Shown in pieces: positions 1 to 64,000 of a stretch of DNA of 64,000 bases. Origin of the DNA: Aequorivita aquimaris (GTDB lineage: Bacteria > Bacteroidota > Bacteroidia > Flavobacteriales > Flavobacteriaceae); NCBI RefSeq assembly GCF_001573155.1, contig NZ_JRWG01000002.1, positions 186,001 to 250,000 on the forward strand, given 5' to 3'. Each line of letters starts with the position of its first letter. Positions within the stretch are counted from its first letter, which is position 1. The notes under the pieces are model-generated. The model made no database searches. It worked only from the letters and a program-made list of their open reading frames with translations, and was not told the origin of the DNA. Position numbers and translations under genes: made by a program.

Positions 1-499
1 TTTTAGTGGAACTTACAGCAACATCGTCAATTTCCTTTGCTGAAATTTCCTCCACTTCAAAATTATAGGTTTTTCCGAATTCCTTTAAATCCTCAATATC
101 GGCATTTCGGTTTCTTCCGAAGCGGTGGTCGTAACCGATGATGATTTTTTTCGCCTTTAAACTATTTACCAAAATATCGCGCACGTATTCCAAAGCGGTC
201 AATCGTGAAAAAGCGTGGGTAAACGGATGGATAACCAAATGGTCCAGCCCTGTGTTTTCGAGCAGTTCGGTGCGCTCTTCGATGGTGTTTATCAATTTTA
301 TATCCACATTTTGTTGAAGCACCATCCGCGGATGTGGGAAAAAAGTCAGCACCACGGAATCCAGATTTTCCTTTTTTGCGGTTTCTACCAAACGCTTCAA
401 AATGGCTTTGTGGCCAATATGCACGCCATCAAAAGTACCGATAGTGACCACACTTTGGCGGGAATTTTTATATGCGGAAGCTGATGGATATTTCTTCAA
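1..499 (-). CDS. ribF: RibF, bifunctional riboflavin kinase/FAD synthetase (3' part cut by window edge)
   Basis: Makes FMN from riboflavin and then FAD from FMN in the cytoplasm. The visible 166 residues are the N-terminal FAD synthetase (nucleotidyltransferase) domain: GTFDGVHIGH at about residues 21-30 and DHRFGRNR further on, both typical of RibF. The family is about 310 residues, so roughly half the gene lies outside the window. The start is a TTG (complement of 497-499), two bases after the pth stop; no ATG fits, since GTFDG needs about 20 residues in front. The tight spacing suggests co-transcription with pth. Confidence 0.9.
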   Translation of the reverse strand, partial: MKKYPSASAYKNSRQSVVTIGTFDGVHIGHKAILKRLVETAKKENLDSVVLTFFPHPRMVLQQNVDIKLINTIEERTELLENTGLDHLVIHPFTHAFSRLTALEYVRDILVNSLKAKKIIIGYDHRFGRNRNADIEDLKEFGKTYNFEVEEISAKEIDDVAVSSTK

Positions 500-501
500 A
501 A

Positions 502-1137
502 TTATTTGCCGTTATATGTGTTCATCGTAATATTCATCCCTGCGAGGGCAAAGGATTCAATAATTTTACAGCTTAACTCCAGCCTCTCGGGCAGTTGTTT
601 TTCCTCTTCGGCTTCCCATTCGCCCAAAACGTAATCTACCTGTCTCCCTTTTGAGAAAGCATCGCTTATCCCGAAACGGAAACGGTTGTAATTGGTGGTT
701 TGCAGCGTATTCTGAATATCCTTCAACCCGTTGTGCCCACCGTCGCTGCCTTTGGTTTTTATGCGAATGGTTCCAAAGGCCAAATTTAAATCGTCCGTAA
801 TCACCAGCATATTTTCCAAAGGGATTTTTTCTTTTTCAAGCCAGTAATTTACGGCCTTTCCGCTTAAATTCATATACGTGCTCGGCTTCAGAAATATGAG
901 CGTTCTTCCTTTTACTTTATGCGAAGTAACGTCGCCCAATTTTGCCGTTTCCCACGAAAGTGAATTCTTTTCGGCATAAAAATCAACCACTTTAAAACCG
1001 ATGTTGTGGCGGGTGTTTGCGTATTTTGGGCCAATATTGCCAAGGCCCACAATAAGGAATTTCTTCATTGGATCTGTTTCTTCTGAAATAGTATCGACAG
1101 TTTTTGCCGAAAAAAGTTTTTTGAAAAATGAAAACAT
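502..1137 (-). CDS. pth: Peptidyl-tRNA hydrolase
   Basis: Releases tRNA from peptidyl-tRNA that drops off ribosomes. The core begins with FLIVGLGNIG and carries TRHNIGF, where the His is catalytic, then DDLNLAFG and GSDGGHNGL, all family hallmarks. I place the start at the ATG ending at 1137 (212 residues). That gives a 23-residue hydrophobic/basic lead (MFSFFKKLF...) before the core methionine at 1068, which is the alternative start. A longer reading from 1173 is unlikely because it begins inside the rplY terminator hairpin. Just upstream of ribF. Confidence 0.93.
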   Translation of the reverse strand: MFSFFKKLFSAKTVDTISEETDPMKKFLIVGLGNIGPKYANTRHNIGFKVVDFYAEKNSLSWETAKLGDVTSHKVKGRTLIFLKPSTYMNLSGKAVNYWLEKEKIPLENMLVITDDLNLAFGTIRIKTKGSDGGHNGLKDIQNTLQTTNYNRFRFGISDAFSKGRQVDYVLGEWEAEEEKQLPERLELSCKIIESFALAGMNITMNTYNGK

Positions 1138-1159
1138 ACTACTGTCAATCTTCGGTAAA

Positions 1160-1193
1160 AATAAAAAAAGCACCCCGAATTAACGGGATGCTT
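1160..1193 (-). terminator. Rho-independent terminator after rplY
   Basis: Read on the minus strand, AGCATCCCG and CGGGGTGCT form a 9-bp stem (one G-U pair) with a 6-base loop, followed by a run of seven T. It lies 26 bases after the rplY stop and just ahead of the pth start, and so separates the two genes. Confidence 0.85.
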
Positions 1194-1218
1194 TTGGGTA
1201 ATCTTCTTAAAAAGAAAT

Positions 1219-1866
1219 TTATTCCTTTACTGCAGCAACATCATCGGTTTCTGTAGCTGGAACTTCTTCTCCTTCTGCACCTTCAGCAGTTTCATCTTCT
1301 TCTTCAACTTCGTCCACAATGGCGGTACGTGAAGTTCTAACCTGACAGATAACAGTGTTATCTGGGTGCATGATTTTGTAATTGTCAGTTTTAAGTGACT
1401 TTGTGTACATTTTGTTACCAATACGCATTTCGGTAATGTCTGCCTCAATAAAATCCGGTAGATTTTCTGGCAAAGCCTTCACACGAAGTTTACGTGTAAC
1501 AATACGCAAAACCCCACCGTTACGAACACCGCGAGAGTTACCAACGGTACGCACCGGAATTTCCATAGTTACTTCCTTGTCATCAAAAATTTGATAAAAA
1601 TCGATGTGAAGAATACGGTCAGTCACTGGGTGAAATTGTATATCCTGAAGGATGGCGTTAATCTTTGTGCCTCCCAGGTTGATTACAACTGTGTGTACGT
1701 CTGGAGTGTAAACCAAGTCTTTAAATGCAATTTCCTCTGCTGAAAAGCTAATTGGCTCATCCCCTCCGTAAACTACGCAAGGAACCATTCCAGCATTACG
1801 TAGGGCTTTCGTTGCCTTTTTGCCCACGCTTTCTCTTTGTGATCCTTTAATTGTAATAGATTTCAT
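1219..1866 (-). CDS. rplY: 50S ribosomal protein L25 (CTC/TL5 type)
   Basis: Binds 5S rRNA in the large ribosomal subunit. At 215 residues it is the long CTC/TL5 form: N-terminal L25 domain (about 1-92, beginning [26 protein letters not shown] in pieces), a second beta domain (about 95-180), and an acidic tail from about 185 rich in Glu and Asp ([12 protein letters not shown]...). Preceded by a -7 box at 1925-1932 and followed by a strong terminator, so it looks monocistronic even though prs lies upstream in the same direction. Confidence 0.95.
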
Positions 1867-1886
1867 TTTGTTTGAATTGTTTATTT

Positions 1887-1923
1887 ATTAAAAAACTCCC
1901 TAAAAAGCTGTTTTTTAGGGAGT
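1887..1923 (-). terminator. Terminator hairpin between prs and rplY
   Basis: A perfect 12-bp inverted repeat: ACTCCCTAAAAA at 1895-1906 pairs with TTTTTAGGGAGT at 1912-1923. On the minus strand it is followed by TTTTTTAATA, so it should end prs transcripts. The rplY -7 box abuts it at 1925. Confidence 0.85.
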
Positions 1924-1924
1924 G

Positions 1925-1932
1925 CAAAGATA
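1925..1932 (-). promoter_or_regulatory. -7 promoter box for rplY
   Basis: TATCTTTG on the minus strand matches the Bacteroidota TAnnTTTG box. The predicted start, 5-7 bases further, falls inside the right arm of the prs terminator, so the rplY leader would begin within that hairpin. Confidence 0.6.
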
Positions 1933-1987
1933 AATTTTATTTTGGATTATCCGTTTAGGAAATTTGATTTTTTCCGTGTGAAGAAGT

Positions 1988-2926
1988 TTACATTAAAAAC
2001 TTACCGCTAATGGACTTGTTGGCATTTACGCTCAACATAACATCTGCAAACAATTTTGCGCAACTTATAACCCTAATTTTCTTGCTCGGTTTGGTAGGAA
2101 TGGAATCTGAAACGATCAGTTCGAGCATTTGCGATTTTTCAATTCGCTCGTAAGCATTTCCAGAAAGCAACGGATGCGTACAGACCGCACGAACGCTCAA
2201 AGCACCGCGCTCCATCATCAAATCGGCAGCGGTGGTGAGGGTGCCGGCAGTATCGACCATATCGTCAACCAAAACAACGTTTTTACCCTTTACGTCGCCA
2301 ATGAGTTCCATGTGTGAGATAACATTCGCCTTTTCACGCTGCTTGTAGCAAATTACCACATCGCTTTCCAAAAATTTTGAATAGGCATAGGCACGTTTTG
2401 AACCGCCCATATCTGGGGAAGCGATTGTCAGGTTTTCAAGATTCAAACTTCTCAAATAAGGCAAAAATATTGTAGATGCGAAAAGGTGGTCCACCGGTTT
2501 TTCGAAAAAACCTTGAATTTGGTCTGCGTGCAAATCCATTGTAATAATTCTCGTAGCTCCTGCGGTTTCCAGCATTTTGGCGACCAATTTTGCGGCGATC
2601 GGCACACGGGGCTTGTCTTTTCTATCTTGGCGCGCCCAACCAAAGTAAGGCAATACGGCTGTAATATGTCTTGCCGAAGCGCGCTTTGCGGCGTCTATCA
2701 TCAGTAAAAGCTCCATTAAATGGTCGCTGTTCGGAAAGGTGGAACCAATTAAAAAGACGCGACTTCCGCGAACGGATTCTTCAAAGGAAGGCTGAAATTC
2801 ACCATCGCTATAATGAGATGTTATTACCTTTCCCAAAGGTATTCCGAAAGCATCTGCAATGTCCTGCGCGAGCGCTTCACTTTGTTTACAGGCAAAAATC
2901 TTTGGTTCCGGAACAGCGGTTGACAT
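1988..2926 (-). CDS. prs: Ribose-phosphate pyrophosphokinase
   Basis: Makes PRPP from ribose 5-phosphate and ATP for nucleotide, His and Trp synthesis. At 312 residues it has the normal class I length. Visible motifs are GKVITSHYSDGEFQPSFEESVRG near the N-terminus (given in part), MDLHADQIQGFF around residue 130, and the PRPP-binding loop VVLVDDMVDTAGTL around 215-228. Own promoter upstream (2955-2962) and a terminator behind it. Confidence 0.96.
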   Translation of the reverse strand: MSTAVPEPKIFACKQSEALAQDIADAFGIPLGKVITSHYSDGEFQPSFEESVRGSRVFLIGSTFPNSDHLMELLLMIDAAKRASARHITAVLPYFGWARQDRKDKPRVPIAAKLVAKMLETAGATRIITMDLHADQIQGFFEKPVDHLFASTIFLPYLRSLNLENLTIASPDMGGSKRAYAYSKFLESDVVICYKQREKANVISHMELIGDVKGKNVVLVDDMVDTAGTLTTAADLMMERGALSVRAVCTHPLLSGNAYERIEKSQMLELIVSDSIPTKPSKKIRVISCAKLFADVMLSVNANKSISGKFLM

Positions 2927-2954
2927 AATTTGTGGTTTTGGGTTATTTAGGTAA

Positions 2955-2962
2955 CAAAGGTA
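2955..2962 (-). promoter_or_regulatory. -7 promoter box for prs
   Basis: TACCTTTG on the minus strand, 29 bases upstream of the prs ATG, matches the TAnnTTTG consensus. Confidence 0.6.
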
Positions 2963-3031
2963 AAAATTAATAGTTAGTGATTTTTAAAAAAATAGCTGGA
3001 TAAATTTTTAAGTAAATTATAAATAATTGTT

Positions 3032-3039
3032 TATTTTTG
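3032..3039 (+). promoter_or_regulatory. -7 promoter box for tRNA-Leu
   Basis: TATTTTTG fits TAnnTTTG and ends 10 bases before the mature tRNA 5' end. The upstream -33 element is not clear. Confidence 0.55.
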
Positions 3040-3049
3040 CCTCCCGTTT

Positions 3050-3131
3050 GCTCGAGTGGCGGAATTGGTAGACGCGCTGGATTCAAAATCCAGTTCTTTC
3101 GGGAGTGTGGGTTCGATTCCCACCTCGAGTA
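3050..3131 (+). tRNA. tRNA-Leu(CAA)
   Basis: Class II tRNA of 82 bases. Acceptor GCTCGAG (3050-3056) pairs with CTCGAGT (3124-3130, closing G-U), discriminator A at 3131. The D-arm includes GGCGGAATTGGTAGAC; the anticodon stem CTGGA/TCCAG encloses TTCAAAA with anticodon CAA; a long variable arm follows; the T-arm is GTGGG TTCGATT CCCAC. CCA is not encoded. It reads UUG codons. Confidence 0.97.
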
Positions 3132-3135
3132 CAAA

Positions 3136-3172
3136 TAAAAACCTCAACAGAAATATTGGGGTTTTATTTTTT
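3136..3172 (+). terminator. Terminator after tRNA-Leu
   Basis: AAAACCTCAA and TTGGGGTTTT form an imperfect stem around a short A-rich loop, followed by a T-rich tract. It overlaps the stop codon of the convergent gene that ends at 3164. Confidence 0.65.
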
Positions 3173-3871
3173 TATAAATTTTTCCACACTTTTACCTTCT
3201 GAAGTGGTTATTTCGAGAAAGTACATCCCCTTAGCCAAGACGGCTATATTGATACTTTCATTGGCTGGCACAATGTCCATAATTCTTTTCCCCGATACTG
3301 AATAAACTATTGTTTTTATAATTTGTGCATCTTCGGATTTTATAAACAGTTGATCGGAAGCTGGGTTTGGGTAGAGCTTGAATTTTTCGGAATTATTGTC
3401 TTTAATGGATAGTGGCTCTCCAGCAATAAAGTCCAGCCAATATCCTAACTGACCCTGCCCAAAATACAAATGTTGGAGATTGTCTGAAGAAGAAATTTCT
3501 ATACCATAGAAATGTGCTTGATTCAACGAAAAGTATTCAAAATAATACAACTCAAAATCATCGTGAAATTCTGTTTCACAGTCTTCCGTAGTATCAGAAT
3601 AATTATACGGTCTCAATTTATCTAATATTTCATCGTATAGAAAATTCCCTGAAAAGGAATTGCAGGCTCCATAACCCTCAAAAGATAAATCTTCAAAAAT
3701 AGTTAATGTGGGGTGTATTGGAGGGTCAATATCTTCAATGTAAAGTGGGCCTCCAAAATCAAATTCCATTTTGTAAAGATTCCACGTTTTAAAAAGTTCG
3801 GGATCAGGATTTTGCGCAAACGATTGAAGCACTGCAAAAATTGTTAAAAATAGTAGCGTGACTTCCTTCAT
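3164..3871 (-). CDS. Secreted META-like domain protein with T9SS sorting domain
   Basis: A 235-residue exported protein of unknown role. A signal peptide (MKEVTLLFLTIFAVLQSFAQ) sets the start at 3871; a longer reading to 3961 has no signal peptide at its front. The middle (about 25-110) contains LTIFEDLSFEGYGACNSFSGNF, quoted in part, which resembles the META/HslJ fold pattern GxGxCNxFxGxY. The last 75 residues are a type A T9SS sorting domain: FKLYPNPASDQLFI, SVSGKRI, LAKGMYFLEI and a final KFIKK. It probably ends at the cell surface. The META assignment is an inference from that motif. Confidence 0.8.
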   Translation of the reverse strand: MKEVTLLFLTIFAVLQSFAQNPDPELFKTWNLYKMEFDFGGPLYIEDIDPPIHPTLTIFEDLSFEGYGACNSFSGNFLYDEILDKLRPYNYSDTTEDCETEFHDDFELYYFEYFSLNQAHFYGIEISSSDNLQHLYFGQGQLGYWLDFIAGEPLSIKDNNSEKFKLYPNPASDQLFIKSEDAQIIKTIVYSVSGKRIMDIVPANESINIAVLAKGMYFLEITTSEGKSVEKFIKK

Positions 3872-3924
3872 AATTGAAATATTTAGAAATTTAATTAAAT
3901 ATATGAAATCTTCCCCACAATCAC

Positions 3925-3932
3925 TATATTTG
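3925..3932 (+). promoter_or_regulatory. -7 promoter box for the HupE/UreJ gene
   Basis: TATATTTG matches TAnnTTTG and lies 28 bases before the ATG at 3961, in the gap between divergent genes. Confidence 0.55.
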
Positions 3933-3960
3933 GGCAAACCCTGAAAACCCAATATCCCCA

Positions 3961-4539
3961 ATGTCTGATTTCTGGTTGTATTTTAACCTTGGGCTTCACC
4001 ACGTGCTTGATTGGAAGGCCTATGATCACATTTTATTTCTTATTGTACTGTGTGCCGCCTATACTTTTTCCTCGTGGAAAAGATTATTGATTTTGGTTAC
4101 CATGTTCACAATTGGCCACACGCTTTCGCTGCTATTGGCCAGCTACAATGTGGTAAGTGTTTCGGGCAGGCTTATAGAATTTCTGATTCCCGTTACCATT
4201 TTAGTTACGGCGCTTTTCAATCTTTTTACCGCCGGCAAGGAAAAGAAAATGGAGAAAATGGGCATTTTCTATATTGTCACCATCTTTTTTGGATTGATAC
4301 ACGGCTTGGGGTTTGCCTCCTTCTTCACTGCTTTGGACAGCGGCAATGGGTTTTTGCCATTGCTTGAATTTGCTCTAGGGATTGAAGCAGCCCAAATTAT
4401 AGTTGTTATCATCATTTTAATTATCGCCTTTATCTTTCAAACCATTTTCCGTTTCAACAAAAGAGATTGGGTTTTGGTGGTTTCTTCATTGGTGATAGGG
4501 ATGATAATCCCGATGCTAATTGACAATTGGATTTTTTAA
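3961..4539 (+). CDS. HupE/UreJ family integral membrane protein
   Basis: A 192-residue membrane protein with about six hydrophobic segments and almost no soluble part. It begins with FNLGLHHVLDWKAYDHILFL and has IGHTLSL and GLIHGLGFASFF; these His-containing helices are typical of the HupE/UreJ family, whose characterised members move nickel or cobalt for hydrogenase or urease. No urease or hydrogenase gene is near, so a metal role is inferred from the family only. Monocistronic, with its own -7 box. Confidence 0.82.
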   Translation: MSDFWLYFNLGLHHVLDWKAYDHILFLIVLCAAYTFSSWKRLLILVTMFTIGHTLSLLLASYNVVSVSGRLIEFLIPVTILVTALFNLFTAGKEKKMEKMGIFYIVTIFFGLIHGLGFASFFTALDSGNGFLPLLEFALGIEAAQIIVVIIILIIAFIFQTIFRFNKRDWVLVVSSLVIGMIIPMLIDNWIF

Positions 4540-4640
4540 AGAATTAGCAAGTTTCGCGGAAAAGCAGTTTCAGAAATACCCTTAAATTTCTAAACGCATC
4601 CACTCTTATCCTTCTTTGGCAATAACTTAACAACATTTTT

Positions 4641-4672
4641 TTTGGCAGTGGCGTAACTTCCCAGTAATTTCG
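4641..4672 (+). promoter_or_regulatory. Promoter of the dCMP deaminase-ctpA pair
   Basis: TTTG at 4641-4644, a 20-base spacer, then TAATTTCG at 4665-4672: a near-consensus Bacteroidota promoter, 16 bases before the ATG. Confidence 0.6.
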
Positions 4673-4688
4673 CTACTTATTTAATTGT

Positions 4689-5123
4689 ATGAAGGACAGC
4701 AAACAACGCAAGTATGACATTGCCTATCTGCGAATGGCCCAAGAATGGAGCAAACTTTCCTATTGCAAGCGAAGACAGGTTGGCGCGCTTATTGTAAAGG
4801 ATAAAATGATAATCAGCGATGGTTATAACGGTACTCCCACAGGTTTTGAGAATATTTGCGAAGACGAGGAAGGTTTTACCAAATGGTACGTACTTCACGC
4901 AGAAGCAAATGCGATTTTAAAAGTAGCTTCAAGTACCCAAGCCTGCCAGGGAGCCACGCTTTACATTACGATGTCGCCCTGCAAGGAGTGTAGCAAATTA
5001 ATACACCAAGCCGGTATAAAAAGAATGGTTTATTTAAACGAATATAAAGACAACTCCGGCATTGCCTTTCTTGAAAAAGCAGGCGTAAGCATACAGCACA
5101 TTACAGATTTGGATTTAGAATAA
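4689..5123 (+). CDS. Deoxycytidylate (dCMP) deaminase family protein
   Basis: Predicted to convert dCMP to dUMP, the precursor for dTMP; dut in this window supplies dUMP by another route. At 144 residues it has the zinc cytidine-deaminase signature: HAE at 70-72 (Zn ligand and proton shuttle) and PCKEC at 97-101 (two Zn Cys). It also has the dCMP-deaminase loop SDGYNGTPTGFENICE. ComEB is the related competence-operon name, but no com genes are adjacent. The stop touches the ATG of ctpA. Confidence 0.9.
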   Translation: MKDSKQRKYDIAYLRMAQEWSKLSYCKRRQVGALIVKDKMIISDGYNGTPTGFENICEDEEGFTKWYVLHAEANAILKVASSTQACQGATLYITMSPCKECSKLIHQAGIKRMVYLNEYKDNSGIAFLEKAGVSIQHITDLDLE

Positions 5124-6725
5124 ATGGGAAATCAAAAAAAATACTTGCCTTTGTGGATTGGACTGGCGCTGGCCGCAGGTGTTTTTATTGGGTCAAAACT
5201 CAATTTTAACGACGATACCGAAAAGATCTTTGCCACAAGCTCCAAAAAGGACAAGCTCAACAGGCTTATAGACTATATTGACTACGAATATGTAGACAAG
5301 GTAAATACGGACAGCATCGTGGATGTTACCGTAAACGGCATACTCGAAAACCTGGATCCGCATTCCGTATATATTCCCAAAAGCGAATACCAGCACAATG
5401 CCGATGATATGCGCGGAGCCTTTACCGGCATTGGCGTAAGTTTCTATATTTATAAAGATACCATTGCCGTAATCCGTTCCATAGAAGGAGGACCTGCGGA
5501 AAAAGCGGGCATTAAGGGAGGTGACCGAATTCTTTATGCCGACGGCAAAAAACTTTTTGGCGAATTGGTAAATCGCGATAGCATCTCAAATTATTTAAAA
5601 GGTACAATAAACAGCAAAGTTGCTCTAGACGTTTATCGCCCCAGCGAAAATAAGGTATTGGAGCTTAAAGTGAGAAGAAAACAAGTACCACTCGTAAGTG
5701 TGGACGCTTCCTATAAATTGGCAGATGATTTGGGATATATAAAAATCAATCGCTTTTCCGAAACAACGTTTAAGGAGTTTGAAACCGCGCTGGACAATCT
5801 CAAGGATCAAGGCATCAAAAAATTGGTCTTGGATCTTCGCAACAATCCAGGAGGTTACATTTCAACTGCCGAACGGGTTGTGGATGAATTTTTGGAAAAA
5901 GACAAACTAGTACTTATCACTAAAAATAAAAGTGGTGATATCAACAAAACCTACGCCACGCGTCGGGGTGATTTTGAGCATGGCAAGCTCTATGTTCTCA
6001 TCAATGAAAACTCCGCTTCGGCCAGTGAGATTGTCGCCGGCGCACTTCAAGATAATGATAAGGGAACCATAATTGGCCGCCGATCTTTCGGAAAAGGACT
6101 GGTGCAGCGCGAAATGTCGCTTGGCGATGGCAGTGCCGTACGCTTAACAATTGCTCGCTATTACACTCCAACCGGCCGTTCCATCCAGCGACCGTATGGC
6201 AACGGCAATGATACGTATTATAGCGATTACGAAAAGCGATACCGTAACGGAGAACTGATACACGCAGACAGCATAAAGGTTGCAGACTCCCTAAAATACA
6301 AAACCCCAAAAGGCAAAGTAGTATATGGCGGCGGTGGAATTATACCAGACGTATTTGTTCCAAAAGATACGAGCGTGGAAAATGAAACTCTTCAATATGT
6401 TTCGCGAAGCGGGTTTATGAGCTATTTCATCTTTGAATACCTCGAAAAAAATCGCGATATGTTTAAAGGAGTGAAATTTGAAGATTTCAGAAAAAACTTT
6501 ATCGTGGACGAAAAGCTTTCAACAGAATTTATTGAATATGCAAAATTCAACGAAGCCCAGATAGATCTTTCAAACTACACCGAAGATTTAAAGCGAACCC
6601 TCAAGGCAAACATCGCCCAGCAACTTTTCGGCCCCAATGAGTATGAGATCATCCTTAACGAAAACGACCCAATGCTCCTAAAAGTTTTGGAACTGGAGGC
6701 CGTTAATCATTTGGATAAAAAATAA
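5124..6725 (+). CDS. C-terminal processing peptidase, S41 family (CtpA/Prc)
   Basis: A periplasmic serine protease of 533 residues. It has an N-terminal membrane anchor/signal (about 8-25, PLWIGLALAAGVFIG), a PDZ domain around 95-175 that binds substrate C-termini, and an S41 catalytic domain. By alignment with the Prc pattern the catalytic pair is Ser299 in NSASASE and Lys324 in SFGKG. The C-terminal 120 residues are an extra helical region usual in Bacteroidota members. It begins directly after the deaminase stop (no gap), so translation is probably coupled. Confidence 0.92.
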   Translation: MGNQKKYLPLWIGLALAAGVFIGSKLNFNDDTEKIFATSSKKDKLNRLIDYIDYEYVDKVNTDSIVDVTVNGILENLDPHSVYIPKSEYQHNADDMRGAFTGIGVSFYIYKDTIAVIRSIEGGPAEKAGIKGGDRILYADGKKLFGELVNRDSISNYLKGTINSKVALDVYRPSENKVLELKVRRKQVPLVSVDASYKLADDLGYIKINRFSETTFKEFETALDNLKDQGIKKLVLDLRNNPGGYISTAERVVDEFLEKDKLVLITKNKSGDINKTYATRRGDFEHGKLYVLINENSASASEIVAGALQDNDKGTIIGRRSFGKGLVQREMSLGDGSAVRLTIARYYTPTGRSIQRPYGNGNDTYYSDYEKRYRNGELIHADSIKVADSLKYKTPKGKVVYGGGGIIPDVFVPKDTSVENETLQYVSRSGFMSYFIFEYLEKNRDMFKGVKFEDFRKNFIVDEKLSTEFIEYAKFNEAQIDLSNYTEDLKRTLKANIAQQLFGPNEYEIILNENDPMLLKVLELEAVNHLDKK

Positions 6726-6738
6726 GAAGTTATTTTTT
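6717..6738. terminator. AT-rich stem between convergent genes
   Basis: AAAAAATAA at 6717-6725 and TTATTTTTT at 6730-6738 form a 9-bp A/T stem around GAAG. Both stop codons (ctpA and the facing small gene) lie inside the arms. It could act as a weak two-way terminator. Confidence 0.45.
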
Positions 6739-6927
6739 GACCTGAGCGGCAATCATTTTAGAGACAAGTAAAATTCCCAAAAGCAAAATTGCGCAAAGTC
6801 CAGCCAGAATGCTAATGGACGCCACGCCACTTTCGCCCGCAAATAAATTGTCAAAATCCAATTTAGTAGCGTTGAAAATTATAAGTCCCGCGGCTAATGC
6901 CATCAATATGTAAATAAAAATCTTCAT
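6730..6927 (-). CDS. Small two-helix membrane protein, unknown
   Basis: A 65-residue protein with two hydrophobic segments, about 3-20 (IFIYILMALAAGLIIFNA) and 36-58 (VASISILAGLCAILLLGILLV), joined by a short acidic loop and ending in AAQVKK. It starts six bases after the marC stop and so is probably in the marC transcript. I recognise no named family. Coding is supported by the ATG-to-stop fit in the operon and the clean hydrophobic pattern. Confidence 0.7.
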   Translation of the reverse strand: MKIFIYILMALAAGLIIFNATKLDFDNLFAGESGVASISILAGLCAILLLGILLVSKMIAAQVKK

Positions 6928-6933
6928 GATACT

Positions 6934-7515
6934 TTAATTAAATAATTCCTGAATATTTGAGGTGAAAAGTTTCACCGCAATGGCCAACAAAATTACGCCA
7001 AATATTTTTTGAATCACTGCAATTCCGTTCTTTCCCAAAAAACGCTGCAATCTCCCAGAAGTTTTCAGCACCACAAAAATGATTATTATGTTCACCAAAA
7101 TTGCCACGATTATATTTTGAATGGCATATTCCGCGCGAAGCGAAAGCAAGGTTGTTAAACTACCCGGACCGGCCAATAACGGAAATGCCAAAGGAAAGAT
7201 GGATGCCACATCGGGACTGGTGTCGCCTTCCTTAAAAAGGGTGACGCCCAGGATCATTTCCAAAGCAATAAAGAATAGAATCAAGGAACCCGCAACTGCA
7301 AATTCGTTAACGTTCACGCCTATTAACTTCAAAATACTTTCTCCCAAAAAGAGAAAAACAATCATCACTATCGCGGCAATAATTGAAGCCTTACCAGAAT
7401 TGATATGGCCCGCCTTTTCGCGAAGCCCGATAATAATGGGAATACTTCCTATAATATCGATTACCGCAAAAAGCACCATAGTGGCAGTTACTATTTCCTT
7501 AAAGTTTAAAACCAT
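6934..7515 (-). CDS. MarC family integral membrane protein
   Basis: A 193-residue inner-membrane protein with six predicted helices. It has the MarC pattern VLFAVIDIIGSIPIII near the start and FPLAFPLLAGPGSLTTLLSL in the middle. The function of the family is unknown; an older link to multiple antibiotic resistance has not held up. The start is the ATG at 7513-7515 (MVLNFKEIVTA); a longer reading to 7659 adds a polar stretch and runs over the divergent promoter. Probably co-transcribed with the small membrane protein downstream. Confidence 0.88.
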   Translation of the reverse strand: MVLNFKEIVTATMVLFAVIDIIGSIPIIIGLREKAGHINSGKASIIAAIVMIVFLFLGESILKLIGVNVNEFAVAGSLILFFIALEMILGVTLFKEGDTSPDVASIFPLAFPLLAGPGSLTTLLSLRAEYAIQNIIVAILVNIIIIFVVLKTSGRLQRFLGKNGIAVIQKIFGVILLAIAVKLFTSNIQELFN

Positions 7516-7645
7516 TCTTTCTGTTTGAGGGGGCAAAATTAAGTTTATTGTTCCAACTTTTGAAATTATTCCGAGCTTAGTTTTCCGAAAGAGAATGATC
7601 GCTGTTTTTTTAATTGGAATTTTGCGCTCGTATCGTGGAATTTCA

Positions 7646-7653
7646 TAGTTTTG
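7646..7653 (+). promoter_or_regulatory. -7 box directly before the DUF3109 ATG
   Basis: TAGTTTTG ends four bases before the ATG at 7658, with TTTG at 7621-7624 as a possible -33 element (spacer 21). The predicted start would be at or near the ATG, so the mRNA may be leaderless. Confidence 0.55.
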
Positions 7654-7657
7654 CCGC

Positions 7658-8221
7658 ATGTTTCAACTGGGAAAAACAATTGTTTCTGAAGACATTATAG
7701 CAAAAGATTTTGTGTGCAATCTCAATGCCTGCAAGGGAGCTTGCTGTATTGAAGGCGAGGCGGGTGCGCCTGTAACCGAAGAGGAAGTAACTATTCTAAA
7801 GGAAATCTACCCAAAAGTAAAACCCTTCCTCCGTCCCGAAGGCATTGCAGCTATCGAGAAACAGGGCACCCACATAAAGACCGATCTTGATGAACTGGAA
7901 ACCCCATTAGTAGATGGCCGGGAGTGTGCTTACGTTACCTTTACCGATAAAGGCATAGCCAGCTGCGGCATAGAAGATGCTTTTAATGCAGGATCCATTG
8001 ATTTCAGAAAACCTATTTCCTGCCATCTCTACCCCGTTCGCGTTCAGGACTACAGTGAATTTGCAGCCGTAAACTACCACAGATGGCCTATTTGCGATGA
8101 TGCGTGTACTTTGGGAAAAGAGCTGCAAGTACCGGTTTATAAATTTGTAAAAAATGCTCTTATCCGAAAATTTGGTGAAAATTGGTACGCAGAGCTTGAA
8201 AAAGTGGCTTCAAAAATGTAG
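7658..8221 (+). CDS. DUF3109 family protein, Cys-rich metal-binding
   Basis: A 187-residue cytoplasmic protein of unknown function. It has an N-terminal CNLNACKGACC cluster (about 22-32), CHLYPVRV near 125 and WPICDDACTLG near 143. The Cys pattern is like YkgJ-type zinc/iron cluster proteins, and the layout matches DUF3109, which is common in Bacteroidota. Metal binding is inferred from the cysteines. It faces away from marC, and the ATG follows almost at once after the promoter box. Confidence 0.85.
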   Translation: MFQLGKTIVSEDIIAKDFVCNLNACKGACCIEGEAGAPVTEEEVTILKEIYPKVKPFLRPEGIAAIEKQGTHIKTDLDELETPLVDGRECAYVTFTDKGIASCGIEDAFNAGSIDFRKPISCHLYPVRVQDYSEFAAVNYHRWPICDDACTLGKELQVPVYKFVKNALIRKFGENWYAELEKVASKM

Positions 8222-8324
8222 TCCTTAAAACATCTTCTTCTTTTTAATCGATGCTTATTTTACTGATATTGATTATATTAGTGCTATAATTCAACAAATT
8301 ATTTACTAACTAAAATTTTCAATT

Positions 8325-8927
8325 ATGAAAAAGTATGTACTGGCCTTATTTGTTTTTTCGGTTTTGATAAGCTGTAAGGATAATCCCGTGAGCAAAAAAA
8401 TTAAGGAAACCAAGGATGCTGTTTCCAATTCTACCAATGCAGTTCAGGAAATGACCAATATGCAGGAAGATATAAAAGACCTTCAAGAAACTACGCCATT
8501 AACAAATGAAGAATTAAAATCTTGGCTTCCGGAAGAAGTAGAAGGCATGAACCGTATAAGCTACAAGGCAGGTCAAGCGGGCATGATGAACATTTCATCT
8601 ATTGAAGCCACCTATGCCAATGAAGACAAATCGAAAAAATTTTCCATAAGTATTATAGATGGCGCTGGCCAAGTAGGGGCAGCAGCAACAATGGGTATTC
8701 GGATGGTAATGTCGCAAGATTTTGAAGAAGAAGACGAAAACGGCTCTCGAAGAACTGTTACCAAAAATGGCAAAAAAGCCATTGAGGAATATCGAACTGG
8801 CAACAATAAAAGTAAGATCCAACTTATGGAAGGCAACCGCTTCTATCTGGAAGCAAACGGAACCAATATGGATTTGGACGAAACTTGGGACGCTATTGAA
8901 GATCTAAACATTGAGAAACTGGGATAA
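8325..8927 (+). CDS. Putative lipoprotein, unknown
   Basis: 200 residues. A lipoprotein signal, MKKYVLALFVFSVLISC with the lipobox Cys at 17, is followed by a Lys/Asn/Glu-rich helical stretch (20-60) and a compact domain (65-200). The phrase LTNEELKSWLPEEVEGMNR near 66 and a closing DLDETWDAIEDLNIEKLG recur in flavobacterial proteins of unknown role that I recall only loosely. Likely attached to an envelope membrane facing the periplasm. Followed by a strong terminator. Confidence 0.75.
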   Translation: MKKYVLALFVFSVLISCKDNPVSKKIKETKDAVSNSTNAVQEMTNMQEDIKDLQETTPLTNEELKSWLPEEVEGMNRISYKAGQAGMMNISSIEATYANEDKSKKFSISIIDGAGQVGAAATMGIRMVMSQDFEEEDENGSRRTVTKNGKKAIEEYRTGNNKSKIQLMEGNRFYLEANGTNMDLDETWDAIEDLNIEKLG

Positions 8928-8951
8928 AAAGCCCTATTTTTAATAGAAATA

Positions 8952-8985
8952 AAGCCGAAAACTACTGGGTTTTCGGCTTTTTTTA
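8952..8985 (+). terminator. Terminator after the lipoprotein gene
   Basis: AAGCCGAAAAC and GTTTTCGGCTT form a perfect 11-bp stem with a 6-base loop, followed by a T tract. Confidence 0.9.
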
Positions 8986-9047
8986 TGAATGTTACATCTG
9001 TTATAGGGTTTGGTACAATAATTATAAGCCGTGCTGAAACATTGCCA

Positions 9048-9055
9048 TAGATTTG
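9048..9055 (+). promoter_or_regulatory. -7 promoter box for the T9SS propeller protein
   Basis: TAGATTTG matches TAnnTTTG; it leaves a leader of about 80 bases before the ATG at 9139. Confidence 0.5.
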
Positions 9056-9138
9056 TCCTAAGTTTTTAAATCGCTCATTAGTAAACTCCTCGATTATAAA
9101 GTGAAATAAACAAGTATTAATTAAAAAAACACGTAATC

Positions 9139-10869
9139 ATGAAAAATGTAATTACTTTTTTAATGTGCTCACTTTGTATCATCACAGGGATAGCACAATC
9201 AGACTTTAGCGGGAACAATATTATTATTTCTGAAAGAACACCAGAACTAGAAGCTTTGTACGAGCAAGCTAAAGTTCTTGAACAAAATGGAACGGCTGCA
9301 GAAATAAATGCCAACCGTATGGCAATTAAAAATGCTTGGCAGGAAATTGACCCCAATGTAGCGGCTCTCTACAAGCCGATAGTAACCAACAGATTGCCCG
9401 AAACAGTAGAAAATCTTCCCTACAATGGAATTTCCTACCCTACACAATTATTAGAAAGAGATGGGCTGCCAGAAATTCCAGAAGATTGGGGCACAGACCA
9501 CTTTTTACGGAATGACTTTATTGATGGTGTGGACATGGACGTTACCGGAAGTGGTGATATCTACATCGGTGCTTACGAAAATCTTATCGACTTTGGCGGA
9601 ACATTTGACTCAATATATATCTATCGTTCAACCAATTACGGCCAAACCTTTGATGAATGGAAAAAAGTAGGCGTAACAGCCGCAATGCGAAAAATGCAGA
9701 TTATCAGCATGGATGGTGCTGGTGATGAGTATTTGTTGGCCTATTTAGTTACTGATTCCGAAAATTTCCAAGTGTGGCGTTGGAATATGGCAACTGGTGC
9801 TTTTGATGCCCAGGTAATTGCCAGCGACGTGACCGATTTTGGTGTAGATCGCAATTTTCCGGGAAACACCAATGCCCAAAGAGTTTTTGCAACTTATGAA
9901 AAAACCACCAGTTGTACTGAAGTGTTTTCTGCAAGAAGTACTGCTGGAAGTTATGGTTTTGGTTGGGTAGACGAAATATCTGTCGGACTTTGCGGCCAAC
10001 AAGTAGAATTCACTTATGGATTAAACGGTGGCTGTTACACTACCTTCACAGGAGCAACTTCAGGAAATTTATATGCTGCAGCAAATTCAAACTACAATGA
10101 TCCCGCATCGTGGGACGCAAATGAAACTCTTGCCACTGGAGCTTCAACAGAAAGTTTGAACCCAACAATAAGAGCAGCAAGAAAAGATTTTGCTTCAGAT
10201 GAAGTATTAGTAATCACCTCTTCGCGTGCCGCAGGAAGTTCAGATTCATACACAGGCCAAGCATATCGGCGCGAAAATGGCGCTGCCTACGCACCCATAA
10301 ACTATATCGGTGCGGGAAGTGACGCAAGCATTGCGCATATAGATACGTGGATGAGCAAAGTAGGTACAGAAACCATTGAAACTGCATATGTACGCGATGA
10401 TATTGATGATTCTGAAGATGATTTAAATCGATCTTTCCAATACGACGGCACTGGTTTTGGTCCCTTTGAAGGAGTGGGCGACAGTGGATTGAATGTTTTT
10501 GATGGCTTTGCCTCTGTTATTGCCGAAACAAACGACCAATTACCCTGTATGGCTTTTGCCGGAACAAGCGGGGGAGGTTCTTACGGCTATGGGCTTTATT
10601 ATGACGCAAAGTCTGATCTTTCAGTAGGTGAAAACAGTTTTGAAGATTTCAAATTTTATCCAAATCCTACAAAAGAGATTCTGAACTTTTCATCCAAAAA
10701 TGTAATTGAACACCTCTCAATTTATTCCATACTCGGTCAAAAAGTATTGGAAGATTCCCCTAATCAAAATGACGCAACACTAAACGTTGCATCACTTAGA
10801 CCAGGAGTTTATGTATTGAAATTAGCCATAAATGGCCAATCGGCCACATACAAATTCATTAAACAATAA
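9139..10869 (+). CDS. Secreted propeller-like protein with T9SS sorting domain
   Basis: 576 residues with a signal peptide (about 1-19, ending GIAQS). The central 120-480 region has repeated strands with Asp/Gly turns and phrases such as IYRSTNYGQTFDEWKKV that resemble BNR/sialidase-type beta-propeller blades. The last 80 residues are a type A T9SS domain: FKFYPNPTKEILNF, SILGQKVLE, LRPGVYVLKL and KFIKQ. No catalytic residues are evident, so the molecular role is unknown. Expected at the cell surface or in the medium. It stands alone between two terminators. Confidence 0.82.
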   Translation: MKNVITFLMCSLCIITGIAQSDFSGNNIIISERTPELEALYEQAKVLEQNGTAAEINANRMAIKNAWQEIDPNVAALYKPIVTNRLPETVENLPYNGISYPTQLLERDGLPEIPEDWGTDHFLRNDFIDGVDMDVTGSGDIYIGAYENLIDFGGTFDSIYIYRSTNYGQTFDEWKKVGVTAAMRKMQIISMDGAGDEYLLAYLVTDSENFQVWRWNMATGAFDAQVIASDVTDFGVDRNFPGNTNAQRVFATYEKTTSCTEVFSARSTAGSYGFGWVDEISVGLCGQQVEFTYGLNGGCYTTFTGATSGNLYAAANSNYNDPASWDANETLATGASTESLNPTIRAARKDFASDEVLVITSSRAAGSSDSYTGQAYRRENGAAYAPINYIGAGSDASIAHIDTWMSKVGTETIETAYVRDDIDDSEDDLNRSFQYDGTGFGPFEGVGDSGLNVFDGFASVIAETNDQLPCMAFAGTSGGGSYGYGLYYDAKSDLSVGENSFEDFKFYPNPTKEILNFSSKNVIEHLSIYSILGQKVLEDSPNQNDATLNVASLRPGVYVLKLAINGQSATYKFIKQ

Positions 10870-10894
10870 GAGGAGATTGTTTAATGTTGAAAAG

Positions 10895-10926
10895 AGGGGA
10901 CTGGCTTAATCGCGGTCCCTTTTTTC
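10895..10926 (+). terminator. Terminator after the T9SS propeller protein
   Basis: AGGGGAC and GTCCCTT pair around a 13-base loop (TGGCTTAATCGCG), followed by six T. Confidence 0.75.
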
Positions 10927-11036
10927 ATTTAAAAATGCTACATTAAAAAAGTATCGTGCATTGCGGTTACGGCGCTATTTTTGATAAATCTACTTTGAAC
11001 CTTACGGCTATCGGGTCATTTGTTTATATTTACGGC

Positions 11037-12818
11037 ATGCGTAAAATTCTTTTTATACTATTCCTTTTTGCTGTCGCGGCAAGCCATGCGCAGAGCGATG
11101 CTTTGGCAAAAAATTATTTTGAACAAGGGCAGTTTGAAAAATCCTTACGCATCTATGAAAAATTGAGCAAAGAAAGCCCCTATCGCCTCGATTATTTTAT
11201 GGGAATGGTGCAAAGCAACCAGCAACTTGAAAACTTCATCGAAGCTGAGCGCCTCATAAAAGAAAAATTGGACAACGGCAGAAATTTTCCTCAGCTATAT
11301 ATAGAATTAGGATATAACTATTCACTTCAAAACCAGCCCGAGCTTGCATCTTTAAACTATAACAAAGCTATTGAGGCGATTGAGGCAAACCCTAATTTTT
11401 CCTATAACATAGGCAGCACTTTTGAAAAATATAGTCTTTTGGAAGAAGCCGTTACCGCATATGAAAAAGCGATGTCGCTCAGCGATAAATTGGATTTCAA
11501 CATGCAACTTGCACAGATTTACGGCGAACAGGGAAAGCTGGAAAAAATGTTTGAAAGTTATCTTGGGCTAGTTGAAAAGAACAACGCCTTCAAAGGAGCC
11601 GCACAGCGTTATTTTAGCCTTTACACCACTGAAGATCCAAATAACGAAGCCAATTTGCTTCTCAAAAAAACATTATTACAACGTTCCCAGCAAAACCCCG
11701 ATATTCTTTATAATGAATTGCTTAGCTGGTTATTTATTCAACAAAAAGAATACAAAAAAGCATTTACACAAGAAAAAGCCATCTACAAGCGCATAGGCGA
11801 AGACCTTGGCGGAATTACCGAACTCGCCTACATTGCCATCGCAGATGAAGATTATGAAACAGGAAGGGAAATAGTAAACTTCATAATCGACAATTCCTTC
11901 ACACCCCAAAACAAGTTGCAGGGCAATCAAATTTTGATGAAAATGGAGGTAAAGACCGCCACCCCCAAAGAATATGCAGAAGTGGAAAAAAAATTTGAAA
12001 ACCTGTTGGATGAATTCGGAAGAAACCGCGAAACGTATTTATTGCAAATAGACTACAATCATTTTTTGGCATTTCAGAATAATAAAAAAGAAGTTGCTAT
12101 CGAGAACCTAAAAACCTTGGCAAAACAAGATTTAACCGTATATCAGGAAGCACGGGTTAAAATGGAGCTTGCCGATATTTTGGTCTTTGATGAAAGATTC
12201 AACGAAGCGCTGATTTATTACTCCCAAATCCAGAAAAAAGTACAGAACGACGTGCTGGCGCAGGAAGCTCGTTTCAAGGTGGCCCGCACCAGCTATTTTA
12301 AGGGCGATTTTGAATGGGCACAGGTGCAGCTTGATGTATTGAAAAAATCCACTTCCCAATTAATGGCGAACGATGCCATGCAACTCAGTTTATTGATTCG
12401 CGACAATTCTTTGGAAGATTCAACCCAAACCGCTTTAAAGAAATATGCACGGGCAGATTTGCTGGAATTTCAGGATAAAGATGCGGAAGCAATTACCGCA
12501 TTAAATGATATTTTAACGAACCACAAAGGCGAAAAAATAGAGGATGAAGCACTTTTAAAGCAAGGCGAGATTTATGAAAAGTCCGGAGAATATGCAAAAG
12601 CCGAAGCCAACTACCTTAAAATAATCGAGTTTTACAACGACGATATTTTAGCCGACGATGCCCATTTCCGCTTGGCGAAGATTTACGAAGAAAAGCTAGA
12701 TCAGCCCGATAAGGCAAAGGCGCAGTACGAAGCCATAATTTTCAACTTTGCGGACAGCATTTACTTTGTGGAAGCGAGGAAAAAATATAGGGCACTGCGC
12801 GGAGATGCGATAAACTAA
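11037..12818 (+). CDS. Exported tetratricopeptide-repeat protein
   Basis: 593 residues. The ATG at 11037 opens a clear signal peptide (MRKILFILFLFAVAASHAQS); a reading from 10956 would put 27 polar residues before it. The rest is alpha-helical TPR repeats (for example YEKLSKESPYRLDYFMGM, YEKAMSLSDKLDF, YEKSGEYAKAEANYLKIIEFYNDD) that span most of the protein. TPR arrays act as protein-binding scaffolds, here probably in the periplasm. No partner is shown by context. Confidence 0.85.
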   Translation: MRKILFILFLFAVAASHAQSDALAKNYFEQGQFEKSLRIYEKLSKESPYRLDYFMGMVQSNQQLENFIEAERLIKEKLDNGRNFPQLYIELGYNYSLQNQPELASLNYNKAIEAIEANPNFSYNIGSTFEKYSLLEEAVTAYEKAMSLSDKLDFNMQLAQIYGEQGKLEKMFESYLGLVEKNNAFKGAAQRYFSLYTTEDPNNEANLLLKKTLLQRSQQNPDILYNELLSWLFIQQKEYKKAFTQEKAIYKRIGEDLGGITELAYIAIADEDYETGREIVNFIIDNSFTPQNKLQGNQILMKMEVKTATPKEYAEVEKKFENLLDEFGRNRETYLLQIDYNHFLAFQNNKKEVAIENLKTLAKQDLTVYQEARVKMELADILVFDERFNEALIYYSQIQKKVQNDVLAQEARFKVARTSYFKGDFEWAQVQLDVLKKSTSQLMANDAMQLSLLIRDNSLEDSTQTALKKYARADLLEFQDKDAEAITALNDILTNHKGEKIEDEALLKQGEIYEKSGEYAKAEANYLKIIEFYNDDILADDAHFRLAKIYEEKLDQPDKAKAQYEAIIFNFADSIYFVEARKKYRALRGDAIN

Positions 12819-12829
12819 AAAGCACCAAA

Positions 12830-12915
12830 ATTCAAATTTCAAATTCCAAATTCCAAAAACAGAGACGAAAATTTTTAAAATACCTTTGGAGTTTGGAATT
12901 TAAAAATTAGAATTT
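12830..12915. repeat. AT-rich intergenic inverted repeat
   Basis: Runs of AATTCAAATTTCAAATTCCAA on the left are mirrored by TTTGGAATTTAAAAATTAGAA on the right (each given in part). The arms could fold into an imperfect stem between the TPR gene and the DUF4286 gene. Similar simple AT elements are common between flavobacterial genes; no function is visible. Confidence 0.55.
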
Positions 12916-12923
12916 TAAAAAAC

Positions 12924-13256
12924 ATGTACATCTACAACGTAACCATAAACATAGAAGAAACCATCCACGACCGTTGGCTTGATTGGATGAAAACCGAACA
13001 CATTCCAGCCATGCTCGCCACCGGAAAATTCAGCAAGGCATTGATGACCCGGGTTGTGGTTAATGAAGAAATGGGCGGGATTACCTATTCGGTCCAATAT
13101 ACAACCGACAGCAAGGAAACACTGCAAAAATACTATGCCGAAAACGCCGCAGAGCTCCGAGCGCAGAGCAAACCCTTTGAGGGAAAATTCGTAGCCTTCC
13201 GCACCGAACTTGAAATTGTTGGTGAAGCCCATAACCAACTTTTCAAAAAAAGCTAA
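12924..13256 (+). CDS. DUF4286 family protein
   Basis: A 110-residue cytoplasmic protein that begins MYIYNVTINIEETIHDRWLDWMKTEHIP (in pieces), the characteristic DUF4286 opening. It has an alternating strand/helix pattern suggesting a small ferredoxin-like dimer fold. Function unknown. In Bacteroidota it often sits beside rsmA, as here (68 bases upstream), which hints at shared transcription but not at a shared role. Confidence 0.88.
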   Translation: MYIYNVTINIEETIHDRWLDWMKTEHIPAMLATGKFSKALMTRVVVNEEMGGITYSVQYTTDSKETLQKYYAENAAELRAQSKPFEGKFVAFRTELEIVGEAHNQLFKKS

Positions 13257-13257
13257 A

Positions 13258-13299
13258 TCGCTCTGCGTCCTCTGTGAAAACCTTTGTGTACTTTGCAGT
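13258..13299. repeat. Intergenic element of the CTCTGCGTCCTCTGTG type
   Basis: The string CTCTGCGTCCTCTGTGAAAA followed by CCTTTGTGTACTTTGC belongs to a simple intergenic family I have seen before many Bacteroidota genes. It has internal CTSTG direct repeats. Function unknown; only one copy in this window. Confidence 0.4.
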
Positions 13300-13323
13300 T
13301 AAACAAAATTGCAGTTTTTTTAA

Positions 13324-14145
13324 ATGAAAAGAGAAAACCCAAATAAGTCAAAAGGAAATATGGAAACGGGTGGAGTTCGCGCCAAAAAACACTTAGGCCA
13401 GCATTTTCTAAAAGACGAAGCCATTGCCGAAAAAATTGGCGATACCTTGACGCTTGAAGGCTATAAAAACGTTTTGGAAATAGGCCCCGGCATGGGCGTG
13501 CTCACAAAATATTTAATTCAAAAGGACATAGAAGTAATCGCGATGGACCTCGACACGGAATCTATCGCCTATTTGGAGGCGAACTATCCCGAAAAAAATC
13601 TCAAAATAGTTGAAGCAGATTTCTTGAAATTCGACCTTTCGCAACTTTTCGGAGCCGAACAATTCGCCATTACGGGGAATTTTCCGTATAATATTTCAAC
13701 ACAAATCGTCTTCAAAATGCTGGAATGGAAAGAACAGATCCCCGAATTTACGGGCATGTTTCAAAAAGAAGTGGCGCAGCGCATCTGTGAAAAGGAAGGC
13801 AGCAAAGCCTATGGCATCCTTTCGGTTTTGGCGCAGGCATTTTATGACGCGGAATATCTTTTTACCGTTCCGCCTTCTGTATTCAATCCGCCGCCAAAGG
13901 TGGATAGCGGTGTGCTTCGGCTTCGGAGAAAAGAAAATATTTCGCTTCCATGTGATGAAAAAATGCTTTATAAAGTTGTAAAGACCGCTTTTCAGCAACG
14001 CAGAAAAACACTCCGTAACAGTTTAAAATCCTTCAATCTTTCCGATAAAATAAAAGAAGATGCTATCTTTGACCAACGCCCGGAACAACTTTCCGTTCCG
14101 CAATTTATAGCCCTTACACAAAAACTGGAAAACGATGCAATTTGA
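13324..14145 (+). CDS. rsmA: 16S rRNA dimethyladenosine transferase RsmA (KsgA)
   Basis: Dimethylates A1518 and A1519 of 16S rRNA using S-adenosylmethionine. 273 residues. [11 protein letters not shown] opens the domain, [15 protein letters not shown] is the SAM-binding loop, MDLD and EADFLKFD follow, and NFPYNIS is the catalytic motif IV. The ATG at 13324 is used; [13 protein letters not shown] at 13360 is an alternative start. It overlaps mgtE by 11 bases. Confidence 0.95.
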
Positions 14146-15487
14146 ACTGACTGAAGAGTTTATAGAACAGATTGAGCAGTACATTGCCAATAATGATGGC
14201 GATGCGCTAAAAGGGCTGTTACACGATTTTCACTTTGCCGATGTGGCCGAACTGTTACAGGAACTGAACCACGAAGAAGCCACATATTTGGTCAAACTTC
14301 TCGATAGTGAAATTACCAGTGAGGCGTTAATGGAGTTGGATGATGATTTCCGGGAACGCATTCTCGATAATCTCTCTCCTTCCGAAATTGCCGACGAGCT
14401 GGACGAAATGGATACCGATGACGCGGCAGATATAATCGCCGAGCTAGATGACGATGTTCAAAAGCAAGTAATTGGCCACATTGAAGACGAAGACCACGCC
14501 GCAGATATTGTTGACCTGTTACGTTATGATGAGGATACGGCCGGAGGGTTGATGGCGAAGGAATTGGTTCGCGTAAAAGAAACCTGGACCGTGGCCGGTT
14601 GCGTACGTGAAATGCGCCGACAGGCTGAAAACGTTACCCGCGTACATTCCATTTACGTTACCGATAAAGAAGGGAAACTAAAGGGCAGGCTTTCGCTGAA
14701 AGACCTACTTACGGCACCCAGCAAAGCACATATTAGCGAAATTTACATTCCAAAAGTAGATTACGTAAATGTACATACCAAAGCCGAGGACGTGGCGCGA
14801 ATTATGCAGAAATACGACTTGGAAGCAATTCCGGTTGTTGATGACGAGGGAATTTTAGTAGGAAGAGTTACCATTGACGATATTGTAGATTTCATAAAGG
14901 AAGAAGCCGAAAAAGATTACCAAATGGCTGCTGGTATTTCGCAAGACGTTGAGGCGGATGATAGTATTTTTAAACTTACAAAAGCCCGCTTACCTTGGCT
15001 GATGATCGGAATGTTGGGCGGTTTGGGCGCTGCTAGTATTATAACTGGTTTTCAATCAATGATGACCACTTTTCCAAAAATCATAATTTTTGTACCGCTA
15101 ATTCAGGCAACGGCTGGGAACGTTGGCGTACAGTCCAGCGCCATTGTGGTACAGGGTTTGGCGAACGATACCATAAAAGGAAATATTATAACACGATTAT
15201 TGAAAGAATCTTTGCTAGCACTTGTTAACGGAATTGCAATCGCTTTGGTTGTTTTGGTGATTAGCCATTTTCTTTTCTTTACTTCTTATCTCGAATCCAT
15301 CAGTATCGGTATTGCAATCATAACCGTAATTATTCTCGCGGCTTTAATTGGGACTTTCATTCCCATTCTTTTGGATAAAAGAGGAATTGATCCTGCCGTA
15401 GCAACGGGTCCGTTTATAACCACAAGCAATGATATTTTCGGGATACTTACCTATTTTCTTATTGCGAAATTAATCTTGGGCTTTTGA
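14135..15487 (+). CDS. mgtE: Magnesium transporter MgtE
   Basis: A Mg2+ channel/transporter of the inner membrane, 450 residues. An acidic N domain (1-130, with many Asp/Glu), a CBS pair (about 135-255, with [22 protein letters not shown] in parts and a second CBS ending [11 protein letters not shown]) and five membrane helices (about 285-450) follow the family order. The acidic domains sense Mg2+ and gate the pore in studied members. It overlaps rsmA and the next gene, so the three form an operon. Confidence 0.95.
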
Positions 15488-15879
15488 AATCTGAAATTTT
15501 CAAACAGCGCTTCACCGTTCCCGCTTCGGCTATTGATGGTTTGAATCACGTAAATAATGTAATTTATCTGCAGTGGTGTCTTGACGCCGCGGAAGCACAT
15601 TGGATTTCAAAAACTACCGAAGCGCAGCGTGAGCAATATGTTTGGGTGGTTCTGAACCATTTTATTTCCTATAAAAATCCTTCCTTTTTAAACGAAGAAC
15701 TTGAAACGCAAACCTGGATTGAAAGTTACGAAGGCGTAAAAAGCGAAAGACATTACAAAATAATCCGTCCTTCTGACGGAAAAATTATCGTTGAAGCAAC
15801 CACGCTTTGGTGCTTTTTGGAGGCCAAAACATTTCGGCCCACGAAAATCACGGAGGAAATATCTAATCTTTTTCTTTAA
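15484..15879 (+). CDS. Acyl-CoA thioesterase, 4-HBT hotdog family
   Basis: 131 residues with the FcbC/YbgC-like hotdog pattern: IDGLNHVNNVIYLQWCLDAAEAHW near the N-terminus, where Asp/His after the first strand are the usual active-site region. Predicted to hydrolyse an acyl-CoA; the substrate is unknown. The start is a TTG at 15484 that overlaps the mgtE stop (TTGA), which places FKQRFTVPASAIDG at the normal position. Last gene of the rsmA-mgtE operon. Confidence 0.85.
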   Translation: MKSEIFKQRFTVPASAIDGLNHVNNVIYLQWCLDAAEAHWISKTTEAQREQYVWVVLNHFISYKNPSFLNEELETQTWIESYEGVKSERHYKIIRPSDGKIIVEATTLWCFLEAKTFRPTKITEEISNLFL

Positions 15880-15921
15880 ATATGAAGCCAGGCAAATAGG
15901 TTTCAAAACTATTATTTTCAA

Positions 15922-15929
15922 TACTTTTG
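15922..15929 (+). promoter_or_regulatory. -7 promoter box for the flippase operon
   Basis: TACTTTTG matches TAnnTTTG and lies 20 bases before the TTG start at 15950. Confidence 0.55.
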
Positions 15930-15949
15930 CGCTATAAAACCGCACCGCA

Positions 15950-17404
15950 TTGAGCGTTTTCAAAAAACTTTTTAAACAGACATTTATTTACGGCTTGGCC
16001 ACCGTGCTGCCGCGGGTTTTAGCGGTTATTCTCGTGCCGCTTTACACTACGGTTATGCTGCCCGAGGAATACGGTATTTACTCCACATTAATGGCTTACC
16101 TTATTTTAGGAAATGTTTTGTTGAGCTACGGAATGGAAACAGCATTTTTCAGATTTATAACCAAAGATGCTGATAATCAAAAAATTGTACAATCCACCAC
16201 ACTTACCTCAATTTCGGTATCTACATTGGTTTTTTTGGGAATTACGCTTCTATTTACCAACCAAATTGCCACAGTTGCCGAATTTAAACCCGAATATGTA
16301 ACCTACGGTTTACTGATTCTAGCTTTGGATGCTTTAGTGGTTTTGCCCTTTGCATGGTTTCGCGTAAACGAAAGACCGATTCGCTATGCAGTGGTTAAAA
16401 TTTTCAACGTCGTTGTCAATCTCGCTTTCAACTTATTTTTTCTTTTATTGCTTCCGAAACTTGCCGTAAATAGTAGTTTTTGGAACTCCCTTTGGTTTCC
16501 GGAAAACAAAGTAGCTTATGTTTTCATCGCAAATTTAATTGCGAGTGCGGTAACACTTTTGGTATTGCTGCCACTTTATGTGAAAATAGGCTTCGGCTTC
16601 AATAAAACTATTTGGAAACAAATGATGAAATACGCCATTCCCGTGTTGATTGCAGGAATTGCTTTCAGCGTAAACGAAGCTTTTGATAGAATTCTTCTGA
16701 AATATCTACTCCCCGAAAATATAGCCGAAACCCAAGTGGGGCTTTACTCAGCCTGCTATAAACTGGGGATGTTTATGACGCTTTTCGTAATGGCTTTCCG
16801 TTTGGGGATTGAACCCTTTTTTTTCAATCATTCCGGCCACGAAAATGCGAAAAACACCTATGCTACCATTACCAAATATTTCACGCTTTTCGGCTGCCTC
16901 ATTCTTTTGGTAGTGGTTGTGTATATTGACGTTTTTAAAAGAATCCTAATCCCAAACAGCCAATATTGGGAGGCGTTGAAAATTGTACCGCTCATTCTTT
17001 TGGCGAATCTTTTTTTGGGAATTTACCACAACCTTTCGGTATGGTATAAAGTTACTGACCGTACTAAGTTCGGAGCCTATATCTCGGTTTTCGCAGCCAT
17101 TGTAACTTTAGTTTTGAACTATGTTTTGATTCCAATTATCGGTTATATGGGCTCCGCAATCGCAACGCTTGCCGCCTATGGCAGTATGATGGTGCTTTCG
17201 TATCTTTACGGGCGCAAGTATTATGACGTTCCTTACCAAGTAAAAAAAATATGCGGTTATATTTTGTTGGCCATTGGCTTTTCGGCAATTTCCTTTTACG
17301 CTTTCAACGGAAATATTTGGCTGGGAACTGCGTTGTTAGTAGTGTTTGCCATAATTATGTTCTATTCTGAAAAGAAGGAATTTTTAAAAATCATCCGAAA
17401 ATAA
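15950..17404 (+). CDS. Oligosaccharide flippase family protein (Wzx/MurJ-like)
   Basis: 484 residues with 12-14 membrane helices. It opens with a basic start and the phrase [22 protein letters not shown], a hallmark of the polysaccharide-biosynthesis flippase (MOP) superfamily. It probably moves a lipid-linked sugar across the inner membrane for surface polysaccharide. The start is TTG; the next ATG would remove part of the first helix. First gene of an operon continuing to the EnvC-like gene; the sugar nucleotidyltransferase three genes on fits a glycan role. Confidence 0.88.
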
Positions 17405-17409
17405 ATTCA

Positions 17410-17844
17410 ATGACAATTAAAATAATCAACAAATCAAACCACCCATTGCCTTCCTACGAAACCATAGCTTCCGCCGGAATGGATTTACGCGCCTGCGTTG
17501 ACGGGCCTTCAACTTTAAAACCCTTGCAACGCGCCATTGTAAAGACGGGACTTTTTATTGAATTGCCAATAGGTTACGAAGCCCAAGTGCGTCCGCGCAG
17601 TGGTCTGGCAGCAAAAAAAGGAATCACTGTTTTGAATTCTCCCGGAACCATCGATGCCGATTATCGCGGGGAGATTGGGGTGATTTTGGTAAACCTTTCC
17701 AATGAAGATTTCACTATCGAGCACGGAGAACGCATCGCCCAATTGGTAATCGCAAAACACGAACGTGCCGTTTGGGAAGAAGTTGAGGAATTGACGGATA
17801 CTTCTCGCGGTGCTGGGGGTTTTGGTTCAACAGGTACAAAGTAA
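17410..17844 (+). CDS. dut: dUTP diphosphatase (dUTPase)
   Basis: Hydrolyses dUTP to dUMP and pyrophosphate, keeping uracil out of DNA. 144 residues, trimeric family length, with all five motifs: AGMDLRA (1), [11 protein letters not shown] (2), [13 protein letters not shown] (3, with the catalytic Asp), GERIAQLVI (4) and [10 protein letters not shown] (5, the C-terminal arm). Five bases after the flippase stop. Confidence 0.97.
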
Positions 17845-17893
17845 AAATAGCAATTCAAAAAAAATCTAAAATCGTTAATCGACAATCGTAAAC

Positions 17894-18910
17894 ATGAAGA
17901 TTATAGTCCCAATGGCCGGAAGAGGTTCACGTCTTCGCCCACATACACTTACAATCCCGAAACCCTTGATTCCCGTTGCGGGAAAACCCATCGTGCACCG
18001 TTTGGTGGAAGACATTGTTGGTGTGCTTAACGAAGATATTGACGAAATTGCCTTCATCCTCGGCGACCCCGCTTTTTTTGGCGATGAAGTGGTTGACAGC
18101 TTAAAAGCACTTGCCACAAGTTTGGGCGCCAAACCTACCATTTACCGCCAGCTCGACCCCAAAGGTACGGGCCACGCCATTATGTGCGCCAAAGATTCGC
18201 TTTCGGGCCCTGCGGTGATTGCTTACGCAGATACGTTGATACGTGCCGATTTTGATTTGGACAAAGATGCAGACGCTGTAATCTGGACCAAAAAAGTTGC
18301 AAATCCGGAAGCCTATGGGGTTGTAAATCTAAACGAAAAGAACGAAATAATCGAACTGGTTGAAAAGCCAAAAGAATATGTGAGCGACCAAGCCGTTATA
18401 GGTATTTATTATTTTAAGGATATTTCGCAATTGAAAAATGAACTGCAATATGTTTTGGACAACAACATCATCAACGGTGGCGAATACCAAATCAACGACG
18501 GAATCAAAAGAATGATGGCTTCCGGAAAAATTTTCAAAACCGGAACGGTTGATGAGTGGATGGACTGCGGCAACAAAGAAGTTACCGTGGAAACCAACCA
18601 GAAAATGTTGGGCTTCCTTTCCGAAGCAAATGAACCGCTTATCTCAGAGAATATTTCAAAAGAAAATTCAAAAATAATTGAACCTTGCTTTATCGGCAAT
18701 GGCGTTGTCTTGAAAAACAGCACAATAGGTCCCTATGCTTCGCTCGGGGAGGGCACGGTAATTGAGGGCAGTACGGTAAAAAACAGCATTATTCAAACCA
18801 ATTCAACAATAAAGAATGCCAATTTGGACAACGCAATGATTGGCAATTACGCTACTTTTGATGGCAAGTTTACCAGTGTGAGTATTGGAGATTATTCTGA
18901 ATTAAAATAA
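17894..18910 (+). CDS. Sugar-phosphate nucleotidyltransferase with C-terminal left-handed beta-helix
   Basis: 338 residues. The N-terminal 230 form a nucleotidyltransferase: MAGRGSRLRPHTLTIPKPLIPVAGKP is the NTP-binding signature (in parts), with the metal-binding AYADTL near 115 and GGEYQINDGI near 195. The C-terminus has hexapeptide-type repeats (SSTIGPYASLGEGTVIEGSTV-like) that fold as a left-handed helix. It makes an NDP-sugar, perhaps dTDP-glucose, UDP-glucose or GDP-mannose; the sequence alone does not settle which. It fits with the flippase in the same operon. Confidence 0.87.
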   Translation: MKIIVPMAGRGSRLRPHTLTIPKPLIPVAGKPIVHRLVEDIVGVLNEDIDEIAFILGDPAFFGDEVVDSLKALATSLGAKPTIYRQLDPKGTGHAIMCAKDSLSGPAVIAYADTLIRADFDLDKDADAVIWTKKVANPEAYGVVNLNEKNEIIELVEKPKEYVSDQAVIGIYYFKDISQLKNELQYVLDNNIINGGEYQINDGIKRMMASGKIFKTGTVDEWMDCGNKEVTVETNQKMLGFLSEANEPLISENISKENSKIIEPCFIGNGVVLKNSTIGPYASLGEGTVIEGSTVKNSIIQTNSTIKNANLDNAMIGNYATFDGKFTSVSIGDYSELK

Positions 18911-18939
18911 ATTTCCTGCGAAGACAGGAATCTCAAGAT

Positions 18940-20304
18940 TTGAAGCTAAAACTGATATACATCCTTCTACTTTTCTTTGGAATTCTTCTTCCGAAGCAAC
19001 TCTGTGCCCAAGAAACCGAAACTCCCGCAAGTGGCGAACCGGAGAATGTTACCGATGCGTTTCAGGAGAGCTTTTTTGAAGCGCTCAAACAAAAGGGCAT
19101 AGAAAACTATGAACTGGCCCTCGCCGCCCTGAACAAAGCCGAAAAAGCGGCAAAAACCGAAGAAAACAAAGCGGTGGTCTATTTTGAAATGGGCAAAAAC
19201 CACACCTATTTAAAACAATATGCCGAGGCCGAAGCAAACTTCAACAAAGTATTGAAAAGTCAGGGCGACCGCTTGGATGTTTTGGAACAATTTTACGAAC
19301 TCTATTACCAGCAAAAGGAATACGAAAAATCCATCCCGTTGGTGCAAAAATTAATTCCTTTTGATGAAGATTACAAGGAGGATCTGGCCAATCTATATAT
19401 ACTCACGCAGCAATACGACAAGGCTTTGGTGCAATTGGACGAACTTGACCAAATTTGGGGCGAGAGCGACATCCGCAATGCCCTGCGCGCCCAAATTTAC
19501 CGCGCTGCCGGCAATACGGAAGGCGCCATTGAAAACCTGGAACAAAAAATAGATAACAATCCTAAAAACGAGAAAGAATACTTAAACCTCATCTTTCTTT
19601 ACAGCGAACAGGGCAACAAGGAAAAAGCCTTCGAAGCCGCAAAAAATCTTCTGAAAAACAATCCAAAATCAGAATTGGTACATTTGGCGCTTTACAAATT
19701 TTATCTCGATGAGGGCAATGCTTCGGAAGCCATAAAATCCATGAAAATCGTTTTTAATTCGGAAGAAGTTGACAAAGAAACACAATACAAAGTGTTGGGT
19801 GATTTTATTCAGTTTGTTAATGAAAACCCAGAATACGAAACAGATTTAGCTGAAATCGTAAATCAATTTTCAATTGAAAATGGCCGTGTTTACGAAAAAC
19901 TCGGTGATTATTACGCAGCAAAAAACAGAAAGGAAGATGCGCTCAATGCCTATGAAAAAGGAATAGTCCAAGACCCAGACAATTACAATCTTTTGAAGAA
20001 TACACTTTTGTTCCAAATAGATTTCAAGAAATATGAGGCCGCTGCAAAATTGAGCTCCGAAGGTCTTGAAATCTTTCCAGCACAGGCACTTTTATATTTA
20101 TTGAACGGTGTGGCAAATAATGGGCTTCAAAAAAGTGAGGCTGCAATTGAAAGTCTTGAAATTGGTTTGGATTTTATATTGGAAGATCCAAAAATGGAAC
20201 GCGATTTTTACGAACAATTAAGCTTAGCACACCGAACCAAAGGCAATGCCCAAAAAGCCAAAATGTATGCTGACAAAGCCACAGCAATCATATTACCGAA
20301 TTAA
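18940..20304 (+). CDS. Exported TPR protein
   Basis: 454 residues. A TTG start opens a clear signal peptide (MKLKLIYILLLFFGILLPKQLCAQ); any later ATG would lose it. The rest is about ten TPR-like helix pairs (VYFEMGKNHTYLKQYAEAEANF, YYAAKNRKEDALNAYEKGI and others, in part). Its position between the sugar nucleotidyltransferase and a DUF4292 lipoprotein is a familiar flavobacterial order and suggests a periplasmic scaffold role in envelope building. No enzymatic residues seen. Confidence 0.85.
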   Translation: MKLKLIYILLLFFGILLPKQLCAQETETPASGEPENVTDAFQESFFEALKQKGIENYELALAALNKAEKAAKTEENKAVVYFEMGKNHTYLKQYAEAEANFNKVLKSQGDRLDVLEQFYELYYQQKEYEKSIPLVQKLIPFDEDYKEDLANLYILTQQYDKALVQLDELDQIWGESDIRNALRAQIYRAAGNTEGAIENLEQKIDNNPKNEKEYLNLIFLYSEQGNKEKAFEAAKNLLKNNPKSELVHLALYKFYLDEGNASEAIKSMKIVFNSEEVDKETQYKVLGDFIQFVNENPEYETDLAEIVNQFSIENGRVYEKLGDYYAAKNRKEDALNAYEKGIVQDPDNYNLLKNTLLFQIDFKKYEAAAKLSSEGLEIFPAQALLYLLNGVANNGLQKSEAAIESLEIGLDFILEDPKMERDFYEQLSLAHRTKGNAQKAKMYADKATAIILPN

Positions 20305-20310
20305 ACAGCT

Positions 20311-21075
20311 ATGAATTTGAAACCCTTATATATTTTGCTGCTATTGGTACTTGCATCCTGTGGCGGCACCAAGAAAATAACAACAATCGAAGATGCTTCC
20401 GCTAAGGAAGTTATTTCTGCCCATAAAGCAGTCGCGCCAGATTTTAAAACCTTGGCAGGCCGTGTGCAGTTGGTTTATGAAACCGATGAAAAACTACAGA
20501 GCATTACTGTGAGCCTTCGGATGGAAAAAGATAAAAACATTTGGATAAAAGCTTCGGTTTTGGGTATTACTATTGCAAAGGTTTTGATAACACCTACAAG
20601 CGTGAGTTACTATGAAACCGTTGGCAACACCTATTTTGAAGGTGATTTTGCATTGTTGGGTGAATGGATTGGTACCCCAATCAATTTTCAGCAAGCCCAG
20701 AATATGCTTTTGGGCCAATCTATTTTCACATTGAATCCTTCGGAATATAAAGCAGAAGTTTTTCAGAATAAATTCAAAATTCAGCCTAAGCAACAACCCC
20801 AAAATTTTATACATTCGTTGTTTTTAAATCCAGAAAATTTCAAAATTGCCTTGGAAACCCTATCGCAACCGAATGCTGACAGGTTATTGAGCATTCGTTA
20901 CGGTGAGTATCAAGAAATTGAAGGTCAATATTTTCCAACAACAATTTTAATAGACACTTCTGAAAAGGGTTCAAAAACGAAAATAGAAATGAATTTCAAA
21001 AAAATAGATTTGAATGCAAACGTGAGTTTTCCGTTTGAAATTCCACAAGGCTACGAAGAAATCCAACTTAACTAA
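20311..21075 (+). CDS. DUF4292 lipoprotein
   Basis: 254 residues. A lipoprotein signal with lipobox LASC (Cys 17) is followed by a DUF4292 domain: DFKTLAGRVQLVYETDEKLQSITVSLRM (in part), IWIKASVLGITIAKVLITP and the closing VSFPFEIPQGYEEI. The fold resembles LolA/LolB-like half-barrels that carry lipids, which would suit an outer-membrane assembly job; that is inference. The start lies six bases past the TPR stop, and its own stop is directly followed by the next ATG. Confidence 0.87.
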   Translation: MNLKPLYILLLLVLASCGGTKKITTIEDASAKEVISAHKAVAPDFKTLAGRVQLVYETDEKLQSITVSLRMEKDKNIWIKASVLGITIAKVLITPTSVSYYETVGNTYFEGDFALLGEWIGTPINFQQAQNMLLGQSIFTLNPSEYKAEVFQNKFKIQPKQQPQNFIHSLFLNPENFKIALETLSQPNADRLLSIRYGEYQEIEGQYFPTTILIDTSEKGSKTKIEMNFKKIDLNANVSFPFEIPQGYEEIQLN

Positions 21076-22365
21076 ATGAAGCACTTTCGCACATATCTTT
21101 TTTTATTGATCTCTTTAACGACGGTTTCTGTATCGGCCCAAATTGATAAACAAAAGGAGCTAGAGGAAAAACGGCAGGCTATTCTAGAGGAAATAAAACA
21201 AATAAACTCGCTTCTTTTCAAAACAAAAAAGGAGGAAAAGTCAGTGCTTTCGCAAGTTGAAGACCTCAACCAGCGCATTGCGGCCAGCGAAAACCTTATT
21301 CGTGTAACCAACCAGCAAGCAAATTTACTTACCCGAAACATCAATGACAATATTGAAAAGATAAGCACACTGCGCGAAGAGCTTAAGGTGATGAAGGCAG
21401 ATTATGCTGAAATGGTCAGAAAATCATACAAAAGCAAAAACCAGCAGAGCAGGATTATGTTTTTGTTGTCTTCACGGAACTTTCTGCAGGCGTACAAACG
21501 CGTTCAATATATGAAGCAATATGCCAAATTTAGAAAAAAACAAGGCGAGGGCATCAAGGCAAAAACCGAAGAACTTCAGAAATTAAATGCCGATTTGATT
21601 GAGCAGAAAAAGACCAAACAAAAATTGATTGCAGAAAACGAAGTGGCGAAATCACAATTAACTGAAGAGCGCAAGAACCAACAAGCATTGGTTGCAACTT
21701 TAAAAAAGGACGAAAGTAAGTTTGCATCACAAATAAGAACCAAGCAGAAGCAGGCAGACGAGATAGACCGCCAGATAGATGCGCTTATAAAAGCCGCGAT
21801 AGAAGAGGCAAATAGAATAGCCAGAGAAAAAGCTCTTGCCGAAGAAAAAGCTAAAGGGAATACAACTACATCTACCTCAACTAAAAATGTTAGAACCAAA
21901 CCGGCAAAAGCAGAGGAGTTTGCGCTAACTGCAGAAGAGAAAACCCTTGCCGCAAGCTTTACCAACAATAAAGGAAAACTTCCGTGGCCAGTTGAGAAAG
22001 GTATGGTTGTAAAGAGTTTTGGAACACATCAACACCCGCAGTTTCCGAACGTTACTACCAACAGCAGCGGTGTAGAGATTGCTACTGCAGATAATGAGCA
22101 GGTGCGCTCCATTTTTGAAGGTCAGGTTATGGCTATTCAAATAATAAAAGGAGCCAACAAAGTGGTTTTTATACAGCACGGTGATTATATTTCGGTTTAT
22201 AGTAACCTTGCTACCGTTTCTGTAAAAAAAGGCGATAAGGTTTCTACTAAACAGGCTATAGGTACTGTTGCCAAGAGTCATACTGAAGGAAGAACGGTCC
22301 TGAAATTCTATATTTATCAAAACAAAACAAAAATAAATCCTGCAGATTGGATTTATAGGATGTAA
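21076..22365 (+). CDS. EnvC-like murein hydrolase activator with degenerate LytM domain
   Basis: 429 residues: signal peptide (to about 22, SVSAQ), a long coiled coil (about 25-250, rich in Lys/Glu/Gln), an Ala/Thr-rich linker, and a C-terminal M23/LytM fold (about 305-429). The zinc ligands are mostly gone: the usual HxGxD is SSGVEI and the usual HxH is LKFYI, while QHGDY remains. Such a site cannot bind zinc normally, as in EnvC, which activates amidases at division instead of cutting peptidoglycan itself. Last gene of the flippase operon. Confidence 0.88.
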   Translation: MKHFRTYLFLLISLTTVSVSAQIDKQKELEEKRQAILEEIKQINSLLFKTKKEEKSVLSQVEDLNQRIAASENLIRVTNQQANLLTRNINDNIEKISTLREELKVMKADYAEMVRKSYKSKNQQSRIMFLLSSRNFLQAYKRVQYMKQYAKFRKKQGEGIKAKTEELQKLNADLIEQKKTKQKLIAENEVAKSQLTEERKNQQALVATLKKDESKFASQIRTKQKQADEIDRQIDALIKAAIEEANRIAREKALAEEKAKGNTTTSTSTKNVRTKPAKAEEFALTAEEKTLAASFTNNKGKLPWPVEKGMVVKSFGTHQHPQFPNVTTNSSGVEIATADNEQVRSIFEGQVMAIQIIKGANKVVFIQHGDYISVYSNLATVSVKKGDKVSTKQAIGTVAKSHTEGRTVLKFYIYQNKTKINPADWIYRM

Positions 22366-22395
22366 AAAAAGGGAGCCAAGCAGCTCCCTTTTTTA
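22364..22395. terminator. Two-way terminator between the EnvC-like gene and the subtilase
   Basis: GGGAGC at 22371-22376 and GCTCCC at 22383-22388 form a stem flanked by seven A on the left and six T on the right, so it can work for both convergent genes. Confidence 0.88.
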
Positions 22396-22414
22396 AAATC
22401 AATTTTTCCTAAGA

Positions 22415-25138
22415 TTATTGAACAACCAGTTTTTTAGTTGTTGTACTTTCCCCAGCCTTAATGGTTATAAAATAGATTCCTGAGCTGTAGTTAGAAACAT
22501 TCAAGCTAGTACTTGATGCATTATCTACATTAGTTTTTCTTTCTAAAACTTGACCTAAGCTATTTACAATTGTTACATCAAAATTGCTGAAGGTTTTATC
22601 TGAAATGCTAATGAATACTTCGCTTGTTGCCGGGTTAGGATAGAGAGCAACAGCATTTTCCATACTATTTTCAGAAACACCTAACTGGCAATCCAAAATT
22701 CCTCCCGCATAAAATTTAGCACGGGTTCTTTCACCTTCCCATCCTTCAGAATCATTTTTGGCACTTATAGCGTACCACATTTCATCATCTGGGTTGGTAA
22801 TAGGTATGGTAATGGAGTTTGTATTTGTAGTACCAACTACTTCCATATATTTTTCTCCTAATAGATAAAAATCGTACGATTCCGCACCATCAACAGCTAT
22901 CCATTCAAAGGTTGCTGAAGATGGACAAACCTCTACAATATTATAGCTATTGGTAGTTCTGGCTATGTTGAATGTTTCGTCGCTAACATCTTGAAAAGCA
23001 CCACTCGTAACTCTAATTAGTGCGTTTCCGGTTATTTCGTTGGCAGTAGTCCAATTGTAGAAATGAGTATCATTTGGCACTGTTGCTATATTGGTCCAGC
23101 TGCTACCATTATCGGTAGAATATTCCAATACAAAATCTTCAGTAGTATTAACTTCGTCCCAATGGATTGTTTCAGCAACAAAAGGCTGAAAATGTTCGCC
23201 TCCATTAGGATATGTCATTACAACATTTTCTGAAATCAGTTCATAAACAACAAAATATTCTTGAGGACCAAAAGGCACGTTAAAACCTGTAATATCAATA
23301 TCATAATTACCAGCGGCTGGCGCATTGATTAAAACTTGCTCTACATTGTTTAAATGGTCAGGACCAGTTGTTGCAGGATTATCCAATGTTACTGGGTTTG
23401 GGGTTGGGTCGAGTATCCAAGGCTCCAAAACATTATTGGAAGGATCTGTTACCAATAAATCCAAATCATTAACCAATGCTGGGTCAGCTCCAGGTGATGC
23501 GGCGGGATCGCTCCAATAAACCATAAAGCGTACCTGGGTAGTACCAGCAGGCACGTTAATAGTATGGTTATTGGTATTTCCTTGGCTAACCTGATCAGAA
23601 AGGTAACGCCCGTCTTCAATCAATTTTACAGCTTGCAAGGCATTTACAATTCCCCAACCAAATTTATAATCGGGTCCAATATTTCCCGCTTCGTTAGCCG
23701 TATTAAGCAAAGTTGCCTTTATTAAGGCTGAAGGTGGAAAATCGCCACCATTTATGTTTCCGTAGGCTTGATAAAGTTGTGCAGAAATACCCGCAATACC
23801 AGGTGCAGCACCAGAAGTACCTCCAAATGTTTGGTACGTATTATTTTCGTTTGTGGAGATTTGGTTTTGACCGTTGGCTGCAATATCTGGTTTAATTCTT
23901 CCATCATGTGCTGGACCACGGCTACTAGAATTTACTAATGAGCCATCATAAAATACATTTGCAGTTGCTATTACATTCTTGCCTTGCTTATGGCCACCGG
24001 TAATATTTCCCCACTGATTACCAGCTCCATAACCGCAATTATTATTGTTTGAATTTCCTGCGGAAAAAACATGTAATAATGTGGGAATATCAAGTGTTTG
24101 TTGATCTACCGTCTCTGTTATACTGGTATATCCTGCATTACAGCCGTTACTATATGATGAGTTTGTGATTTGAACACTTCCATCGTTGATCAAAGTTAAT
24201 GTAGGAGTATCCAAAAAGTCACTTACATAATTTACTACATAAACATCGGTCCCAGCTGCCATACCGCGGTATTGTGGCACCAAGTTACCGGCTCCTGCCA
24301 TAATTCCACCCACGCCATCACCATGTGATTGATTTGAAACAGCTGTAAGGTTTGTTAATCTTCCTTGGAAATCTATATGTGGGCCAACACGTCCATCATC
24401 GCGTACCATTACGCCAATACCTTCTCCGGTGTAATTTCTTCCTGCTCCCGTTTGTGTATCCAAATTATTTGCTCTGTGAAGACTTCTTCCCTTTGTATCA
24501 TCCTTTACGGCTGGAGCAACCACAAGATCAACCCACTTAACAAAAGATAAATTTGAAATTGTCTCCAAACAATTATTTGGAATCGACAAATCTAGGGTTT
24601 GGTATTCTTTATGATCTTCCTTAACAATTATCTGTTGTTGTGCTAATTGGTTGATTACATAGTTATTGCTCACGTTTTTGTGATATTGAAGAGTTACCAA
24701 AATATTGTCACCATCCATAGCCCAATGCTCATAAGGTGGATTTTTTAATTGATAAGAAAGTTTTGCCTTTCCATCAACAGGAACAATTGTACGCACCCCA
24801 TTAGCTCTTAAAAATGAAATTGAAGTATTTTCAGGAAAATAAAAAAGATATGTTTTGTGCGGAATATACTCCAAAAGCTCCAAATTGTTTTGTTCAAACA
24901 GATCTTGAACGTTCTGCGTTGGCGTTTCATAGAATTGAACCCAGCCCACATAACCGTTGTTAAGCCTTGCAGATTCTGGCATTTGGCTCCATTGAAAGCT
25001 CGTAATGTTTTCAGGCATTACAATGGTTTCGCCCTGAAACTTGATGTCAGTTGAATTTTGAGCAAAGGACATTGAAAATACAAGTGTCAACGCCAAAAAA
25101 CAGATACTTTGAAAAGAAAAAATTGTAGTTTTTTTCAT
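22415..25138 (-). CDS. Secreted subtilisin-like serine protease (S8) with T9SS sorting domain
   Basis: 907 residues: signal peptide (1-27), propeptide-like region (to about 215), S8 catalytic domain with the triad Asp in VMVRDDGRV, His in SHGDGVGG and Ser in GGTSGAAPG, then a jelly-roll/P-like domain, a YPNGGE domain (about 650-730), an FN3-like domain (about 735-815) and a type A T9SS tail (ALYPNPATSEVFIS ... KKLVVQ). It is an extracellular protease that probably degrades proteins for nutrition. An upstream -7 box is at 25213-25220. Confidence 0.92.
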   Translation of the reverse strand: MKKTTIFSFQSICFLALTLVFSMSFAQNSTDIKFQGETIVMPENITSFQWSQMPESARLNNGYVGWVQFYETPTQNVQDLFEQNNLELLEYIPHKTYLFYFPENTSISFLRANGVRTIVPVDGKAKLSYQLKNPPYEHWAMDGDNILVTLQYHKNVSNNYVINQLAQQQIIVKEDHKEYQTLDLSIPNNCLETISNLSFVKWVDLVVAPAVKDDTKGRSLHRANNLDTQTGAGRNYTGEGIGVMVRDDGRVGPHIDFQGRLTNLTAVSNQSHGDGVGGIMAGAGNLVPQYRGMAAGTDVYVVNYVSDFLDTPTLTLINDGSVQITNSSYSNGCNAGYTSITETVDQQTLDIPTLLHVFSAGNSNNNNCGYGAGNQWGNITGGHKQGKNVIATANVFYDGSLVNSSSRGPAHDGRIKPDIAANGQNQISTNENNTYQTFGGTSGAAPGIAGISAQLYQAYGNINGGDFPPSALIKATLLNTANEAGNIGPDYKFGWGIVNALQAVKLIEDGRYLSDQVSQGNTNNHTINVPAGTTQVRFMVYWSDPAASPGADPALVNDLDLLVTDPSNNVLEPWILDPTPNPVTLDNPATTGPDHLNNVEQVLINAPAAGNYDIDITGFNVPFGPQEYFVVYELISENVVMTYPNGGEHFQPFVAETIHWDEVNTTEDFVLEYSTDNGSSWTNIATVPNDTHFYNWTTANEITGNALIRVTSGAFQDVSDETFNIARTTNSYNIVEVCPSSATFEWIAVDGAESYDFYLLGEKYMEVVGTTNTNSITIPITNPDDEMWYAISAKNDSEGWEGERTRAKFYAGGILDCQLGVSENSMENAVALYPNPATSEVFISISDKTFSNFDVTIVNSLGQVLERKTNVDNASSTSLNVSNYSSGIYFITIKAGESTTTKKLVVQ

Positions 25139-25212
25139 AATTGCTATGGATTTGATAATAGATTTAAAAAAATCCTTTTATGAAATTAACAGAAAATTTC
25201 ATGAAAGGATTC

Positions 25213-25220
25213 CAAATATA
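25213..25220 (-). promoter_or_regulatory. -7 promoter box for the subtilase
   Basis: TATATTTG on the minus strand, 74 bases before the ATG. The leader contains AAATTTCATGAAAGG/CCTTTCATGAAATTT-like inverted sequences (25165-25210), which may fold. Confidence 0.5.
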
Positions 25221-25332
25221 TTTAATACCAGCATTAAAGCAATCATGATTTTGGGAAAATATTTCATTTTAACATAAAACCATCCCCTCAGAAGGCTAAC
25301 GGAATCAATAGTTTATGAAAATAGTATGAAAG

Positions 25333-25842
25333 TTATTGAAATAAAGCCTTTAGCTCTGTAGCATCTTTGGGCTTCATTTTTCCAGCAAGTACAAGGCTCA
25401 ATTGTTTACGGCGAAGAGCCGCCTCAAAACGTTTTTTCTCCAGTTCGGTCTCTGGGACAATTTCGGGAACACGTACTGGATTGCCCATTTCATCCACAGC
25501 CACAAATGTATATATTGCTTCGTTTGAAAGGCTTCTTTCACCACTTTCACGATCTTCAATAAAAACGTCCATGTAAACCTCCATGGAACTACTAAAGGCC
25601 CTGGAAACTTTTGCTTCCACTGTTACAACGCTCCCCAAAGGTATCATTTTGTTGAACGCTACATGGTTTACTGAAGCCGTAACTACAATTCTACGACTAT
25701 GGCGACGAGCAGCTATACTGGCCGCACGATCCATTCTTGCCAATAGTTCGCCTCCAAACATATTTCCTATTGGATTGGTCTCGCTGGGCAAAACCATATC
25801 TGTATAAACAGTCAAAGATTGTTGCGGTGTTTTAGATTGCAT
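25333..25842 (-). CDS. Acyl-CoA thioesterase (YciA/BFIT hotdog type)
   Basis: 169 residues with the acyl-CoA hydrolase hotdog pattern: NPIGNMFGGELLARMDRAASIAARRHS, where Asn and Asp fall at the usual catalytic site, then VTASVNHVAFNKMIPLGSVV (both in part). It hydrolyses acyl-CoA in the cytoplasm; the chain-length preference is unknown. The start is the ATG ending at 25842; a TTG at 25860 lies inside the -7 box and cannot be in the transcript. Confidence 0.9.
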   Translation of the reverse strand: MQSKTPQQSLTVYTDMVLPSETNPIGNMFGGELLARMDRAASIAARRHSRRIVVTASVNHVAFNKMIPLGSVVTVEAKVSRAFSSSMEVYMDVFIEDRESGERSLSNEAIYTFVAVDEMGNPVRVPEIVPETELEKKRFEAALRRKQLSLVLAGKMKPKDATELKALFQ

Positions 25843-25857
25843 CTGTGAAAATTTTTG

Positions 25858-25865
25858 CAAAGATA
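25858..25865 (-). promoter_or_regulatory. -7 promoter box for the thioesterase
   Basis: TATCTTTG on the minus strand, 15 bases before the chosen ATG. Its position rules out the longer TTG start. Confidence 0.6.
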
Positions 25866-25928
25866 CCTAAGTTCGGAATATAGAGAAGTGAAAAATGAAG
25901 AAAGAAAAAACAGGACAATAAAGAGATT

Positions 25929-26867
25929 TTACTGAATCTCTTGAATCAAAAGCCAAGCATCGGCATTTTCAGATCTCTGAATTTCATAAAGTTTTCGTTG
26001 TGCTTCCAACTTGTCATCAAAGCTCGCATAGAGAACTTGATGCAGCCCATAGCGATTAACCTCCATTTTTAAAGGAGAATAGCCTTTTTCACGCAGTTGT
26101 GAGACCTTCTTTTCAGCATTTGCTTCCATACGGTACGCCCCGGCAACAATATGGTACAATCCCGTATGTTTTGGAACTTGCAGGCTAAGCACCGGCAGTG
26201 GATTTTCAATTACAAAAGTTGCTTCCTGTATTTGGTTTTCAACAAGACTATTGGCCTTTTCCCTTTCCGCATAGTTAAATTTTTGAACCTGACTTTCATA
26301 AAGCTTCAAACTCCCGAAACCTATTGCTGATAGTGCAATGACCGCAATTGCCGCATATTTAAGGTAGGGTTTAGCCTTCCTTCTTTCAGGCGTAAAATGT
26401 ATGGGCGTCTTTTCTTCTATAGCTTCAACAGTTTCTCTGTATGCCTCGCGGCTTATTTTTTGTGAAACAAAAGAAGATAGACCAAAAGCCGAAGTACTGA
26501 AATTCTGTTGCTGTAACGGTTCAAACTGAAGTGATTTTTCTTCGTTAAACGAAAACTCACCTATATTTTTGAAAGAAATTGTTTTTCCCTCCGAAAGTTC
26601 TCTTGAGATTTGAGCCGTGAAACTTCTTATTTGCTGCAATGCCGTTTCATAACTGCATTTTTCTGCCGAAGCCACATAGTTTGCAAACAAACCATCGTTG
26701 GCCTGTAACTGTTTGTTGAAGGAAACAATTTTAGAGGGTGGATGAAAGGTGTTGGAAGTATCGTCAATATGCGCAGATTTGTATCGCGTCAAAAACGCCC
26801 CAAAACCAGGAATAATCACACATTCGTATCGGTAGAGCAGGTCGGCTATGTAGGTTGTAAGTTGCAT
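25929..26867 (-). CDS. HU-like/CCDC81 and SPOR domain membrane protein
   Basis: 312 residues. The N-terminal 100 (MQLTTYIADLLYRYECVIIPGFGAFL, in part) resemble the HU-CCDC81 bacterial domain. A single membrane helix follows near 178-197 (YAAIAVIALSAIGFGSLKLY), then a periplasmic linker and a C-terminal SPOR domain (about 235-312, GLYHIVAGAYRMEANAEKKV...). SPOR domains bind denuded peptidoglycan at division sites, so it probably links a cytoplasmic DNA-binding-like domain to the wall; the DNA binding is inference. The ATG at 26867 is five bases after a -7 box. Confidence 0.87.
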   Translation of the reverse strand: MQLTTYIADLLYRYECVIIPGFGAFLTRYKSAHIDDTSNTFHPPSKIVSFNKQLQANDGLFANYVASAEKCSYETALQQIRSFTAQISRELSEGKTISFKNIGEFSFNEEKSLQFEPLQQQNFSTSAFGLSSFVSQKISREAYRETVEAIEEKTPIHFTPERRKAKPYLKYAAIAVIALSAIGFGSLKLYESQVQKFNYAEREKANSLVENQIQEATFVIENPLPVLSLQVPKHTGLYHIVAGAYRMEANAEKKVSQLREKGYSPLKMEVNRYGLHQVLYASFDDKLEAQRKLYEIQRSENADAWLLIQEIQ

Positions 26868-26872
26868 ATTAA

Positions 26873-26880
26873 CAAAATTA
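26873..26880 (-). promoter_or_regulatory. -7 box directly before the SPOR gene
   Basis: TAATTTTG on the minus strand, followed by TTAAT and the ATG. The message is predicted to be leaderless or nearly so. Confidence 0.55.
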
Positions 26881-26979
26881 GCGTTTTTTGGAGGCAATCC
26901 AATTTTTGTTTTGGTAATTTATCAACAACTCAAAATTTTCGTATTTTTAGAAACTCCCCCGATTGTAATTCTCAAAAAT

Positions 26980-28083
26980 ATGCTTTCAAAAACCGAACTG
27001 CGCTATACGCTTGCCTTGCAGCGAATTCCAAATCTGGGCGACATTTCAGCAAAAAAACTATTGCGGAAAATGGGTTCTGCGGAAGCAGTTTTCAAAGAGA
27101 AAAAAAGCAATCTCGCCAAAATTGACGGCATCGGGCTATTTACTTTAAATGGATTTAATTCAAAAATTCAACTAGAGGAAGCTGATGAGGAAATTCAATT
27201 TATTGAGGACAACAAAATTGAATACAGCTATTTTTTGGACAAGGATTATCCTGAAAATTTAAAGCATTGTACTGATGGCCCAGTACTAATATTCAAAAAA
27301 GGAAACATTGACCTTAAAAATAAAAAAATAATCAGTATCGTTGGCGCCCGCCAAATGACAAGTTATGGACAATCTATTTGTGAGGATTTAATTTCAACGC
27401 TTGCGCCACTAAACCCAATAATTGTTTCTGGCTTAGCCTTTGGAGTAGACGTATGTGCGCACAAAACGGCGATAAAAGAAAATATACAAAATATAGCCTG
27501 TTTGGGGCATGGACTCAACCAAATTTACCCAAAAGAACATAAAAAATACTTGTCAAAAATTCAAGAAAATGGAGGCTTAATAACAGAATTTTGGAGCAGT
27601 GATCAGTTTGTTCCTGCAAATTTCTTAAAAAGAAACCGAATTATCGCTGGTCTTTCTGAAGCGACAATTGTCATAGAATCTGCTGAAAAAGGGGGAAGCT
27701 TGGTAACAGCAGATATTGCAAATTCATATAATCGTGAAGTGTTTGCAGTTCCCGGAAGAGCCACAGATAGTCAAAGTCGGGGGTGCAATAATTTGATAAA
27801 GCAACAAAAAGCACAACTACTCACGAGCGCTGCAGATATAATTTATATGTTGGGTTGGGAGTTGAAAGAAGATCAAAAACCAAAACAGATCCAACTCTTT
27901 GTGGAATTGGATGAAGAAGAAAAAGTAATTTTTCGTTTTTTAAAGGAAAAGGAAAAAGAACTGCTGGACATTATCGCCTTGGAATGTAACATTCCCGCGT
28001 TCAAAACCGCCAGTATTTTGATGAATATGGAATTGAAAGGTGTTGTTAGACCGTTGCCGGGCAAATTGTTTCAATTGGTTTAA
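26980..28083 (+). CDS. dprA: DNA-processing protein DprA
   Basis: Loads RecA on incoming single-stranded DNA during natural transformation. 367 residues: helical SAM-like N-terminus (1-70), Rossmann fold with IVGARQMTSYGQ, SGLAFGVDVCAHKTA and GGSLVTADIA, the GRATDSQSRGCNNLI motif, and a C-terminal winged-helix-like DML1 region. The ATG at 26980 (MLSKTELRYTLAL) fits the family; an upstream reading from 26911 adds unrelated residues and covers the promoter zone. Confidence 0.94.
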   Translation: MLSKTELRYTLALQRIPNLGDISAKKLLRKMGSAEAVFKEKKSNLAKIDGIGLFTLNGFNSKIQLEEADEEIQFIEDNKIEYSYFLDKDYPENLKHCTDGPVLIFKKGNIDLKNKKIISIVGARQMTSYGQSICEDLISTLAPLNPIIVSGLAFGVDVCAHKTAIKENIQNIACLGHGLNQIYPKEHKKYLSKIQENGGLITEFWSSDQFVPANFLKRNRIIAGLSEATIVIESAEKGGSLVTADIANSYNREVFAVPGRATDSQSRGCNNLIKQQKAQLLTSAADIIYMLGWELKEDQKPKQIQLFVELDEEEKVIFRFLKEKEKELLDIIALECNIPAFKTASILMNMELKGVVRPLPGKLFQLV

Positions 28084-28093
28084 AAAGATATCA

Positions 28094-28156
28094 GTTCGAG
28101 CACTGTCGAGAACTCACTATTTATAGGCGTTGGAATAGGTCTCGACAGCGTTCGAC
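28094..28156. repeat. Imperfect inverted repeat between dprA and trpS
   Basis: GTTCGAGCACTGTCGAGAAC on the left and GTCTCGACAGCGTTCGAC on the right form a 16-bp stem with two mismatches around a 25-base loop. It lies between the stops of two convergent genes and lacks a T tract. It looks like a dispersed intergenic palindromic element, not a plain terminator. Confidence 0.6.
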
Positions 28157-28173
28157 CGGACATTAAAATTTAA

Positions 28174-29142
28174 TTAATAACCCACTTTCTCCCGAACTCT
28201 TTTCAAAACATCATCGGCAACTTTTCTGGCTTTTTCGGCACCTGTGCTCAAAGCCGCATCTATTTCAGGAAGATTATCCATAAAATAGTGATAGCGAGTG
28301 CGCTCTTCAGAAAACTTTTCGGTTATCAATTCAAATAAGGCTTGTTTTGCATGGCCGTAGCCGTAATTTCCTGCCTCGTAGTTTTTTCGCATTTGCACAA
28401 CCTCTTCTTTAGTGCCAAGAATTTTATACAGTGCAAAAACGTTACAGGTATCAGGATTTTTCGGCGCTACCATCGGCGTACTGTCGGTTTCAATACCCAT
28501 TATCTGCTTCCGAAGTTTTTTATCATCCAAAAATATGTTGATATAATTTCCTTTGGATTTGCTCATCTTAGTACCATCCGTGCCGGGAATATACATTGTT
28601 TCTTCCTGAACCTTGCCAACGGGCATCACAAAAGTTTCACCCATCTGCGCATGAAAACGTGACGCTACATCGCGCGTTATTTCAATGTGCTGCATTTGGT
28701 CCTTCCCCACGGGGACTATTTCGGCATCGTACAAGAGGATATCTGCCGCCATAAGCATGGGGTAGGTAAAAAGCCCTGCATTTACATCTTCCAAACGGTC
28801 TGCCTTATCTTTAAAGGAATGTGCCAACGTCAATCTTTGGAACGGAAAAAAGCAACTCAAATACCACGAAAGCTCAGTAGTTTGTGGCACATCGCTCTGC
28901 CGATAAAACACCACCCTTTCAATATCCAACCCAAAAGCTAACCAAGTTGCGGCAACACTATATGTATTTGTGCGAAGTGTATCAGCATTTTTTATTTGCG
29001 TTAATGAGTGCATATCTGCAATAAAAAGGAAAGAATCGTTCTTGGGGTCATTTGCCATTTCGATGGCTGGAACGATTGCGCCTAAAAGATTTCCGAGATG
29101 AGGAGTGCCTGTGCTTTGTATTCCTGTAAGTATTCTTGACAT
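28174..29142 (-). CDS. trpS: Tryptophanyl-tRNA synthetase
   Basis: Charges tRNA-Trp. 322 residues, the usual bacterial length. The HIGH-type motif is GTPHLGNLLGA (about 12-22), DMHSLTQ follows near 43, VGKDQMQHIEITRDVA near 145 and KMSKSKGN (the KMSKS loop) near 194. A -7 box lies 19 bases upstream. Confidence 0.97.
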   Translation of the reverse strand: MSRILTGIQSTGTPHLGNLLGAIVPAIEMANDPKNDSFLFIADMHSLTQIKNADTLRTNTYSVAATWLAFGLDIERVVFYRQSDVPQTTELSWYLSCFFPFQRLTLAHSFKDKADRLEDVNAGLFTYPMLMAADILLYDAEIVPVGKDQMQHIEITRDVASRFHAQMGETFVMPVGKVQEETMYIPGTDGTKMSKSKGNYINIFLDDKKLRKQIMGIETDSTPMVAPKNPDTCNVFALYKILGTKEEVVQMRKNYEAGNYGYGHAKQALFELITEKFSEERTRYHYFMDNLPEIDAALSTGAEKARKVADDVLKRVREKVGY

Positions 29143-29160
29143 GGTTTAAAAAAATTTCAG

Positions 29161-29168
29161 CAAAGGTA
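29161..29168 (-). promoter_or_regulatory. -7 promoter box for trpS
   Basis: TACCTTTG on the minus strand, in the 74-base gap between trpS and the divergent plsC. Confidence 0.55.
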
Positions 29169-29201
29169 CTTTTTTTGATTTATTCGCATCGTTCAAATTA
29201 T

Positions 29202-29209
29202 TACTTTTG
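29202..29209 (+). promoter_or_regulatory. -7 box directly before plsC
   Basis: TACTTTTG ends seven bases before the plsC ATG, predicting a start at or just before the ATG. Confidence 0.55.
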
Positions 29210-29216
29210 AACCTCC

Positions 29217-29957
29217 ATGAAGCTAATTCAACAAATTTTTTCAGCATTTTACCGTATCTGGTTTTATTTGATAGTCGCCTTGGCCACTATCCTGCTCTTT
29301 CCGTTCTTGGTAATAAGCATTCTGAAAAATTCCTGGTATCCTTTTTTCTTCAAGGTTGCCCGAGCTTGGTCTGCTATTATTATTTATGGAATTGGCTGTT
29401 ACACTATAATAAAACGTGAAGTGGAATATGAAAGAGGAAAGAGCTATATGTTTGTGGCCAACCACACTTCGATGACCGATATTATGTTGATGTTCTATGC
29501 CACAAAAAATCCTTTCGTTTTTGTGGGCAAAAAGGAATTGGCAAAGATTCCATTATTCGGATATATTTACAAACGCACTTGTATTTTAGTAGACCGCGGA
29601 AACACTAAAAGCCGTGTGGAAGCTTTCCGAAGAGCAGAAATACGTTTGAACGAGGGTTTAAGTGTCTGTATTTTCCCCGAAGGCGGAGTGCCGGAGGATC
29701 TTTCATTATTACTGGATGAATTTAAGGATGGCGCCTTCAGGCTTGCTATTGAGCACAAAATACCGCTTGCACCAATGACCTTTCACGACAATAAAAAACG
29801 CTTTCCGTATTCGTTTTTTAAAGGTGGGCCGGGCAGGATGCGCGTAAAAGTGCACAAAATAATTCCTACTGCAACATTGACCTTAGAAAACAGAAAAGAA
29901 TTGAAAAGCAAGACACGGCAAGTAATTTTAAGTGAATTACTTAAACCAACGGTGTAA
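29217..29957 (+). CDS. plsC: 1-acyl-sn-glycerol-3-phosphate acyltransferase
   Basis: Adds the second acyl chain to lysophosphatidic acid for membrane lipids. 246 residues: N-terminal membrane helices (about 10-60), the catalytic HX4D motif NHTSMTD near 82, GKKELAKIPLFG near 103, and FPEGG near 150 for the glycerol-phosphate site. Last 50 residues are basic. Bounded by its own promoter and a terminator. Confidence 0.93.
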   Translation: MKLIQQIFSAFYRIWFYLIVALATILLFPFLVISILKNSWYPFFFKVARAWSAIIIYGIGCYTIIKREVEYERGKSYMFVANHTSMTDIMLMFYATKNPFVFVGKKELAKIPLFGYIYKRTCILVDRGNTKSRVEAFRRAEIRLNEGLSVCIFPEGGVPEDLSLLLDEFKDGAFRLAIEHKIPLAPMTFHDNKKRFPYSFFKGGPGRMRVKVHKIIPTATLTLENRKELKSKTRQVILSELLKPTV

Positions 29958-29969
29958 AATTTAGCAATA

Positions 29970-30003
29970 AAAAAACCGTCCTATGGCGGAGGACGGTCTT
30001 TTG
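29970..30003 (+). terminator. Terminator after plsC
   Basis: ACCGTCC and GGACGGT form a perfect 7-bp stem around TATGGCGGA; A tract before and T tract after, so it may serve both strands. Confidence 0.85.
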
Positions 30004-30051
30004 CAATCATTTTGTTTGAAGTATATCAAACACATTCAACTAAAAACTAAC

Positions 30052-31581
30052 CTAAAACTTGAAACTCAATCCGCTGTAAACACCTAAATAATATGGTTTA
30101 AAGTTTACAGAAGAATCGGTATAAGGGTTGAGCTGGTATTTAAACATGGGCTCAATATTAAACGTAAATTTTTTGGACAATTTATAGTCCAGACCCAGCC
30201 CGACGTTAGTTGAAAAACTTACAGAGGAGAGATTATTGGCTTCTCCCAACACACTATTGAAATTATCAGCCTTTACTGAAATTTCGTTATTTCCTAAAAA
30301 CAAAGTGCTTAAACCACCTATTACATTTACACCAAACCTATTGTCGATAACTGAATATTTAAGTTCTACAGGCACTTCGTAATAATTTATATTTTGTATC
30401 AATCGAGCATCTCCCTGCGTAGATTTGGGAGTAATATCTCCAAAACCGTTTGAGGGTCCATTATTTGCCAAGGCTCCTTTATCAAAGGCTGTCACAACAA
30501 TTTCCCGCCCTCCGTAATCAACGGAACGTAATGCAACGGCCACTGGACCGGTACCTACTTCAATACCAGTAGTGCTATAACTTAAATCTACATTATTAAC
30601 CCCAGTACGTACACTCAACCTCTTACTTATGGCATAACTTACCTGCACGCCATAACTCATGTTTACATCGCCCTCTTGCGGATTGTCCGCAAAGGAAGGA
30701 TCAATGGAAGAACCGTTACCCAAGCTGCTATAATATACGGGAGCAACATTTGGAGCTACGTTCCAGCGGTGCTCTGGTTTTTCTTTCTTTTTCTTTTGGG
30801 AAACTATTTCTTCATCTTTCTCTGCAATAGCGTCAAAGATTGATTTTTTGTTTTTGGACTCTTCTGTTATTTCTTTCTCGGTTTTCACCAAGTTTTTTTC
30901 TGAAGTTAGCTTATCTGGACTTTCATTAAGAACGACAGCTTCTTTTTTGGCATCGAAAATTTTGTCTTTATTAATAAGTTTTTCTTCTTTATCGTTTTTG
31001 CCAATATCAGTCTTTTCAGAATTGTTTTTTGAAGAAACTATTCCTTCGTTCAGAGCATTTTTAGAAGGATCCCTCCCAATTAAATTGCTCTTTTGATTTT
31101 CTGTTGCCTTTGAAGCTTCTTTTTCAGAATTATTGGAAGCTATAGAAGAATTTTTGAAGAACTTATTTGAAGATTTTTCTTCACTTTTACTTTTGAATGA
31201 ATCACTCTCGGAAACACTTTCATCTCCTGCAGCATCATTTTGAAGCGTTTTGTCTTCAGAAGCTACCTGAGTTGCATTTGCATCATTTTCTATTTCAGAA
31301 GAGTTCTGCTGTAATTCCTTTTCGGTTTTAATCACGTTTTCATCAGTAATCGAAGGAATTTCTGCATCTGTGGAATTATAAAGAGAATCTCCCACGGTCA
31401 ACAAAAGGGCAAGCAACGCAGCAACACCGCTAAGTTTTATCCACAGGGGTATAACTTTTCGTTCTTTTTTATCCTTTTTAAGCTCGGCCTGGATATTTTC
31501 CCAAACGCGCGGCGAAGGAGTGGCCTCAAAATCTTTGAAGCCTTCGTTAAAAATGTTGTCTATGTTTTTCTTTTCTTTCAT
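30052..31581 (-). CDS. Dual membrane-spanning anti-sigma-like protein with outer-membrane barrel
   Basis: 509 residues in an unusual layout: a short cytoplasmic head (1-43, IDNIFNEGFKDFEATPSPRVWENIQ), one membrane helix (about 44-66, IPLWIKLSGVAALLALLLTV), a long Ser/Lys/Glu/Asn linker (about 67-271), and a C-terminal beta-barrel (about 272-509) that ends in an aromatic residue (SFKF) as outer-membrane barrels do. It directly follows the ECF sigma gene. It matches the architecture of dual membrane-spanning anti-sigma factors described in Bacteroides, so I infer that it holds the sigma factor and spans both membranes. The ATG at 31581 is chosen over one ten residues upstream. Confidence 0.78.
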   Translation of the reverse strand: MKEKKNIDNIFNEGFKDFEATPSPRVWENIQAELKKDKKERKVIPLWIKLSGVAALLALLLTVGDSLYNSTDAEIPSITDENVIKTEKELQQNSSEIENDANATQVASEDKTLQNDAAGDESVSESDSFKSKSEEKSSNKFFKNSSIASNNSEKEASKATENQKSNLIGRDPSKNALNEGIVSSKNNSEKTDIGKNDKEEKLINKDKIFDAKKEAVVLNESPDKLTSEKNLVKTEKEITEESKNKKSIFDAIAEKDEEIVSQKKKKEKPEHRWNVAPNVAPVYYSSLGNGSSIDPSFADNPQEGDVNMSYGVQVSYAISKRLSVRTGVNNVDLSYSTTGIEVGTGPVAVALRSVDYGGREIVVTAFDKGALANNGPSNGFGDITPKSTQGDARLIQNINYYEVPVELKYSVIDNRFGVNVIGGLSTLFLGNNEISVKADNFNSVLGEANNLSSVSFSTNVGLGLDYKLSKKFTFNIEPMFKYQLNPYTDSSVNFKPYYLGVYSGLSFKF

Positions 31582-31667
31582 TCTCACCCTTTTTAAAGGG
31601 AAATTTTTCAAAAACCCCTACCCAAACGCAGGGGCTTATTTAATCTAAACAATTCAAAATAATGCTT

Positions 31668-32207
31668 TTAAGTGTTATCGTTTTTAGCATTATACTCTTC
31701 AATTTTATTTTTTAAGATTATTCTGGCGCGTGCTAGGTTTGATTTAGACGTTCCATCGCTGATTCCTAACATTTCTGCAATTTCTTTGTGCTGATAGCCG
31801 TCCATTACATACATACTGAACACCAATCGGTATCTATCGGGAAGCTCCTGCACAATTTTCAGCAAAAAATCCAACGGAATATCCTCGCTTTCAATTTCTA
31901 CCTCAGCTTCGTCTTCAATCTGTCCTTCATCAACAATTTCAAAGGTTCGTTGTTTACGGTATTTTTGAAGTACTGTGTTTACGGTTACCCGTTTCATCCA
32001 GCCTTCAAAGGAACCCTTGCCATTATACTGCCCTACTTTCTTAAAAATAGTAATAAAAGCATCCTGCAAATTATCCTCAGCCTCAGTATAGTTAGGCGAA
32101 TATCGAAGACAAATGGCGAAAAGGATTCTGTTGTACTGTTTGTACAATTCGCCCTGCGCCGTGGCATTTTGCTTTTTGCATAATTCTATGAGCTCGTCTA
32201 ACGTCAA
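31668..32207 (-). CDS. RNA polymerase ECF-type sigma factor
   Basis: 179 residues with sigma region 2 (YNRILFAICLRYSPNYTEAEDNLQDAFITIFKKV in parts; the DAEDNLQD core contacts RNA polymerase and melts -10) and region 4 (LPDRYRLVFSMYVMDGYQHKEIAEMLGISDGTSKSNLARAR in parts, a helix-turn-helix). The start is TTG (complement of 32205-32207). The following gene encodes its probable anti-sigma partner, 86 bases away, so both are likely in one transcript. Targets are unknown. Confidence 0.92.
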   Translation of the reverse strand: MTLDELIELCKKQNATAQGELYKQYNRILFAICLRYSPNYTEAEDNLQDAFITIFKKVGQYNGKGSFEGWMKRVTVNTVLQKYRKQRTFEIVDEGQIEDEAEVEIESEDIPLDFLLKIVQELPDRYRLVFSMYVMDGYQHKEIAEMLGISDGTSKSNLARARIILKNKIEEYNAKNDNT

Positions 32208-32335
32208 ATGCGGTACCGTGAGTTATTGTTCCGTTGTAAATACCTCTTATTTCAGAGGGCAACCGTAATAATCAAGGCTCCTACATTTTGTAGATACCAC
32301 ATTATCAAAAGGGTTGCGTAGGTAACATAAAAATT

Positions 32336-33343
32336 TTATTGGTTTATCGCGGCAATGGCATCTTTGATTTTCTTTTCTAGCTCGTCCATTAATTCTGGAT
32401 TGTCCAGCAGTAGGTTTTTAACCGCGTCGCGACCTTGCCCCAATTTGGTATCGTCATAACTGAACCAAGAGCCTGCTTTTTTGATAATTTCGAAATCTAC
32501 GCCGAGGTCGATAATTTCGCCCACCTTTGAAATTCCTTCACCGTACATGATGTCGAATTCTGCTTGTTTGAAGGGAGGCGCCACTTTGTTTTTAACCACT
32601 TTTACGCGGGTCTTGTTACCGGTGGCGTTACTTTCGGTATCTTTAATCTGTGTGGAACGACGTATGTCTAAACGCACGGAAGCGTAAAATTTTAAAGCGT
32701 TACCACCTGTTGTAGTTTCTGGGTTGCCGAACATTACGCCTATCTTTTCCCGCAACTGGTTGATGAAGATTACCGTACATTTTGTTTTGCTGATGGAACC
32801 GGTAAGTTTTCTTAAAGCTTGGCTCATCAAACGTGCATGAAGGCCCATTTTGCTGTCGCCCATTTCGCCTTCTATTTCGCTTTTTGGGGTAAGTGCGGCT
32901 ACGGAGTCAATAACCACAATGTCTATGGCGCCACTTCGTATTAAGTTGTCCGCGATTTCCAAAGCCTGCTCGCCATTGTCTGGTTGTGAAATGATAAGGT
33001 TTTCAATGTCTACCCCTAGTTTTTCAGCATAGATTCTGTCAAAAGCGTGCTCTGCATCAATGAAGGCTGCAATGCCGCCTTTTTTTTGGGCTTCTGCCAT
33101 TGCGTGGAGGGTTAATGTGGTTTTACCGGAAGATTCTGGGCCATAAATTTCAATGACCCTGCCTCGTGGATAACCGCCTACGCCCAGAGCAACATCGAGA
33201 CCTAAGGAACCGGTTGGGATTACGTCTACATCTTCTACGGCGCTATCGCCCATTTTCATTACGGTGCCCTTGCCGTAGGTTTTGTCTAGTTTATCGAGAG
33301 TAAGCTTTAGTGCTTTTAGTTTTGCGTCTTTTTCGGTGCTCAT
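32336..33343 (-). CDS. recA: Recombinase RecA
   Basis: Strand exchange and SOS co-protease. 335 residues, normal length. Walker A is GPESSGKTT (about 66-74), IDAEHAFD and [16 protein letters not shown] (Walker B region) follow, then [21 protein letters not shown] (loop L2 region, in part). Transcribed away from a repeat array, with a -7 box about 60 bases upstream. Confidence 0.98.
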
Positions 33344-33405
33344 TTTCAGTATGTTTTATGATGGAATTTTTAAGTAGCTAAGATACTATTTCTTTGTGCT
33401 TGGGG

Positions 33406-33413
33406 CAAAAGTA
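33406..33413 (-). promoter_or_regulatory. -7 promoter box for recA
   Basis: TACTTTTG on the minus strand; the leader to the ATG is about 55 bases. I see no SOS-type operator of a kind I know next to it. Confidence 0.5.
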
Positions 33414-33473
33414 AAATCTAGGGAGAAACGATTTTTGTTAACAAAAAAGAATCAACACCGCTTATTACGACAA

Positions 33474-33766
33474 GCGCAGCAAAGTTTGCTGAAAGAACCA
33501 AGACTTTCTTGAGAGCGGAAGGTACTAATATGAAAGCGGGTGCAATATTTGTTAAAGCCAACGCGAGAAGTGTTAAAGCCAAGCAGTTATTTGTTAATGC
33601 GGACGCAAGAATATAAATGGCGAACGCAAAATTTGTTGTTGCGAACGCCATTATATAAAAAGCGGAGAGCATATTTGTTAAAGTGATAGCTATACTTGTT
33701 AAAGCGGAAGCCATATGTATAAAAGTGGTAGCGTGTAGCTAAAAAGCGGAACCTTGCTGATTAAGC
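33474..33766. repeat. Degenerate 21-bp tandem repeat array, 14 units
   Basis: Fourteen consecutive units, one of 20 bases and the rest of 21, each starting GCG or a variant (GCC, GTG, GAA) and most ending TTGTTAAA or TATAAAA. Unit starts are 33474, 33495, 33515, 33536, 33557, 33578, 33599, 33620, 33641, 33662, 33683, 33704, 33725 and 33746. Units are strongly diverged from each other. In the minus strand one frame stays open over most of the array (33418-33714) and reads as heptads such as SALTNIA and LALTLLA, but it has no clear start signals. No gene is supported here. The flanks (33421-33473 and 33767-33800) may hold weaker units. Confidence 0.8.
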
Positions 33767-33820
33767 ATACTACCTATTGCTGAACGCGTTGTGCTTTATG
33801 TGGCACGAGGTGTTAGGTTT

Positions 33821-34168
33821 TCAATCTTTGTAGTTTTTAAATTTTATGCCTTTTATTTGATTGTACTCTGGGCTGGCGGCTCCGTACACGGACTTGATGT
33901 ATTTTTTTACACCTAGGGCGGTATCTACCAGGCCTGTATTTTCTTGATAGAGAATTCTATTTCTTTCCAGACGGGCGTTGCTTACGGCGGTGTAAGCGGT
34001 GGCCACTTGGTTGTTTTTGTCCTTTAGGTCTTGTGCCTTTGCCTGTAGGCTGGTAATTTGCAGTTCTGTTTCGTTTGGGGCGTAGCTTGGTTCTGATGCC
34101 AGGACAGCTATTAGGCCTTCAAAGTGCTGGATGAGCTGATCGTAGGATTGCTGGCTGGCGCTAATTAG
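33821..34168 (-). pseudogene. 5'-truncated hypothetical gene
   Basis: An open frame of 115 codons that ends normally (FKNYKD, stop at 33821) but has no ATG or other good start at its beginning; a stop lies just upstream (34169-34171). The peptide is helical: SQQSYDQLIQHFEGLIAVLASEPSYAPNE, LQITSLQAKAQDLKDKNNQV, and NTGLVDTALGVKKYIKSVYG (each shown in part). It looks like the C-terminal half of a flavobacterial family of about 200 residues that I recall only vaguely. A GTG at 34006 would give just 61 residues. Probably a remnant. Confidence 0.65.
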
Positions 34169-34210
34169 CTATTAAAAAGATTTTAATCTCCCCTATTTCC
34201 TTAAAACCTG

Positions 34211-34218
34211 TATTTTTG
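34211..34218 (+). promoter_or_regulatory. -7 promoter box for trhO
   Basis: TATTTTTG matches TAnnTTTG, 43 bases before the trhO ATG. Confidence 0.55.
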
Positions 34219-34261
34219 CAACTTAAAAAATCAATTCTTTTCACCTAAAAAAAAGTATAGC

Positions 34262-35293
34262 ATGCAACTGTACAACAAATTAAGTGCAAAAGAGAGGGAA
34301 GCATTGTTGGAACAGGCCGGCGAGGAACGGCTAACCCTTTCTTTTTATCAATATGCCAAAATTGGCAATCCGCATCTTTTCCGTAACCATCTTTTTGTTG
34401 CCTGGCACGAGCAGGACGTTTTGGGCCGAATTTACGTAGCCCACGAAGGCATAAACGCCCAGCTTTCCGTTCCGGCGAAGCGTTTTAAGGAATTTAAGGA
34501 GTTTCTTGACGGTATTTATTTTCTGAAAGACGTACGTTTGAACATTGCCATTGAGCAAGATTTGAAGTCATTTCTAAAACTGAAAGTAAAAGTGCGCGAC
34601 AAGATTGTTGCCGATGGCTTGAATGACGAAACCTTCGACGTTACCAATAAGGGAATCCACGTGGATGCGCAAAAATTCAACGAACTTATTGAAGATCCCG
34701 ATGTGGTTTTGGTAGATATGCGAAACCATTACGAAAGCGAAATTGGTCATTTCAAAAACGCCGTCACGCCAGATGTGGATACGTTTCGCGATTCATTGGA
34801 TATAATCGAGGCAGATTTAAAAGACCACAAAGAAGACAAAAAACTGGTAATGTACTGCACGGGCGGCATCCGTTGCGAAAAAGCCAGCGCTTACTATAAA
34901 CACAAGGGTTTTAAAAATGTATTTCAGCTTGAGGGCGGCATTATTGAATACGCACGCCAAGTGGAAAATTTAGGTTTGGAAAATAAATTCATCGGAAAAA
35001 ATTTCGTTTTTGACCATCGCCGTGGCGAACGCATTACAGATGATGTAATTTCAAACTGCCACCAATGCGGTGAACCCTGCGACACGCATACCAATTGCGC
35101 CAACGAGGCCTGCCACTTGCTTTTTATTCAATGTGAGAAATGTGCCGTGGCAATGGAAAACTGTTGTTCCGAAGAATGTATCGAGATAATCCACTTGCCC
35201 TACGAAGAGCAGAAACGCCTGCGCCAGGGCATCCCGAACAGTAATAAGATTTTTAAAAAAGGGCGTTCGGAGAAGTTGAAGTTTAAAAAGTAG
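34262..35293 (+). CDS. trhO: tRNA uridine(34) hydroxylase TrhO (rhodanese-like)
   Basis: 343 residues. Oxygen-dependent hydroxylation of U34 in tRNA, a step towards 5-carboxymethoxy- or methoxy-uridine, is the role of the YceA/TrhO family. The N-terminus is an acylphosphatase-like domain (about 15-110), the middle a rhodanese domain (about 125-235) with the active-site Cys in YCTGGIRCEKAS, and the C-terminus has a Cys-rich tail (CHQCGEPCDTHTNCANEACH, CEKC, CCSEEC) typical of the longer family members. Confidence 0.93.
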   Translation: MQLYNKLSAKEREALLEQAGEERLTLSFYQYAKIGNPHLFRNHLFVAWHEQDVLGRIYVAHEGINAQLSVPAKRFKEFKEFLDGIYFLKDVRLNIAIEQDLKSFLKLKVKVRDKIVADGLNDETFDVTNKGIHVDAQKFNELIEDPDVVLVDMRNHYESEIGHFKNAVTPDVDTFRDSLDIIEADLKDHKEDKKLVMYCTGGIRCEKASAYYKHKGFKNVFQLEGGIIEYARQVENLGLENKFIGKNFVFDHRRGERITDDVISNCHQCGEPCDTHTNCANEACHLLFIQCEKCAVAMENCCSEECIEIIHLPYEEQKRLRQGIPNSNKIFKKGRSEKLKFKK

Positions 35294-35371
35294 TCCTCCC
35301 CCCGCCCCTCCAAAGGAGGGGAGAAACAGGGTTATTATTCCATCCCCTTTGGAGAGGGTTAGGGTGGGGAC
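35294..35371. repeat. GC-rich palindromic repeat, intergenic copy
   Basis: Two inverted halves: CCTCC...GCCCCTCCAAAGGAGGGG on the left (35295-35322) and CCCCTTTGGAGAGGGTTAGG with GTGGGGA on the right (35344-35370). The halves pair with each other, and the left half also folds on itself around CCAAAGG. Its GC content is far above the surroundings. Related sequences lie inside hemC and hemD. Confidence 0.75.
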
Positions 35372-35514
35372 TTTTGGCAGGATTGGGTTAGGGGCTTCAA
35401 AAATCTAAAATCGTCAATCCTAAATCGAAAATATTATTGGTATCTTTACTGATTCATTTATTTGTTTAATTTTCGTCCCTCTTCATTTGGAAAAGGGCTT
35501 TATATATAAAAAAT

Positions 35515-36777
35515 ATGGGCTGTACCAGCTGTGCCACGGGCGCCAACGGACAGCCAAAGGGATGCAAGAACAATGGTACTTGCGGAACCGATGGCTGCAA
35601 TAAACTTACGGTGTTTGACTGGCTTTCAAATATGCAACTTCCCGCCGACATGGAACCCTTCAATGCGGTGGAAGTGCGCTTTAAAAACGGAAGAAAGGAA
35701 TTCTTCCAAAATCCAGAAAACCTTACATTAAGTATTGGCGATGTGGTTGCCACCGAAGCTTCGCCGGGCCACGACATTGGCATTATTACGCTTACCGGTG
35801 AACTGGTGCGCGTACAAATGAAAAAGAAGAAAGTTCCAGTAAAGGTGGAAGCCCTGCCGAAAATTTACCGCAAGGCTTCACAAAAAGACATAGACATTTG
35901 GCAAGGCGTTCGCAATAAAGAGGCCGATGTACAAAAGCGTTCGCGCGAAATTGCCATCCGCCACGGACTGCAGATGAAAATCAGCGATGTGGAATTTCAA
36001 GGCGATGCTTCTAAGGTCATTTTTTATTATACCGCCGAAGAACGGGTCGATTTCCGCGAATTGATAAAGGAATTTGCCCGCACCTTCAATACCCGTATTG
36101 AAATGAAACAAGTGGGTTTCCGCCAGGAAGCCGCACGTTTGGGCGGTATTGGCAGTTGCGGCCGCGAACTTTGCTGTTCTACTTGGTTGACGGATTTCCG
36201 GTCGGTGAATACTTCCGCGGCGCGCTATCAACAACTTTCGTTGAATCCACAAAAACTTGCCGGGCAATGCGGAAAGTTGAAATGCTGCTTGAATTATGAG
36301 CTGGATACCTATTTGGAAGCCTTGGAATCATTTCCAAATACCGAAACCAAACTTCAAACCGAAAAAGGAAATGCCACTTGTCAAAAGATAGATATTTTTA
36401 AGGGACTGCTCTGGTATGCCTATGAAAATGAATTTGCAAATTGGCATGAGCTTACGGCTGAAAAGGCCAATGAAATAATAGAACTCAATAAAAAAGGCAA
36501 GAAGCCCTTGGCGCTGGAGGAATTTATTATTGAAAGCCCCAAGGCAGAGAAAGAACCTTTCAGCAATGTGGTGGGCCAGGATAGTTTGACCCGTTTTGAC
36601 CAACCAAAGCAAAAAGGTAAAAAACGACGAAAGAAGAGCCGCAATAAAAATCGTGGAAAAGCCGAAGCCACTGCCGGAACCGCCCAAAAAAATAAGCCTC
36701 GAAACAAGGCACCCAAAAGAACCGGTAACAAACCCAGCAACAAGCCCAGAAATCCGAAGCCGAAGAGAAATGAATAG
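35515..36777 (+). CDS. PSP1 domain protein (RicT/YaaT-like)
   Basis: 420 residues. The core (about 40-300) is a PSP1 domain with GSCGRELCCSTWL and GQCGKLKCCLNYELD, Cys motifs that in Bacillus RicT take part in holding iron-sulfur clusters of the RicAFT complex, which affects RNA processing. The N-terminus is another Cys-rich patch (MGCTSCATG, CKNNGTCGTDGC). From about 350 there is a highly basic Lys/Arg/Asn tail suited to RNA binding (inference). It overlaps gldH by eight bases. Confidence 0.88.
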   Translation: MGCTSCATGANGQPKGCKNNGTCGTDGCNKLTVFDWLSNMQLPADMEPFNAVEVRFKNGRKEFFQNPENLTLSIGDVVATEASPGHDIGIITLTGELVRVQMKKKKVPVKVEALPKIYRKASQKDIDIWQGVRNKEADVQKRSREIAIRHGLQMKISDVEFQGDASKVIFYYTAEERVDFRELIKEFARTFNTRIEMKQVGFRQEAARLGGIGSCGRELCCSTWLTDFRSVNTSAARYQQLSLNPQKLAGQCGKLKCCLNYELDTYLEALESFPNTETKLQTEKGNATCQKIDIFKGLLWYAYENEFANWHELTAEKANEIIELNKKGKKPLALEEFIIESPKAEKEPFSNVVGQDSLTRFDQPKQKGKKRRKKSRNKNRGKAEATAGTAQKNKPRNKAPKRTGNKPSNKPRNPKPKRNE

Positions 36778-37255
36778 ATTAATGGCACTTTTTTTGACGG
36801 TGGTCATGCTCGTTTCCTGCGAGTCAAACACCGTATTTAGTGAATCACAGGCTATGGATGGCCATTGGGGTGCAGATGAAGTTGTGCAGTTTAAGCTTCC
36901 CCAACTCGATTCGCTCAAAAAATACAATCTATTTTTGAACATTCGCAACACAAACGAGTATAGATACAACAACCTTTTCTTAATTGTAAATATGACCTTT
37001 CCCCACGGAAAAACTGTCACGGACACTTTGGAATACAGAATGGCTCAACCCGATGGTTCGTGGATGGGCCAGGGCATAGGCAATATAAAGGAAAACAAAC
37101 TTTGGTATAAGGAAAATGTCCAGTTTTTTGAGGACGGCATTTATACCGTTGATATAGCCCAAGCTATGCGCAATAATGGCGATGTGGAGGGCGTTACAAA
37201 ACTCGAAGGCATTACAGATGTAGGTTTCAGTATTGAAGAAGCCTCCAAACAGTAA
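36770..37255 (+). CDS. gldH: Gliding motility lipoprotein GldH
   Basis: 161 residues. The ATG at 36770, inside the end of the PSP1 gene, opens a lipoprotein signal (MNRLMALFLTVVMLVSC, lipobox Cys 17); a reading from 36596 lacks it. The rest matches GldH: VFSESQAMDGHWGADEVVQFKLPQLDS (in part), NTNEYRYNNLFLIVNMTFPHGKT and a C-terminal DVGFSIEEA. GldH is needed for gliding in Flavobacterium johnsoniae. The order PSP1-gldH-PBP1A is a conserved flavobacterial neighbourhood. Confidence 0.92.
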   Translation: MNRLMALFLTVVMLVSCESNTVFSESQAMDGHWGADEVVQFKLPQLDSLKKYNLFLNIRNTNEYRYNNLFLIVNMTFPHGKTVTDTLEYRMAQPDGSWMGQGIGNIKENKLWYKENVQFFEDGIYTVDIAQAMRNNGDVEGVTKLEGITDVGFSIEEASKQ

Positions 37256-37262
37256 AAACAAT

Positions 37263-39578
37263 ATGGCAACTAAGAAAAAGACATCTCCGAAAAAGAAAAA
37301 CAAAGCTGATGTGAGCCACCACATCAGAACATTTTGGAAGCTATTTGCAGGCTTCGTTCTATTTATAATTTTATTTTTCCTTTTGGCTTCCTGGGGTGTA
37401 TTCGGAAGTCTTCCCGATGAGACCAGTCTTGAAAATCCTGAAAAAAATCTTGCTACTGAGATTATTTCTTCCGATGGAAAAACCATTGGAAAGTTTTATA
37501 AAGAAAACAGAACGCCCGTTCCGTTTGACACCCTGCCCGATCATTTAGTGAATGCTTTGATAGCGACAGAAGATGTGCGCTTTTATGACCACTCGGGTAT
37601 TGACGGAAGAGGAACCATTCGCGCTGTCGCATTTTTGGGCAGCCGTGGGGGTGCAAGTACCATAAGCCAACAGTTGGCAAAATTATTCTTTACAGACCAA
37701 AGGGCATCAAACAAATTAGAGCGAGTTATTCAAAAAGTAAAAGAGTGGATTATCGCTACACGTCTAGAGCGCCGTTACACAAAAGAGGAAATAATCACAA
37801 TGTACTTTAACGAGTACGACTTTCTAAATCAAGCCGTAGGTATCGAGAGCGCCGCAAACATATATTTTGACAAACCACCTTCACAATTAACAACTGTAGA
37901 AGCTGCAATGTTGGTGGGCATGTTCAAAAATTCATCTCTTTACAATCCTAACCGAAGACCGGAATTGGTTTTGAATAGGAGAAATGTGGTCTTGGCCCAA
38001 ATGGAAAAGTATGATTTCATTTCAGAAAAAGTGATGGATTCATTACAGGCGCTTCCTTTGGGCTTAAAATTCACACCACAGGGCCATGACGAAGGAAGCG
38101 CGACCTATTTCCGTGAATATGCCCGTCATTTTATGGAAGATTGGATTAAGGAACACCCCAAGCCCGATGGCAGCAAATACAATATTTATCAAGATGGTTT
38201 AAAGGTGTATGTAACCATAGATAGTAAAATGCAGGAATATGCCGAAGAAGCCGTAAGAAAACATATAGCACATCTGCAAGAAGCATTTGACGAACAGAAC
38301 AAAAACAATAAAACAGCACCATTTCGTGATATCACGGAAAAAGAGACGGAAGGAATATTAAACTCAGCCATGCGCAAAAGTGACCGTTGGCGCGAAATGA
38401 CAAAACAGGGAAAAAGCGAGGAAGAAATCATTAGTAGCTTTAAAAAGAAAGTACCTATGCGTATTTTTTCATGGAAAGGTGAGATTGATACAGTAATGAC
38501 CCCTATGGATTCCATCCGTTACCACAAATCTTTTTTACAGGCAGCAATGATGTCAATGACTCCCCAAACCGGAGAAGTGAAAGCCTGGGTAGGAGGTATT
38601 GATTACAAACGCTTTAAATATGATATGGTAAAGAAAGGAAGGCGTCAAATTGGTTCTACCTTTAAACCATTTGTCTATGCCACCGCAATTGACCAAATGC
38701 ATATGTCGCCTTGCGATACCTTACCAAATACAATGTACACCATTCCTGCTGGCAAACATAATTTATTGAAACCTTGGGCACCTAAAAATGCTGGAGGTGG
38801 ATATGGTGGAATGGTAACCCTAAAATACGCATTGGCAAATTCAATAAATACAATTACGGCACGATTAATTGATCGCGTAGGACCAGAGCCTGTTATTGAC
38901 TTAGTTGCAAAAATGGGCGTAGATACCGAAAATATGCCCGCAGTGCCTTCCATAGCTTTGGGAACACCTGATGTTTCGGTTTATGAAATGGTTGGGGCGT
39001 ACAGCACTTTCGCAAATGAAGGGGTTTATGTAGAACCTATTTTAATTCAGCGAATAGAAGATAAAAATGGAACCGTGCTTTACCAAAATGTTCCCAAAAC
39101 CAAAGACGTAATCAGCAATGAAACGGCCTACGTTACCGTAAGTTTGATGGAAGGGGTAACACAATCCGGTTCTGGGGCGCGCCTAAGGGGCACGTGGGCA
39201 GTTAATTCGCCAATCTATAAAAAAGCTGTTACGGGATATCCGTACGATTTCAAAAATCCTATTGCCGGTAAAACCGGAACTACGCAGAATAACAGCGATG
39301 GTTGGTTTATGGGCATGGTTCCAAACTTGGTTACTGGCGTTTGGGTTGGCGGCGATGACCGCGCAACCCATTTTGGTTCTACTGCCTACGGACAAGGGGC
39401 TACAATGGCATTACCCATTTGGGCAATGTATATGAAAAGTTGTTATGCCGATGAGGATTTGGATGTTTCAACAGGAAGTTTTAAACGCCCAGCAAATCTT
39501 TCCATTGAAACTGATTGTTCCAAATGGCGTGAAGGAAATCCTGATGTAGAGGAAATTCCGGATGAATTCGATTTTTAA
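37263..39578 (+). CDS. Penicillin-binding protein 1A, bifunctional
   Basis: 771 residues. Builds peptidoglycan: a basic cytoplasmic tail (1-30), one membrane helix (about 31-60), a glycosyltransferase domain (about 75-260) with EDVRFYDHSGID and GGASTISQQLAK, and a transpeptidase domain (about 420-720) with the catalytic Ser in GSTFKPF, SIN, and KTGTT. The ATG at 37263 is chosen because a reading from 37233 begins within gldH. Seven bases after the gldH stop, so co-transcribed. Confidence 0.95.
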   Translation: MATKKKTSPKKKNKADVSHHIRTFWKLFAGFVLFIILFFLLASWGVFGSLPDETSLENPEKNLATEIISSDGKTIGKFYKENRTPVPFDTLPDHLVNALIATEDVRFYDHSGIDGRGTIRAVAFLGSRGGASTISQQLAKLFFTDQRASNKLERVIQKVKEWIIATRLERRYTKEEIITMYFNEYDFLNQAVGIESAANIYFDKPPSQLTTVEAAMLVGMFKNSSLYNPNRRPELVLNRRNVVLAQMEKYDFISEKVMDSLQALPLGLKFTPQGHDEGSATYFREYARHFMEDWIKEHPKPDGSKYNIYQDGLKVYVTIDSKMQEYAEEAVRKHIAHLQEAFDEQNKNNKTAPFRDITEKETEGILNSAMRKSDRWREMTKQGKSEEEIISSFKKKVPMRIFSWKGEIDTVMTPMDSIRYHKSFLQAAMMSMTPQTGEVKAWVGGIDYKRFKYDMVKKGRRQIGSTFKPFVYATAIDQMHMSPCDTLPNTMYTIPAGKHNLLKPWAPKNAGGGYGGMVTLKYALANSINTITARLIDRVGPEPVIDLVAKMGVDTENMPAVPSIALGTPDVSVYEMVGAYSTFANEGVYVEPILIQRIEDKNGTVLYQNVPKTKDVISNETAYVTVSLMEGVTQSGSGARLRGTWAVNSPIYKKAVTGYPYDFKNPIAGKTGTTQNNSDGWFMGMVPNLVTGVWVGGDDRATHFGSTAYGQGATMALPIWAMYMKSCYADEDLDVSTGSFKRPANLSIETDCSKWREGNPDVEEIPDEFDF

Positions 39579-39600
39579 AGAATGTTCCTTTTTCAATTAT

Positions 39601-39640
39601 AAAAAACCTCACGCGTTTTGAAGCGCCGTGGGGTTTTTTT
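39601..39640 (+). terminator. Terminator after the PBP1A gene
   Basis: AACCTCACG and CGTGGGGTT form a stem (one G-U) with a 13-base loop and a seven-T tail. A-rich on the left side. Confidence 0.85.
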
Positions 39641-39678
39641 ATAGGTCGAAATTTCGTAATTTTCAGAAAATTTAAAAA

Positions 39679-40380
39679 ATGATAAAAAAGACAGTTGCAA
39701 ACGTTCGCGAAGCCTGTGAAGGCATTGAAGACGGAATGACTTTTATGCTCGGCGGCTTTGGTCTCTGTGGCATCCCAGAAAATATTATTTCAGAATTGGT
39801 AAGGCGAAATGTTCAGAACGTAACCTGTATTTCTAACAATGCAGGGGTTGACGATTTTGGGCTTGGCCTTCTGTTGAAAAAACATCAAATAAAAAAAATG
39901 ATTTCTTCGTATGTAGGAGAAAATGCCGAGTTTGAGCGCCAAATGCTCAGTGGCGAAATGGAAGTTGAACTCATTCCACAGGGCACTTTGGCACAACGCT
40001 GTGAAGCCGCCCGAAGTGGTATTCCTGCCTTTTTCACGCCCGCAGGTTATGGAACCGAAGTGGCCGAAGGAAAGGAAACCCGTGAATTCCACGGAAAAAT
40101 GTATGTGATGGAAAAGGCCTTTGAGGCAGATTTTTCCTTTGTAAAAGCTTGGAAGGGCGATGAAGCCGGCAACCTCATCTTTAAGGGAACCGCAAGAAAT
40201 TTCAACCCAGCCATGTGCGGTGCTGGAAAAATAACCGTTGCCGAGGTGGAAGAATTGGTTCCCGCTGGGGAATTGGACCCCAACCAAATCCATATCCCGG
40301 GAATTTTTGTCCAACGGATATTTCAAGGGGAAAAATACGAAAAGCGAATTGAGCAACTAACAGTTAGAAAAAGAAACTAA
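39679..40380 (+). CDS. scoA: 3-oxoacid CoA-transferase subunit A
   Basis: 233 residues. With the next gene it moves CoA from succinyl-CoA to acetoacetate (SCOT), used for ketone-body or Ile/Leu breakdown. It has [15 protein letters not shown] near 27, [14 protein letters not shown] near 53 and [20 protein letters not shown] (each typical of subunit A). The stop overlaps the ATG of scoB by one base, so translation is coupled. Confidence 0.94.
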
Positions 40381-41036
40381 TGGCCTTAACTAAAGAACAA
40401 ATAGCGCAAAGAATAGCGAAAGAAGTAAAGGACGGTTACTACGTTAATCTGGGAATCGGCATCCCTACGCTGGTTGCAAACTTTGTGCGCGACGACATAA
40501 GCGTGGAATTCCAAAGCGAGAACGGAATCCTCGGCATGGGCCCTTTTCCGTATGAAGGCGAAGAAGACCCAGATTTGATCAATGCCGGCAAACAGACCAT
40601 TACCGCCTTGCCCGGCGCATCTTTCTTCGATTCGGCTATGAGTTTTGGGATGATCCGCGGACAGCACGTAGATCTTACCATTCTCGGGGCTATGGAAGTT
40701 TCACAAAATGGTGATATTGCCAATTGGAAAATTCCCGGTAAAATGGTAAAGGGAATGGGCGGCGCCATGGACCTCGTAGCTTCGGCTGAGAATATTATCG
40801 TAGCAATGATGCACACCAACCGCGAGGGCGAATCAAAATTACTAAAAGAGTGTAGTTTGCCGCTTACCGGTGTAAATTGTGTAAAAAAAATAGTTACAAA
40901 TCTTGCTGTACTTGAAATCAAGGATGGAAAATTCCATTTACTTGAACGCGCTCCGGAAGTTTCCATAGAAGAAATCCAGCAAGCCACCGAGGGCGATTTG
41001 ATAATAAACGGAGAAATTGCAGAGATGAAATTTTAA
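40380..41036 (+). CDS. scoB: 3-oxoacid CoA-transferase subunit B
   Basis: 218 residues. Partner of ScoA. The catalytic Glu is in the SENGILGMG motif near residue 43; VNLGIGIPTLVANFV precedes it and GGAMDLV near 120 and CSLPLTGVNCV near 158 are also usual. Followed by a terminator at 41062. Confidence 0.94.
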   Translation: MALTKEQIAQRIAKEVKDGYYVNLGIGIPTLVANFVRDDISVEFQSENGILGMGPFPYEGEEDPDLINAGKQTITALPGASFFDSAMSFGMIRGQHVDLTILGAMEVSQNGDIANWKIPGKMVKGMGGAMDLVASAENIIVAMMHTNREGESKLLKECSLPLTGVNCVKKIVTNLAVLEIKDGKFHLLERAPEVSIEEIQQATEGDLIINGEIAEMKF

Positions 41037-41061
41037 CATCATTTTCAAATTTTAAAATATC

Positions 41062-41088
41062 AAACCATGCACTGTCATGGTTTTTTTA
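41062..41088 (+). terminator. Terminator after scoB
   Basis: AAACCATG (41062-41069) and CATGGTTT (41076-41083) form a perfect 8-bp stem followed by T residues. Confidence 0.85.
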
Positions 41089-41130
41089 TGATAAAAAAAG
41101 GTGTAAAACTCTCGATATGTTAAATTTTAG

Positions 41131-41175
41131 TGCATTTCATCGAATATTAATGCTTTTTATCGCTTTATTGAAAAT
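41131..41175 (+). promoter_or_regulatory. Candidate operator: spaced TTCATCG/TTTATCG repeats
   Basis: TGCATTTCATCGAATATTAA is followed 20 bases later by TTTTATCGCTTTATTGAAA. The pair of similar TTyATCG boxes spaced about two helix turns apart resembles sites for LytTR-type or other direct-repeat regulators. The 14-base core GCATTTCATCGAAT recurs upstream of the M4 protease. Regulator unknown. Confidence 0.4.
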
Positions 41176-41220
41176 TCCTTCACATATTAGCAGTCCCAAA
41201 TCTTACCAACTTAACCTCAT

Positions 41221-41310
41221 ATGGAAAAAGTAATTAGATCCTTTAAAGGCACAAAGGAATTAGTACAAAATGTGCTTTTCATTTTTAAGAAAGTGTTTTT
41301 ATTGGTCTAA
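41221..41310 (+). CDS. Possible 29-residue peptide
   Basis: An ATG-to-TAA frame encoding MEKVIRSFKG...VFLLV: basic N-terminal half (six Lys/Arg) and hydrophobic C-terminal half (VQNVLFIFKKVFLLV), an amphipathic peptide pattern. It sits alone in the 385-base gap between scoB and the ABC gene, after the candidate operator and before a strong terminator, which suggests a short transcript. Coding is not proven: it is short and there is no known family. The same transcript could be a small RNA. Confidence 0.4.
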   Translation: MEKVIRSFKGTKELVQNVLFIFKKVFLLV

Positions 41311-41365
41311 TCTTTTTTTATGGTTGTTTATGCCCCAAATCTGTCATAAACACAGATAAATTATT

Positions 41366-41401
41366 AAACCCGTTCTTCGTGAGGTTAGAACGGGTTTTTT
41401 A
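41366..41401. terminator. Terminator between the 29-codon ORF and the ABC gene
   Basis: AAACCCGTTCT (41366-41376) and AGAACGGGTTT (41387-41397) form a perfect 11-bp stem with a T tract on the plus strand. It can also close the ABC gene transcribed from the other side, although the T tract there is broken. Confidence 0.85.
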
Positions 41402-41421
41402 TTGCTTAATTTTTAGACGCT

Positions 41422-43110
41422 TTAAATTCCCTTCGGGATTGCCTCAATAAGTTTTTTTGAATATGCTGTCTGCGGATTTTCGTAAATTTCATCAGCATCG
41501 CCCAATTCCTCTATCTTTCCTTTGTTCATAACCAAAAGCTGGTCCGACATATATTTTACCACCGCCAAATCGTGCGAAATAAATATATAGGTGAAACCGA
41601 AATCGTTTTTCAATTCATTCAACAGGTTCAACACCTGCGCCTGCACCGAAATGTCCAAAGCGGAAACCGATTCATCACAAATTACCAGTTTGGGCTCCAC
41701 CACAATCGTGCGCGCAATGCCTACCCGCTGCCGTTGCCCGCCCGAAAGTTCGTGCGGATAGCGGTAAAAATAACTCTCATCCAATCCCACTCTTTCAAGC
41801 AAGGCTAGCACCCGATCCTTTCTTTCCTTTTTAGTCTTTCCCAAACCGTGGACCTCCATCGGCTCCATCAGTGCCTGGCCTATCATTAAACGCGGGTTTA
41901 GCGATGAATAGGGGTCCTGAAAGATTATCTGTATTTCCTTCCGAAGATTTCTGATTTCACCTTTTGAAAGCCTTGTAAGTTCCTTTCCCCTATATTTTAT
42001 GCTTCCCGAAGTTGCTTTTTCAAGTTGAAGAATGGTTTTTCCCAAAGTAGATTTTCCGCAGCCCGATTCGCCCACGAGCCCCAATGTTTCTCCTTCAAAA
42101 ACCGAAAAACTAACGCTGTCCACGGCTTTTACTATTTCGGGCTTTGCAAAGATTCCAACATTGCTGAAATAGTATTTTTCCAAATTGGAAATTTCCAAAA
42201 TAGGCACTTTGGTATAAATCTGTTTGTGTCTCTTTGCGCGTTCGGTAGCCTTCACTTCCCGCGGGACAAAGCTCTTATCGGCAATGGAGGCAATGGTGGG
42301 CAGTTTTGCCAAACGAACACTTAGCGACGGTCGTGACGCCAAAAGCGCTTTGGTATATTCCGCTTTTGGGTGTTTGAAAATTTCTTCGGTAGTTGCGGTT
42401 TCAACAATATCGCCTCTATACATTACCACCACCCTGTCGGCAATTTCAGAAACCAAGCTTAAATCGTGCGAGATAAAAATCATCGCCATTTTTGTTTCCT
42501 GCTGAATGGATTTCAAAAGTGAGAGGATTTCCTTTTGCACGGTTACGTCCAACGCCGTGGTGGGTTCGTCGGCAATCAGCAGTTTTGGTTTGCAGGCAAT
42601 GGCCATGGCAATCATCACCCGCTGCATTTGCCCGCCGCTTATTTGGTGCGGATAACTGTTGTAAATATCGTTAGGTCTTGGCAGCTTTACCTTTTCAAAT
42701 AGTGATATGGTTTCCTTTTTTGCTTCGGAAGCATTCACTTTTAAATGAAGCCGAAGAATTTCAGCAACCTGAAAACCACATTTTAATGAAGGGTTTAAGG
42801 CACTCATTGGTTCCTGAAAAATCATTGCTATTTCCTTGCCTCTAATTTGGCGGAATTGCTTTTCCGTAACTTTCAGAAGATTGCGTTTCCCAAAAATTAT
42901 TTCTCCAGAAAGATTCGCCTGTTTTTTTGGTAACAGTCCTATAATCGAAAGAGAGGTGACCGATTTACCCGATCCAGATTCCCCCACGATTCCCAAGATT
43001 TCGTTTTCAAAAACTTCAAATGAAATTTTACGCAAAACCTCAATTACATCTTTCTTATTTCCAAAGGAAACGCTGAGCTCATTAACGGATAATAGGGGTA
43101 CAATTTTCAT
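41422..43110 (-). CDS. ABC transporter ATP-binding protein with two nucleotide-binding domains (peptide type)
   Basis: 562 residues made of two DppD/DppF-like ATPases in one chain. Domain 1 (about 1-260): Walker A GESGSGKS, signature ISGGQMQR, Walker [10 protein letters not shown]. Domain 2 (about 300-562): [25 protein letters not shown]. Each ends with the OppD/F-type extension. Such fused proteins power oligo- or dipeptide (or nickel/glutathione) uptake. No permease or binding-protein gene is next to it, so its partners are elsewhere. Confidence 0.92.
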
Positions 43111-43152
43111 AAATCCAAAGATAGGATAAAAGCAAATACGAACCCTTTAAGC

Positions 43153-43193
43153 GCATTTCATCGAATAAAATTTCATCTTATCTAAAATTATCG
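43153..43193 (+). promoter_or_regulatory. Candidate operator upstream of the M4 protease
   Basis: GCATTTCATCGAATAAAA, TTTCATCTTATC and AATTATCG follow each other at spacings of about 15 bases. The first 14 bases equal the core at 41132. Lies about 60-100 bases before the ATG at 43254. Confidence 0.4.
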
Positions 43194-43253
43194 TTCTTTT
43201 AATAGTTGTTTAACAAAACATCAAACCTATTTATTCACTAAATCTTATTTATT

Positions 43254-46200
43254 ATGAAAAAAATTAACAAAATCGTTTTTCTATTTTCGTTGATCATCTT
43301 TGCGTTTTCCGGGGTGGTTTCTGCCCAAGACAAAAAAGATGAAAAGAGAAACGTAAAAGAACCACCAAGTCTAGTAGTTTTTGATGCCTCGCAATCCTAT
43401 TCGCTTCAAAACTCCTCCCAAATTTTCAAGGAAGTTTTAAATCCATCCCCACAAACTTCCTTCACTACGCTAAAACAAGAACAAGATCCTTTAGGCTTTA
43501 CCCACCAAAAAATGCAGCAGTATTTTAATGGTGTAAAAGTGGAATTTGCAACCGTAACATTGAGCAGTAAAAATGGAATGGTACAGACACTGAATTCATT
43601 TTATTCCCCCATTGCAGATGATTTTAGTGTTACAGCTTCTATTACTGGCCCGCAAGCTTTGAACAGTGCTATGGCTCACGTGGGTGCTACAAAATATATG
43701 TGGCAAAATGCTTCGGAAGCAGCTTTGGCAGATTATCAAAAGCCCACGGGTGAATTGGTGATTTTCCCTGCAATGAAGAATATTTCTGAAACCAACCGAC
43801 TTGCCTATAAGTTTGATATTTACGCAACGGCACCCCTTTACAGAGCCGATGTATATATTGATGCGAAAACGGGACAATTCATTTTTGAAAACAAGCGTAT
43901 TCACCATGCCAATGTGCCCGCAACGGGAACCAGCCTTTATAACGGCACGGTGTCCTTTACGGCCGATAATGCCTCTGGCCCATACCGTTTGCGTCAAACA
44001 GCTGATGGTAACGGAATTCAGACCTTTGACATGAATAACGGCACCAACTATAACAATGCGGTGGACGTTACAAGCAGTTCAACTAGCTTTACTTCCAATC
44101 CTACAGGTGTTCAAGCGCACTTTGGTGCGGAGCGTACTCACAAATACTTCAGCCAAAAACACGGAAGAAATTCCTATAACAATGCGGGAGCCATTATAAA
44201 ATCCTACGTTAGCTATTCCTCAAATTATGTGAATGCATTTTGGGACGGTAGCAGAATGACTTACGGCGACGGTGATGGCGTAAACTACGGCCCATTGGTA
44301 TCCTTGGATATTTGTGGCCACGAGATTGCGCACGGCGTTACCGAATATTCCGCAAACCTTGTTTATAGCTACCAATCGGGAGCTTTGAATGAATCGTTCT
44401 CAGATATTTTTGGGGAATCCATTGAAAAGTTTGCCTCTGGCACAAACGATTGGCTAATGGGTGATGACATTGGTGCTGGCGGAAGCGGTGGTGCACTTCG
44501 CTCCATGAGCAACCCAAATGCCTACGGCGATCCAGACACTTATTTGGGAACCAATTGGTATTCCGGCTCAGGCGATAATGGCGGGGTACACATAAACTCT
44601 GGGGTACAAAACTTCTGGTTTTATATTTTAACCGTAGGTAAAAGCGGTACCAACGATTTAGGAAACAGCTATAACGTTACCGGAATCGGGATGGACAAAG
44701 CAGCTGCCATTGCTTACAGAAACCTAACTGTTTATTTAAATTCAAACTCACAGTACAGCGATGCAAGAAATGGTGCTATTCAAGCCGCAAGAGATCTTTA
44801 TGGTGCAGATAGCCCAGAGGAAATTGCAACCACAAACGCTTGGTATGCTGTAGGTGTTGGCGCTCCATACGGTGGTGGTGGCGGAAGCAGCTATTGTGCT
44901 TCACAGGGTAACAATGTAAATGATGAATACATAAGTCGCGTACAGTTGAACACCATCAATAATGCTTCGGGCGCACAACTTTATTCAGATTTTACAAGTA
45001 TTTCTACTACCTTAAATGAAGGCTCAGCTTATACCATTACTGTAACTCCTACTTGGACCGGAACTGTTTACAGCGAAGGCTATGCCGTGTGGATTGATTA
45101 TAACGGTGATGATGATTTTGGTGATGCAGGTGAATTGGTTTGGTCCAAAGCTGCTTCCACAAACACTCCAAACAGTGGAACGTTTACTGTGCCATCTGGG
45201 ACTGTTGGCGGCGAAACAAGAATGAGGGTTTCCATGAAATACAATGGAATTCCAACTTCCTGTGAAACTTTCAGCTATGGTGAAGTAGAAGACTATACAA
45301 TCAACTTGGGAGGCGCTGCACCAGATACGCAGGCTCCAACTGCGCCGGGAAGTCTGTCAGCTTCAAACGTAACACAGACCACGCTTACACTTTCGTGGAA
45401 TGCTTCCACAGACAATGTGGGCGTAACGGGTTATGATGTTTTCCAAGGCAGTACAAACTTAGGAAGCGTTACAAGCACCTCAGCAAACATTACTGGATTG
45501 TCCCCTGCTACCGCTTATTCCTTTAGAGTACGTGCACACGATGCGGCTGGCAACAATTCCGGCTTCAGCAATACTGTGAATGTTACCACACTTTCAAATA
45601 CGGTTACTTATTGTACTTCACAAGGAAACAATACAAATGATGAATACATAGATAGAGTCCAACTAGGAAGCATCAACAATCTTTCCGGTAACAATGGTGG
45701 GTATGCAGATTTCACAAGTATTTCTACTTCATTAACCAAAGGAAGCAGCAATACAATCACCATTACACCACGATGGACGGGTACTGTATATCGTGAAGCA
45801 TACCGCGTATGGATTGATTATAACCAGGATGGCGATTTCAATGATTCTGGCGAGCAGGTTTACTCACGCTCCAGAACTACTGCGTCTTCAGTTTCTGGAA
45901 GTTTTACCGTACCTACTTCAGCACTTTCGGGTGCAACCAGAATGCGCGTTTCTATGAAGTATAACGCAAATCCAACTTCTTGTGAAACTTTTACGTATGG
46001 TGAAGTGGAAGATTATACCGTGATCATCAGTAATTCAGTGAACCAAGGTATTTCTAGAGGTACAGGTTTCAACAGTTCAGAAATGTCTATCTATCCAAAC
46101 CCTGCAAAACATACGTTAAATATTTCGTTAGTTGAGGCAAATGGAAAGGATTATGTAATCTATAACATAATGGGACAGGTTGTTGGCAAAGGAAATTATA

Positions 46201-46298
46201 CTGAAAGCTTAGATGTTTCATCATTGCAAAGTGGTGTTTATATGCTTGAAGTAAATACCGACAACAACAAGCTTATGAAACGTTTCATAAAAGAATAA
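43254..46298 (+). CDS. Secreted M4 (thermolysin-like) metalloprotease with GEVED and FN3 domains, T9SS
   Basis: 1014 residues: signal peptide (1-24, SGVVSAQ), FTP-type propeptide (about 40-215), M4 catalytic domain (about 225-545) with zinc site HEIAH at 356-360 and Glu380 in NESFSDIFGE, then a GEVED domain (about 560-685, ending YGEVEDYTI), an FN3 domain (about 695-780), a second GEVED domain (about 785-925) and a type A T9SS tail (IYPNPAKHTLNIS ... KRFIKE). An extracellular protease; the GEVED domains are thought to bind surfaces or substrates. Two GEVED domains share high similarity, suggesting duplication. Confidence 0.94.
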   Translation: MKKINKIVFLFSLIIFAFSGVVSAQDKKDEKRNVKEPPSLVVFDASQSYSLQNSSQIFKEVLNPSPQTSFTTLKQEQDPLGFTHQKMQQYFNGVKVEFATVTLSSKNGMVQTLNSFYSPIADDFSVTASITGPQALNSAMAHVGATKYMWQNASEAALADYQKPTGELVIFPAMKNISETNRLAYKFDIYATAPLYRADVYIDAKTGQFIFENKRIHHANVPATGTSLYNGTVSFTADNASGPYRLRQTADGNGIQTFDMNNGTNYNNAVDVTSSSTSFTSNPTGVQAHFGAERTHKYFSQKHGRNSYNNAGAIIKSYVSYSSNYVNAFWDGSRMTYGDGDGVNYGPLVSLDICGHEIAHGVTEYSANLVYSYQSGALNESFSDIFGESIEKFASGTNDWLMGDDIGAGGSGGALRSMSNPNAYGDPDTYLGTNWYSGSGDNGGVHINSGVQNFWFYILTVGKSGTNDLGNSYNVTGIGMDKAAAIAYRNLTVYLNSNSQYSDARNGAIQAARDLYGADSPEEIATTNAWYAVGVGAPYGGGGGSSYCASQGNNVNDEYISRVQLNTINNASGAQLYSDFTSISTTLNEGSAYTITVTPTWTGTVYSEGYAVWIDYNGDDDFGDAGELVWSKAASTNTPNSGTFTVPSGTVGGETRMRVSMKYNGIPTSCETFSYGEVEDYTINLGGAAPDTQAPTAPGSLSASNVTQTTLTLSWNASTDNVGVTGYDVFQGSTNLGSVTSTSANITGLSPATAYSFRVRAHDAAGNNSGFSNTVNVTTLSNTVTYCTSQGNNTNDEYIDRVQLGSINNLSGNNGGYADFTSISTSLTKGSSNTITITPRWTGTVYREAYRVWIDYNQDGDFNDSGEQVYSRSRTTASSVSGSFTVPTSALSGATRMRVSMKYNANPTSCETFTYGEVEDYTVIISNSVNQGISRGTGFNSSEMSIYPNPAKHTLNISLVEANGKDYVIYNIMGQVVGKGNYTESLDVSSLQSGVYMLEVNTDNNKLMKRFIKE

Positions 46299-46321
46299 TT
46301 AATTAATATTGATAATAGAAT

Positions 46322-46357
46322 GGCCCGTTTCAAAAATGAAACGGGCCGTTTTTTTTA
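46322..46357 (+). terminator. Terminator after the M4 protease gene
   Basis: GGCCCGTTTC and GAAACGGGCC form a perfect 10-bp stem around AAAAAT, followed by eight or more T. Confidence 0.92.
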
Positions 46358-46369
46358 TAAGTATTCTTT

Positions 46370-46786
46370 TTATAGAGGATCGCCCACTTTTATATCACAT
46401 CTATGGCCTGGCTGCCCGTGGGGCGGGTTTACACCTTTACCAGAAATAGATGCCGGCACGGCATTCGCTTTATTGGTCGTGGGGTTGGCATTGGTACTTC
46501 CCGAGGCTCCGTTCAAAGGCGCACCCACTGGAATGGCACAATCGTGACCCGGTTGTCCGTGAGGGGGATTTACAGCACCGCCGCCGGTATTTGCTGTACT
46601 ATTTGATGAAGAGGAAGTAGGGGCAACATTCTCTAGGGCTTGTTTCTTTTGTTCAAGCGTTGCTTCCTGAACAGTTTCAGTTGCTTTTTCTTCAGAAACC
46701 TCTTTGTCTTTACACGAAATAAAAAAAGGAAGTGCAATAAACATAGGAATCAAAAATGATTTTGGGATGAATTTTGAAATTGTCAT
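46370..46786 (-). CDS. Lipoprotein with two NPPHGQPGH-type motifs
   Basis: 138 residues. A lipoprotein signal (about 1-25, lipobox FISC) is followed by a Glu/Lys/Ala helix, a Ser/Asn/Thr-rich linker and two copies of a 20-residue motif: VNPPHGQPGHDCAIPVGAPL and VNPPHGQPGHRCDIKVGDPL, the second at the very C-terminus. 16 of 20 positions agree. Each has two His and one Cys, so metal binding is possible. I have met this motif in other flavobacterial proteins but know no function. It faces the M4 gene across a terminator. Confidence 0.75.
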   Translation of the reverse strand: MTISKFIPKSFLIPMFIALPFFISCKDKEVSEEKATETVQEATLEQKKQALENVAPTSSSSNSTANTGGGAVNPPHGQPGHDCAIPVGAPLNGASGSTNANPTTNKANAVPASISGKGVNPPHGQPGHRCDIKVGDPL

Positions 46787-46870
46787 AATATTATATTTGA
46801 GTATAGCTGGTAAAGCTACTAAATTTTATGCTGAAATCCTTAAAGAGTGGAGGTATACGCAACCAGCAGT

Positions 46871-47584
46871 TTAAACGGATAGTATTTCATCCTCATTTAG
46901 AATTTCATCATTGCGAAGTCTTAAGAAAATCTGAGCAACGGTAACAGTGTCTTTTTCGCAATAAATGATGATTCTGTCAATATCTTTTTCTTCATAAAAA
47001 ACACTACGAACCTGGCTGCCGTCAATATCATCTTTTGGCGAAGGGATGCCCAGAACGTGCGCCATCAATTTAAGGGATGTAAATGTTTTATAATCTCCAA
47101 ACTTCCAAAGCTCCAGCGTATCCAAATGCGGAACTTCCCAAGGTTTTTTTCCGAAGAGATCTAATTTGAAAGGAATATCGATACCATTAATAATCATCCG
47201 TCTGGCAATGTAGGGAAAGTCAAATTCCTTCCCGTTGTGCGCACAGAGCAAATGCTGTGGTTTATTGAAGTGTGTTTCCAGTAATGTTTTAAAATCCTTT
47301 AAAATTTTCATCTCATCGCCGTGAAAACTGGTAACACGGAAATTTCGGACATTTCCCTTTATCACAAAATAGCCTACAGAAATACAGACAATTTTCCCAA
47401 ATTCTGCCCAAATGCCGGCGCGTTCGTAAAAGTCTTCCGCAGAAATTTCATCCTTGCGTTGGTATTGGCTTTTCAGCTCCCAAAGTGTTTTTGAGGTATC
47501 GTCCAGTTCATCAAAATTTTTGTGCTGTGGTACGGTTTCAATATCTAGAAACAGAATATGTTCCAAGTTTATACGCTTAATCAT
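46871..47584 (-). CDS. 3'-5' exonuclease, PolB-like DEDDy family
   Basis: 237 residues with the exonuclease motifs: FLDIETVP (Asp and Glu, near 13-20), AHNGKEFDFPYIARRM (second Asp, near 118) and YCEKDTVTVAQI (Tyr and last Asp, near 212), i.e. the DEDDy arrangement. It matches the predicted exonuclease related to the proofreading domain of DNA polymerase B. Likely acts in DNA repair in the cytoplasm. It is the last gene of a run that starts with the CNNM protein, 45 bases after the hydrolase. Confidence 0.88.
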   Translation of the reverse strand: MIKRINLEHILFLDIETVPQHKNFDELDDTSKTLWELKSQYQRKDEISAEDFYERAGIWAEFGKIVCISVGYFVIKGNVRNFRVTSFHGDEMKILKDFKTLLETHFNKPQHLLCAHNGKEFDFPYIARRMIINGIDIPFKLDLFGKKPWEVPHLDTLELWKFGDYKTFTSLKLMAHVLGIPSPKDDIDGSQVRSVFYEEKDIDRIIIYCEKDTVTVAQIFLRLRNDEILNEDEILSV

Positions 47585-47629
47585 AATTTGAAAATTGCAA
47601 TCGGGGAGAAGTTTAAAGCTACGAAAAAA

Positions 47630-48778
47630 TTATTGATTTTGAGCAAGCATTTTGTATACCTCCCCAACATAAACATAAAAATCACTGCTAAAAGGCAAAT
47701 CGGTTTTATTGCCGCGTTTGTGCCCCAAGCGTACGATAATTAAATCATCTTCGGGAATTACGATTACGTATTGTCCAAGAATACCGCGCATCACAAAAAT
47801 TTTCTTTTCCAAATAATCGCTCAGCCAAAACCCATAACCGTATTCGGGACTTTCCGCAAATCGCGAGGTTATGGATTTTGCCACAAAAGTTGAATCCAAA
47901 ATTTGCTGGCCGTTCCACTTGCCGTAATCCTTATACAGTTTTCCAAATCGCGCAAAATCGCGAGCGTTGCTACCGATACAGCAATAGGCTTTTACCAATC
48001 TGTTTTCACCATCATCAACCTGCCAAAGTGCTGGATTTTCAAAACCCATGGGTTGCCAAAAACTTTCGTGTAAATAATCCGCCAACTTTTTATTTGTTGC
48101 TTTTTGGATTACCATTGCCAAAAGCTCCGTATTTCCGCTTAAATACTTAAAGCGAACGCCGGGCGTATCTACCACTTTCAATTTCAAGATAGTTTTGGCC
48201 AAATCGGCATCGTAGTATGCCCGCGCCGTCATCCCAAACGGATTGAAATACGATTCGTCCCAATTTAGCCCCGAAGCCATGGAAGAAAGATCGCCCACTG
48301 TCATTCCGGTTCCGGCATACTGCGGATAAAAATCGCCGACGGGCTGGTCTAAGCTTTTTATATATCCATCATTTATTGCCTTTCCCAGCAAAGCAGAAGT
48401 AACACTCTTCGCCACGGAAAAGGAATTGGTCTGCGAGTTTTTCGTGAAGCCGTCAAAATACTTTTCAAACCAGATACTGTCGTTTTTTATAATTAAAAAT
48501 GCAACGGTTCCCAAGGTATCGTTCATTTTTGAAAGAGCTTGGGTAGGTTCAACAGTATTGTACTTTTTATGGATAGGCCAAGGTTGTGGAATGGTACTAG
48601 CAGGAATTTCTTCTGTTTCAAAAAATTCAAAATCGTCAATATAGGCAGTGGTGTGGCCGTGCAGATAGACTACCCAAATTCCCTTTAAAATATATCCGTA
48701 TCCAGTGATATAAAGTCCTAATACCGCTACAATAAGCAGTATTAGAATCCACTTTAAAAACTTTAAAAAACGTTTCAT
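47630..48778 (-). CDS. Serine hydrolase, beta-lactamase class C family
   Basis: 382 residues. An N-terminal membrane anchor/signal (about 7-30, ILILLIVAVLGLYITG) is followed by a penicillin-binding-like fold: the catalytic Ser and Lys in SVAKS (about 121-125), the Tyr-type motif near YLSGNTE, and GYGFWL late. Members are esterases, peptidases or amide hydrolases; none is a proven resistance enzyme from sequence alone. The ATG abuts the ogt stop with no gap. Confidence 0.85.
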   Translation of the reverse strand: MKRFLKFLKWILILLIVAVLGLYITGYGYILKGIWVVYLHGHTTAYIDDFEFFETEEIPASTIPQPWPIHKKYNTVEPTQALSKMNDTLGTVAFLIIKNDSIWFEKYFDGFTKNSQTNSFSVAKSVTSALLGKAINDGYIKSLDQPVGDFYPQYAGTGMTVGDLSSMASGLNWDESYFNPFGMTARAYYDADLAKTILKLKVVDTPGVRFKYLSGNTELLAMVIQKATNKKLADYLHESFWQPMGFENPALWQVDDGENRLVKAYCCIGSNARDFARFGKLYKDYGKWNGQQILDSTFVAKSITSRFAESPEYGYGFWLSDYLEKKIFVMRGILGQYVIVIPEDDLIIVRLGHKRGNKTDLPFSSDFYVYVGEVYKMLAQNQ

Positions 48779-49276
48779 CTAAAACAGGGATTGTTGGGGC
48801 GAAGGACTTTCGTGTTCAAGTAACCATTTTTTTCGGTGCAGACCGCCGGCATAGCCTGTGAGCGAACCATCACTGCCAATAACCCGATGGCAGGGAATAA
48901 CTATGGAAATCGGGTTTTTGCCGTTGGCCGAGGCAGCCGCACGGATTACTTTTGGGTCGCCCAACTTGTTCGCCATTTGTTGATAGGTGGTAGTTTCTCC
49001 GTAGGGTATGTTCAACAATTCCGTCCAAACCTTTTTTTGAAATTCGGTTCCTTCCGGCGAAAGCGGTATATCAAAAGTTTTTCGGGTGCCGTTAAAGTAT
49101 TCCTCGAATTGTTTCTTCACACGCTGAATTTTCACACTTCCCAAACCATTGGCTACGGGAAGCGTTATTTCATCCTTAGGAAAAATAGCCGAAACCAATT
49201 CAAACTTTTCATTAAAGGAAAGCATTAATATCCCTATGGGAGTATCAACATAATCATCATGGCTCCTGTTCATCAT
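48779..49276 (-). CDS. ogt: Methylated-DNA--protein-cysteine S-methyltransferase
   Basis: 165 residues. Removes O6-alkyl groups from guanine by transfer to its own Cys in IPCHRVIG (near residue 135). A helix-turn-helix DNA-binding part precedes it (GETTTYQQMANKLGDPKVIRAAASANG, in part). The start is the first of two adjacent ATG (49276 or 49273), inside the end of the CNNM gene (20-base overlap), so translation is likely coupled. Confidence 0.94.
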   Translation of the reverse strand: MMNRSHDDYVDTPIGILMLSFNEKFELVSAIFPKDEITLPVANGLGSVKIQRVKKQFEEYFNGTRKTFDIPLSPEGTEFQKKVWTELLNIPYGETTTYQQMANKLGDPKVIRAAASANGKNPISIVIPCHRVIGSDGSLTGYAGGLHRKKWLLEHESPSPQQSLF

Positions 49277-50369
49277 CGCCCCGTTCTAGTTCTATATCTC
49301 TGTTAATCTCAATTCCCATCCGCTTTGCACGACGTTCCCAATTTTTACGAGCCTGTAACTGCATGTCCTCAATGCTATCGCTTTCGTCCATAATCTCAAG
49401 GCCCAGGAGCGTCTCAATAATATCTTCCATCGTAACAACGCCAATGGTATTTCCAAAATCATCAACCACCGATGCAATGTGAACGCGTTGCTTAATAAAG
49501 GTTTCAAATAGCTCTGGAATGGGTTTTTCTGCCGAAACCACAAAAATCTCCCGTTTTAAATCGCTTAAGAGCTTATCGCCGCGATCTTCCACAATTTCCT
49601 CAAGCACATCGTCACGAAGTACAAACCCCGTAATGTTGTGGGGTTTATTTTTATAGACCGGTATTCGGGAAAAACGCAGGCTCTTATGGTTTTGGTGAAA
49701 TTCATCAAGGCTCTTGGTTTCATCTTCCAAAGTAACAACGGTAAAAGGCGTCATTACATCTTTGGCGTGCACGCTCTTAAAAACAAGTAGGTTTTTTATA
49801 ACGGTAGTCTCACTTTCCTCAAAAACCCCTTCTTCCTCGGCGGCATCGGTTATGGCCATAAATTCCTCACGGCTCATCGTACTCACATGAGCCGATTTGC
49901 CCACCAAGCGCGTAATGAGCATCAGCAGCCACAGAATTCCCGTATATTTTAACGGGATAATTATTAGTTTTAGGAAAATAGCCGTAAACGGACCAAGTTT
50001 CTTCCAGTAGGTAGCGCCAATGGTTTTGGGTATAATTTCAGAAACCACCAATATAAGCATCGTCATTATTGCAGAGACAATTCCTACCAGATTCATACCC
50101 CATAGCTCTACCTTATAAGGCAATTTTTCAGCTTGTACCCCAACCAAAATGGCACCTACGGTGTGCGCAATGGTATTTAGGGTGAGGATTGCAATCAGCG
50201 GCTTGTCTATATCTTTTTTAAAATTGGTAAGGGTTGTGGCATAGCCCTTTCCCGCCTGTGCCTTCATTCGTAAATAAGTGGGCGTAAAGCTAAGTAGCGC
50301 TGCCTCAAGGATAGAACACAAAAAGGAGAAGAAAATGGAAAGCACCGCATAAACAATCAGTAAGGTCAT
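49257..50369 (-). CDS. CNNM/CBS domain membrane protein (hemolysin C family)
   Basis: 370 residues: a CNNM domain with about four membrane helices (1-180), then two CBS domains (about 200-330, VMTPFTVVTLEDE... and IPELFETFIKQRVHIASVVDDFGNTIGVVTMEDIIE in parts). It stops soon after the second CBS and so lacks the CorC/HlyC transporter-associated domain of the longer relatives. CNNM proteins take part in Mg2+ or other divalent cation handling; here that is inference. First gene of the run with ogt, hydrolase and exonuclease. Confidence 0.9.
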   Translation of the reverse strand: MTLLIVYAVLSIFFSFLCSILEAALLSFTPTYLRMKAQAGKGYATTLTNFKKDIDKPLIAILTLNTIAHTVGAILVGVQAEKLPYKVELWGMNLVGIVSAIMTMLILVVSEIIPKTIGATYWKKLGPFTAIFLKLIIIPLKYTGILWLLMLITRLVGKSAHVSTMSREEFMAITDAAEEEGVFEESETTVIKNLLVFKSVHAKDVMTPFTVVTLEDETKSLDEFHQNHKSLRFSRIPVYKNKPHNITGFVLRDDVLEEIVEDRGDKLLSDLKREIFVVSAEKPIPELFETFIKQRVHIASVVDDFGNTIGVVTMEDIIETLLGLEIMDESDSIEDMQLQARKNWERRAKRMGIEINRDIELERGDDEQEP

Positions 50370-50442
50370 AGTTGGTTTTAAAAATTTTCATCTAAAATAA
50401 AGATTTATAAACTGATTTATGCGTAACACTTTGTTAATTGCA

Positions 50443-50471
50443 TAAAAAAACCGCCACAATGGACGGTTTTC
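50443..50471 (-). terminator. Terminator after the unknown gene at 50485-50955
   Basis: On the minus strand AAAACCG and CGGTTTT form a 7-bp stem around TCCATTGTGG, followed by T residues. Confidence 0.7.
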
Positions 50472-50484
50472 TTAAAAAGTGGTT

Positions 50485-50955
50485 TTACGAAGCCTTCAGC
50501 AAGGGCCTCAGCGTTCCCTCCCACCGCTTTGCGTCCTGCAGACAAACAAAAGGGTCTTTGGTATAGCCCTCTTCGTCGTTCTCTATGTAGAAAGGTATTT
50601 CTACCCTGCCCGTTTTCTCAAGCAGTTCCAGCCCTACCCAATCCAGTGTCTTTTCACTTTGCTTGATACTTTTGGCCCGGCAGTCGCGCACCTCGGCCAT
50701 ATCCACTACCTTAAAGTCTGCGCTGGGATTGGTCTTTGAGGTGTAAACTAGTTTCTTTGAAGCCTCGTCAACAGCAATTACGCAGTTGCCTATCACTTCA
50801 ATATTTTTTACCTGTATGCCCTTGGTCTGCGACAGTTGCGATACGGTTTTCTTTGCTCTTTTGTCCTGCCCGGTGGTATTAAGGATTAAATAACCCACGG
50901 GCACAAAAATCAATAACAATATAATTATCCCAATTAGGGTGGTGTTCATTTCCAT
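50485..50955 (-). CDS. Membrane-anchored protein, unknown
   Basis: 156 residues. One N-terminal membrane helix (about 6-26, LIGIIILLLIFVPVGYLILN) is followed by a soluble domain with alternating strands: IQVKNIEVIGNCVIAVDEASKKLVY, FKVVDMAEVRDCRAKSI and DWVGLELLEKTGRVEIPFY (all in part). This looks like a PH-like or beta-sandwich fold, but I recognise no family. Own terminator; no partner gene. Confidence 0.72.
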   Translation of the reverse strand: MEMNTTLIGIIILLLIFVPVGYLILNTTGQDKRAKKTVSQLSQTKGIQVKNIEVIGNCVIAVDEASKKLVYTSKTNPSADFKVVDMAEVRDCRAKSIKQSEKTLDWVGLELLEKTGRVEIPFYIENDEEGYTKDPFVCLQDAKRWEGTLRPLLKAS

Positions 50956-51037
50956 GATGAATAAATTTTAGGTGAATAAATTTGAATAAGAAAATGCTTG
51001 GAAAACAATCCAAACAAGCCGAAGCATGCTCAAAAAA

Positions 51038-51394
51038 TCACCAAAAAAAATGGAAAGGAAACAGATGCCGGAAGATTAGCTCCCGTTTGTCCTTTAGGGT
51101 AAAGGACGAATTGATTAAAGAAGATTCGCGGACAAAGGAAAAATCCTGATTGGAATAAAATGTTCCAAACAATCCGAGCCCCAAATATTCATTCTGCGAA
51201 ACCGTTTGCGAAACCTCCCCAATAGAAATTTCATTAAAAACAAAAGGCTTGTGGTCATCCTTCTGAAGTTCAGAAACAACGGTGTTCTTGCTCTTTTCGG
51301 AAAAGGTTTCGGCGGCAAAAGCCACATTCCCGAAAACCAGGAAAACGGCAATCGAGACCAGTAACCTACTTATATGTTTTTCAACATGTTTCAC
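51038..51394 (-). CDS. Small exported protein, unknown
   Basis: 118 residues with a signal peptide (about 1-28, LLVSIAVFLVFGNVAFAA). The mature part is rich in Ser, Phe and Asn and ends RHLFPFHFFW, an aromatic C-terminus. I recognise no family. It lies between hemB and the membrane-anchored unknown, all minus strand. No clear terminator after it. Confidence 0.6.
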   Translation of the reverse strand: MKHVEKHISRLLVSIAVFLVFGNVAFAAETFSEKSKNTVVSELQKDDHKPFVFNEISIGEVSQTVSQNEYLGLGLFGTFYSNQDFSFVRESSLINSSFTLKDKRELIFRHLFPFHFFW

Positions 51395-51439
51395 GCCGCA
51401 AATGTATGCGAAAAATGAATTCGGAAAGATAAAATTTTG

Positions 51440-52429
51440 CTAATTAATCAGTTTTACAGCATCTTTGGCGAAATAGCTCGCAATCATTGAGGCACCGGCG
51501 CGTTTAATGGCGGTGATTTGTTCCAGCATCACGGCATCGTGGTCTATCCAACCCTTTTCGGCCGCTGCTTTTAGCATCGCGTATTCGCCGCTTACTTGAT
51601 AAACCGCCACGGGAACATTTACGGCATCCTTAATCTCACGGACGATGTCCAAATAACAAAGTCCGGGTTTTACCATCACAATATCTGCGCCCTCGTCAAT
51701 GTCCATCAAGGTTTCGCGGATGGCTTCCTCACGGTTTCCGTAGTCCATTTGGTAGGTTTTTTTATCCTTCGGAATATCCTTCACATCCACTGGAGCAGAA
51801 TCCAACGCATCCCGAAATGGTCCGTAAAATGCCGAAGCATATTTGGCGCTGTACGCCATGATCGCAGTATCGCAGAAACCTTCGTCTTCCAGTAAAGTTC
51901 TGATTTCAAAAATGCGTCCGTCCATCATATCGCTGGGCGCAACTACATCCGCACCCGCAATGGCGTGGCTTAGGGACATTTCAGCTAAGACCGCATTGGT
52001 ATCGTCATTTAAAACTTTCCCTTCGGAAATAATTCCGTCGTGCCCATATACTGAAAACGGATCCAGGGCCACATCGGTCATCACAATCATTTCGGGAACT
52101 GCATCCTTTACCGTTTTTATGGCGCGTTGCATCAATCCATCAGCATTTAAGGCTTCCTTTCCGCTATTGTCCTTCAGTTTATCATCAACTTTCACAAAAA
52201 GCAAAACCGACTTCAAACCGAGTTTCCAAAGTTCTTTTACTTCTTTTTGAAGATTATCCAAACTCAACCTGTAATAGTTCGGCATCGAGGCAATTTCCTC
52301 CTTTACGCCCTTTCCTTCCACCACAAAAAGTGGCACAATAAAATCATTGGGGCTTATAATGGTTTCGCGGACGAGGTTTCGCATACTTTCGTTGGTTCGC
52401 AGTCTTCGGTTTCTTCTTAGTGGGTACAT
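51440..52429 (-). CDS. hemB: Delta-aminolevulinic acid dehydratase (porphobilinogen synthase)
   Basis: Joins two 5-aminolevulinate molecules to porphobilinogen. 329 residues, normal length. The Schiff-base lysines are in AYSAKYAS (near 195) and MVKPGLCYL (near 252). The metal loop reads DVALDPFSVYGHDG where zinc enzymes have Cys residues, so it should be a zinc-independent (Mg/K-type) enzyme. It is part of the haem region but separated from the other hem genes by a plus-strand helicase gene. Confidence 0.96.
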   Translation of the reverse strand: MYPLRRNRRLRTNESMRNLVRETIISPNDFIVPLFVVEGKGVKEEIASMPNYYRLSLDNLQKEVKELWKLGLKSVLLFVKVDDKLKDNSGKEALNADGLMQRAIKTVKDAVPEMIVMTDVALDPFSVYGHDGIISEGKVLNDDTNAVLAEMSLSHAIAGADVVAPSDMMDGRIFEIRTLLEDEGFCDTAIMAYSAKYASAFYGPFRDALDSAPVDVKDIPKDKKTYQMDYGNREEAIRETLMDIDEGADIVMVKPGLCYLDIVREIKDAVNVPVAVYQVSGEYAMLKAAAEKGWIDHDAVMLEQITAIKRAGASMIASYFAKDAVKLIN

Positions 52430-52438
52430 AGCTCTTAA

Positions 52439-52476
52439 AATTTTAGACTTGAGATTTTAGATTTTAGATTTTTTGA
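52439..52476. repeat. Simple repeat GATTTTAGATTTTAGATTTT
   Basis: Three tandem 9-10 base units of GATTTTA between hemB and the helicase. Resembles the AATCTAAAATC-type elements at 17862 and 35400 in reverse complement (GATTTTAGATT). Confidence 0.5.
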
Positions 52477-52558
52477 TAAATCTGAAACCCTATATTCAAA
52501 AATCAATTCAGTAATATTATTAAACCAATAACAGGATTTTCAACTCGTTGAAATGCCT

Positions 52559-52566
52559 TATTTTTG
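52559..52566 (+). promoter_or_regulatory. -7 promoter box for the helicase gene
   Basis: TATTTTTG matches TAnnTTTG, 40 bases before the TTG start at 52607. Confidence 0.5.
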
Positions 52567-52606
52567 GCGTTGCAAATTTACTATTATAATCTGAGCCTTC
52601 CATAAA

Positions 52607-55258
52607 TTGAACCTGCTATCCTCACTTCTTTTTAAATTTAATTGGCGCAGCTACCAAGCGCGGTTTTTGGAGGATTTTCAAGTTTATTTAGAGGATAATC
52701 ATCTTCACGTCGTGGCTCCGCCGGGTTCGGGCAAAACGGTTCTGGGGTTGGAAATGATGCGGAGAATCAATAAAAAAACGCTGGTTCTATCGCCTACCCT
52801 AACCATCCGAAACCAATGGAACGAGCGTATGCTGGAGTGTTTTGTGAAAGATAAAAACTCAATTTCGGTTTCCTTCAACATTAAAAATCCGGAAACGATT
52901 ACTTTTTCAACCTATCAATCCCTGCATTCTTTTTTTAAAAATGAATTGGAAAATTCCGAAGAAAAACTACTCCATTTTTTTGAAAATGCTGGAATTGAAA
53001 ACATTATTTTGGACGAAGCCCATCACTTAAAAAACGAATGGTGGAAGCCGCTTTTCAGCTTAAAACAATTGCCCAAACACACTTTAATTTCGCTTACCGC
53101 AACGCCTCCCTACGATAGTGAACCAAGTGAAATAGCCAAGTATTTTGAACTTTGCGGCCCGATTGATATGGAAATCGGCCTGCCAGAACTCGTAAAGGAA
53201 GGCAATCTCTGTCCGCATCAGGATTACATTTATTTTTCCAAACCCGAACAGGAACAGATTCGCTACATCATAAAATATCGCGAGCAATTGATTCAGTTTG
53301 TTTCAGATTTAAAAGCGAATGAACATTTCCAGAATTTTATACTGAAACATCCTTTTTTTGCGAATACGGAAACGAATTTGGAAGCTATTTACGAGCATCC
53401 AGATTTCTATTCGGCGATACTTATTTATTTGAATTCAATTGCTTTTAAAATTCCTCATGAAAAGATTGAATTGTTGGGCGTAAAACCTAAAAATGTGAGT
53501 TTTCCCTCGTTTAATTACGAATGGGTGGAAGCGCTATTGCAGCCCCTTTTGGTTGACGAAAGGAAAAATCATCTTGAAAACGAAGCAATATTATATTCAA
53601 TTGAAAAAGAGCTTCGAAAAATTGGGGCTTTTGATAAAAAACGCGTCAATCTTGTAGGCGAAAACAACCTATACCGTTCGCTTTCGCAGAGTCCATCTAA
53701 GCTTAAAAGCATTGTGAAAATTACCAAAATTGAAGCTGAAAGTCTCGGTAGCTCATTGCGGATGGTTATTCTTTCAGATTACATTCGAAAGGAATTTCTC
53801 GATTTTAAATACGGCGATTCTCTTTCGGAAATAAATAAGTTGGGTGTGGTTCCTATATTTCAACATCTTCGGAATGCGATAAAAAGGGATGTATCTTTAA
53901 AACTTCAGAAAGATAAATTAGCTGTTTTAACGGGCTCTTTGATTTTAATCCACAATTCGCTGGTGGACGAATTGACTGCCAAAATTTCTGCGGAAGCTTT
54001 TACGCAATCCATTCTTTGGGATACGGAATACATAGTCATAAACCCAACAGTGAGCGGCAAAAAGGAAATGGTAAGCGCCATGACCCAACTTTTTGAGGAA
54101 GGGTTTATTGAAGTGCTTATTGGCACCAAATCGCTTTTGGGCGAAGGTTGGGATGCGCCGGCAATCAACACTTTGGTCCTTGCCTCGTTTGTTGGTTCAT
54201 TTGTTACTTCCAACCAAATGCGGGGGCGGGCCATTCGTGTAAACCAGTTGCAGCCCGGGAAAGTTGCAAATATTTGGCATATTGCCTGTGTGGACCCTAC
54301 AAATGAATCGGGAGGAGCAGACATAGAAACCTTAAGCCGCAGATTTGATGCCTTCTGCGGCGTTTCGCTACAAGGAAAAACCTTCATAGAAAACGGAATA
54401 GATCGATTGGGAATAGCGAACGGATTTTCTGAAATAGCGGCTTTAAATAAAAAAATGGAGTCACTTTCCCAAAACCGAAAAAACGTAAAACAGCGCTGGG
54501 AAACAGCTTTGAAAGAAGGAAATGTTTTAATTCGCGAGCTAAAAGTGAATTTTGATGAAAAATCAATTTCGGAAAAATCGAAAAAACTGTATTATCACGA
54601 TTTGGTGAAATATGCTTTCGTGGAACTTTCCGCTTTGGTGTTAATTACATTGCCCGAACTTTTTATAAACAATCTTCCGAATCTTCTTTCCAAAGGAATT
54701 CTTTACTTTTTTTACGCAGTTTTTGGCGGACTCGCAGTCTTATTTCTTCCTAAAACCATAAAAGCTTTGAAATTATATATTCAATTCGGACGAAGGGACA
54801 AACAGCTTTTTAAATTTGCCGGAGCGCTAAAAGCAGCGATGGTTGAAAAAGAATTAATTAAAACTCCAGCACCCAAACTTAAAGTTGTCATTGAAGAATT
54901 TGACCAAGGGGCTATTTCCTGTTATTTACAGGGCGCAACGGTTAAGGAAAGTCTTCTCTTTATAAATTATTTGGAGGAAATAATCGCGCCGGTTGAAAAT
55001 CCGCGTTATATTATTACCCAAGCCGGATGGTTCCGGAAACTGCTAAAAATTTCAGATTATTACAATGTGCCGAAAATATTTGCTGAACGGAAAAGTGACG
55101 CAGAGCTGTTTTTCAAGTATTGGAAAAAATTCAATGGCAAGGCTATCCTCACTTTCACCCGAAATCCCGAAGGAAGAAAATTATTGTTGAAAGCGCGTTT
55201 TCATTATTACCAAAACACAAACAATGTGGGCTCTAAAAAGGCTTTGATTTGGAAATAA
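52607..55258 (+). CDS. Superfamily 2 helicase-like protein with two predicted membrane helices
   Basis: 883 residues. Helicase motor: Walker A APPGSGKT near residue 37, ILDEAHHL (DEAH box) near 133, SLTATPP (motif III) near 161, and a second RecA-like half with LIGTKSLLGEGWDAP and SNQMRGRAIRVNQ (motifs V-VI) near 505-545. Then about 667-690 (AFVELSALVLITLPELFINNL) and 696-718 (GILYFFYAVFGGLAVLFLP) look like membrane helices, followed by a soluble C-terminus of 165 residues with no recognised domain. Start is TTG. Membrane helices are rare in this family, so the role is unknown; a defence or DNA-uptake role is speculation. Confidence 0.8.
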   Translation: MNLLSSLLFKFNWRSYQARFLEDFQVYLEDNHLHVVAPPGSGKTVLGLEMMRRINKKTLVLSPTLTIRNQWNERMLECFVKDKNSISVSFNIKNPETITFSTYQSLHSFFKNELENSEEKLLHFFENAGIENIILDEAHHLKNEWWKPLFSLKQLPKHTLISLTATPPYDSEPSEIAKYFELCGPIDMEIGLPELVKEGNLCPHQDYIYFSKPEQEQIRYIIKYREQLIQFVSDLKANEHFQNFILKHPFFANTETNLEAIYEHPDFYSAILIYLNSIAFKIPHEKIELLGVKPKNVSFPSFNYEWVEALLQPLLVDERKNHLENEAILYSIEKELRKIGAFDKKRVNLVGENNLYRSLSQSPSKLKSIVKITKIEAESLGSSLRMVILSDYIRKEFLDFKYGDSLSEINKLGVVPIFQHLRNAIKRDVSLKLQKDKLAVLTGSLILIHNSLVDELTAKISAEAFTQSILWDTEYIVINPTVSGKKEMVSAMTQLFEEGFIEVLIGTKSLLGEGWDAPAINTLVLASFVGSFVTSNQMRGRAIRVNQLQPGKVANIWHIACVDPTNESGGADIETLSRRFDAFCGVSLQGKTFIENGIDRLGIANGFSEIAALNKKMESLSQNRKNVKQRWETALKEGNVLIRELKVNFDEKSISEKSKKLYYHDLVKYAFVELSALVLITLPELFINNLPNLLSKGILYFFYAVFGGLAVLFLPKTIKALKLYIQFGRRDKQLFKFAGALKAAMVEKELIKTPAPKLKVVIEEFDQGAISCYLQGATVKESLLFINYLEEIIAPVENPRYIITQAGWFRKLLKISDYYNVPKIFAERKSDAELFFKYWKKFNGKAILTFTRNPEGRKLLLKARFHYYQNTNNVGSKKALIWK

Positions 55259-55262
55259 TTGC

Positions 55263-55595
55263 TTAATCCATTTCGATGGGCGTTTCCCATCCATCATATA
55301 TACCGTTATACTTTTTTGCAATTTCAAAAAATTCCATAGTGTCAAAATCAATAAAACTTTTGTTTACACTTTCAACCCTATAGATAATTAGTAAAAGCTT
55401 ATCATAATTCTTTCTTTTTCGAAGGTGTTTAACCGAAGTTTGAAATCCAATATCCCAAGCATAGCTTTCAAAAAGCTTCAAATCCTTTCTTTTTTCAAAA
55501 TAAAACCAATGGGTGACAGGGCGTTTCTCTTGCCCATCATCTCCAAAAGCATGGAGTATTTCGAAAATTCTTTTATTTGCCTTTTTTCGTGACAT
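55263..55595 (-). CDS. RraB (RNase E inhibitor) family protein
   Basis: 110 residues that match the RraB/DUF1260 pattern: THWFYFEKRKDLKLFESYAWDIGF, YDKLLLIIYRVESVNKSFI and the closing KKYNGIYDGWETPIE (in parts). In E. coli RraB modulates RNase E; Bacteroidota relatives may act differently. The stop lies four bases from the convergent helicase stop, and it is 24 bases downstream of hemF. Confidence 0.8.
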   Translation of the reverse strand: MSRKKANKRIFEILHAFGDDGQEKRPVTHWFYFEKRKDLKLFESYAWDIGFQTSVKHLRKRKNYDKLLLIIYRVESVNKSFIDFDTMEFFEIAKKYNGIYDGWETPIEMD

Positions 55596-55619
55596 TAAAT
55601 TGTTAGAATTAACTCCAAT

Positions 55620-56522
55620 TCAAACCCAATCTTTCGGCTTTCTTAAAACTTCAACAAGCTTTTCTTCCTCGCTTCCCTTCTCGGGATGAAAATCATAGCG
55701 CCACTGAACGTGGGGCGGCAAGCTCATCAAAATACTTTCGATACGGCCATTGGTCTTTAAGCCGAAAAGCGTTCCTTTATCGTGCACGAGGTTAAATTCA
55801 ACATATCGCCCACGCCGTATTTCCTGCCAGGTCCTGTTTGCTTCGGAATAGGGAAGGTTTTTTCTTTTTTCAACAATGGGAAGATAACATTCCAAGAAAC
55901 TGTTGCCAACTTCGGTTACGAAATTGTACCAATCCTGCATTTTCATCGTGTCCGTTTCTTTTAAATAATCAAAGAAAAGACCACCAATTCCTCTCGCTTC
56001 TTCGCGATGCGCGTTCCAAAAATACTCGTCGCAGCGCTTTTTATAAGTTTCATAAAAATCCGGATTATGCCTATCGCAAGCAGTTTTGCAGACTTGATGA
56101 AAATGTTTGGCATCTTCTTCAAACAAATAATAGGGCGTTAAATCCTGTCCGCCGCCAAACCAACTATCCACGATTGTTCCTTCGGAATCGTACATTTCAA
56201 AATAACGCCAATTTGCGTGAACCGTTGGCACCATCGGACTTTTTGGGTGAAGCACCAAACTGAGGCCGCAAGCAAAGAAATCGGCATCCTTTACGCCGAA
56301 ATATTGCTGCATACTTTCGGGCAATTTCCCGTGGACTTCGCTTATATTTACCCCGCCTTTTTCAAAAACGGCGCCATTTTCAATCACTCGGGTTTGGCCG
56401 CCGCCGCCTTCGGCACGTGTCCATTTGTCTTCTTTGAATTTTGCTTTTCCGTCAATTTTTTCCAAAGCGGAAGTGATTTCATTCTGCAAATTCTTTATAT
56501 ATGCTACAAATTTTTTTTTCAT
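55620..56522 (-). CDS. hemF: Oxygen-dependent coproporphyrinogen III oxidase
   Basis: Converts coproporphyrinogen III to protoporphyrinogen IX using O2. 300 residues, normal length. Typical phrases are GGGGQTRVIENGAVFEKGGVNIS near 40-62, STVHANWRYFE-type text (TVHANWRYFEM), WWFGGGQDLTP-type text (WFGGGQDLTPYY) and RRGRYVEFNLVHDKGTLFGL (in parts). The ATG at 56522 is used; an upstream reading from 56582 includes a GC-rich hairpin. The organism therefore probably makes haem under oxic conditions. Confidence 0.96.
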   Translation of the reverse strand: MKKKFVAYIKNLQNEITSALEKIDGKAKFKEDKWTRAEGGGGQTRVIENGAVFEKGGVNISEVHGKLPESMQQYFGVKDADFFACGLSLVLHPKSPMVPTVHANWRYFEMYDSEGTIVDSWFGGGQDLTPYYLFEEDAKHFHQVCKTACDRHNPDFYETYKKRCDEYFWNAHREEARGIGGLFFDYLKETDTMKMQDWYNFVTEVGNSFLECYLPIVEKRKNLPYSEANRTWQEIRRGRYVEFNLVHDKGTLFGLKTNGRIESILMSLPPHVQWRYDFHPEKGSEEEKLVEVLRKPKDWV

Positions 56523-56528
56523 CACAAA

Positions 56529-56546
56529 TGCCCGCTCGGGCGGGTA
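56529..56546. repeat. GC-rich hairpin between the EI24 gene and hemF
   Basis: CCCGC and GCGGG around TCGG, extended by flanking TGCCC/GGGTA. No T tract, so not a normal terminator. It sits within the 28 bases between two genes of the operon and may tune hemF expression. Confidence 0.5.
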
Positions 56547-56550
56547 TCTT

Positions 56551-57321
56551 TTAATTTTTATCCAAATCTCTATTAAAACCAATTTGCTTGGTCGTTTCCA
56601 AAACCTTTAAAGTCTCCGTACTCGCCGCAGTCACCGAAAGGGGCAACACCAAAATAATTCCAATCACCGGAATCAACAGCATCAGCATAAAAACCATGCC
56701 GTTGCCGATGGCCAAGCCGCGGTTTCTTTTAACAAACTCGATACTTTCGGCATATTTATAATGCCGTTCCAACGTATAATCCATATTCCCGAACCCGGCG
56801 TAATAGCTTTGCACCAAAAACAAAAGTACCGAAGAAATTATTCCCACAACGGGTATAAACCCTATCAAGATTATTGGGAGTGTGAGCAATAGCTCCATCA
56901 ACAAATTTCGAACGTTTATCCGGATGCCCCGCCAAAGCTGTTCCGCGTTTGACGTATTTCTGTGGGAATGATTTTCGCCAAAAAGGTGCTTTTCAATTTT
57001 TTCCGAAACGGGACTCATAAAGGGCGCACTCAAGGCCATTACAATATGTCGGTACAGAATAATTCCAAAAGCAATGATAATTAATGCGCCAATAAAATCG
57101 CTAATAGTCCGGAACGTTTCGGCGCCCCATTCCCAAAACCAGATTTTTGAAATAAAGGCTCCCAGATTATCGCTCAAGCCCCAAGCGGAAAACCCAATTA
57201 AAACAGCGGTCAAAAAACTAATGGCCATCGGAATGCCGAAGTACTTCCAAAGTCCAAGTTGCCCAATAAGCTTGAAAGTTCCTGCGTATGCTTTTATGCC
57301 TTTTAGAATGTTTTTGACCAT
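56551..57321 (-). CDS. EI24/CysZ-like integral membrane protein
   Basis: 257 residues with four or more membrane helices and the phrase IGFIPVVGIISSVLLFLVQSYYAGFGNMDY (in part), typical of the EI24 domain of CysZ, the sulfate permease. No cysteine gene is nearby, and the gene is inside the haem operon, so the substrate is open. The ATG at 57321 is favoured; a TTG at 57372 overlapping the preceding stop (TTGA) would add 17 residues made from a repeat (see 57334). Confidence 0.85.
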   Translation of the reverse strand: MVKNILKGIKAYAGTFKLIGQLGLWKYFGIPMAISFLTAVLIGFSAWGLSDNLGAFISKIWFWEWGAETFRTISDFIGALIIIAFGIILYRHIVMALSAPFMSPVSEKIEKHLFGENHSHRNTSNAEQLWRGIRINVRNLLMELLLTLPIILIGFIPVVGIISSVLLFLVQSYYAGFGNMDYTLERHYKYAESIEFVKRNRGLAIGNGMVFMLMLLIPVIGIILVLPLSVTAASTETLKVLETTKQIGFNRDLDKN

Positions 57322-57333
57322 AATTCTGAATCC

Positions 57334-57366
57334 AAACCTTACAGTTTTTGAAACCTGTGAGGTTTT
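57334..57366. repeat. Palindromic repeat ahead of the EI24 gene
   Basis: AAACCTTACAG (57334-57344) and CTGTGAGGTTT (57355-57365) form an 11-bp stem with one mismatch (G-U in one RNA), with a T tract on the plus side. The sequence AACCTNACAG/CTGTNAGGTT is a common flavobacterial intergenic repeat. It lies in the gap between two operon genes, within a possible TTG-started extension. Confidence 0.6.
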
Positions 57367-57368
57367 TT

Positions 57369-57851
57369 TCAATCGATATAAACTAATTTATCCTTAATAC
57401 TTTTAACTTCTTCAACCGTTAAAATCTTTACCGCCTCCGAAGCTTTTTGTTTTAAAAATGAAACCGTTTCTGCTTCGTTTCTGTCTTTTATCTGCTCGAA
57501 ATAAAATAAACCCATTGCATTATTGTGCAAATCCATGGCGCATTCCAACGCTTTGTTGGGCGAAAAATCCTCGTGCCAATCGGTAAACTGCTTTGCCCAA
57601 GCTTTTGCCTTTTGTTCGTTGTTTTGCCAGTTCAGGCACTTTTTGGTTATCAAAATTACCCAAAGTGCATGCCGGAATGCATTTGCCGGATTTCCCAAAT
57701 GATGCTTGCTGCCGTACTCTCTTTCTGCAATTGCCATACATTTCTTCGTGGCAAAAATGGTCGGAAAGGTGTACATCGGATTCCTAAGAAAAAGACCAAG
57801 CAACCCAAAGAGTTGCCCAAAATCCAGATTTCTTACAATCCGATATAGCAT
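57369..57851 (-). CDS. DUF6973-like protein, unknown
   Basis: 160 residues, mostly helical. NAFRHALWVILITKKCL (about 64-80) and LECAMDLHNNAMGLFYF (about 105-121) hold conserved His, Trp, Asp and Asn of a DUF6973-like domain, arranged as in some metal-dependent helical hydrolases; that is a loose analogy. It starts directly at the hemE stop (TAG|ATG) and is thus in the haem operon, but no link to haem is known. Family assignment is from memory. Confidence 0.65.
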   Translation of the reverse strand: MLYRIVRNLDFGQLFGLLGLFLRNPMYTFPTIFATKKCMAIAEREYGSKHHLGNPANAFRHALWVILITKKCLNWQNNEQKAKAWAKQFTDWHEDFSPNKALECAMDLHNNAMGLFYFEQIKDRNEAETVSFLKQKASEAVKILTVEEVKSIKDKLVYID

Positions 57852-58886
57852 CTATTCTTGTTTGTATTCCTTCACCGCTTCAATAAAAGCACCTGCATTT
57901 TCCAGTGGAATATTTGGCAGGATTCCGTGGCCCAAATTCACGATATAACGGTCTTTCCCGAATTCATCAATCATCTGTTTTACCATCTTTTTAATTTCTG
58001 AAGGCGGACTGAAAAGCCGCGTTGGGTCAAAATTTCCTTGCAAAGTAATTTTTCCACCTGTTAAATAACGTGCGTTTTTAGGCGAACAAGTCCAATCCAC
58101 ACCCAAAGCCGATGCACCGCTTTTCGCCATCGTATCCAATGCAAACCAGCAACCTTTCCCAAAGGCGATAACGGGCGTTTCATCTTTTAGCGCATCGATT
58201 ATTTGCTGCATATATTGCCAGCTGAATTCCTGATAATCGGTGGGCGAAAGCATGCCGCCCCAACTGTCAAAAACCTGCACGGCATTTACGCCGGCTTTTA
58301 CCTTTTCCTTTAAATATAAAATGGTGGTATCGGTAATTTTTTGAAGCAGTTCGTGGGCCAATACGGGTTGGGTAAAGCAGAACTCCTTCGCCTTATCAAA
58401 GTTTTTGGAACCTTGCCCCTGCACGCAATAACAAAGAATGGTCCACGGACTCCCTGCAAAACCGATCAACGGAACTTCGTCGTTCAGTTTTTCTTTCGTC
58501 ATCTTTATGGCTTCCATTACATAGCCGAGGGTTTGGTTGATGTCCGGCATAATTACGCGTTCCAAATCCTTTTTCGAGCGGATTGGATCCGGCAACCATG
58601 GGCCAACGCCGGGTTTCATCTCTACGTGGATGTTCATCGCCTGCGGGATTACCAAAATATCGCTAAACAAAATAGCAGCGTCCATGCCGTATCTGCGGAT
58701 GGGCTGCACGGTAATTTCACTTGCAAGTTCCGGGGTTTGGCAGCGGGTGAAAAAGTCGTATTTCGCTTTTATCTCCTGAAATTCGGGCAAGTATCTTCCG
58801 GCCTGGCGCATCATCCAAACAGGCGGTCGCTCCACGGTTTCGCCGCGGAGGGCTTTTAGGAATAAATCGTTTTTAATAGGTTTCAT
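57852..58886 (-). CDS. hemE: Uroporphyrinogen decarboxylase
   Basis: Converts uroporphyrinogen III to coproporphyrinogen III. 344 residues, normal length. Signatures: [17 protein letters not shown] near 21-37, [16 protein letters not shown] near 68-83, and [16 protein letters not shown] near 135-150. The ATG at 58886 is used; a longer reading to 59048 overlaps the hemD end and the 58901 palindrome. Confidence 0.97.
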
Positions 58887-58900
58887 AAGTTTTGATTCAA

Positions 58901-58930
58901 GACCCCAAAGGTTTATAAACCTTTGGGGTC
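58901..58930. repeat. 30-bp perfect palindrome between hemD and hemE
   Basis: GACCCCAAAGGTTTA and its exact reverse complement meet without a spacer. There is no T tract on either side. It begins four bases after the hemD stop and ends 14 bases before the hemE ATG, where it could be a dispersed repeat or an mRNA-processing hairpin. Confidence 0.8.
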
Positions 58931-58933
58931 TGG

Positions 58934-59617
58934 TTATTTTAATATTTTCACAGCTTTGGCAATTACGCTTTCCACGGTTGTGGCATTTGCAATTACTACG
59001 TTTTCGGTATATTTTTTTGCTTCGGAAGCAGTCGTTGTGCCAATACAAACGAATGTTGGTTCATCATTAATGAGATTGCTTCGTTCCTCGCAATAACTTC
59101 GCACGCCGCTTGGACTGAAAAACAAGATTGCATCAAACTGCCTTGCAAATTTTTTCGGATTCAACGTTGTTTTATATACTTCAATTTCTTCAAAAGCGAT
59201 ATGGTTTTCCTTCAATTTTGAGGGAATTTCATCGCTTCGGATGTTTCCGCAGAAAAAGTGAAAGGAATCATTTTTATGGCTTTCAACTAAATACGAAGCC
59301 AATTCGGAAGCATATTCGGTCATTTTGACCACTTTGAAACCGTTTTCTTCCAAAAGTGATTTCGTCTTTTCACCAACGCAAAACATCCTCACCTCCGACC
59401 CCTCTCCTTCCAAAGTAGAGGGGAGTTGGTCTTTTTCATTTAAATAGGCCTTCACAGCATTTTGACTTGTGAAAATAGCATTTTCCACAGTATTCGGGGC
59501 TTTAAAAGGAACAAATTCAATGTTTATGGCATTGTAATCTACGAGAGAAATTCCGGCGTTCACGAGCAGTTCCCTTTGAGAAGGACTCAATTTTTTTGTT
59601 GAGAGAACGCTTTTCAT
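58934..59617 (-). CDS. hemD: Uroporphyrinogen-III synthase, with an in-frame repeat insertion
   Basis: Closes hydroxymethylbilane to uroporphyrinogen III. 227 residues; the family is weakly conserved, but the order hemA-hemC-hemD-hemE and the phrases [12 protein letters not shown] (near 48-59) and [19 protein letters not shown] support it. Between them, [13 protein letters not shown] (about 64-76) is encoded by a palindromic repeat (59387-59429) that looks like an insertion into a surface loop. Flanking residues keep the fold, so it is probably functional. Confidence 0.92.
59387..59429. repeat. GC-rich palindromic repeat inside hemD
   Basis: CCTCACCTCCGACCCCTCTC then CTTCCAAAG then TAGAGGGGAGTTGG. 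The inner arms CCCCTCT and AGAGGGG pair. It has the same CCAAAG centre and CCTCMCC...GGGG flanks as the 35294 element. Translated in frame on the minus strand. Confidence 0.7.
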
Positions 59618-59637
59618 TTCAATGAAATTTAAAATAC

Positions 59638-60582
59638 TTACTTATTGATCTGGCTCTTGATTTGCGCCATCAATTCGCTGCCGCCATTTTTCAAAATCTG
59701 CAAGGCGCATTCCTTTCCAAAATGTAGGTAATCGGTTTTGTCCACAGCCTTTTCAATCTCCAATTTTTCCTTTCCGTCCAAAGAAAACAGGCAGCCCTTA
59801 AGGAGGACCTTATCCTCAATTATTTCAGCAAACGAACCTATTGGCGCGGTACAGCCACCTTCGAGGGTTCTTAAGAATTCACGTTCTATATGGGTGCAGA
59901 TTTCGGAAGCGGGATCATTTAATTTTGAAGTGGCATCCTTGGAAAAATCATCATTTTCCAAAGCTACAATAACCATTGCGCCCTGTGCCGGGGCGGGAAG
60001 CATCCAGTCTAAAGCCTCCCCAACTCCTCCAAAGGAGGGGCTTATTATGTGCGCTTCGCTCACATATCCTAATCTCTGTAAACCAGCTTTTGCGAAAATT
60101 GCACCTTGCCAGTCATTATCACTTAATTTTTGAAGTCGGGTATTTACGTTTCCTCGTAAATCCACAACTTTATGATGCGGATATCGATTTAACCATTGTG
60201 CCTGACGGCGTAAACTTCCGGTGGCAATCGTGCATGGTTTTTCGAAATCTATTACATTCTTTGTCACCAAAATATCTTCGGAAGAGGCGCGCGCCAAAAC
60301 AGCGGTCTGCACGATGCCATTGGGCAATTGCGTGGGCACGTCCTTCATACTGTGCACGGCAATGTCCACCGTGCCCTTTATCATTGCGACGTCCAGCGTT
60401 TTGGTGAAAATGCCAGTGATGCCCATTTCGTAAAGAGGCTTGTCCAATACCAAATCGCCTTCGGACTTTACGGGAACCAGCTGGGTGGTATAGCCCAAAG
60501 CCTCAAGTTTGGATTTTACGGTGTTGGCTTGCCAAAGTGCAAGTTCACTGTCGCGGGTGCCAATTCGGATTGTTTTTTTCAA
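59638..60582 (-). CDS. hemC: Hydroxymethylbilane synthase, with an in-frame repeat insertion
   Basis: Polymerises four porphobilinogens to hydroxymethylbilane. 314 residues. It begins with IRIGTRDSELALWQA, has MKDVPTQLP, and binds its dipyrromethane cofactor through the Cys in LEGGCTAPIG (near 245). Just before the conserved LDWMLPAPAQGAM is SPSFGGVGEA (about 181-191), encoded by a palindromic repeat (60012-60043) that seems to be an insertion. Two bases after the hemA stop. Confidence 0.96.
   Translation of the reverse strand: MKKTIRIGTRDSELALWQANTVKSKLEALGYTTQLVPVKSEGDLVLDKPLYEMGITGIFTKTLDVAMIKGTVDIAVHSMKDVPTQLPNGIVQTAVLARASSEDILVTKNVIDFEKPCTIATGSLRRQAQWLNRYPHHKVVDLRGNVNTRLQKLSDNDWQGAIFAKAGLQRLGYVSEAHIISPSFGGVGEALDWMLPAPAQGAMVIVALENDDFSKDATSKLNDPASEICTHIEREFLRTLEGGCTAPIGSFAEIIEDKVLLKGCLFSLDGKEKLEIEKAVDKTDYLHFGKECALQILKNGGSELMAQIKSQINK
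60012..60043. repeat. GC-rich palindromic repeat inside hemC
   Basis: AAGCCTCCCCAACTCC followed by TCCAAAGGAGGGGCTT. The ends AAGCC/GGCTT and CTCC/GGAG pair. The right 17 bases differ from those of the 35294 intergenic element at only one to two positions (TCCAAAGGAGGGG is identical). Translated in frame as SPSFGGVGEA. Confidence 0.78.
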
Positions 60583-60584
60583 GA

Positions 60585-61844
60585 TTAGGCAGTTTCAAGT
60601 TGGAAAACCCTTCGGATGAGTTCTATACTTTCGGCAGCGCCTTCCTCGCCTTTTAGGTGATTGGCGAAATGTGTAGTTATTTTTTGGATAAGACGGTCGC
60701 TGATTATTTCGGCCTGGGCCTCGTTGAAACCATCAATCTTTTTGCGTTGATAGTCAATTTCACCTTCCTTGATTTCCAGCAGCTTACTTTTTAGGGCCTT
60801 AATGGTAGGCGCAAACTTTCGGTTGTCTGCCCACTGATTGAATTCCTTTTCTATTTCGGCTATTATTTTCTTCGCCTGCGGAAGTTGGGCCGCCCGTTTT
60901 TCAAGGGTATTGTCCGTTACCGCAGATAGATGGTCCATATGCACAAGGGTAACGAACTCGTTCTCCAAGACGTCCTCGGAAACGTTTTTCGGAATGGAGA
61001 GGTCCAGGATAAGCAATGGTCTCTTCAAGTACAGAAGCTCTTTGGAAATAGTAGGCTGTTGCGCGCCGGTAGCGACGATAAGCACATCGGCCTGGGCTAT
61101 TTCGCTTTGTATATCGGCATAGTCCTTTACCACCAAATTGAATTTGCCGGCCACTTTCTCGGCCTTTTCCTTGGTGCGGTTTATAAGAGTGATATGGTCG
61201 TTTTTGGTATGCTTGATCAGGTTTTCGCAGGTATTTCTTCCTATTTTCCCGGTGCCGAAGAGCAATATGTTCTTTTCGGAAATATGGGGCACGCGCGACA
61301 TTATGTATTGCACGGCCGCAAAGCTCACCGAGGTAGCGCCGGAGGAAATCTCCGTTTCGTTCTTTATACGCTTGCTGGCCTGGATGACCGCATTGGCAAG
61401 ACGCTCCATAAACGGATTGATGATGTCGTGTTTTTTGGACTCGCGGAAAGCATTTCGCAGTTGGCTTATAATTTCAAAATCGCCTAAAATCTGGCTATCC
61501 AGCCCCGTACCAACCGTAAATAGATGCGATACGGCATCGCGGTTTTTATAAATATAGGCTACTTTTTCAAACTCCTCCACCGTGCCGTTGGTGTGCTCGC
61601 AGAGCAATTTTATAATTTGGTATGGATGCTGTGCAAAGCCGTAAAGCTCGGTGCGGTTGCAAGTGGAAATTACGGTAAGGGAAGGAATGCCGTCTGCTTT
61701 GGCCTGAAGGAGTATTTTTTCCTTCGCAATATCACTAATGCTGAAGTGGCCACGGATTTCGGCATCTGCTTTTTTGTAGTTTAGGCCGATGGCGTAAAAA
61801 TTGCCTTCGAGGGATTGGCCAGAATATGTTTTCAAGTTTTCCAT
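60585..61844 (-). CDS. hemA: Glutamyl-tRNA reductase
   Basis: First step of C5-route tetrapyrrole synthesis: Glu-tRNA to glutamate-1-semialdehyde. 419 residues. The catalytic Cys is in VISTCNRTELYGF near 50-62, the NADPH-binding loop is LLFGTGKIGRNTCENL near 180-195, and a C-terminal dimerisation helix follows. The ATG at 61844 (MENLKTYSG) is preferred to one nine residues upstream. First gene of the haem operon; its partner hemL is not in the window. Confidence 0.96.
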   Translation of the reverse strand: MENLKTYSGQSLEGNFYAIGLNYKKADAEIRGHFSISDIAKEKILLQAKADGIPSLTVISTCNRTELYGFAQHPYQIIKLLCEHTNGTVEEFEKVAYIYKNRDAVSHLFTVGTGLDSQILGDFEIISQLRNAFRESKKHDIINPFMERLANAVIQASKRIKNETEISSGATSVSFAAVQYIMSRVPHISEKNILLFGTGKIGRNTCENLIKHTKNDHITLINRTKEKAEKVAGKFNLVVKDYADIQSEIAQADVLIVATGAQQPTISKELLYLKRPLLILDLSIPKNVSEDVLENEFVTLVHMDHLSAVTDNTLEKRAAQLPQAKKIIAEIEKEFNQWADNRKFAPTIKALKSKLLEIKEGEIDYQRKKIDGFNEAQAEIISDRLIQKITTHFANHLKGEEGAAESIELIRRVFQLETA

Positions 61845-61856
61845 ATAAAACAGGAG

Positions 61857-61864
61857 CAAATGTA
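61857..61864 (-). promoter_or_regulatory. -7 promoter box for the hemA operon
   Basis: TACATTTG on the minus strand, 12 bases before the ATG at 61844. Confidence 0.6.
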
Positions 61865-61960
61865 AGCGCATTGTTTTTTAAAAAATAACGCCAGCGGTAT
61901 CTTTTATGTCGTTGGCTGTTAAAAAAGGGCAAAATATGACAATTATCATATTTTAACCCC

Positions 61961-61968
61961 TAAATTCG
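61961..61968 (+). promoter_or_regulatory. -7 promoter box for the AraC gene
   Basis: TAAATTCG, a near match to TAnnTTTG, about 70 bases before the ATG at 62037. The Fur-like palindrome lies between them. Confidence 0.45.
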
Positions 61969-61997
61969 CGGTTTCAGGACAAAGTTAACACTATTTA

Positions 61998-62016
61998 ATT
62001 TAGAACTATTCTAAAT
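61998..62016. promoter_or_regulatory. 19-bp palindrome, Fur-box-like operator
   Basis: ATTTAGAACTATTCTAAAT is a perfect palindrome about a central base pair (arms ATTTAGAA-type, 9 on each side except the centre). Its length and form resemble Fur-type sites, and similar TTTAGA...TCTAAA palindromes precede iron genes in Bacteroidota as far as I recall. It sits 20 bases before the AraC gene. Confidence 0.5.
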
Positions 62017-62036
62017 AGAAAGCATTCAGAATTGAT

Positions 62037-62948
62037 ATGGAAGCATCAAAAAATGTCGCTCAAAGTTTACCCGCCAAGGAGATAGGTTTTTATGAAGAAA
62101 CAACGATTTCACCCGGGTTTTTCATCTTAAAATTCAACAGTGAAACCGATGAGAACCAAAATTTTAAGCGGGAAGTGAGTTCCAATTTCATCCAGTTTCA
62201 TTTCTGTATAAAGGGCTCGGCTTCCTTTGTTTTTAACAAAGGAAATTACAAACTGTCCATACAGGAAGGGAATTCGTTGTTGCTCTATAATCCGCAACGC
62301 GATTTGCCGCTGGATCTGTCGCTTAACCCGCATTCGTGGGTGCTCTCGGTATTGCTTCCCATCAATAAATTCCACAGTCTTTTTTCTACGGAAGCCAATT
62401 ACATCACTTTTTTGAGTGAAGAAAACAAAGACCGAAAGTATTATAAGGATGGCCATATTTCGCCATCTATGGCCGTAGTGCTGAACCAATTGATGAATTA
62501 CAACCTACACCCAACCATAAAACCATTGTATTTTAAGGCCAAGGCTTACGAATTGCTAAGCTTATACTTCAACCGCCCAGCAGATGCCGATGTAGAGCAA
62601 TGCCCATTTTTGGCAGATGAAGACAATGTTTCCAAAATAAAAAAAGCCAAGCAGATTATGGTCGCCCGAATGGCCGAACCCCCAACCCTGCAACAATTGG
62701 CAGACGAGATAAACCTACCACTAAACAAATTGAAAGAGGGGTTTAAACAAGTTTATGGCGATTCTGTTTTTAGTTTTCTATTTGATTATAAAATGGAAGT
62801 TGCACGCCAACTTTTAGCCACGGGTTCTCACAACGTGAACGAGGTAGGATTAAAAGTGGGTTACAGCACCTCCAGCCATTTTATTGCCGCTTTTAAGAAA
62901 AGATTTGGCACAACGCCAAAAAAGTTTTTGATGGGGCTAAATGCTTAA
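62037..62948 (+). CDS. AraC family transcription regulator
   Basis: 303 residues. The N-terminal 190 form a cupin-like sensor (IQFHFCIKGSASFVFNKGNYKLS near 51-73). The C-terminus has the two helix-turn-helix AraC motifs: PTLQQLADEINLPLNKLKEGFKQVYGDSVFSFL and VNEVGLKVGYSTSSHFIAAFKKRFGTTPKKF (each in part). Next to hemH in the same direction (90 bases) and divergent from hemA, so it may control one or both. The signal is unknown; haem or iron is a fair guess. Confidence 0.92.
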   Translation: MEASKNVAQSLPAKEIGFYEETTISPGFFILKFNSETDENQNFKREVSSNFIQFHFCIKGSASFVFNKGNYKLSIQEGNSLLLYNPQRDLPLDLSLNPHSWVLSVLLPINKFHSLFSTEANYITFLSEENKDRKYYKDGHISPSMAVVLNQLMNYNLHPTIKPLYFKAKAYELLSLYFNRPADADVEQCPFLADEDNVSKIKKAKQIMVARMAEPPTLQQLADEINLPLNKLKEGFKQVYGDSVFSFLFDYKMEVARQLLATGSHNVNEVGLKVGYSTSSHFIAAFKKRFGTTPKKFLMGLNA

Positions 62949-63011
62949 GCAATAAAAATTGTGTCATTGTTTTTAAATATAGTCTGTATTGAGGATTGTA
63001 TTATAAAAGAG

Positions 63012-63019
63012 TAATTTTG
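63012..63019 (+). promoter_or_regulatory. Promoter of hemH
   Basis: TAATTTTG is the -7 box, with TTG about 20 bases upstream as a possible -33 element. It is 19 bases before the hemH ATG, so hemH does not depend only on readthrough from the AraC gene. Confidence 0.6.
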
Positions 63020-63038
63020 CCTAAAATTTTCCAAAGTT

Positions 63039-64000
63039 ATGAAAGGAGTCCTCCTCGTAAATCTCGGTTCGCCGGACAGTACCAATCCAAAAGACGTTAA
63101 AAAATATCTCGATGAGTTTTTGATGGATCCTCGGGTCATCGACGTTCCATTTTGGCTGCGTTCCTTTATAGTAAGAGGAATTATTTTGAATACCCGCCCA
63201 AAGAAATCTGCCGAAGCTTATCAAAAAATATGGTGGGACGAGGGTTCACCCTTGATTGTTATTTCAGAAAGACTTCAGAAAAAAATTCAGGAAAAAACAA
63301 CCGTTCCCGTTGCTTTGGCAATGCGCTACGGAAGTATGACTTTAAAAAAAGGACTACAGGAATTGGTAGATCAAGGCGTGGATGAAATTTTAACCATTCC
63401 CCTTTATCCACAATTTGCAATGGCAACCACAGAAACCATTGACGTGAAAGTGGAAGAGCTTAAAAATGAATTTTTTCCGCATTTGGAAATTACATCACTC
63501 CCCGCATTTTACAACAAGCCAGAATATATTGAAGTGCTTTCAAAAAGTATTTCGGAGAAACTTGAAAATGTAGATTACGAACATCTAATTTTTAGCTATC
63601 ACGGTGTGCCGGAAAGACATATTTATAAGCGCGACATTACCAAAAACCATTGCAAGATTGATGGCAGTTGCTGCATAACGCCCTCGCCGGCGCACGAGTT
63701 TTGCTACCGCCACCAGTGTTTAAAGACCACTGCTTTGGTTGCCGAAAAACTGAACTTAAAGCCAGGCACATATTCCAACGCCTTCCAATCTCGATTGGGT
63801 TTTGATCCATGGCTGAAACCGCCGACCGATAGAACCATAGAGCGTTTGGCACTTGAAGGAACCAAAAAAATGGCGATTGTAACTCCAGCTTTTGTAAGTG
63901 ATTGCCTTGAAACCTTAGAGGAAATAGCAATGGAGGGTCAAGAAATTTTTCACGAAGCGGGCGGAAAGGATTTTACTGTTGTTCCCTGTTTAAACGACCG
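63039..64000 (+). CDS. hemH: Ferrochelatase (3' end cut by window edge)
   Basis: Inserts Fe2+ into protoporphyrin IX, the last haem step. 320 residues are visible and the family is about 320-345, so only the last few are missing. It begins MKGVLLVNLGSPDSTNPKDVKKYL (in part), has the catalytic His in FSYHGVPERH near 190, and IVTPAFVSDCLETLEEI near 290. A Cys-rich insert, HCKIDGSCC ... CYRHQC (about 205-230), is typical of many Bacteroidota ferrochelatases and may hold an Fe-S cluster or zinc (inference). Confidence 0.96.
   Translation, partial: MKGVLLVNLGSPDSTNPKDVKKYLDEFLMDPRVIDVPFWLRSFIVRGIILNTRPKKSAEAYQKIWWDEGSPLIVISERLQKKIQEKTTVPVALAMRYGSMTLKKGLQELVDQGVDEILTIPLYPQFAMATTETIDVKVEELKNEFFPHLEITSLPAFYNKPEYIEVLSKSISEKLENVDYEHLIFSYHGVPERHIYKRDITKNHCKIDGSCCITPSPAHEFCYRHQCLKTTALVAEKLNLKPGTYSNAFQSRLGFDPWLKPPTDRTIERLALEGTKKMAIVTPAFVSDCLETLEEIAMEGQEIFHEAGGKDFTVVPCLND

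Follow-up and report, generated by a model that had tools for sequence, protein, structure and literature searches.

The window, by which we mean the whole 64,000-nucleotide stretch of Aequorivita aquimaris DNA that was analysed (GC content 41%), carries hemC and hemD next to each other on the minus strand. A GC-rich palindrome of 30 nt lies in frame inside hemC, and related copies are found in hemD and between genes. The features are listed below, where R1 is a covariance model built from 44 copies of the repeat.

59638..60582, minus strand: hemC, porphobilinogen deaminase, 314 aa (ORF; Pfam PF01379 at 6.2e-67 and PF03900 at 1.4e-15)
60013..60042, minus strand: in-frame palindromic element, residues 181-190, SPSFGGVGEA (R1 match 60009-60043, E 3.2e-8; an R1 training sequence)
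60046..60066, no strand assigned: second small palindrome, TATGTGCGCTTCGCTCACATA, in hemC just upstream of the insert
58934..59617, minus strand: hemD, uroporphyrinogen-III synthase, 227 aa (ORF; Pfam PF02602 at 6.6e-34)
59390..59429, minus strand: diverged in-frame copy in hemD (R1 match 59384-59426, E 0.054)
35294..35322, minus strand: intergenic copy, first of an inverted pair (R1 match 35290-35324, E 1.4e-9; an R1 training sequence)
35342..35374, plus strand: intergenic copy, second of the inverted pair, diverged (by eye; no R1 match at E<=1)

As the original prediction had it, the hemC palindrome codes in frame for SPSFGGVGEA, directly before the conserved LDWM..APAQGAM; its exact span is 60013-60042. 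In the gene direction it reads AGCCCCTCCTTTGGAGGAGTTGGGGAGGCT, with a hairpin CCCCTCC-TTT-GGAGG.., two spacer bases, a mirrored GGGGAGG tail, and the ends AAGC and GCTT. It had been described as almost the same as the intergenic repeat at 35294-35322. This is more true of the 13-nt core TCCAAAGGAGGGG, which has two exact occurrences in the window (35309 and 60028), than of the whole 30 nt, over which 8 positions separate the intergenic copy from the HemC consensus. With up to two mismatches, this core gave 3 matches in the window alone as against 1.29 expected, which is a weak statistic. The small palindrome at 60046-60066 was altered in those relatives whose alignment was inspected. It was rejected as a repeat family, as its match in the window was itself only, and the genome gave 4 matches as against 3 for the control (up to three mismatches).

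We also evaluated the open frames of the element. All six frames are free of stop codons in the window copy and in four of the six typed variants; in the other two, which carry TTAGGGG, four frames are open. Random 32-mers had on average 3.0 open frames, with 0.9% open in all six, at 37% GC (3.7 and 5% at 50% GC). The original prediction had looked to a surface loop at this point of the protein; what the AlphaFold model of HemC (mean pLDDT 91.0) gave is a confident local beta-hairpin, with strands at residues 178-180 and 185-191 and a block pLDDT of 89-90. The intact frame and the conserved residues indicate that the enzyme is probably unbroken by the insert. We consider that the element survives in genes because its typical versions have no stop in six frames, because the length it adds overall is divisible by three, and because the loop that it entered is tolerant.

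Distribution and history of the HemC insert

We compared the HemC of the window with that of 80 loci, the best 80 of 258 relatives and so not a random sample. The ten-residue insert was present in 10 of the 81 sequences, and the other 71 had a 10-residue gap at this position, in agreement with the gap of 8-12 residues that had been anticipated in close relatives. The homologues of known structure include the deaminases of E. coli and of other organisms. In the two structure alignments that were inspected, both with the E. coli enzyme, 8 residues were a gap at the insert position. The carriers besides the window are L008, L009, L010, L011, L018, L024 and L035, together with two decayed forms, L015 and L023, that retain the 10-residue length. 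In 8 sequences the insert DNA has 0-3 mismatches to the consensus over 30 positions, as against 6 in L023 and more than 9 in L015. Comparison of the DNA of the carriers showed that the silent positions of the insert are conserved too.

The nearest HemC to that of the window in the relatives search was from A. vladivostokensis (96% identical), while the most distant carrier was L024, with a HemC 70% identical to the window's. Distant relatives had been singled out as the place where the same residues might occur apart from the repeat family. L024, which branches beside Patiriisocius and outside Aequorivita, has the residues together with the element DNA (3/30 mismatches). There are four extra residues after the element in L008 and L009, and four before it in L024. 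L023, L024 and the greater part of the window clade have the upstream residues SEA(N/H/K)I in common, and the non-carriers have an outgroup-like LPEN-type loop. The HemC of A. todarodis (L009:4001-4972) also has a second in-frame insert near residue 107 (QPPLIPPRG; ILVQPPLIPPRGEID), which by peptide, and by eye, looks like another palindrome.

The history of the insert was followed on a tree of HemA and HemC protein with 29 rows, from which the loop columns were removed and in which decayed copies were scored as carriers. The insert label needed a minimum of 6 changes on this tree, all of them forced by starred branches, and a single clade of carriers was rejected (p-AU 3.7e-5). Thus, and here the result goes beyond the original prediction, gains or losses of the insert allele have recurred among the species. 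A plain deletion is an unlikely route of loss, because the non-carriers have the outgroup-like loop. We found no long tract of co-conversion or recombination around the insert along hemC when L024, L018, L011 and L035 were compared with carriers and non-carriers. L011, L035 and L018 were nearer to the carriers in about 9 codons beside the insert only; the corresponding value for L024 is not meaningful, as it is shifted by the four extra residues. The shared upstream SEA(N/H/K)I codons are a hint that some flanking sequence travelled with the insert. Repeated insertion at one site and transfer of insert-bearing alleles are both compatible with this pattern.

The dispersed repeat and its host loops

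Further copies in and out of genes had been expected, and these were found. The 17-nt core CCCCTCCTTTGGAGGGG, allowing two mismatches, gave 106 strand matches in 28 same-genus genomes as against 5 for the reversed pattern; the core is a near-palindrome, and two listed places were counted on both strands. At least one core match was present in 25 of the 28 genomes. The repeat has the consensus nCTCCCCTCCTTTGGAGGGGTTGGGGGAGGnCTTn and a length of about 30-33 bp. R1 at E<=0.1 likewise had matches in 25/28 genus genomes, ranging from 0 to 28 per genome. The own genome of the window (G000) had 14 matches at E<=0.1 and 20 at E<=1, and 5 of the 14 belong to one tandem array at C7. This array (G000 C7:91329-91654; L238, L240, L241, L242, L244) consists of five units of about 73 bp, each with a palindrome resembling those by the DUF559 gene at C5.

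We fetched 114 stretches around listed R1 or core matches, a subset of all matches, and scanned these loci and the window with a weight matrix. The scan, which includes the training set and counts orthologues in different species separately, gave 74 distinct places at 35 bits or more. By short motifs, 37 of these lay in coding genes (LeuRS 15, PurL 13, HemC 7, ValRS 1 and M19 dipeptidase 1). Another 6 fell in further long frames (several of these frames seem to begin after the element), and 31 had no recognised gene or 240-aa frame. In the own genome, a heavy-metal P-type ATPase and a frame with Mfd domains carried weaker in-frame copies. The HemC, PurL, heavy-metal ATPase and Mfd copies of this genome all sit in open coding frames. 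The element is therefore dispersed, its copies lying in intergenic DNA and, with differing frames and orientations, in unrelated proteins, and these data support the proposal of a mobile palindrome that inserted into a loop. The ValRS, M19 dipeptidase, ATPase and Mfd copies are to be regarded as candidate inserts.

Four matches of one frame type (L130, L132, L135 and L145) were rejected as element copies. They look like chance, since the peptide appears to be a normal conserved motif, which by eye we take to be that of SdhA. In L099, L101, L125, L144 and L195 the element adjoins sequence resembling the 3' end of 23S rRNA. In L106, L140, L100, L150 and L160, from several species, the element lies just 5' of an apparent gene start (MKKYTDTGKK..), where it may affect translation.

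Of the 28 genus genomes, 26 yielded a PurL (L358-L383), and the linker before its glutaminase domain (..FPKNFTGK..RPKAAVIREKG) was compared by eye and checked by mismatch counts. This linker holds the CCCCTCC family in 13 genomes, 9 in one orientation (in G005 a few residues off) and 4 in the opposite one, so both orientations of the family occur in one linker. In 10 genomes it holds a palindrome around GAGCGCAGTCGA (1 mismatch in G004 and G015, 3 in G012), a motif of which there was no mention among the literature matches listed, as far as their available text goes. Two genomes have the CGGCTCCGCTCGG type (G003 fits both types at 1 mismatch), and one, G001, has none.

The HemD of A. vladivostokensis (L008) and that of A. 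todarodis (L009) have an insert similar to the window's. Among the other 25 HemD in the comparison, both the length and the content of this loop varied, and most had a shorter one. A CCCCTCT-type copy in the window clade stands against CHPERSRR in L017, which was judged by its peptide to be of the GAGCGCAGTCGA type; L017 and L019 appear by peptide to have this family where other species have the CCCCTCC family. The HemD loop thus seems to show the same palindrome turnover as the PurL linker. This argues for a few loops that receive palindromes of different families, with loop tolerance as one filter. Loop tolerance, and not enzyme specificity, may explain the recurrence, since the PurL linker was also hit by an unrelated palindrome.

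DUF559 nucleases and palindromes

In one LeuRS frame (L139, 1216 aa), a DUF559 domain (PF04480) lies where the editing domain of LeuRS begins, with element-like peptides at its sides as judged by eye. Strict DUF559 matches (above 90 bits) numbered 41 in the genus. Sixteen of these were in frames of at least 840 aa, and 13 of the 16 were inspected. Other partial PF04480 matches, which by eye look like true Vsr, were left uncounted. DUF559 was present in frame in LeuRS, MetH and RecG, and in other genera of the family it was fused to HemD (directly behind hemC) and to HisD. In the six hemC-DUF559-hemD loci, hemC was present and its loop was empty.

We then counted hairpins (arm of at least 7 with at least 5 GC, loop of 3-8) within 200 bp of the DUF559 domain. 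An earlier rule with 6 G/C per arm had missed the palindromes at C5; the rule was loosened after these were seen, and an outside background was then added. The stricter and looser rules agree in direction. The loci were 55, the readable ones of 60; these are best matches and not a random sample, and orthologous hosts recur among them. Left out were L309 and L319, which were too short, and L314-L316, which were not DUF559 proper. We observed 77 hairpins (3.5 per kb), and 44 of the 55 loci had at least one. As background, the far parts of the same loci had 20 (0.20 per kb), and 685,809 bp from the 80 hemC loci had 34 (0.050 per kb). Such hairpins are thus linked to DUF559 nucleases, a point on which the original prediction was silent. 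By host, a hairpin was present in 18/20 loci for LeuRS, 15/19 for free genes, 5/6 for HemD, 4/4 for RecG, 1/1 for HisD and 1/5 for MetH. Host names given by eye and by typed motifs agreed in 55 of 56 loci (L309 and L314-L316 left out); the one difference, L333, lacked the HemD motif and was HemD by tblastn.

Among the free DUF559 genes, 7/19 had hairpins on both sides (L308, L310, L312, L320, L338, L341 and L343). Palindrome arrays, as seen by eye, surround the own-genome DUF559 genes at C5:12954-13268 and C1:87262-87570. The hairpins by DUF559 fall into several subfamilies, and many are unlike the HemC-type sequence. Two of the free genes, L303 and L320, are broken by a stop codon with hairpins close by, as is expected of decaying selfish genes.

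The association was also evaluated across the family Flavobacteriaceae, with 249 genomes from 235 genera (thresholds: R1 at E<=0.01; best DUF559 E<=1e-9). R1 was present in 57 genomes, DUF559 in 90 and both in 48 (odds ratio 19, p 1.4e-17). DUF559 thus occurred in 48/57 element-positive genomes as against 42/192 element-negative ones, leaving 9 of the 57 without it. Inside the genus, the median element count was 10 for genomes whose DUF559 lies in large frames (n=13) and 3 for the rest (n=15; p 0.0008), although LeuRS copies feed both counts. The correlation of element count with the number of strict DUF559 genes was weak (rho 0.33, p 0.088), and G026 had 12 elements at E<=0.1 and no strict DUF559.

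In a tree of 51 DUF559 domains from six host groups, the host label needed 5 changes, which is the least possible (shuffled mean 27.0). The nuclease lineages are therefore tied to one host gene each. Such grouping by host is the pattern of site-faithful homing nucleases; vertical descent within each host looks the same. The LeuRS DUF559 domains of the genus fall in two places in the tree, one beside another genus, which speaks for some transfer, although the starred branches do not force this.

Proposed movement of the palindromes and its alternatives

The reading that we find likely as a whole is that of a dispersed palindrome, inserted in frame as coding sequence, whose movement is linked to DUF559. 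Its core, a mobile coding palindrome, we hold with high confidence, while the step in which the nuclease moves the palindromes is put forward with somewhat less than even confidence. A GC-rich repeat of about 30-33 bp (CCCCTCC-TTY-GGAGGGG with the mirrored GGGGAGG tail) would have inserted in frame in the HemC loop, and would be translated as ten extra residues, modelled in the small beta-hairpin. DUF559, a Vsr-like PD-(D/E)XK protein, would make a break, and repair would copy the hairpin-bearing sequence or unit. The solo hairpins in HemC, HemD and PurL may be non-autonomous or left-over forms of hairpin-DUF559-hairpin units, or riders. Causality could also be reversed, with DUF559 as a cargo that exploits palindromes moving otherwise.

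It is unlikely, in our estimate, that this is an ordinary REP-type repeat moved by a RAYT (Y1_Tnp, PF01797) and that DUF559 has no role. REPs are hairpins of 20-40 bp, some of which lie in ORFs of other bacteria, tRNA synthetases included (PMC3733652, in the text available), and the Aequorivita repeat is a dispersed hairpin of this size in many copies, though at a number that is low for REP (14 in G000, 0 to 28 per genome). A PF01797 match is present in 19 of the 28 genus genomes, and RAYT subclass 2.6 of Bacteroidetes is described, in the part of the source available, as flanked by atypical secondary structures with copies elsewhere in the genome (PMC6006769). But REPs are tagged by GTAG/CGTC, and our consensus has neither tag. 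G000 has its 14 elements and no PF01797 match, and in the genus the element count was uncorrelated with PF01797 hits above 60 bits (rho -0.07, p 0.73). Four of five PF01797 loci inspected were without the core at up to three mismatches, and the fifth has it in a neighbouring dipeptidase gene. The RAYT is therefore not favoured as the mover. We give a similarly low chance to a single old insertion that was spread by transfer of hemC alleles through homologous recombination, with the element long inactive. Such transfer would leave shared upstream codons together with the insert, as seen in L023, L024 and the larger part of the window clade, which stand apart from one another in the tree. Against it, no long stretch of hemC brings L024, L018, L011 or L035 nearer to carriers than to non-carriers, the excess within Aequorivita being confined to the 9 or so codons by the insert, and the opposite orientations in one PurL linker are impossible from transfer of a single allele.

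It is very unlikely that nothing moved at the site, and that an ancestral loop was retained or lost by lineage while selection on the peptide preserved the palindrome. The decayed L015 and L023 do indicate that the loop can outlast the DNA palindrome, and the common SEA(N/H/K)I residues fit with this. However, the carriers are scattered on the tree, simple deletion would not restore the LPEN-type loop of the non-carriers, the silent positions are conserved as well, and the same DNA turns up in intergenic sequence and also, with a different frame or orientation, in unrelated proteins. Even smaller is the chance that an RNA or DNA role in the hem genes, such as that of a terminator, attenuator or processing hairpin, maintains the palindrome. 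The strong inverted repeat and the copies outside long frames would suit such a function, but 71 of 81 hemC sequences do without the palindrome, no long T-run follows it on either strand, and copies lie in unrelated genes.

Palindromes that code for protein are an established curiosity, with Rickettsia as the best-described case, and are reportedly known from Wolbachia; we know of no mover identified for them. The HemC insert joins these, and the new part, at least as a new variant, is the DUF559 link of the family. The RPE of Rickettsia is likewise a palindromic repeat that adds a peptide in frame to conserved proteins and also occurs between genes; it was described, in the text available, in 19 reading frames with one product still active (PMC2229807). 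The Aequorivita element is set apart by its description, being about 30-33 bp as against 105-146 bp for the RPE, with the mirrored-tail layout and the DUF559 link, in Flavobacteriaceae.

Vsr-like homing enzymes exist, and the DUF559 domains in LeuRS, MetH, RecG and HemD resemble homing endonucleases in grouping by host gene. In the one LeuRS-DUF559 frame whose Pfam families were scanned (L139), no intein Hint domain was found; unlike in an intein, the nuclease appears to stay as an extra domain in its LeuRS host. VsrA of Caulobacter also has a DUF559 domain of the PD-(D/E)XK superfamily, but in the text available it is treated as a mismatch-repair nuclease (PMC12907096), whereas the Flavobacteriaceae DUF559 genes lie by palindromes or inside host enzymes. 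No connection of DUF559 to palindromes, or to insertion in LeuRS, MetH, RecG or HemD, appeared in the available text of the literature matches listed, whose scope mostly stops short of subscription journals.

Tentatively, the palindromes and DUF559 might together be an undescribed class of Flavobacteriaceae mobile elements that enters housekeeping enzymes in frame without splicing. A full hairpin-DUF559-hairpin unit would then give an extra nuclease domain (LeuRS, MetH, RecG, HemD, HisD), and a solo hairpin a short peptide (HemC, HemD, PurL, LeuRS, ValRS). Each nuclease lineage would home to one host site, and tolerant loops would be parking places where unrelated families replace each other. 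These findings suggest that enzymes of an essential type (LeuRS, HemC, PurL) can gain peptides, and even a whole nuclease domain, from selfish DNA. As the family has a linked nuclease, many comparable species and culturable hosts, the mover is directly testable, and the natural pairs with and without inserts would allow their cost to be measured.

Two further observations were made. In several Aequorivita loci, hemC and hemD, adjacent in the window, are about 2.4 kb apart; at L012:4907-7375 the intervening sequence holds two genes, by eye a Trk-type potassium uptake pair. Elsewhere in the window, at 44892-46018, there are two direct repeats, of 80 and 123 nt, 74% identical, with spacings of 717 and 720 nt.
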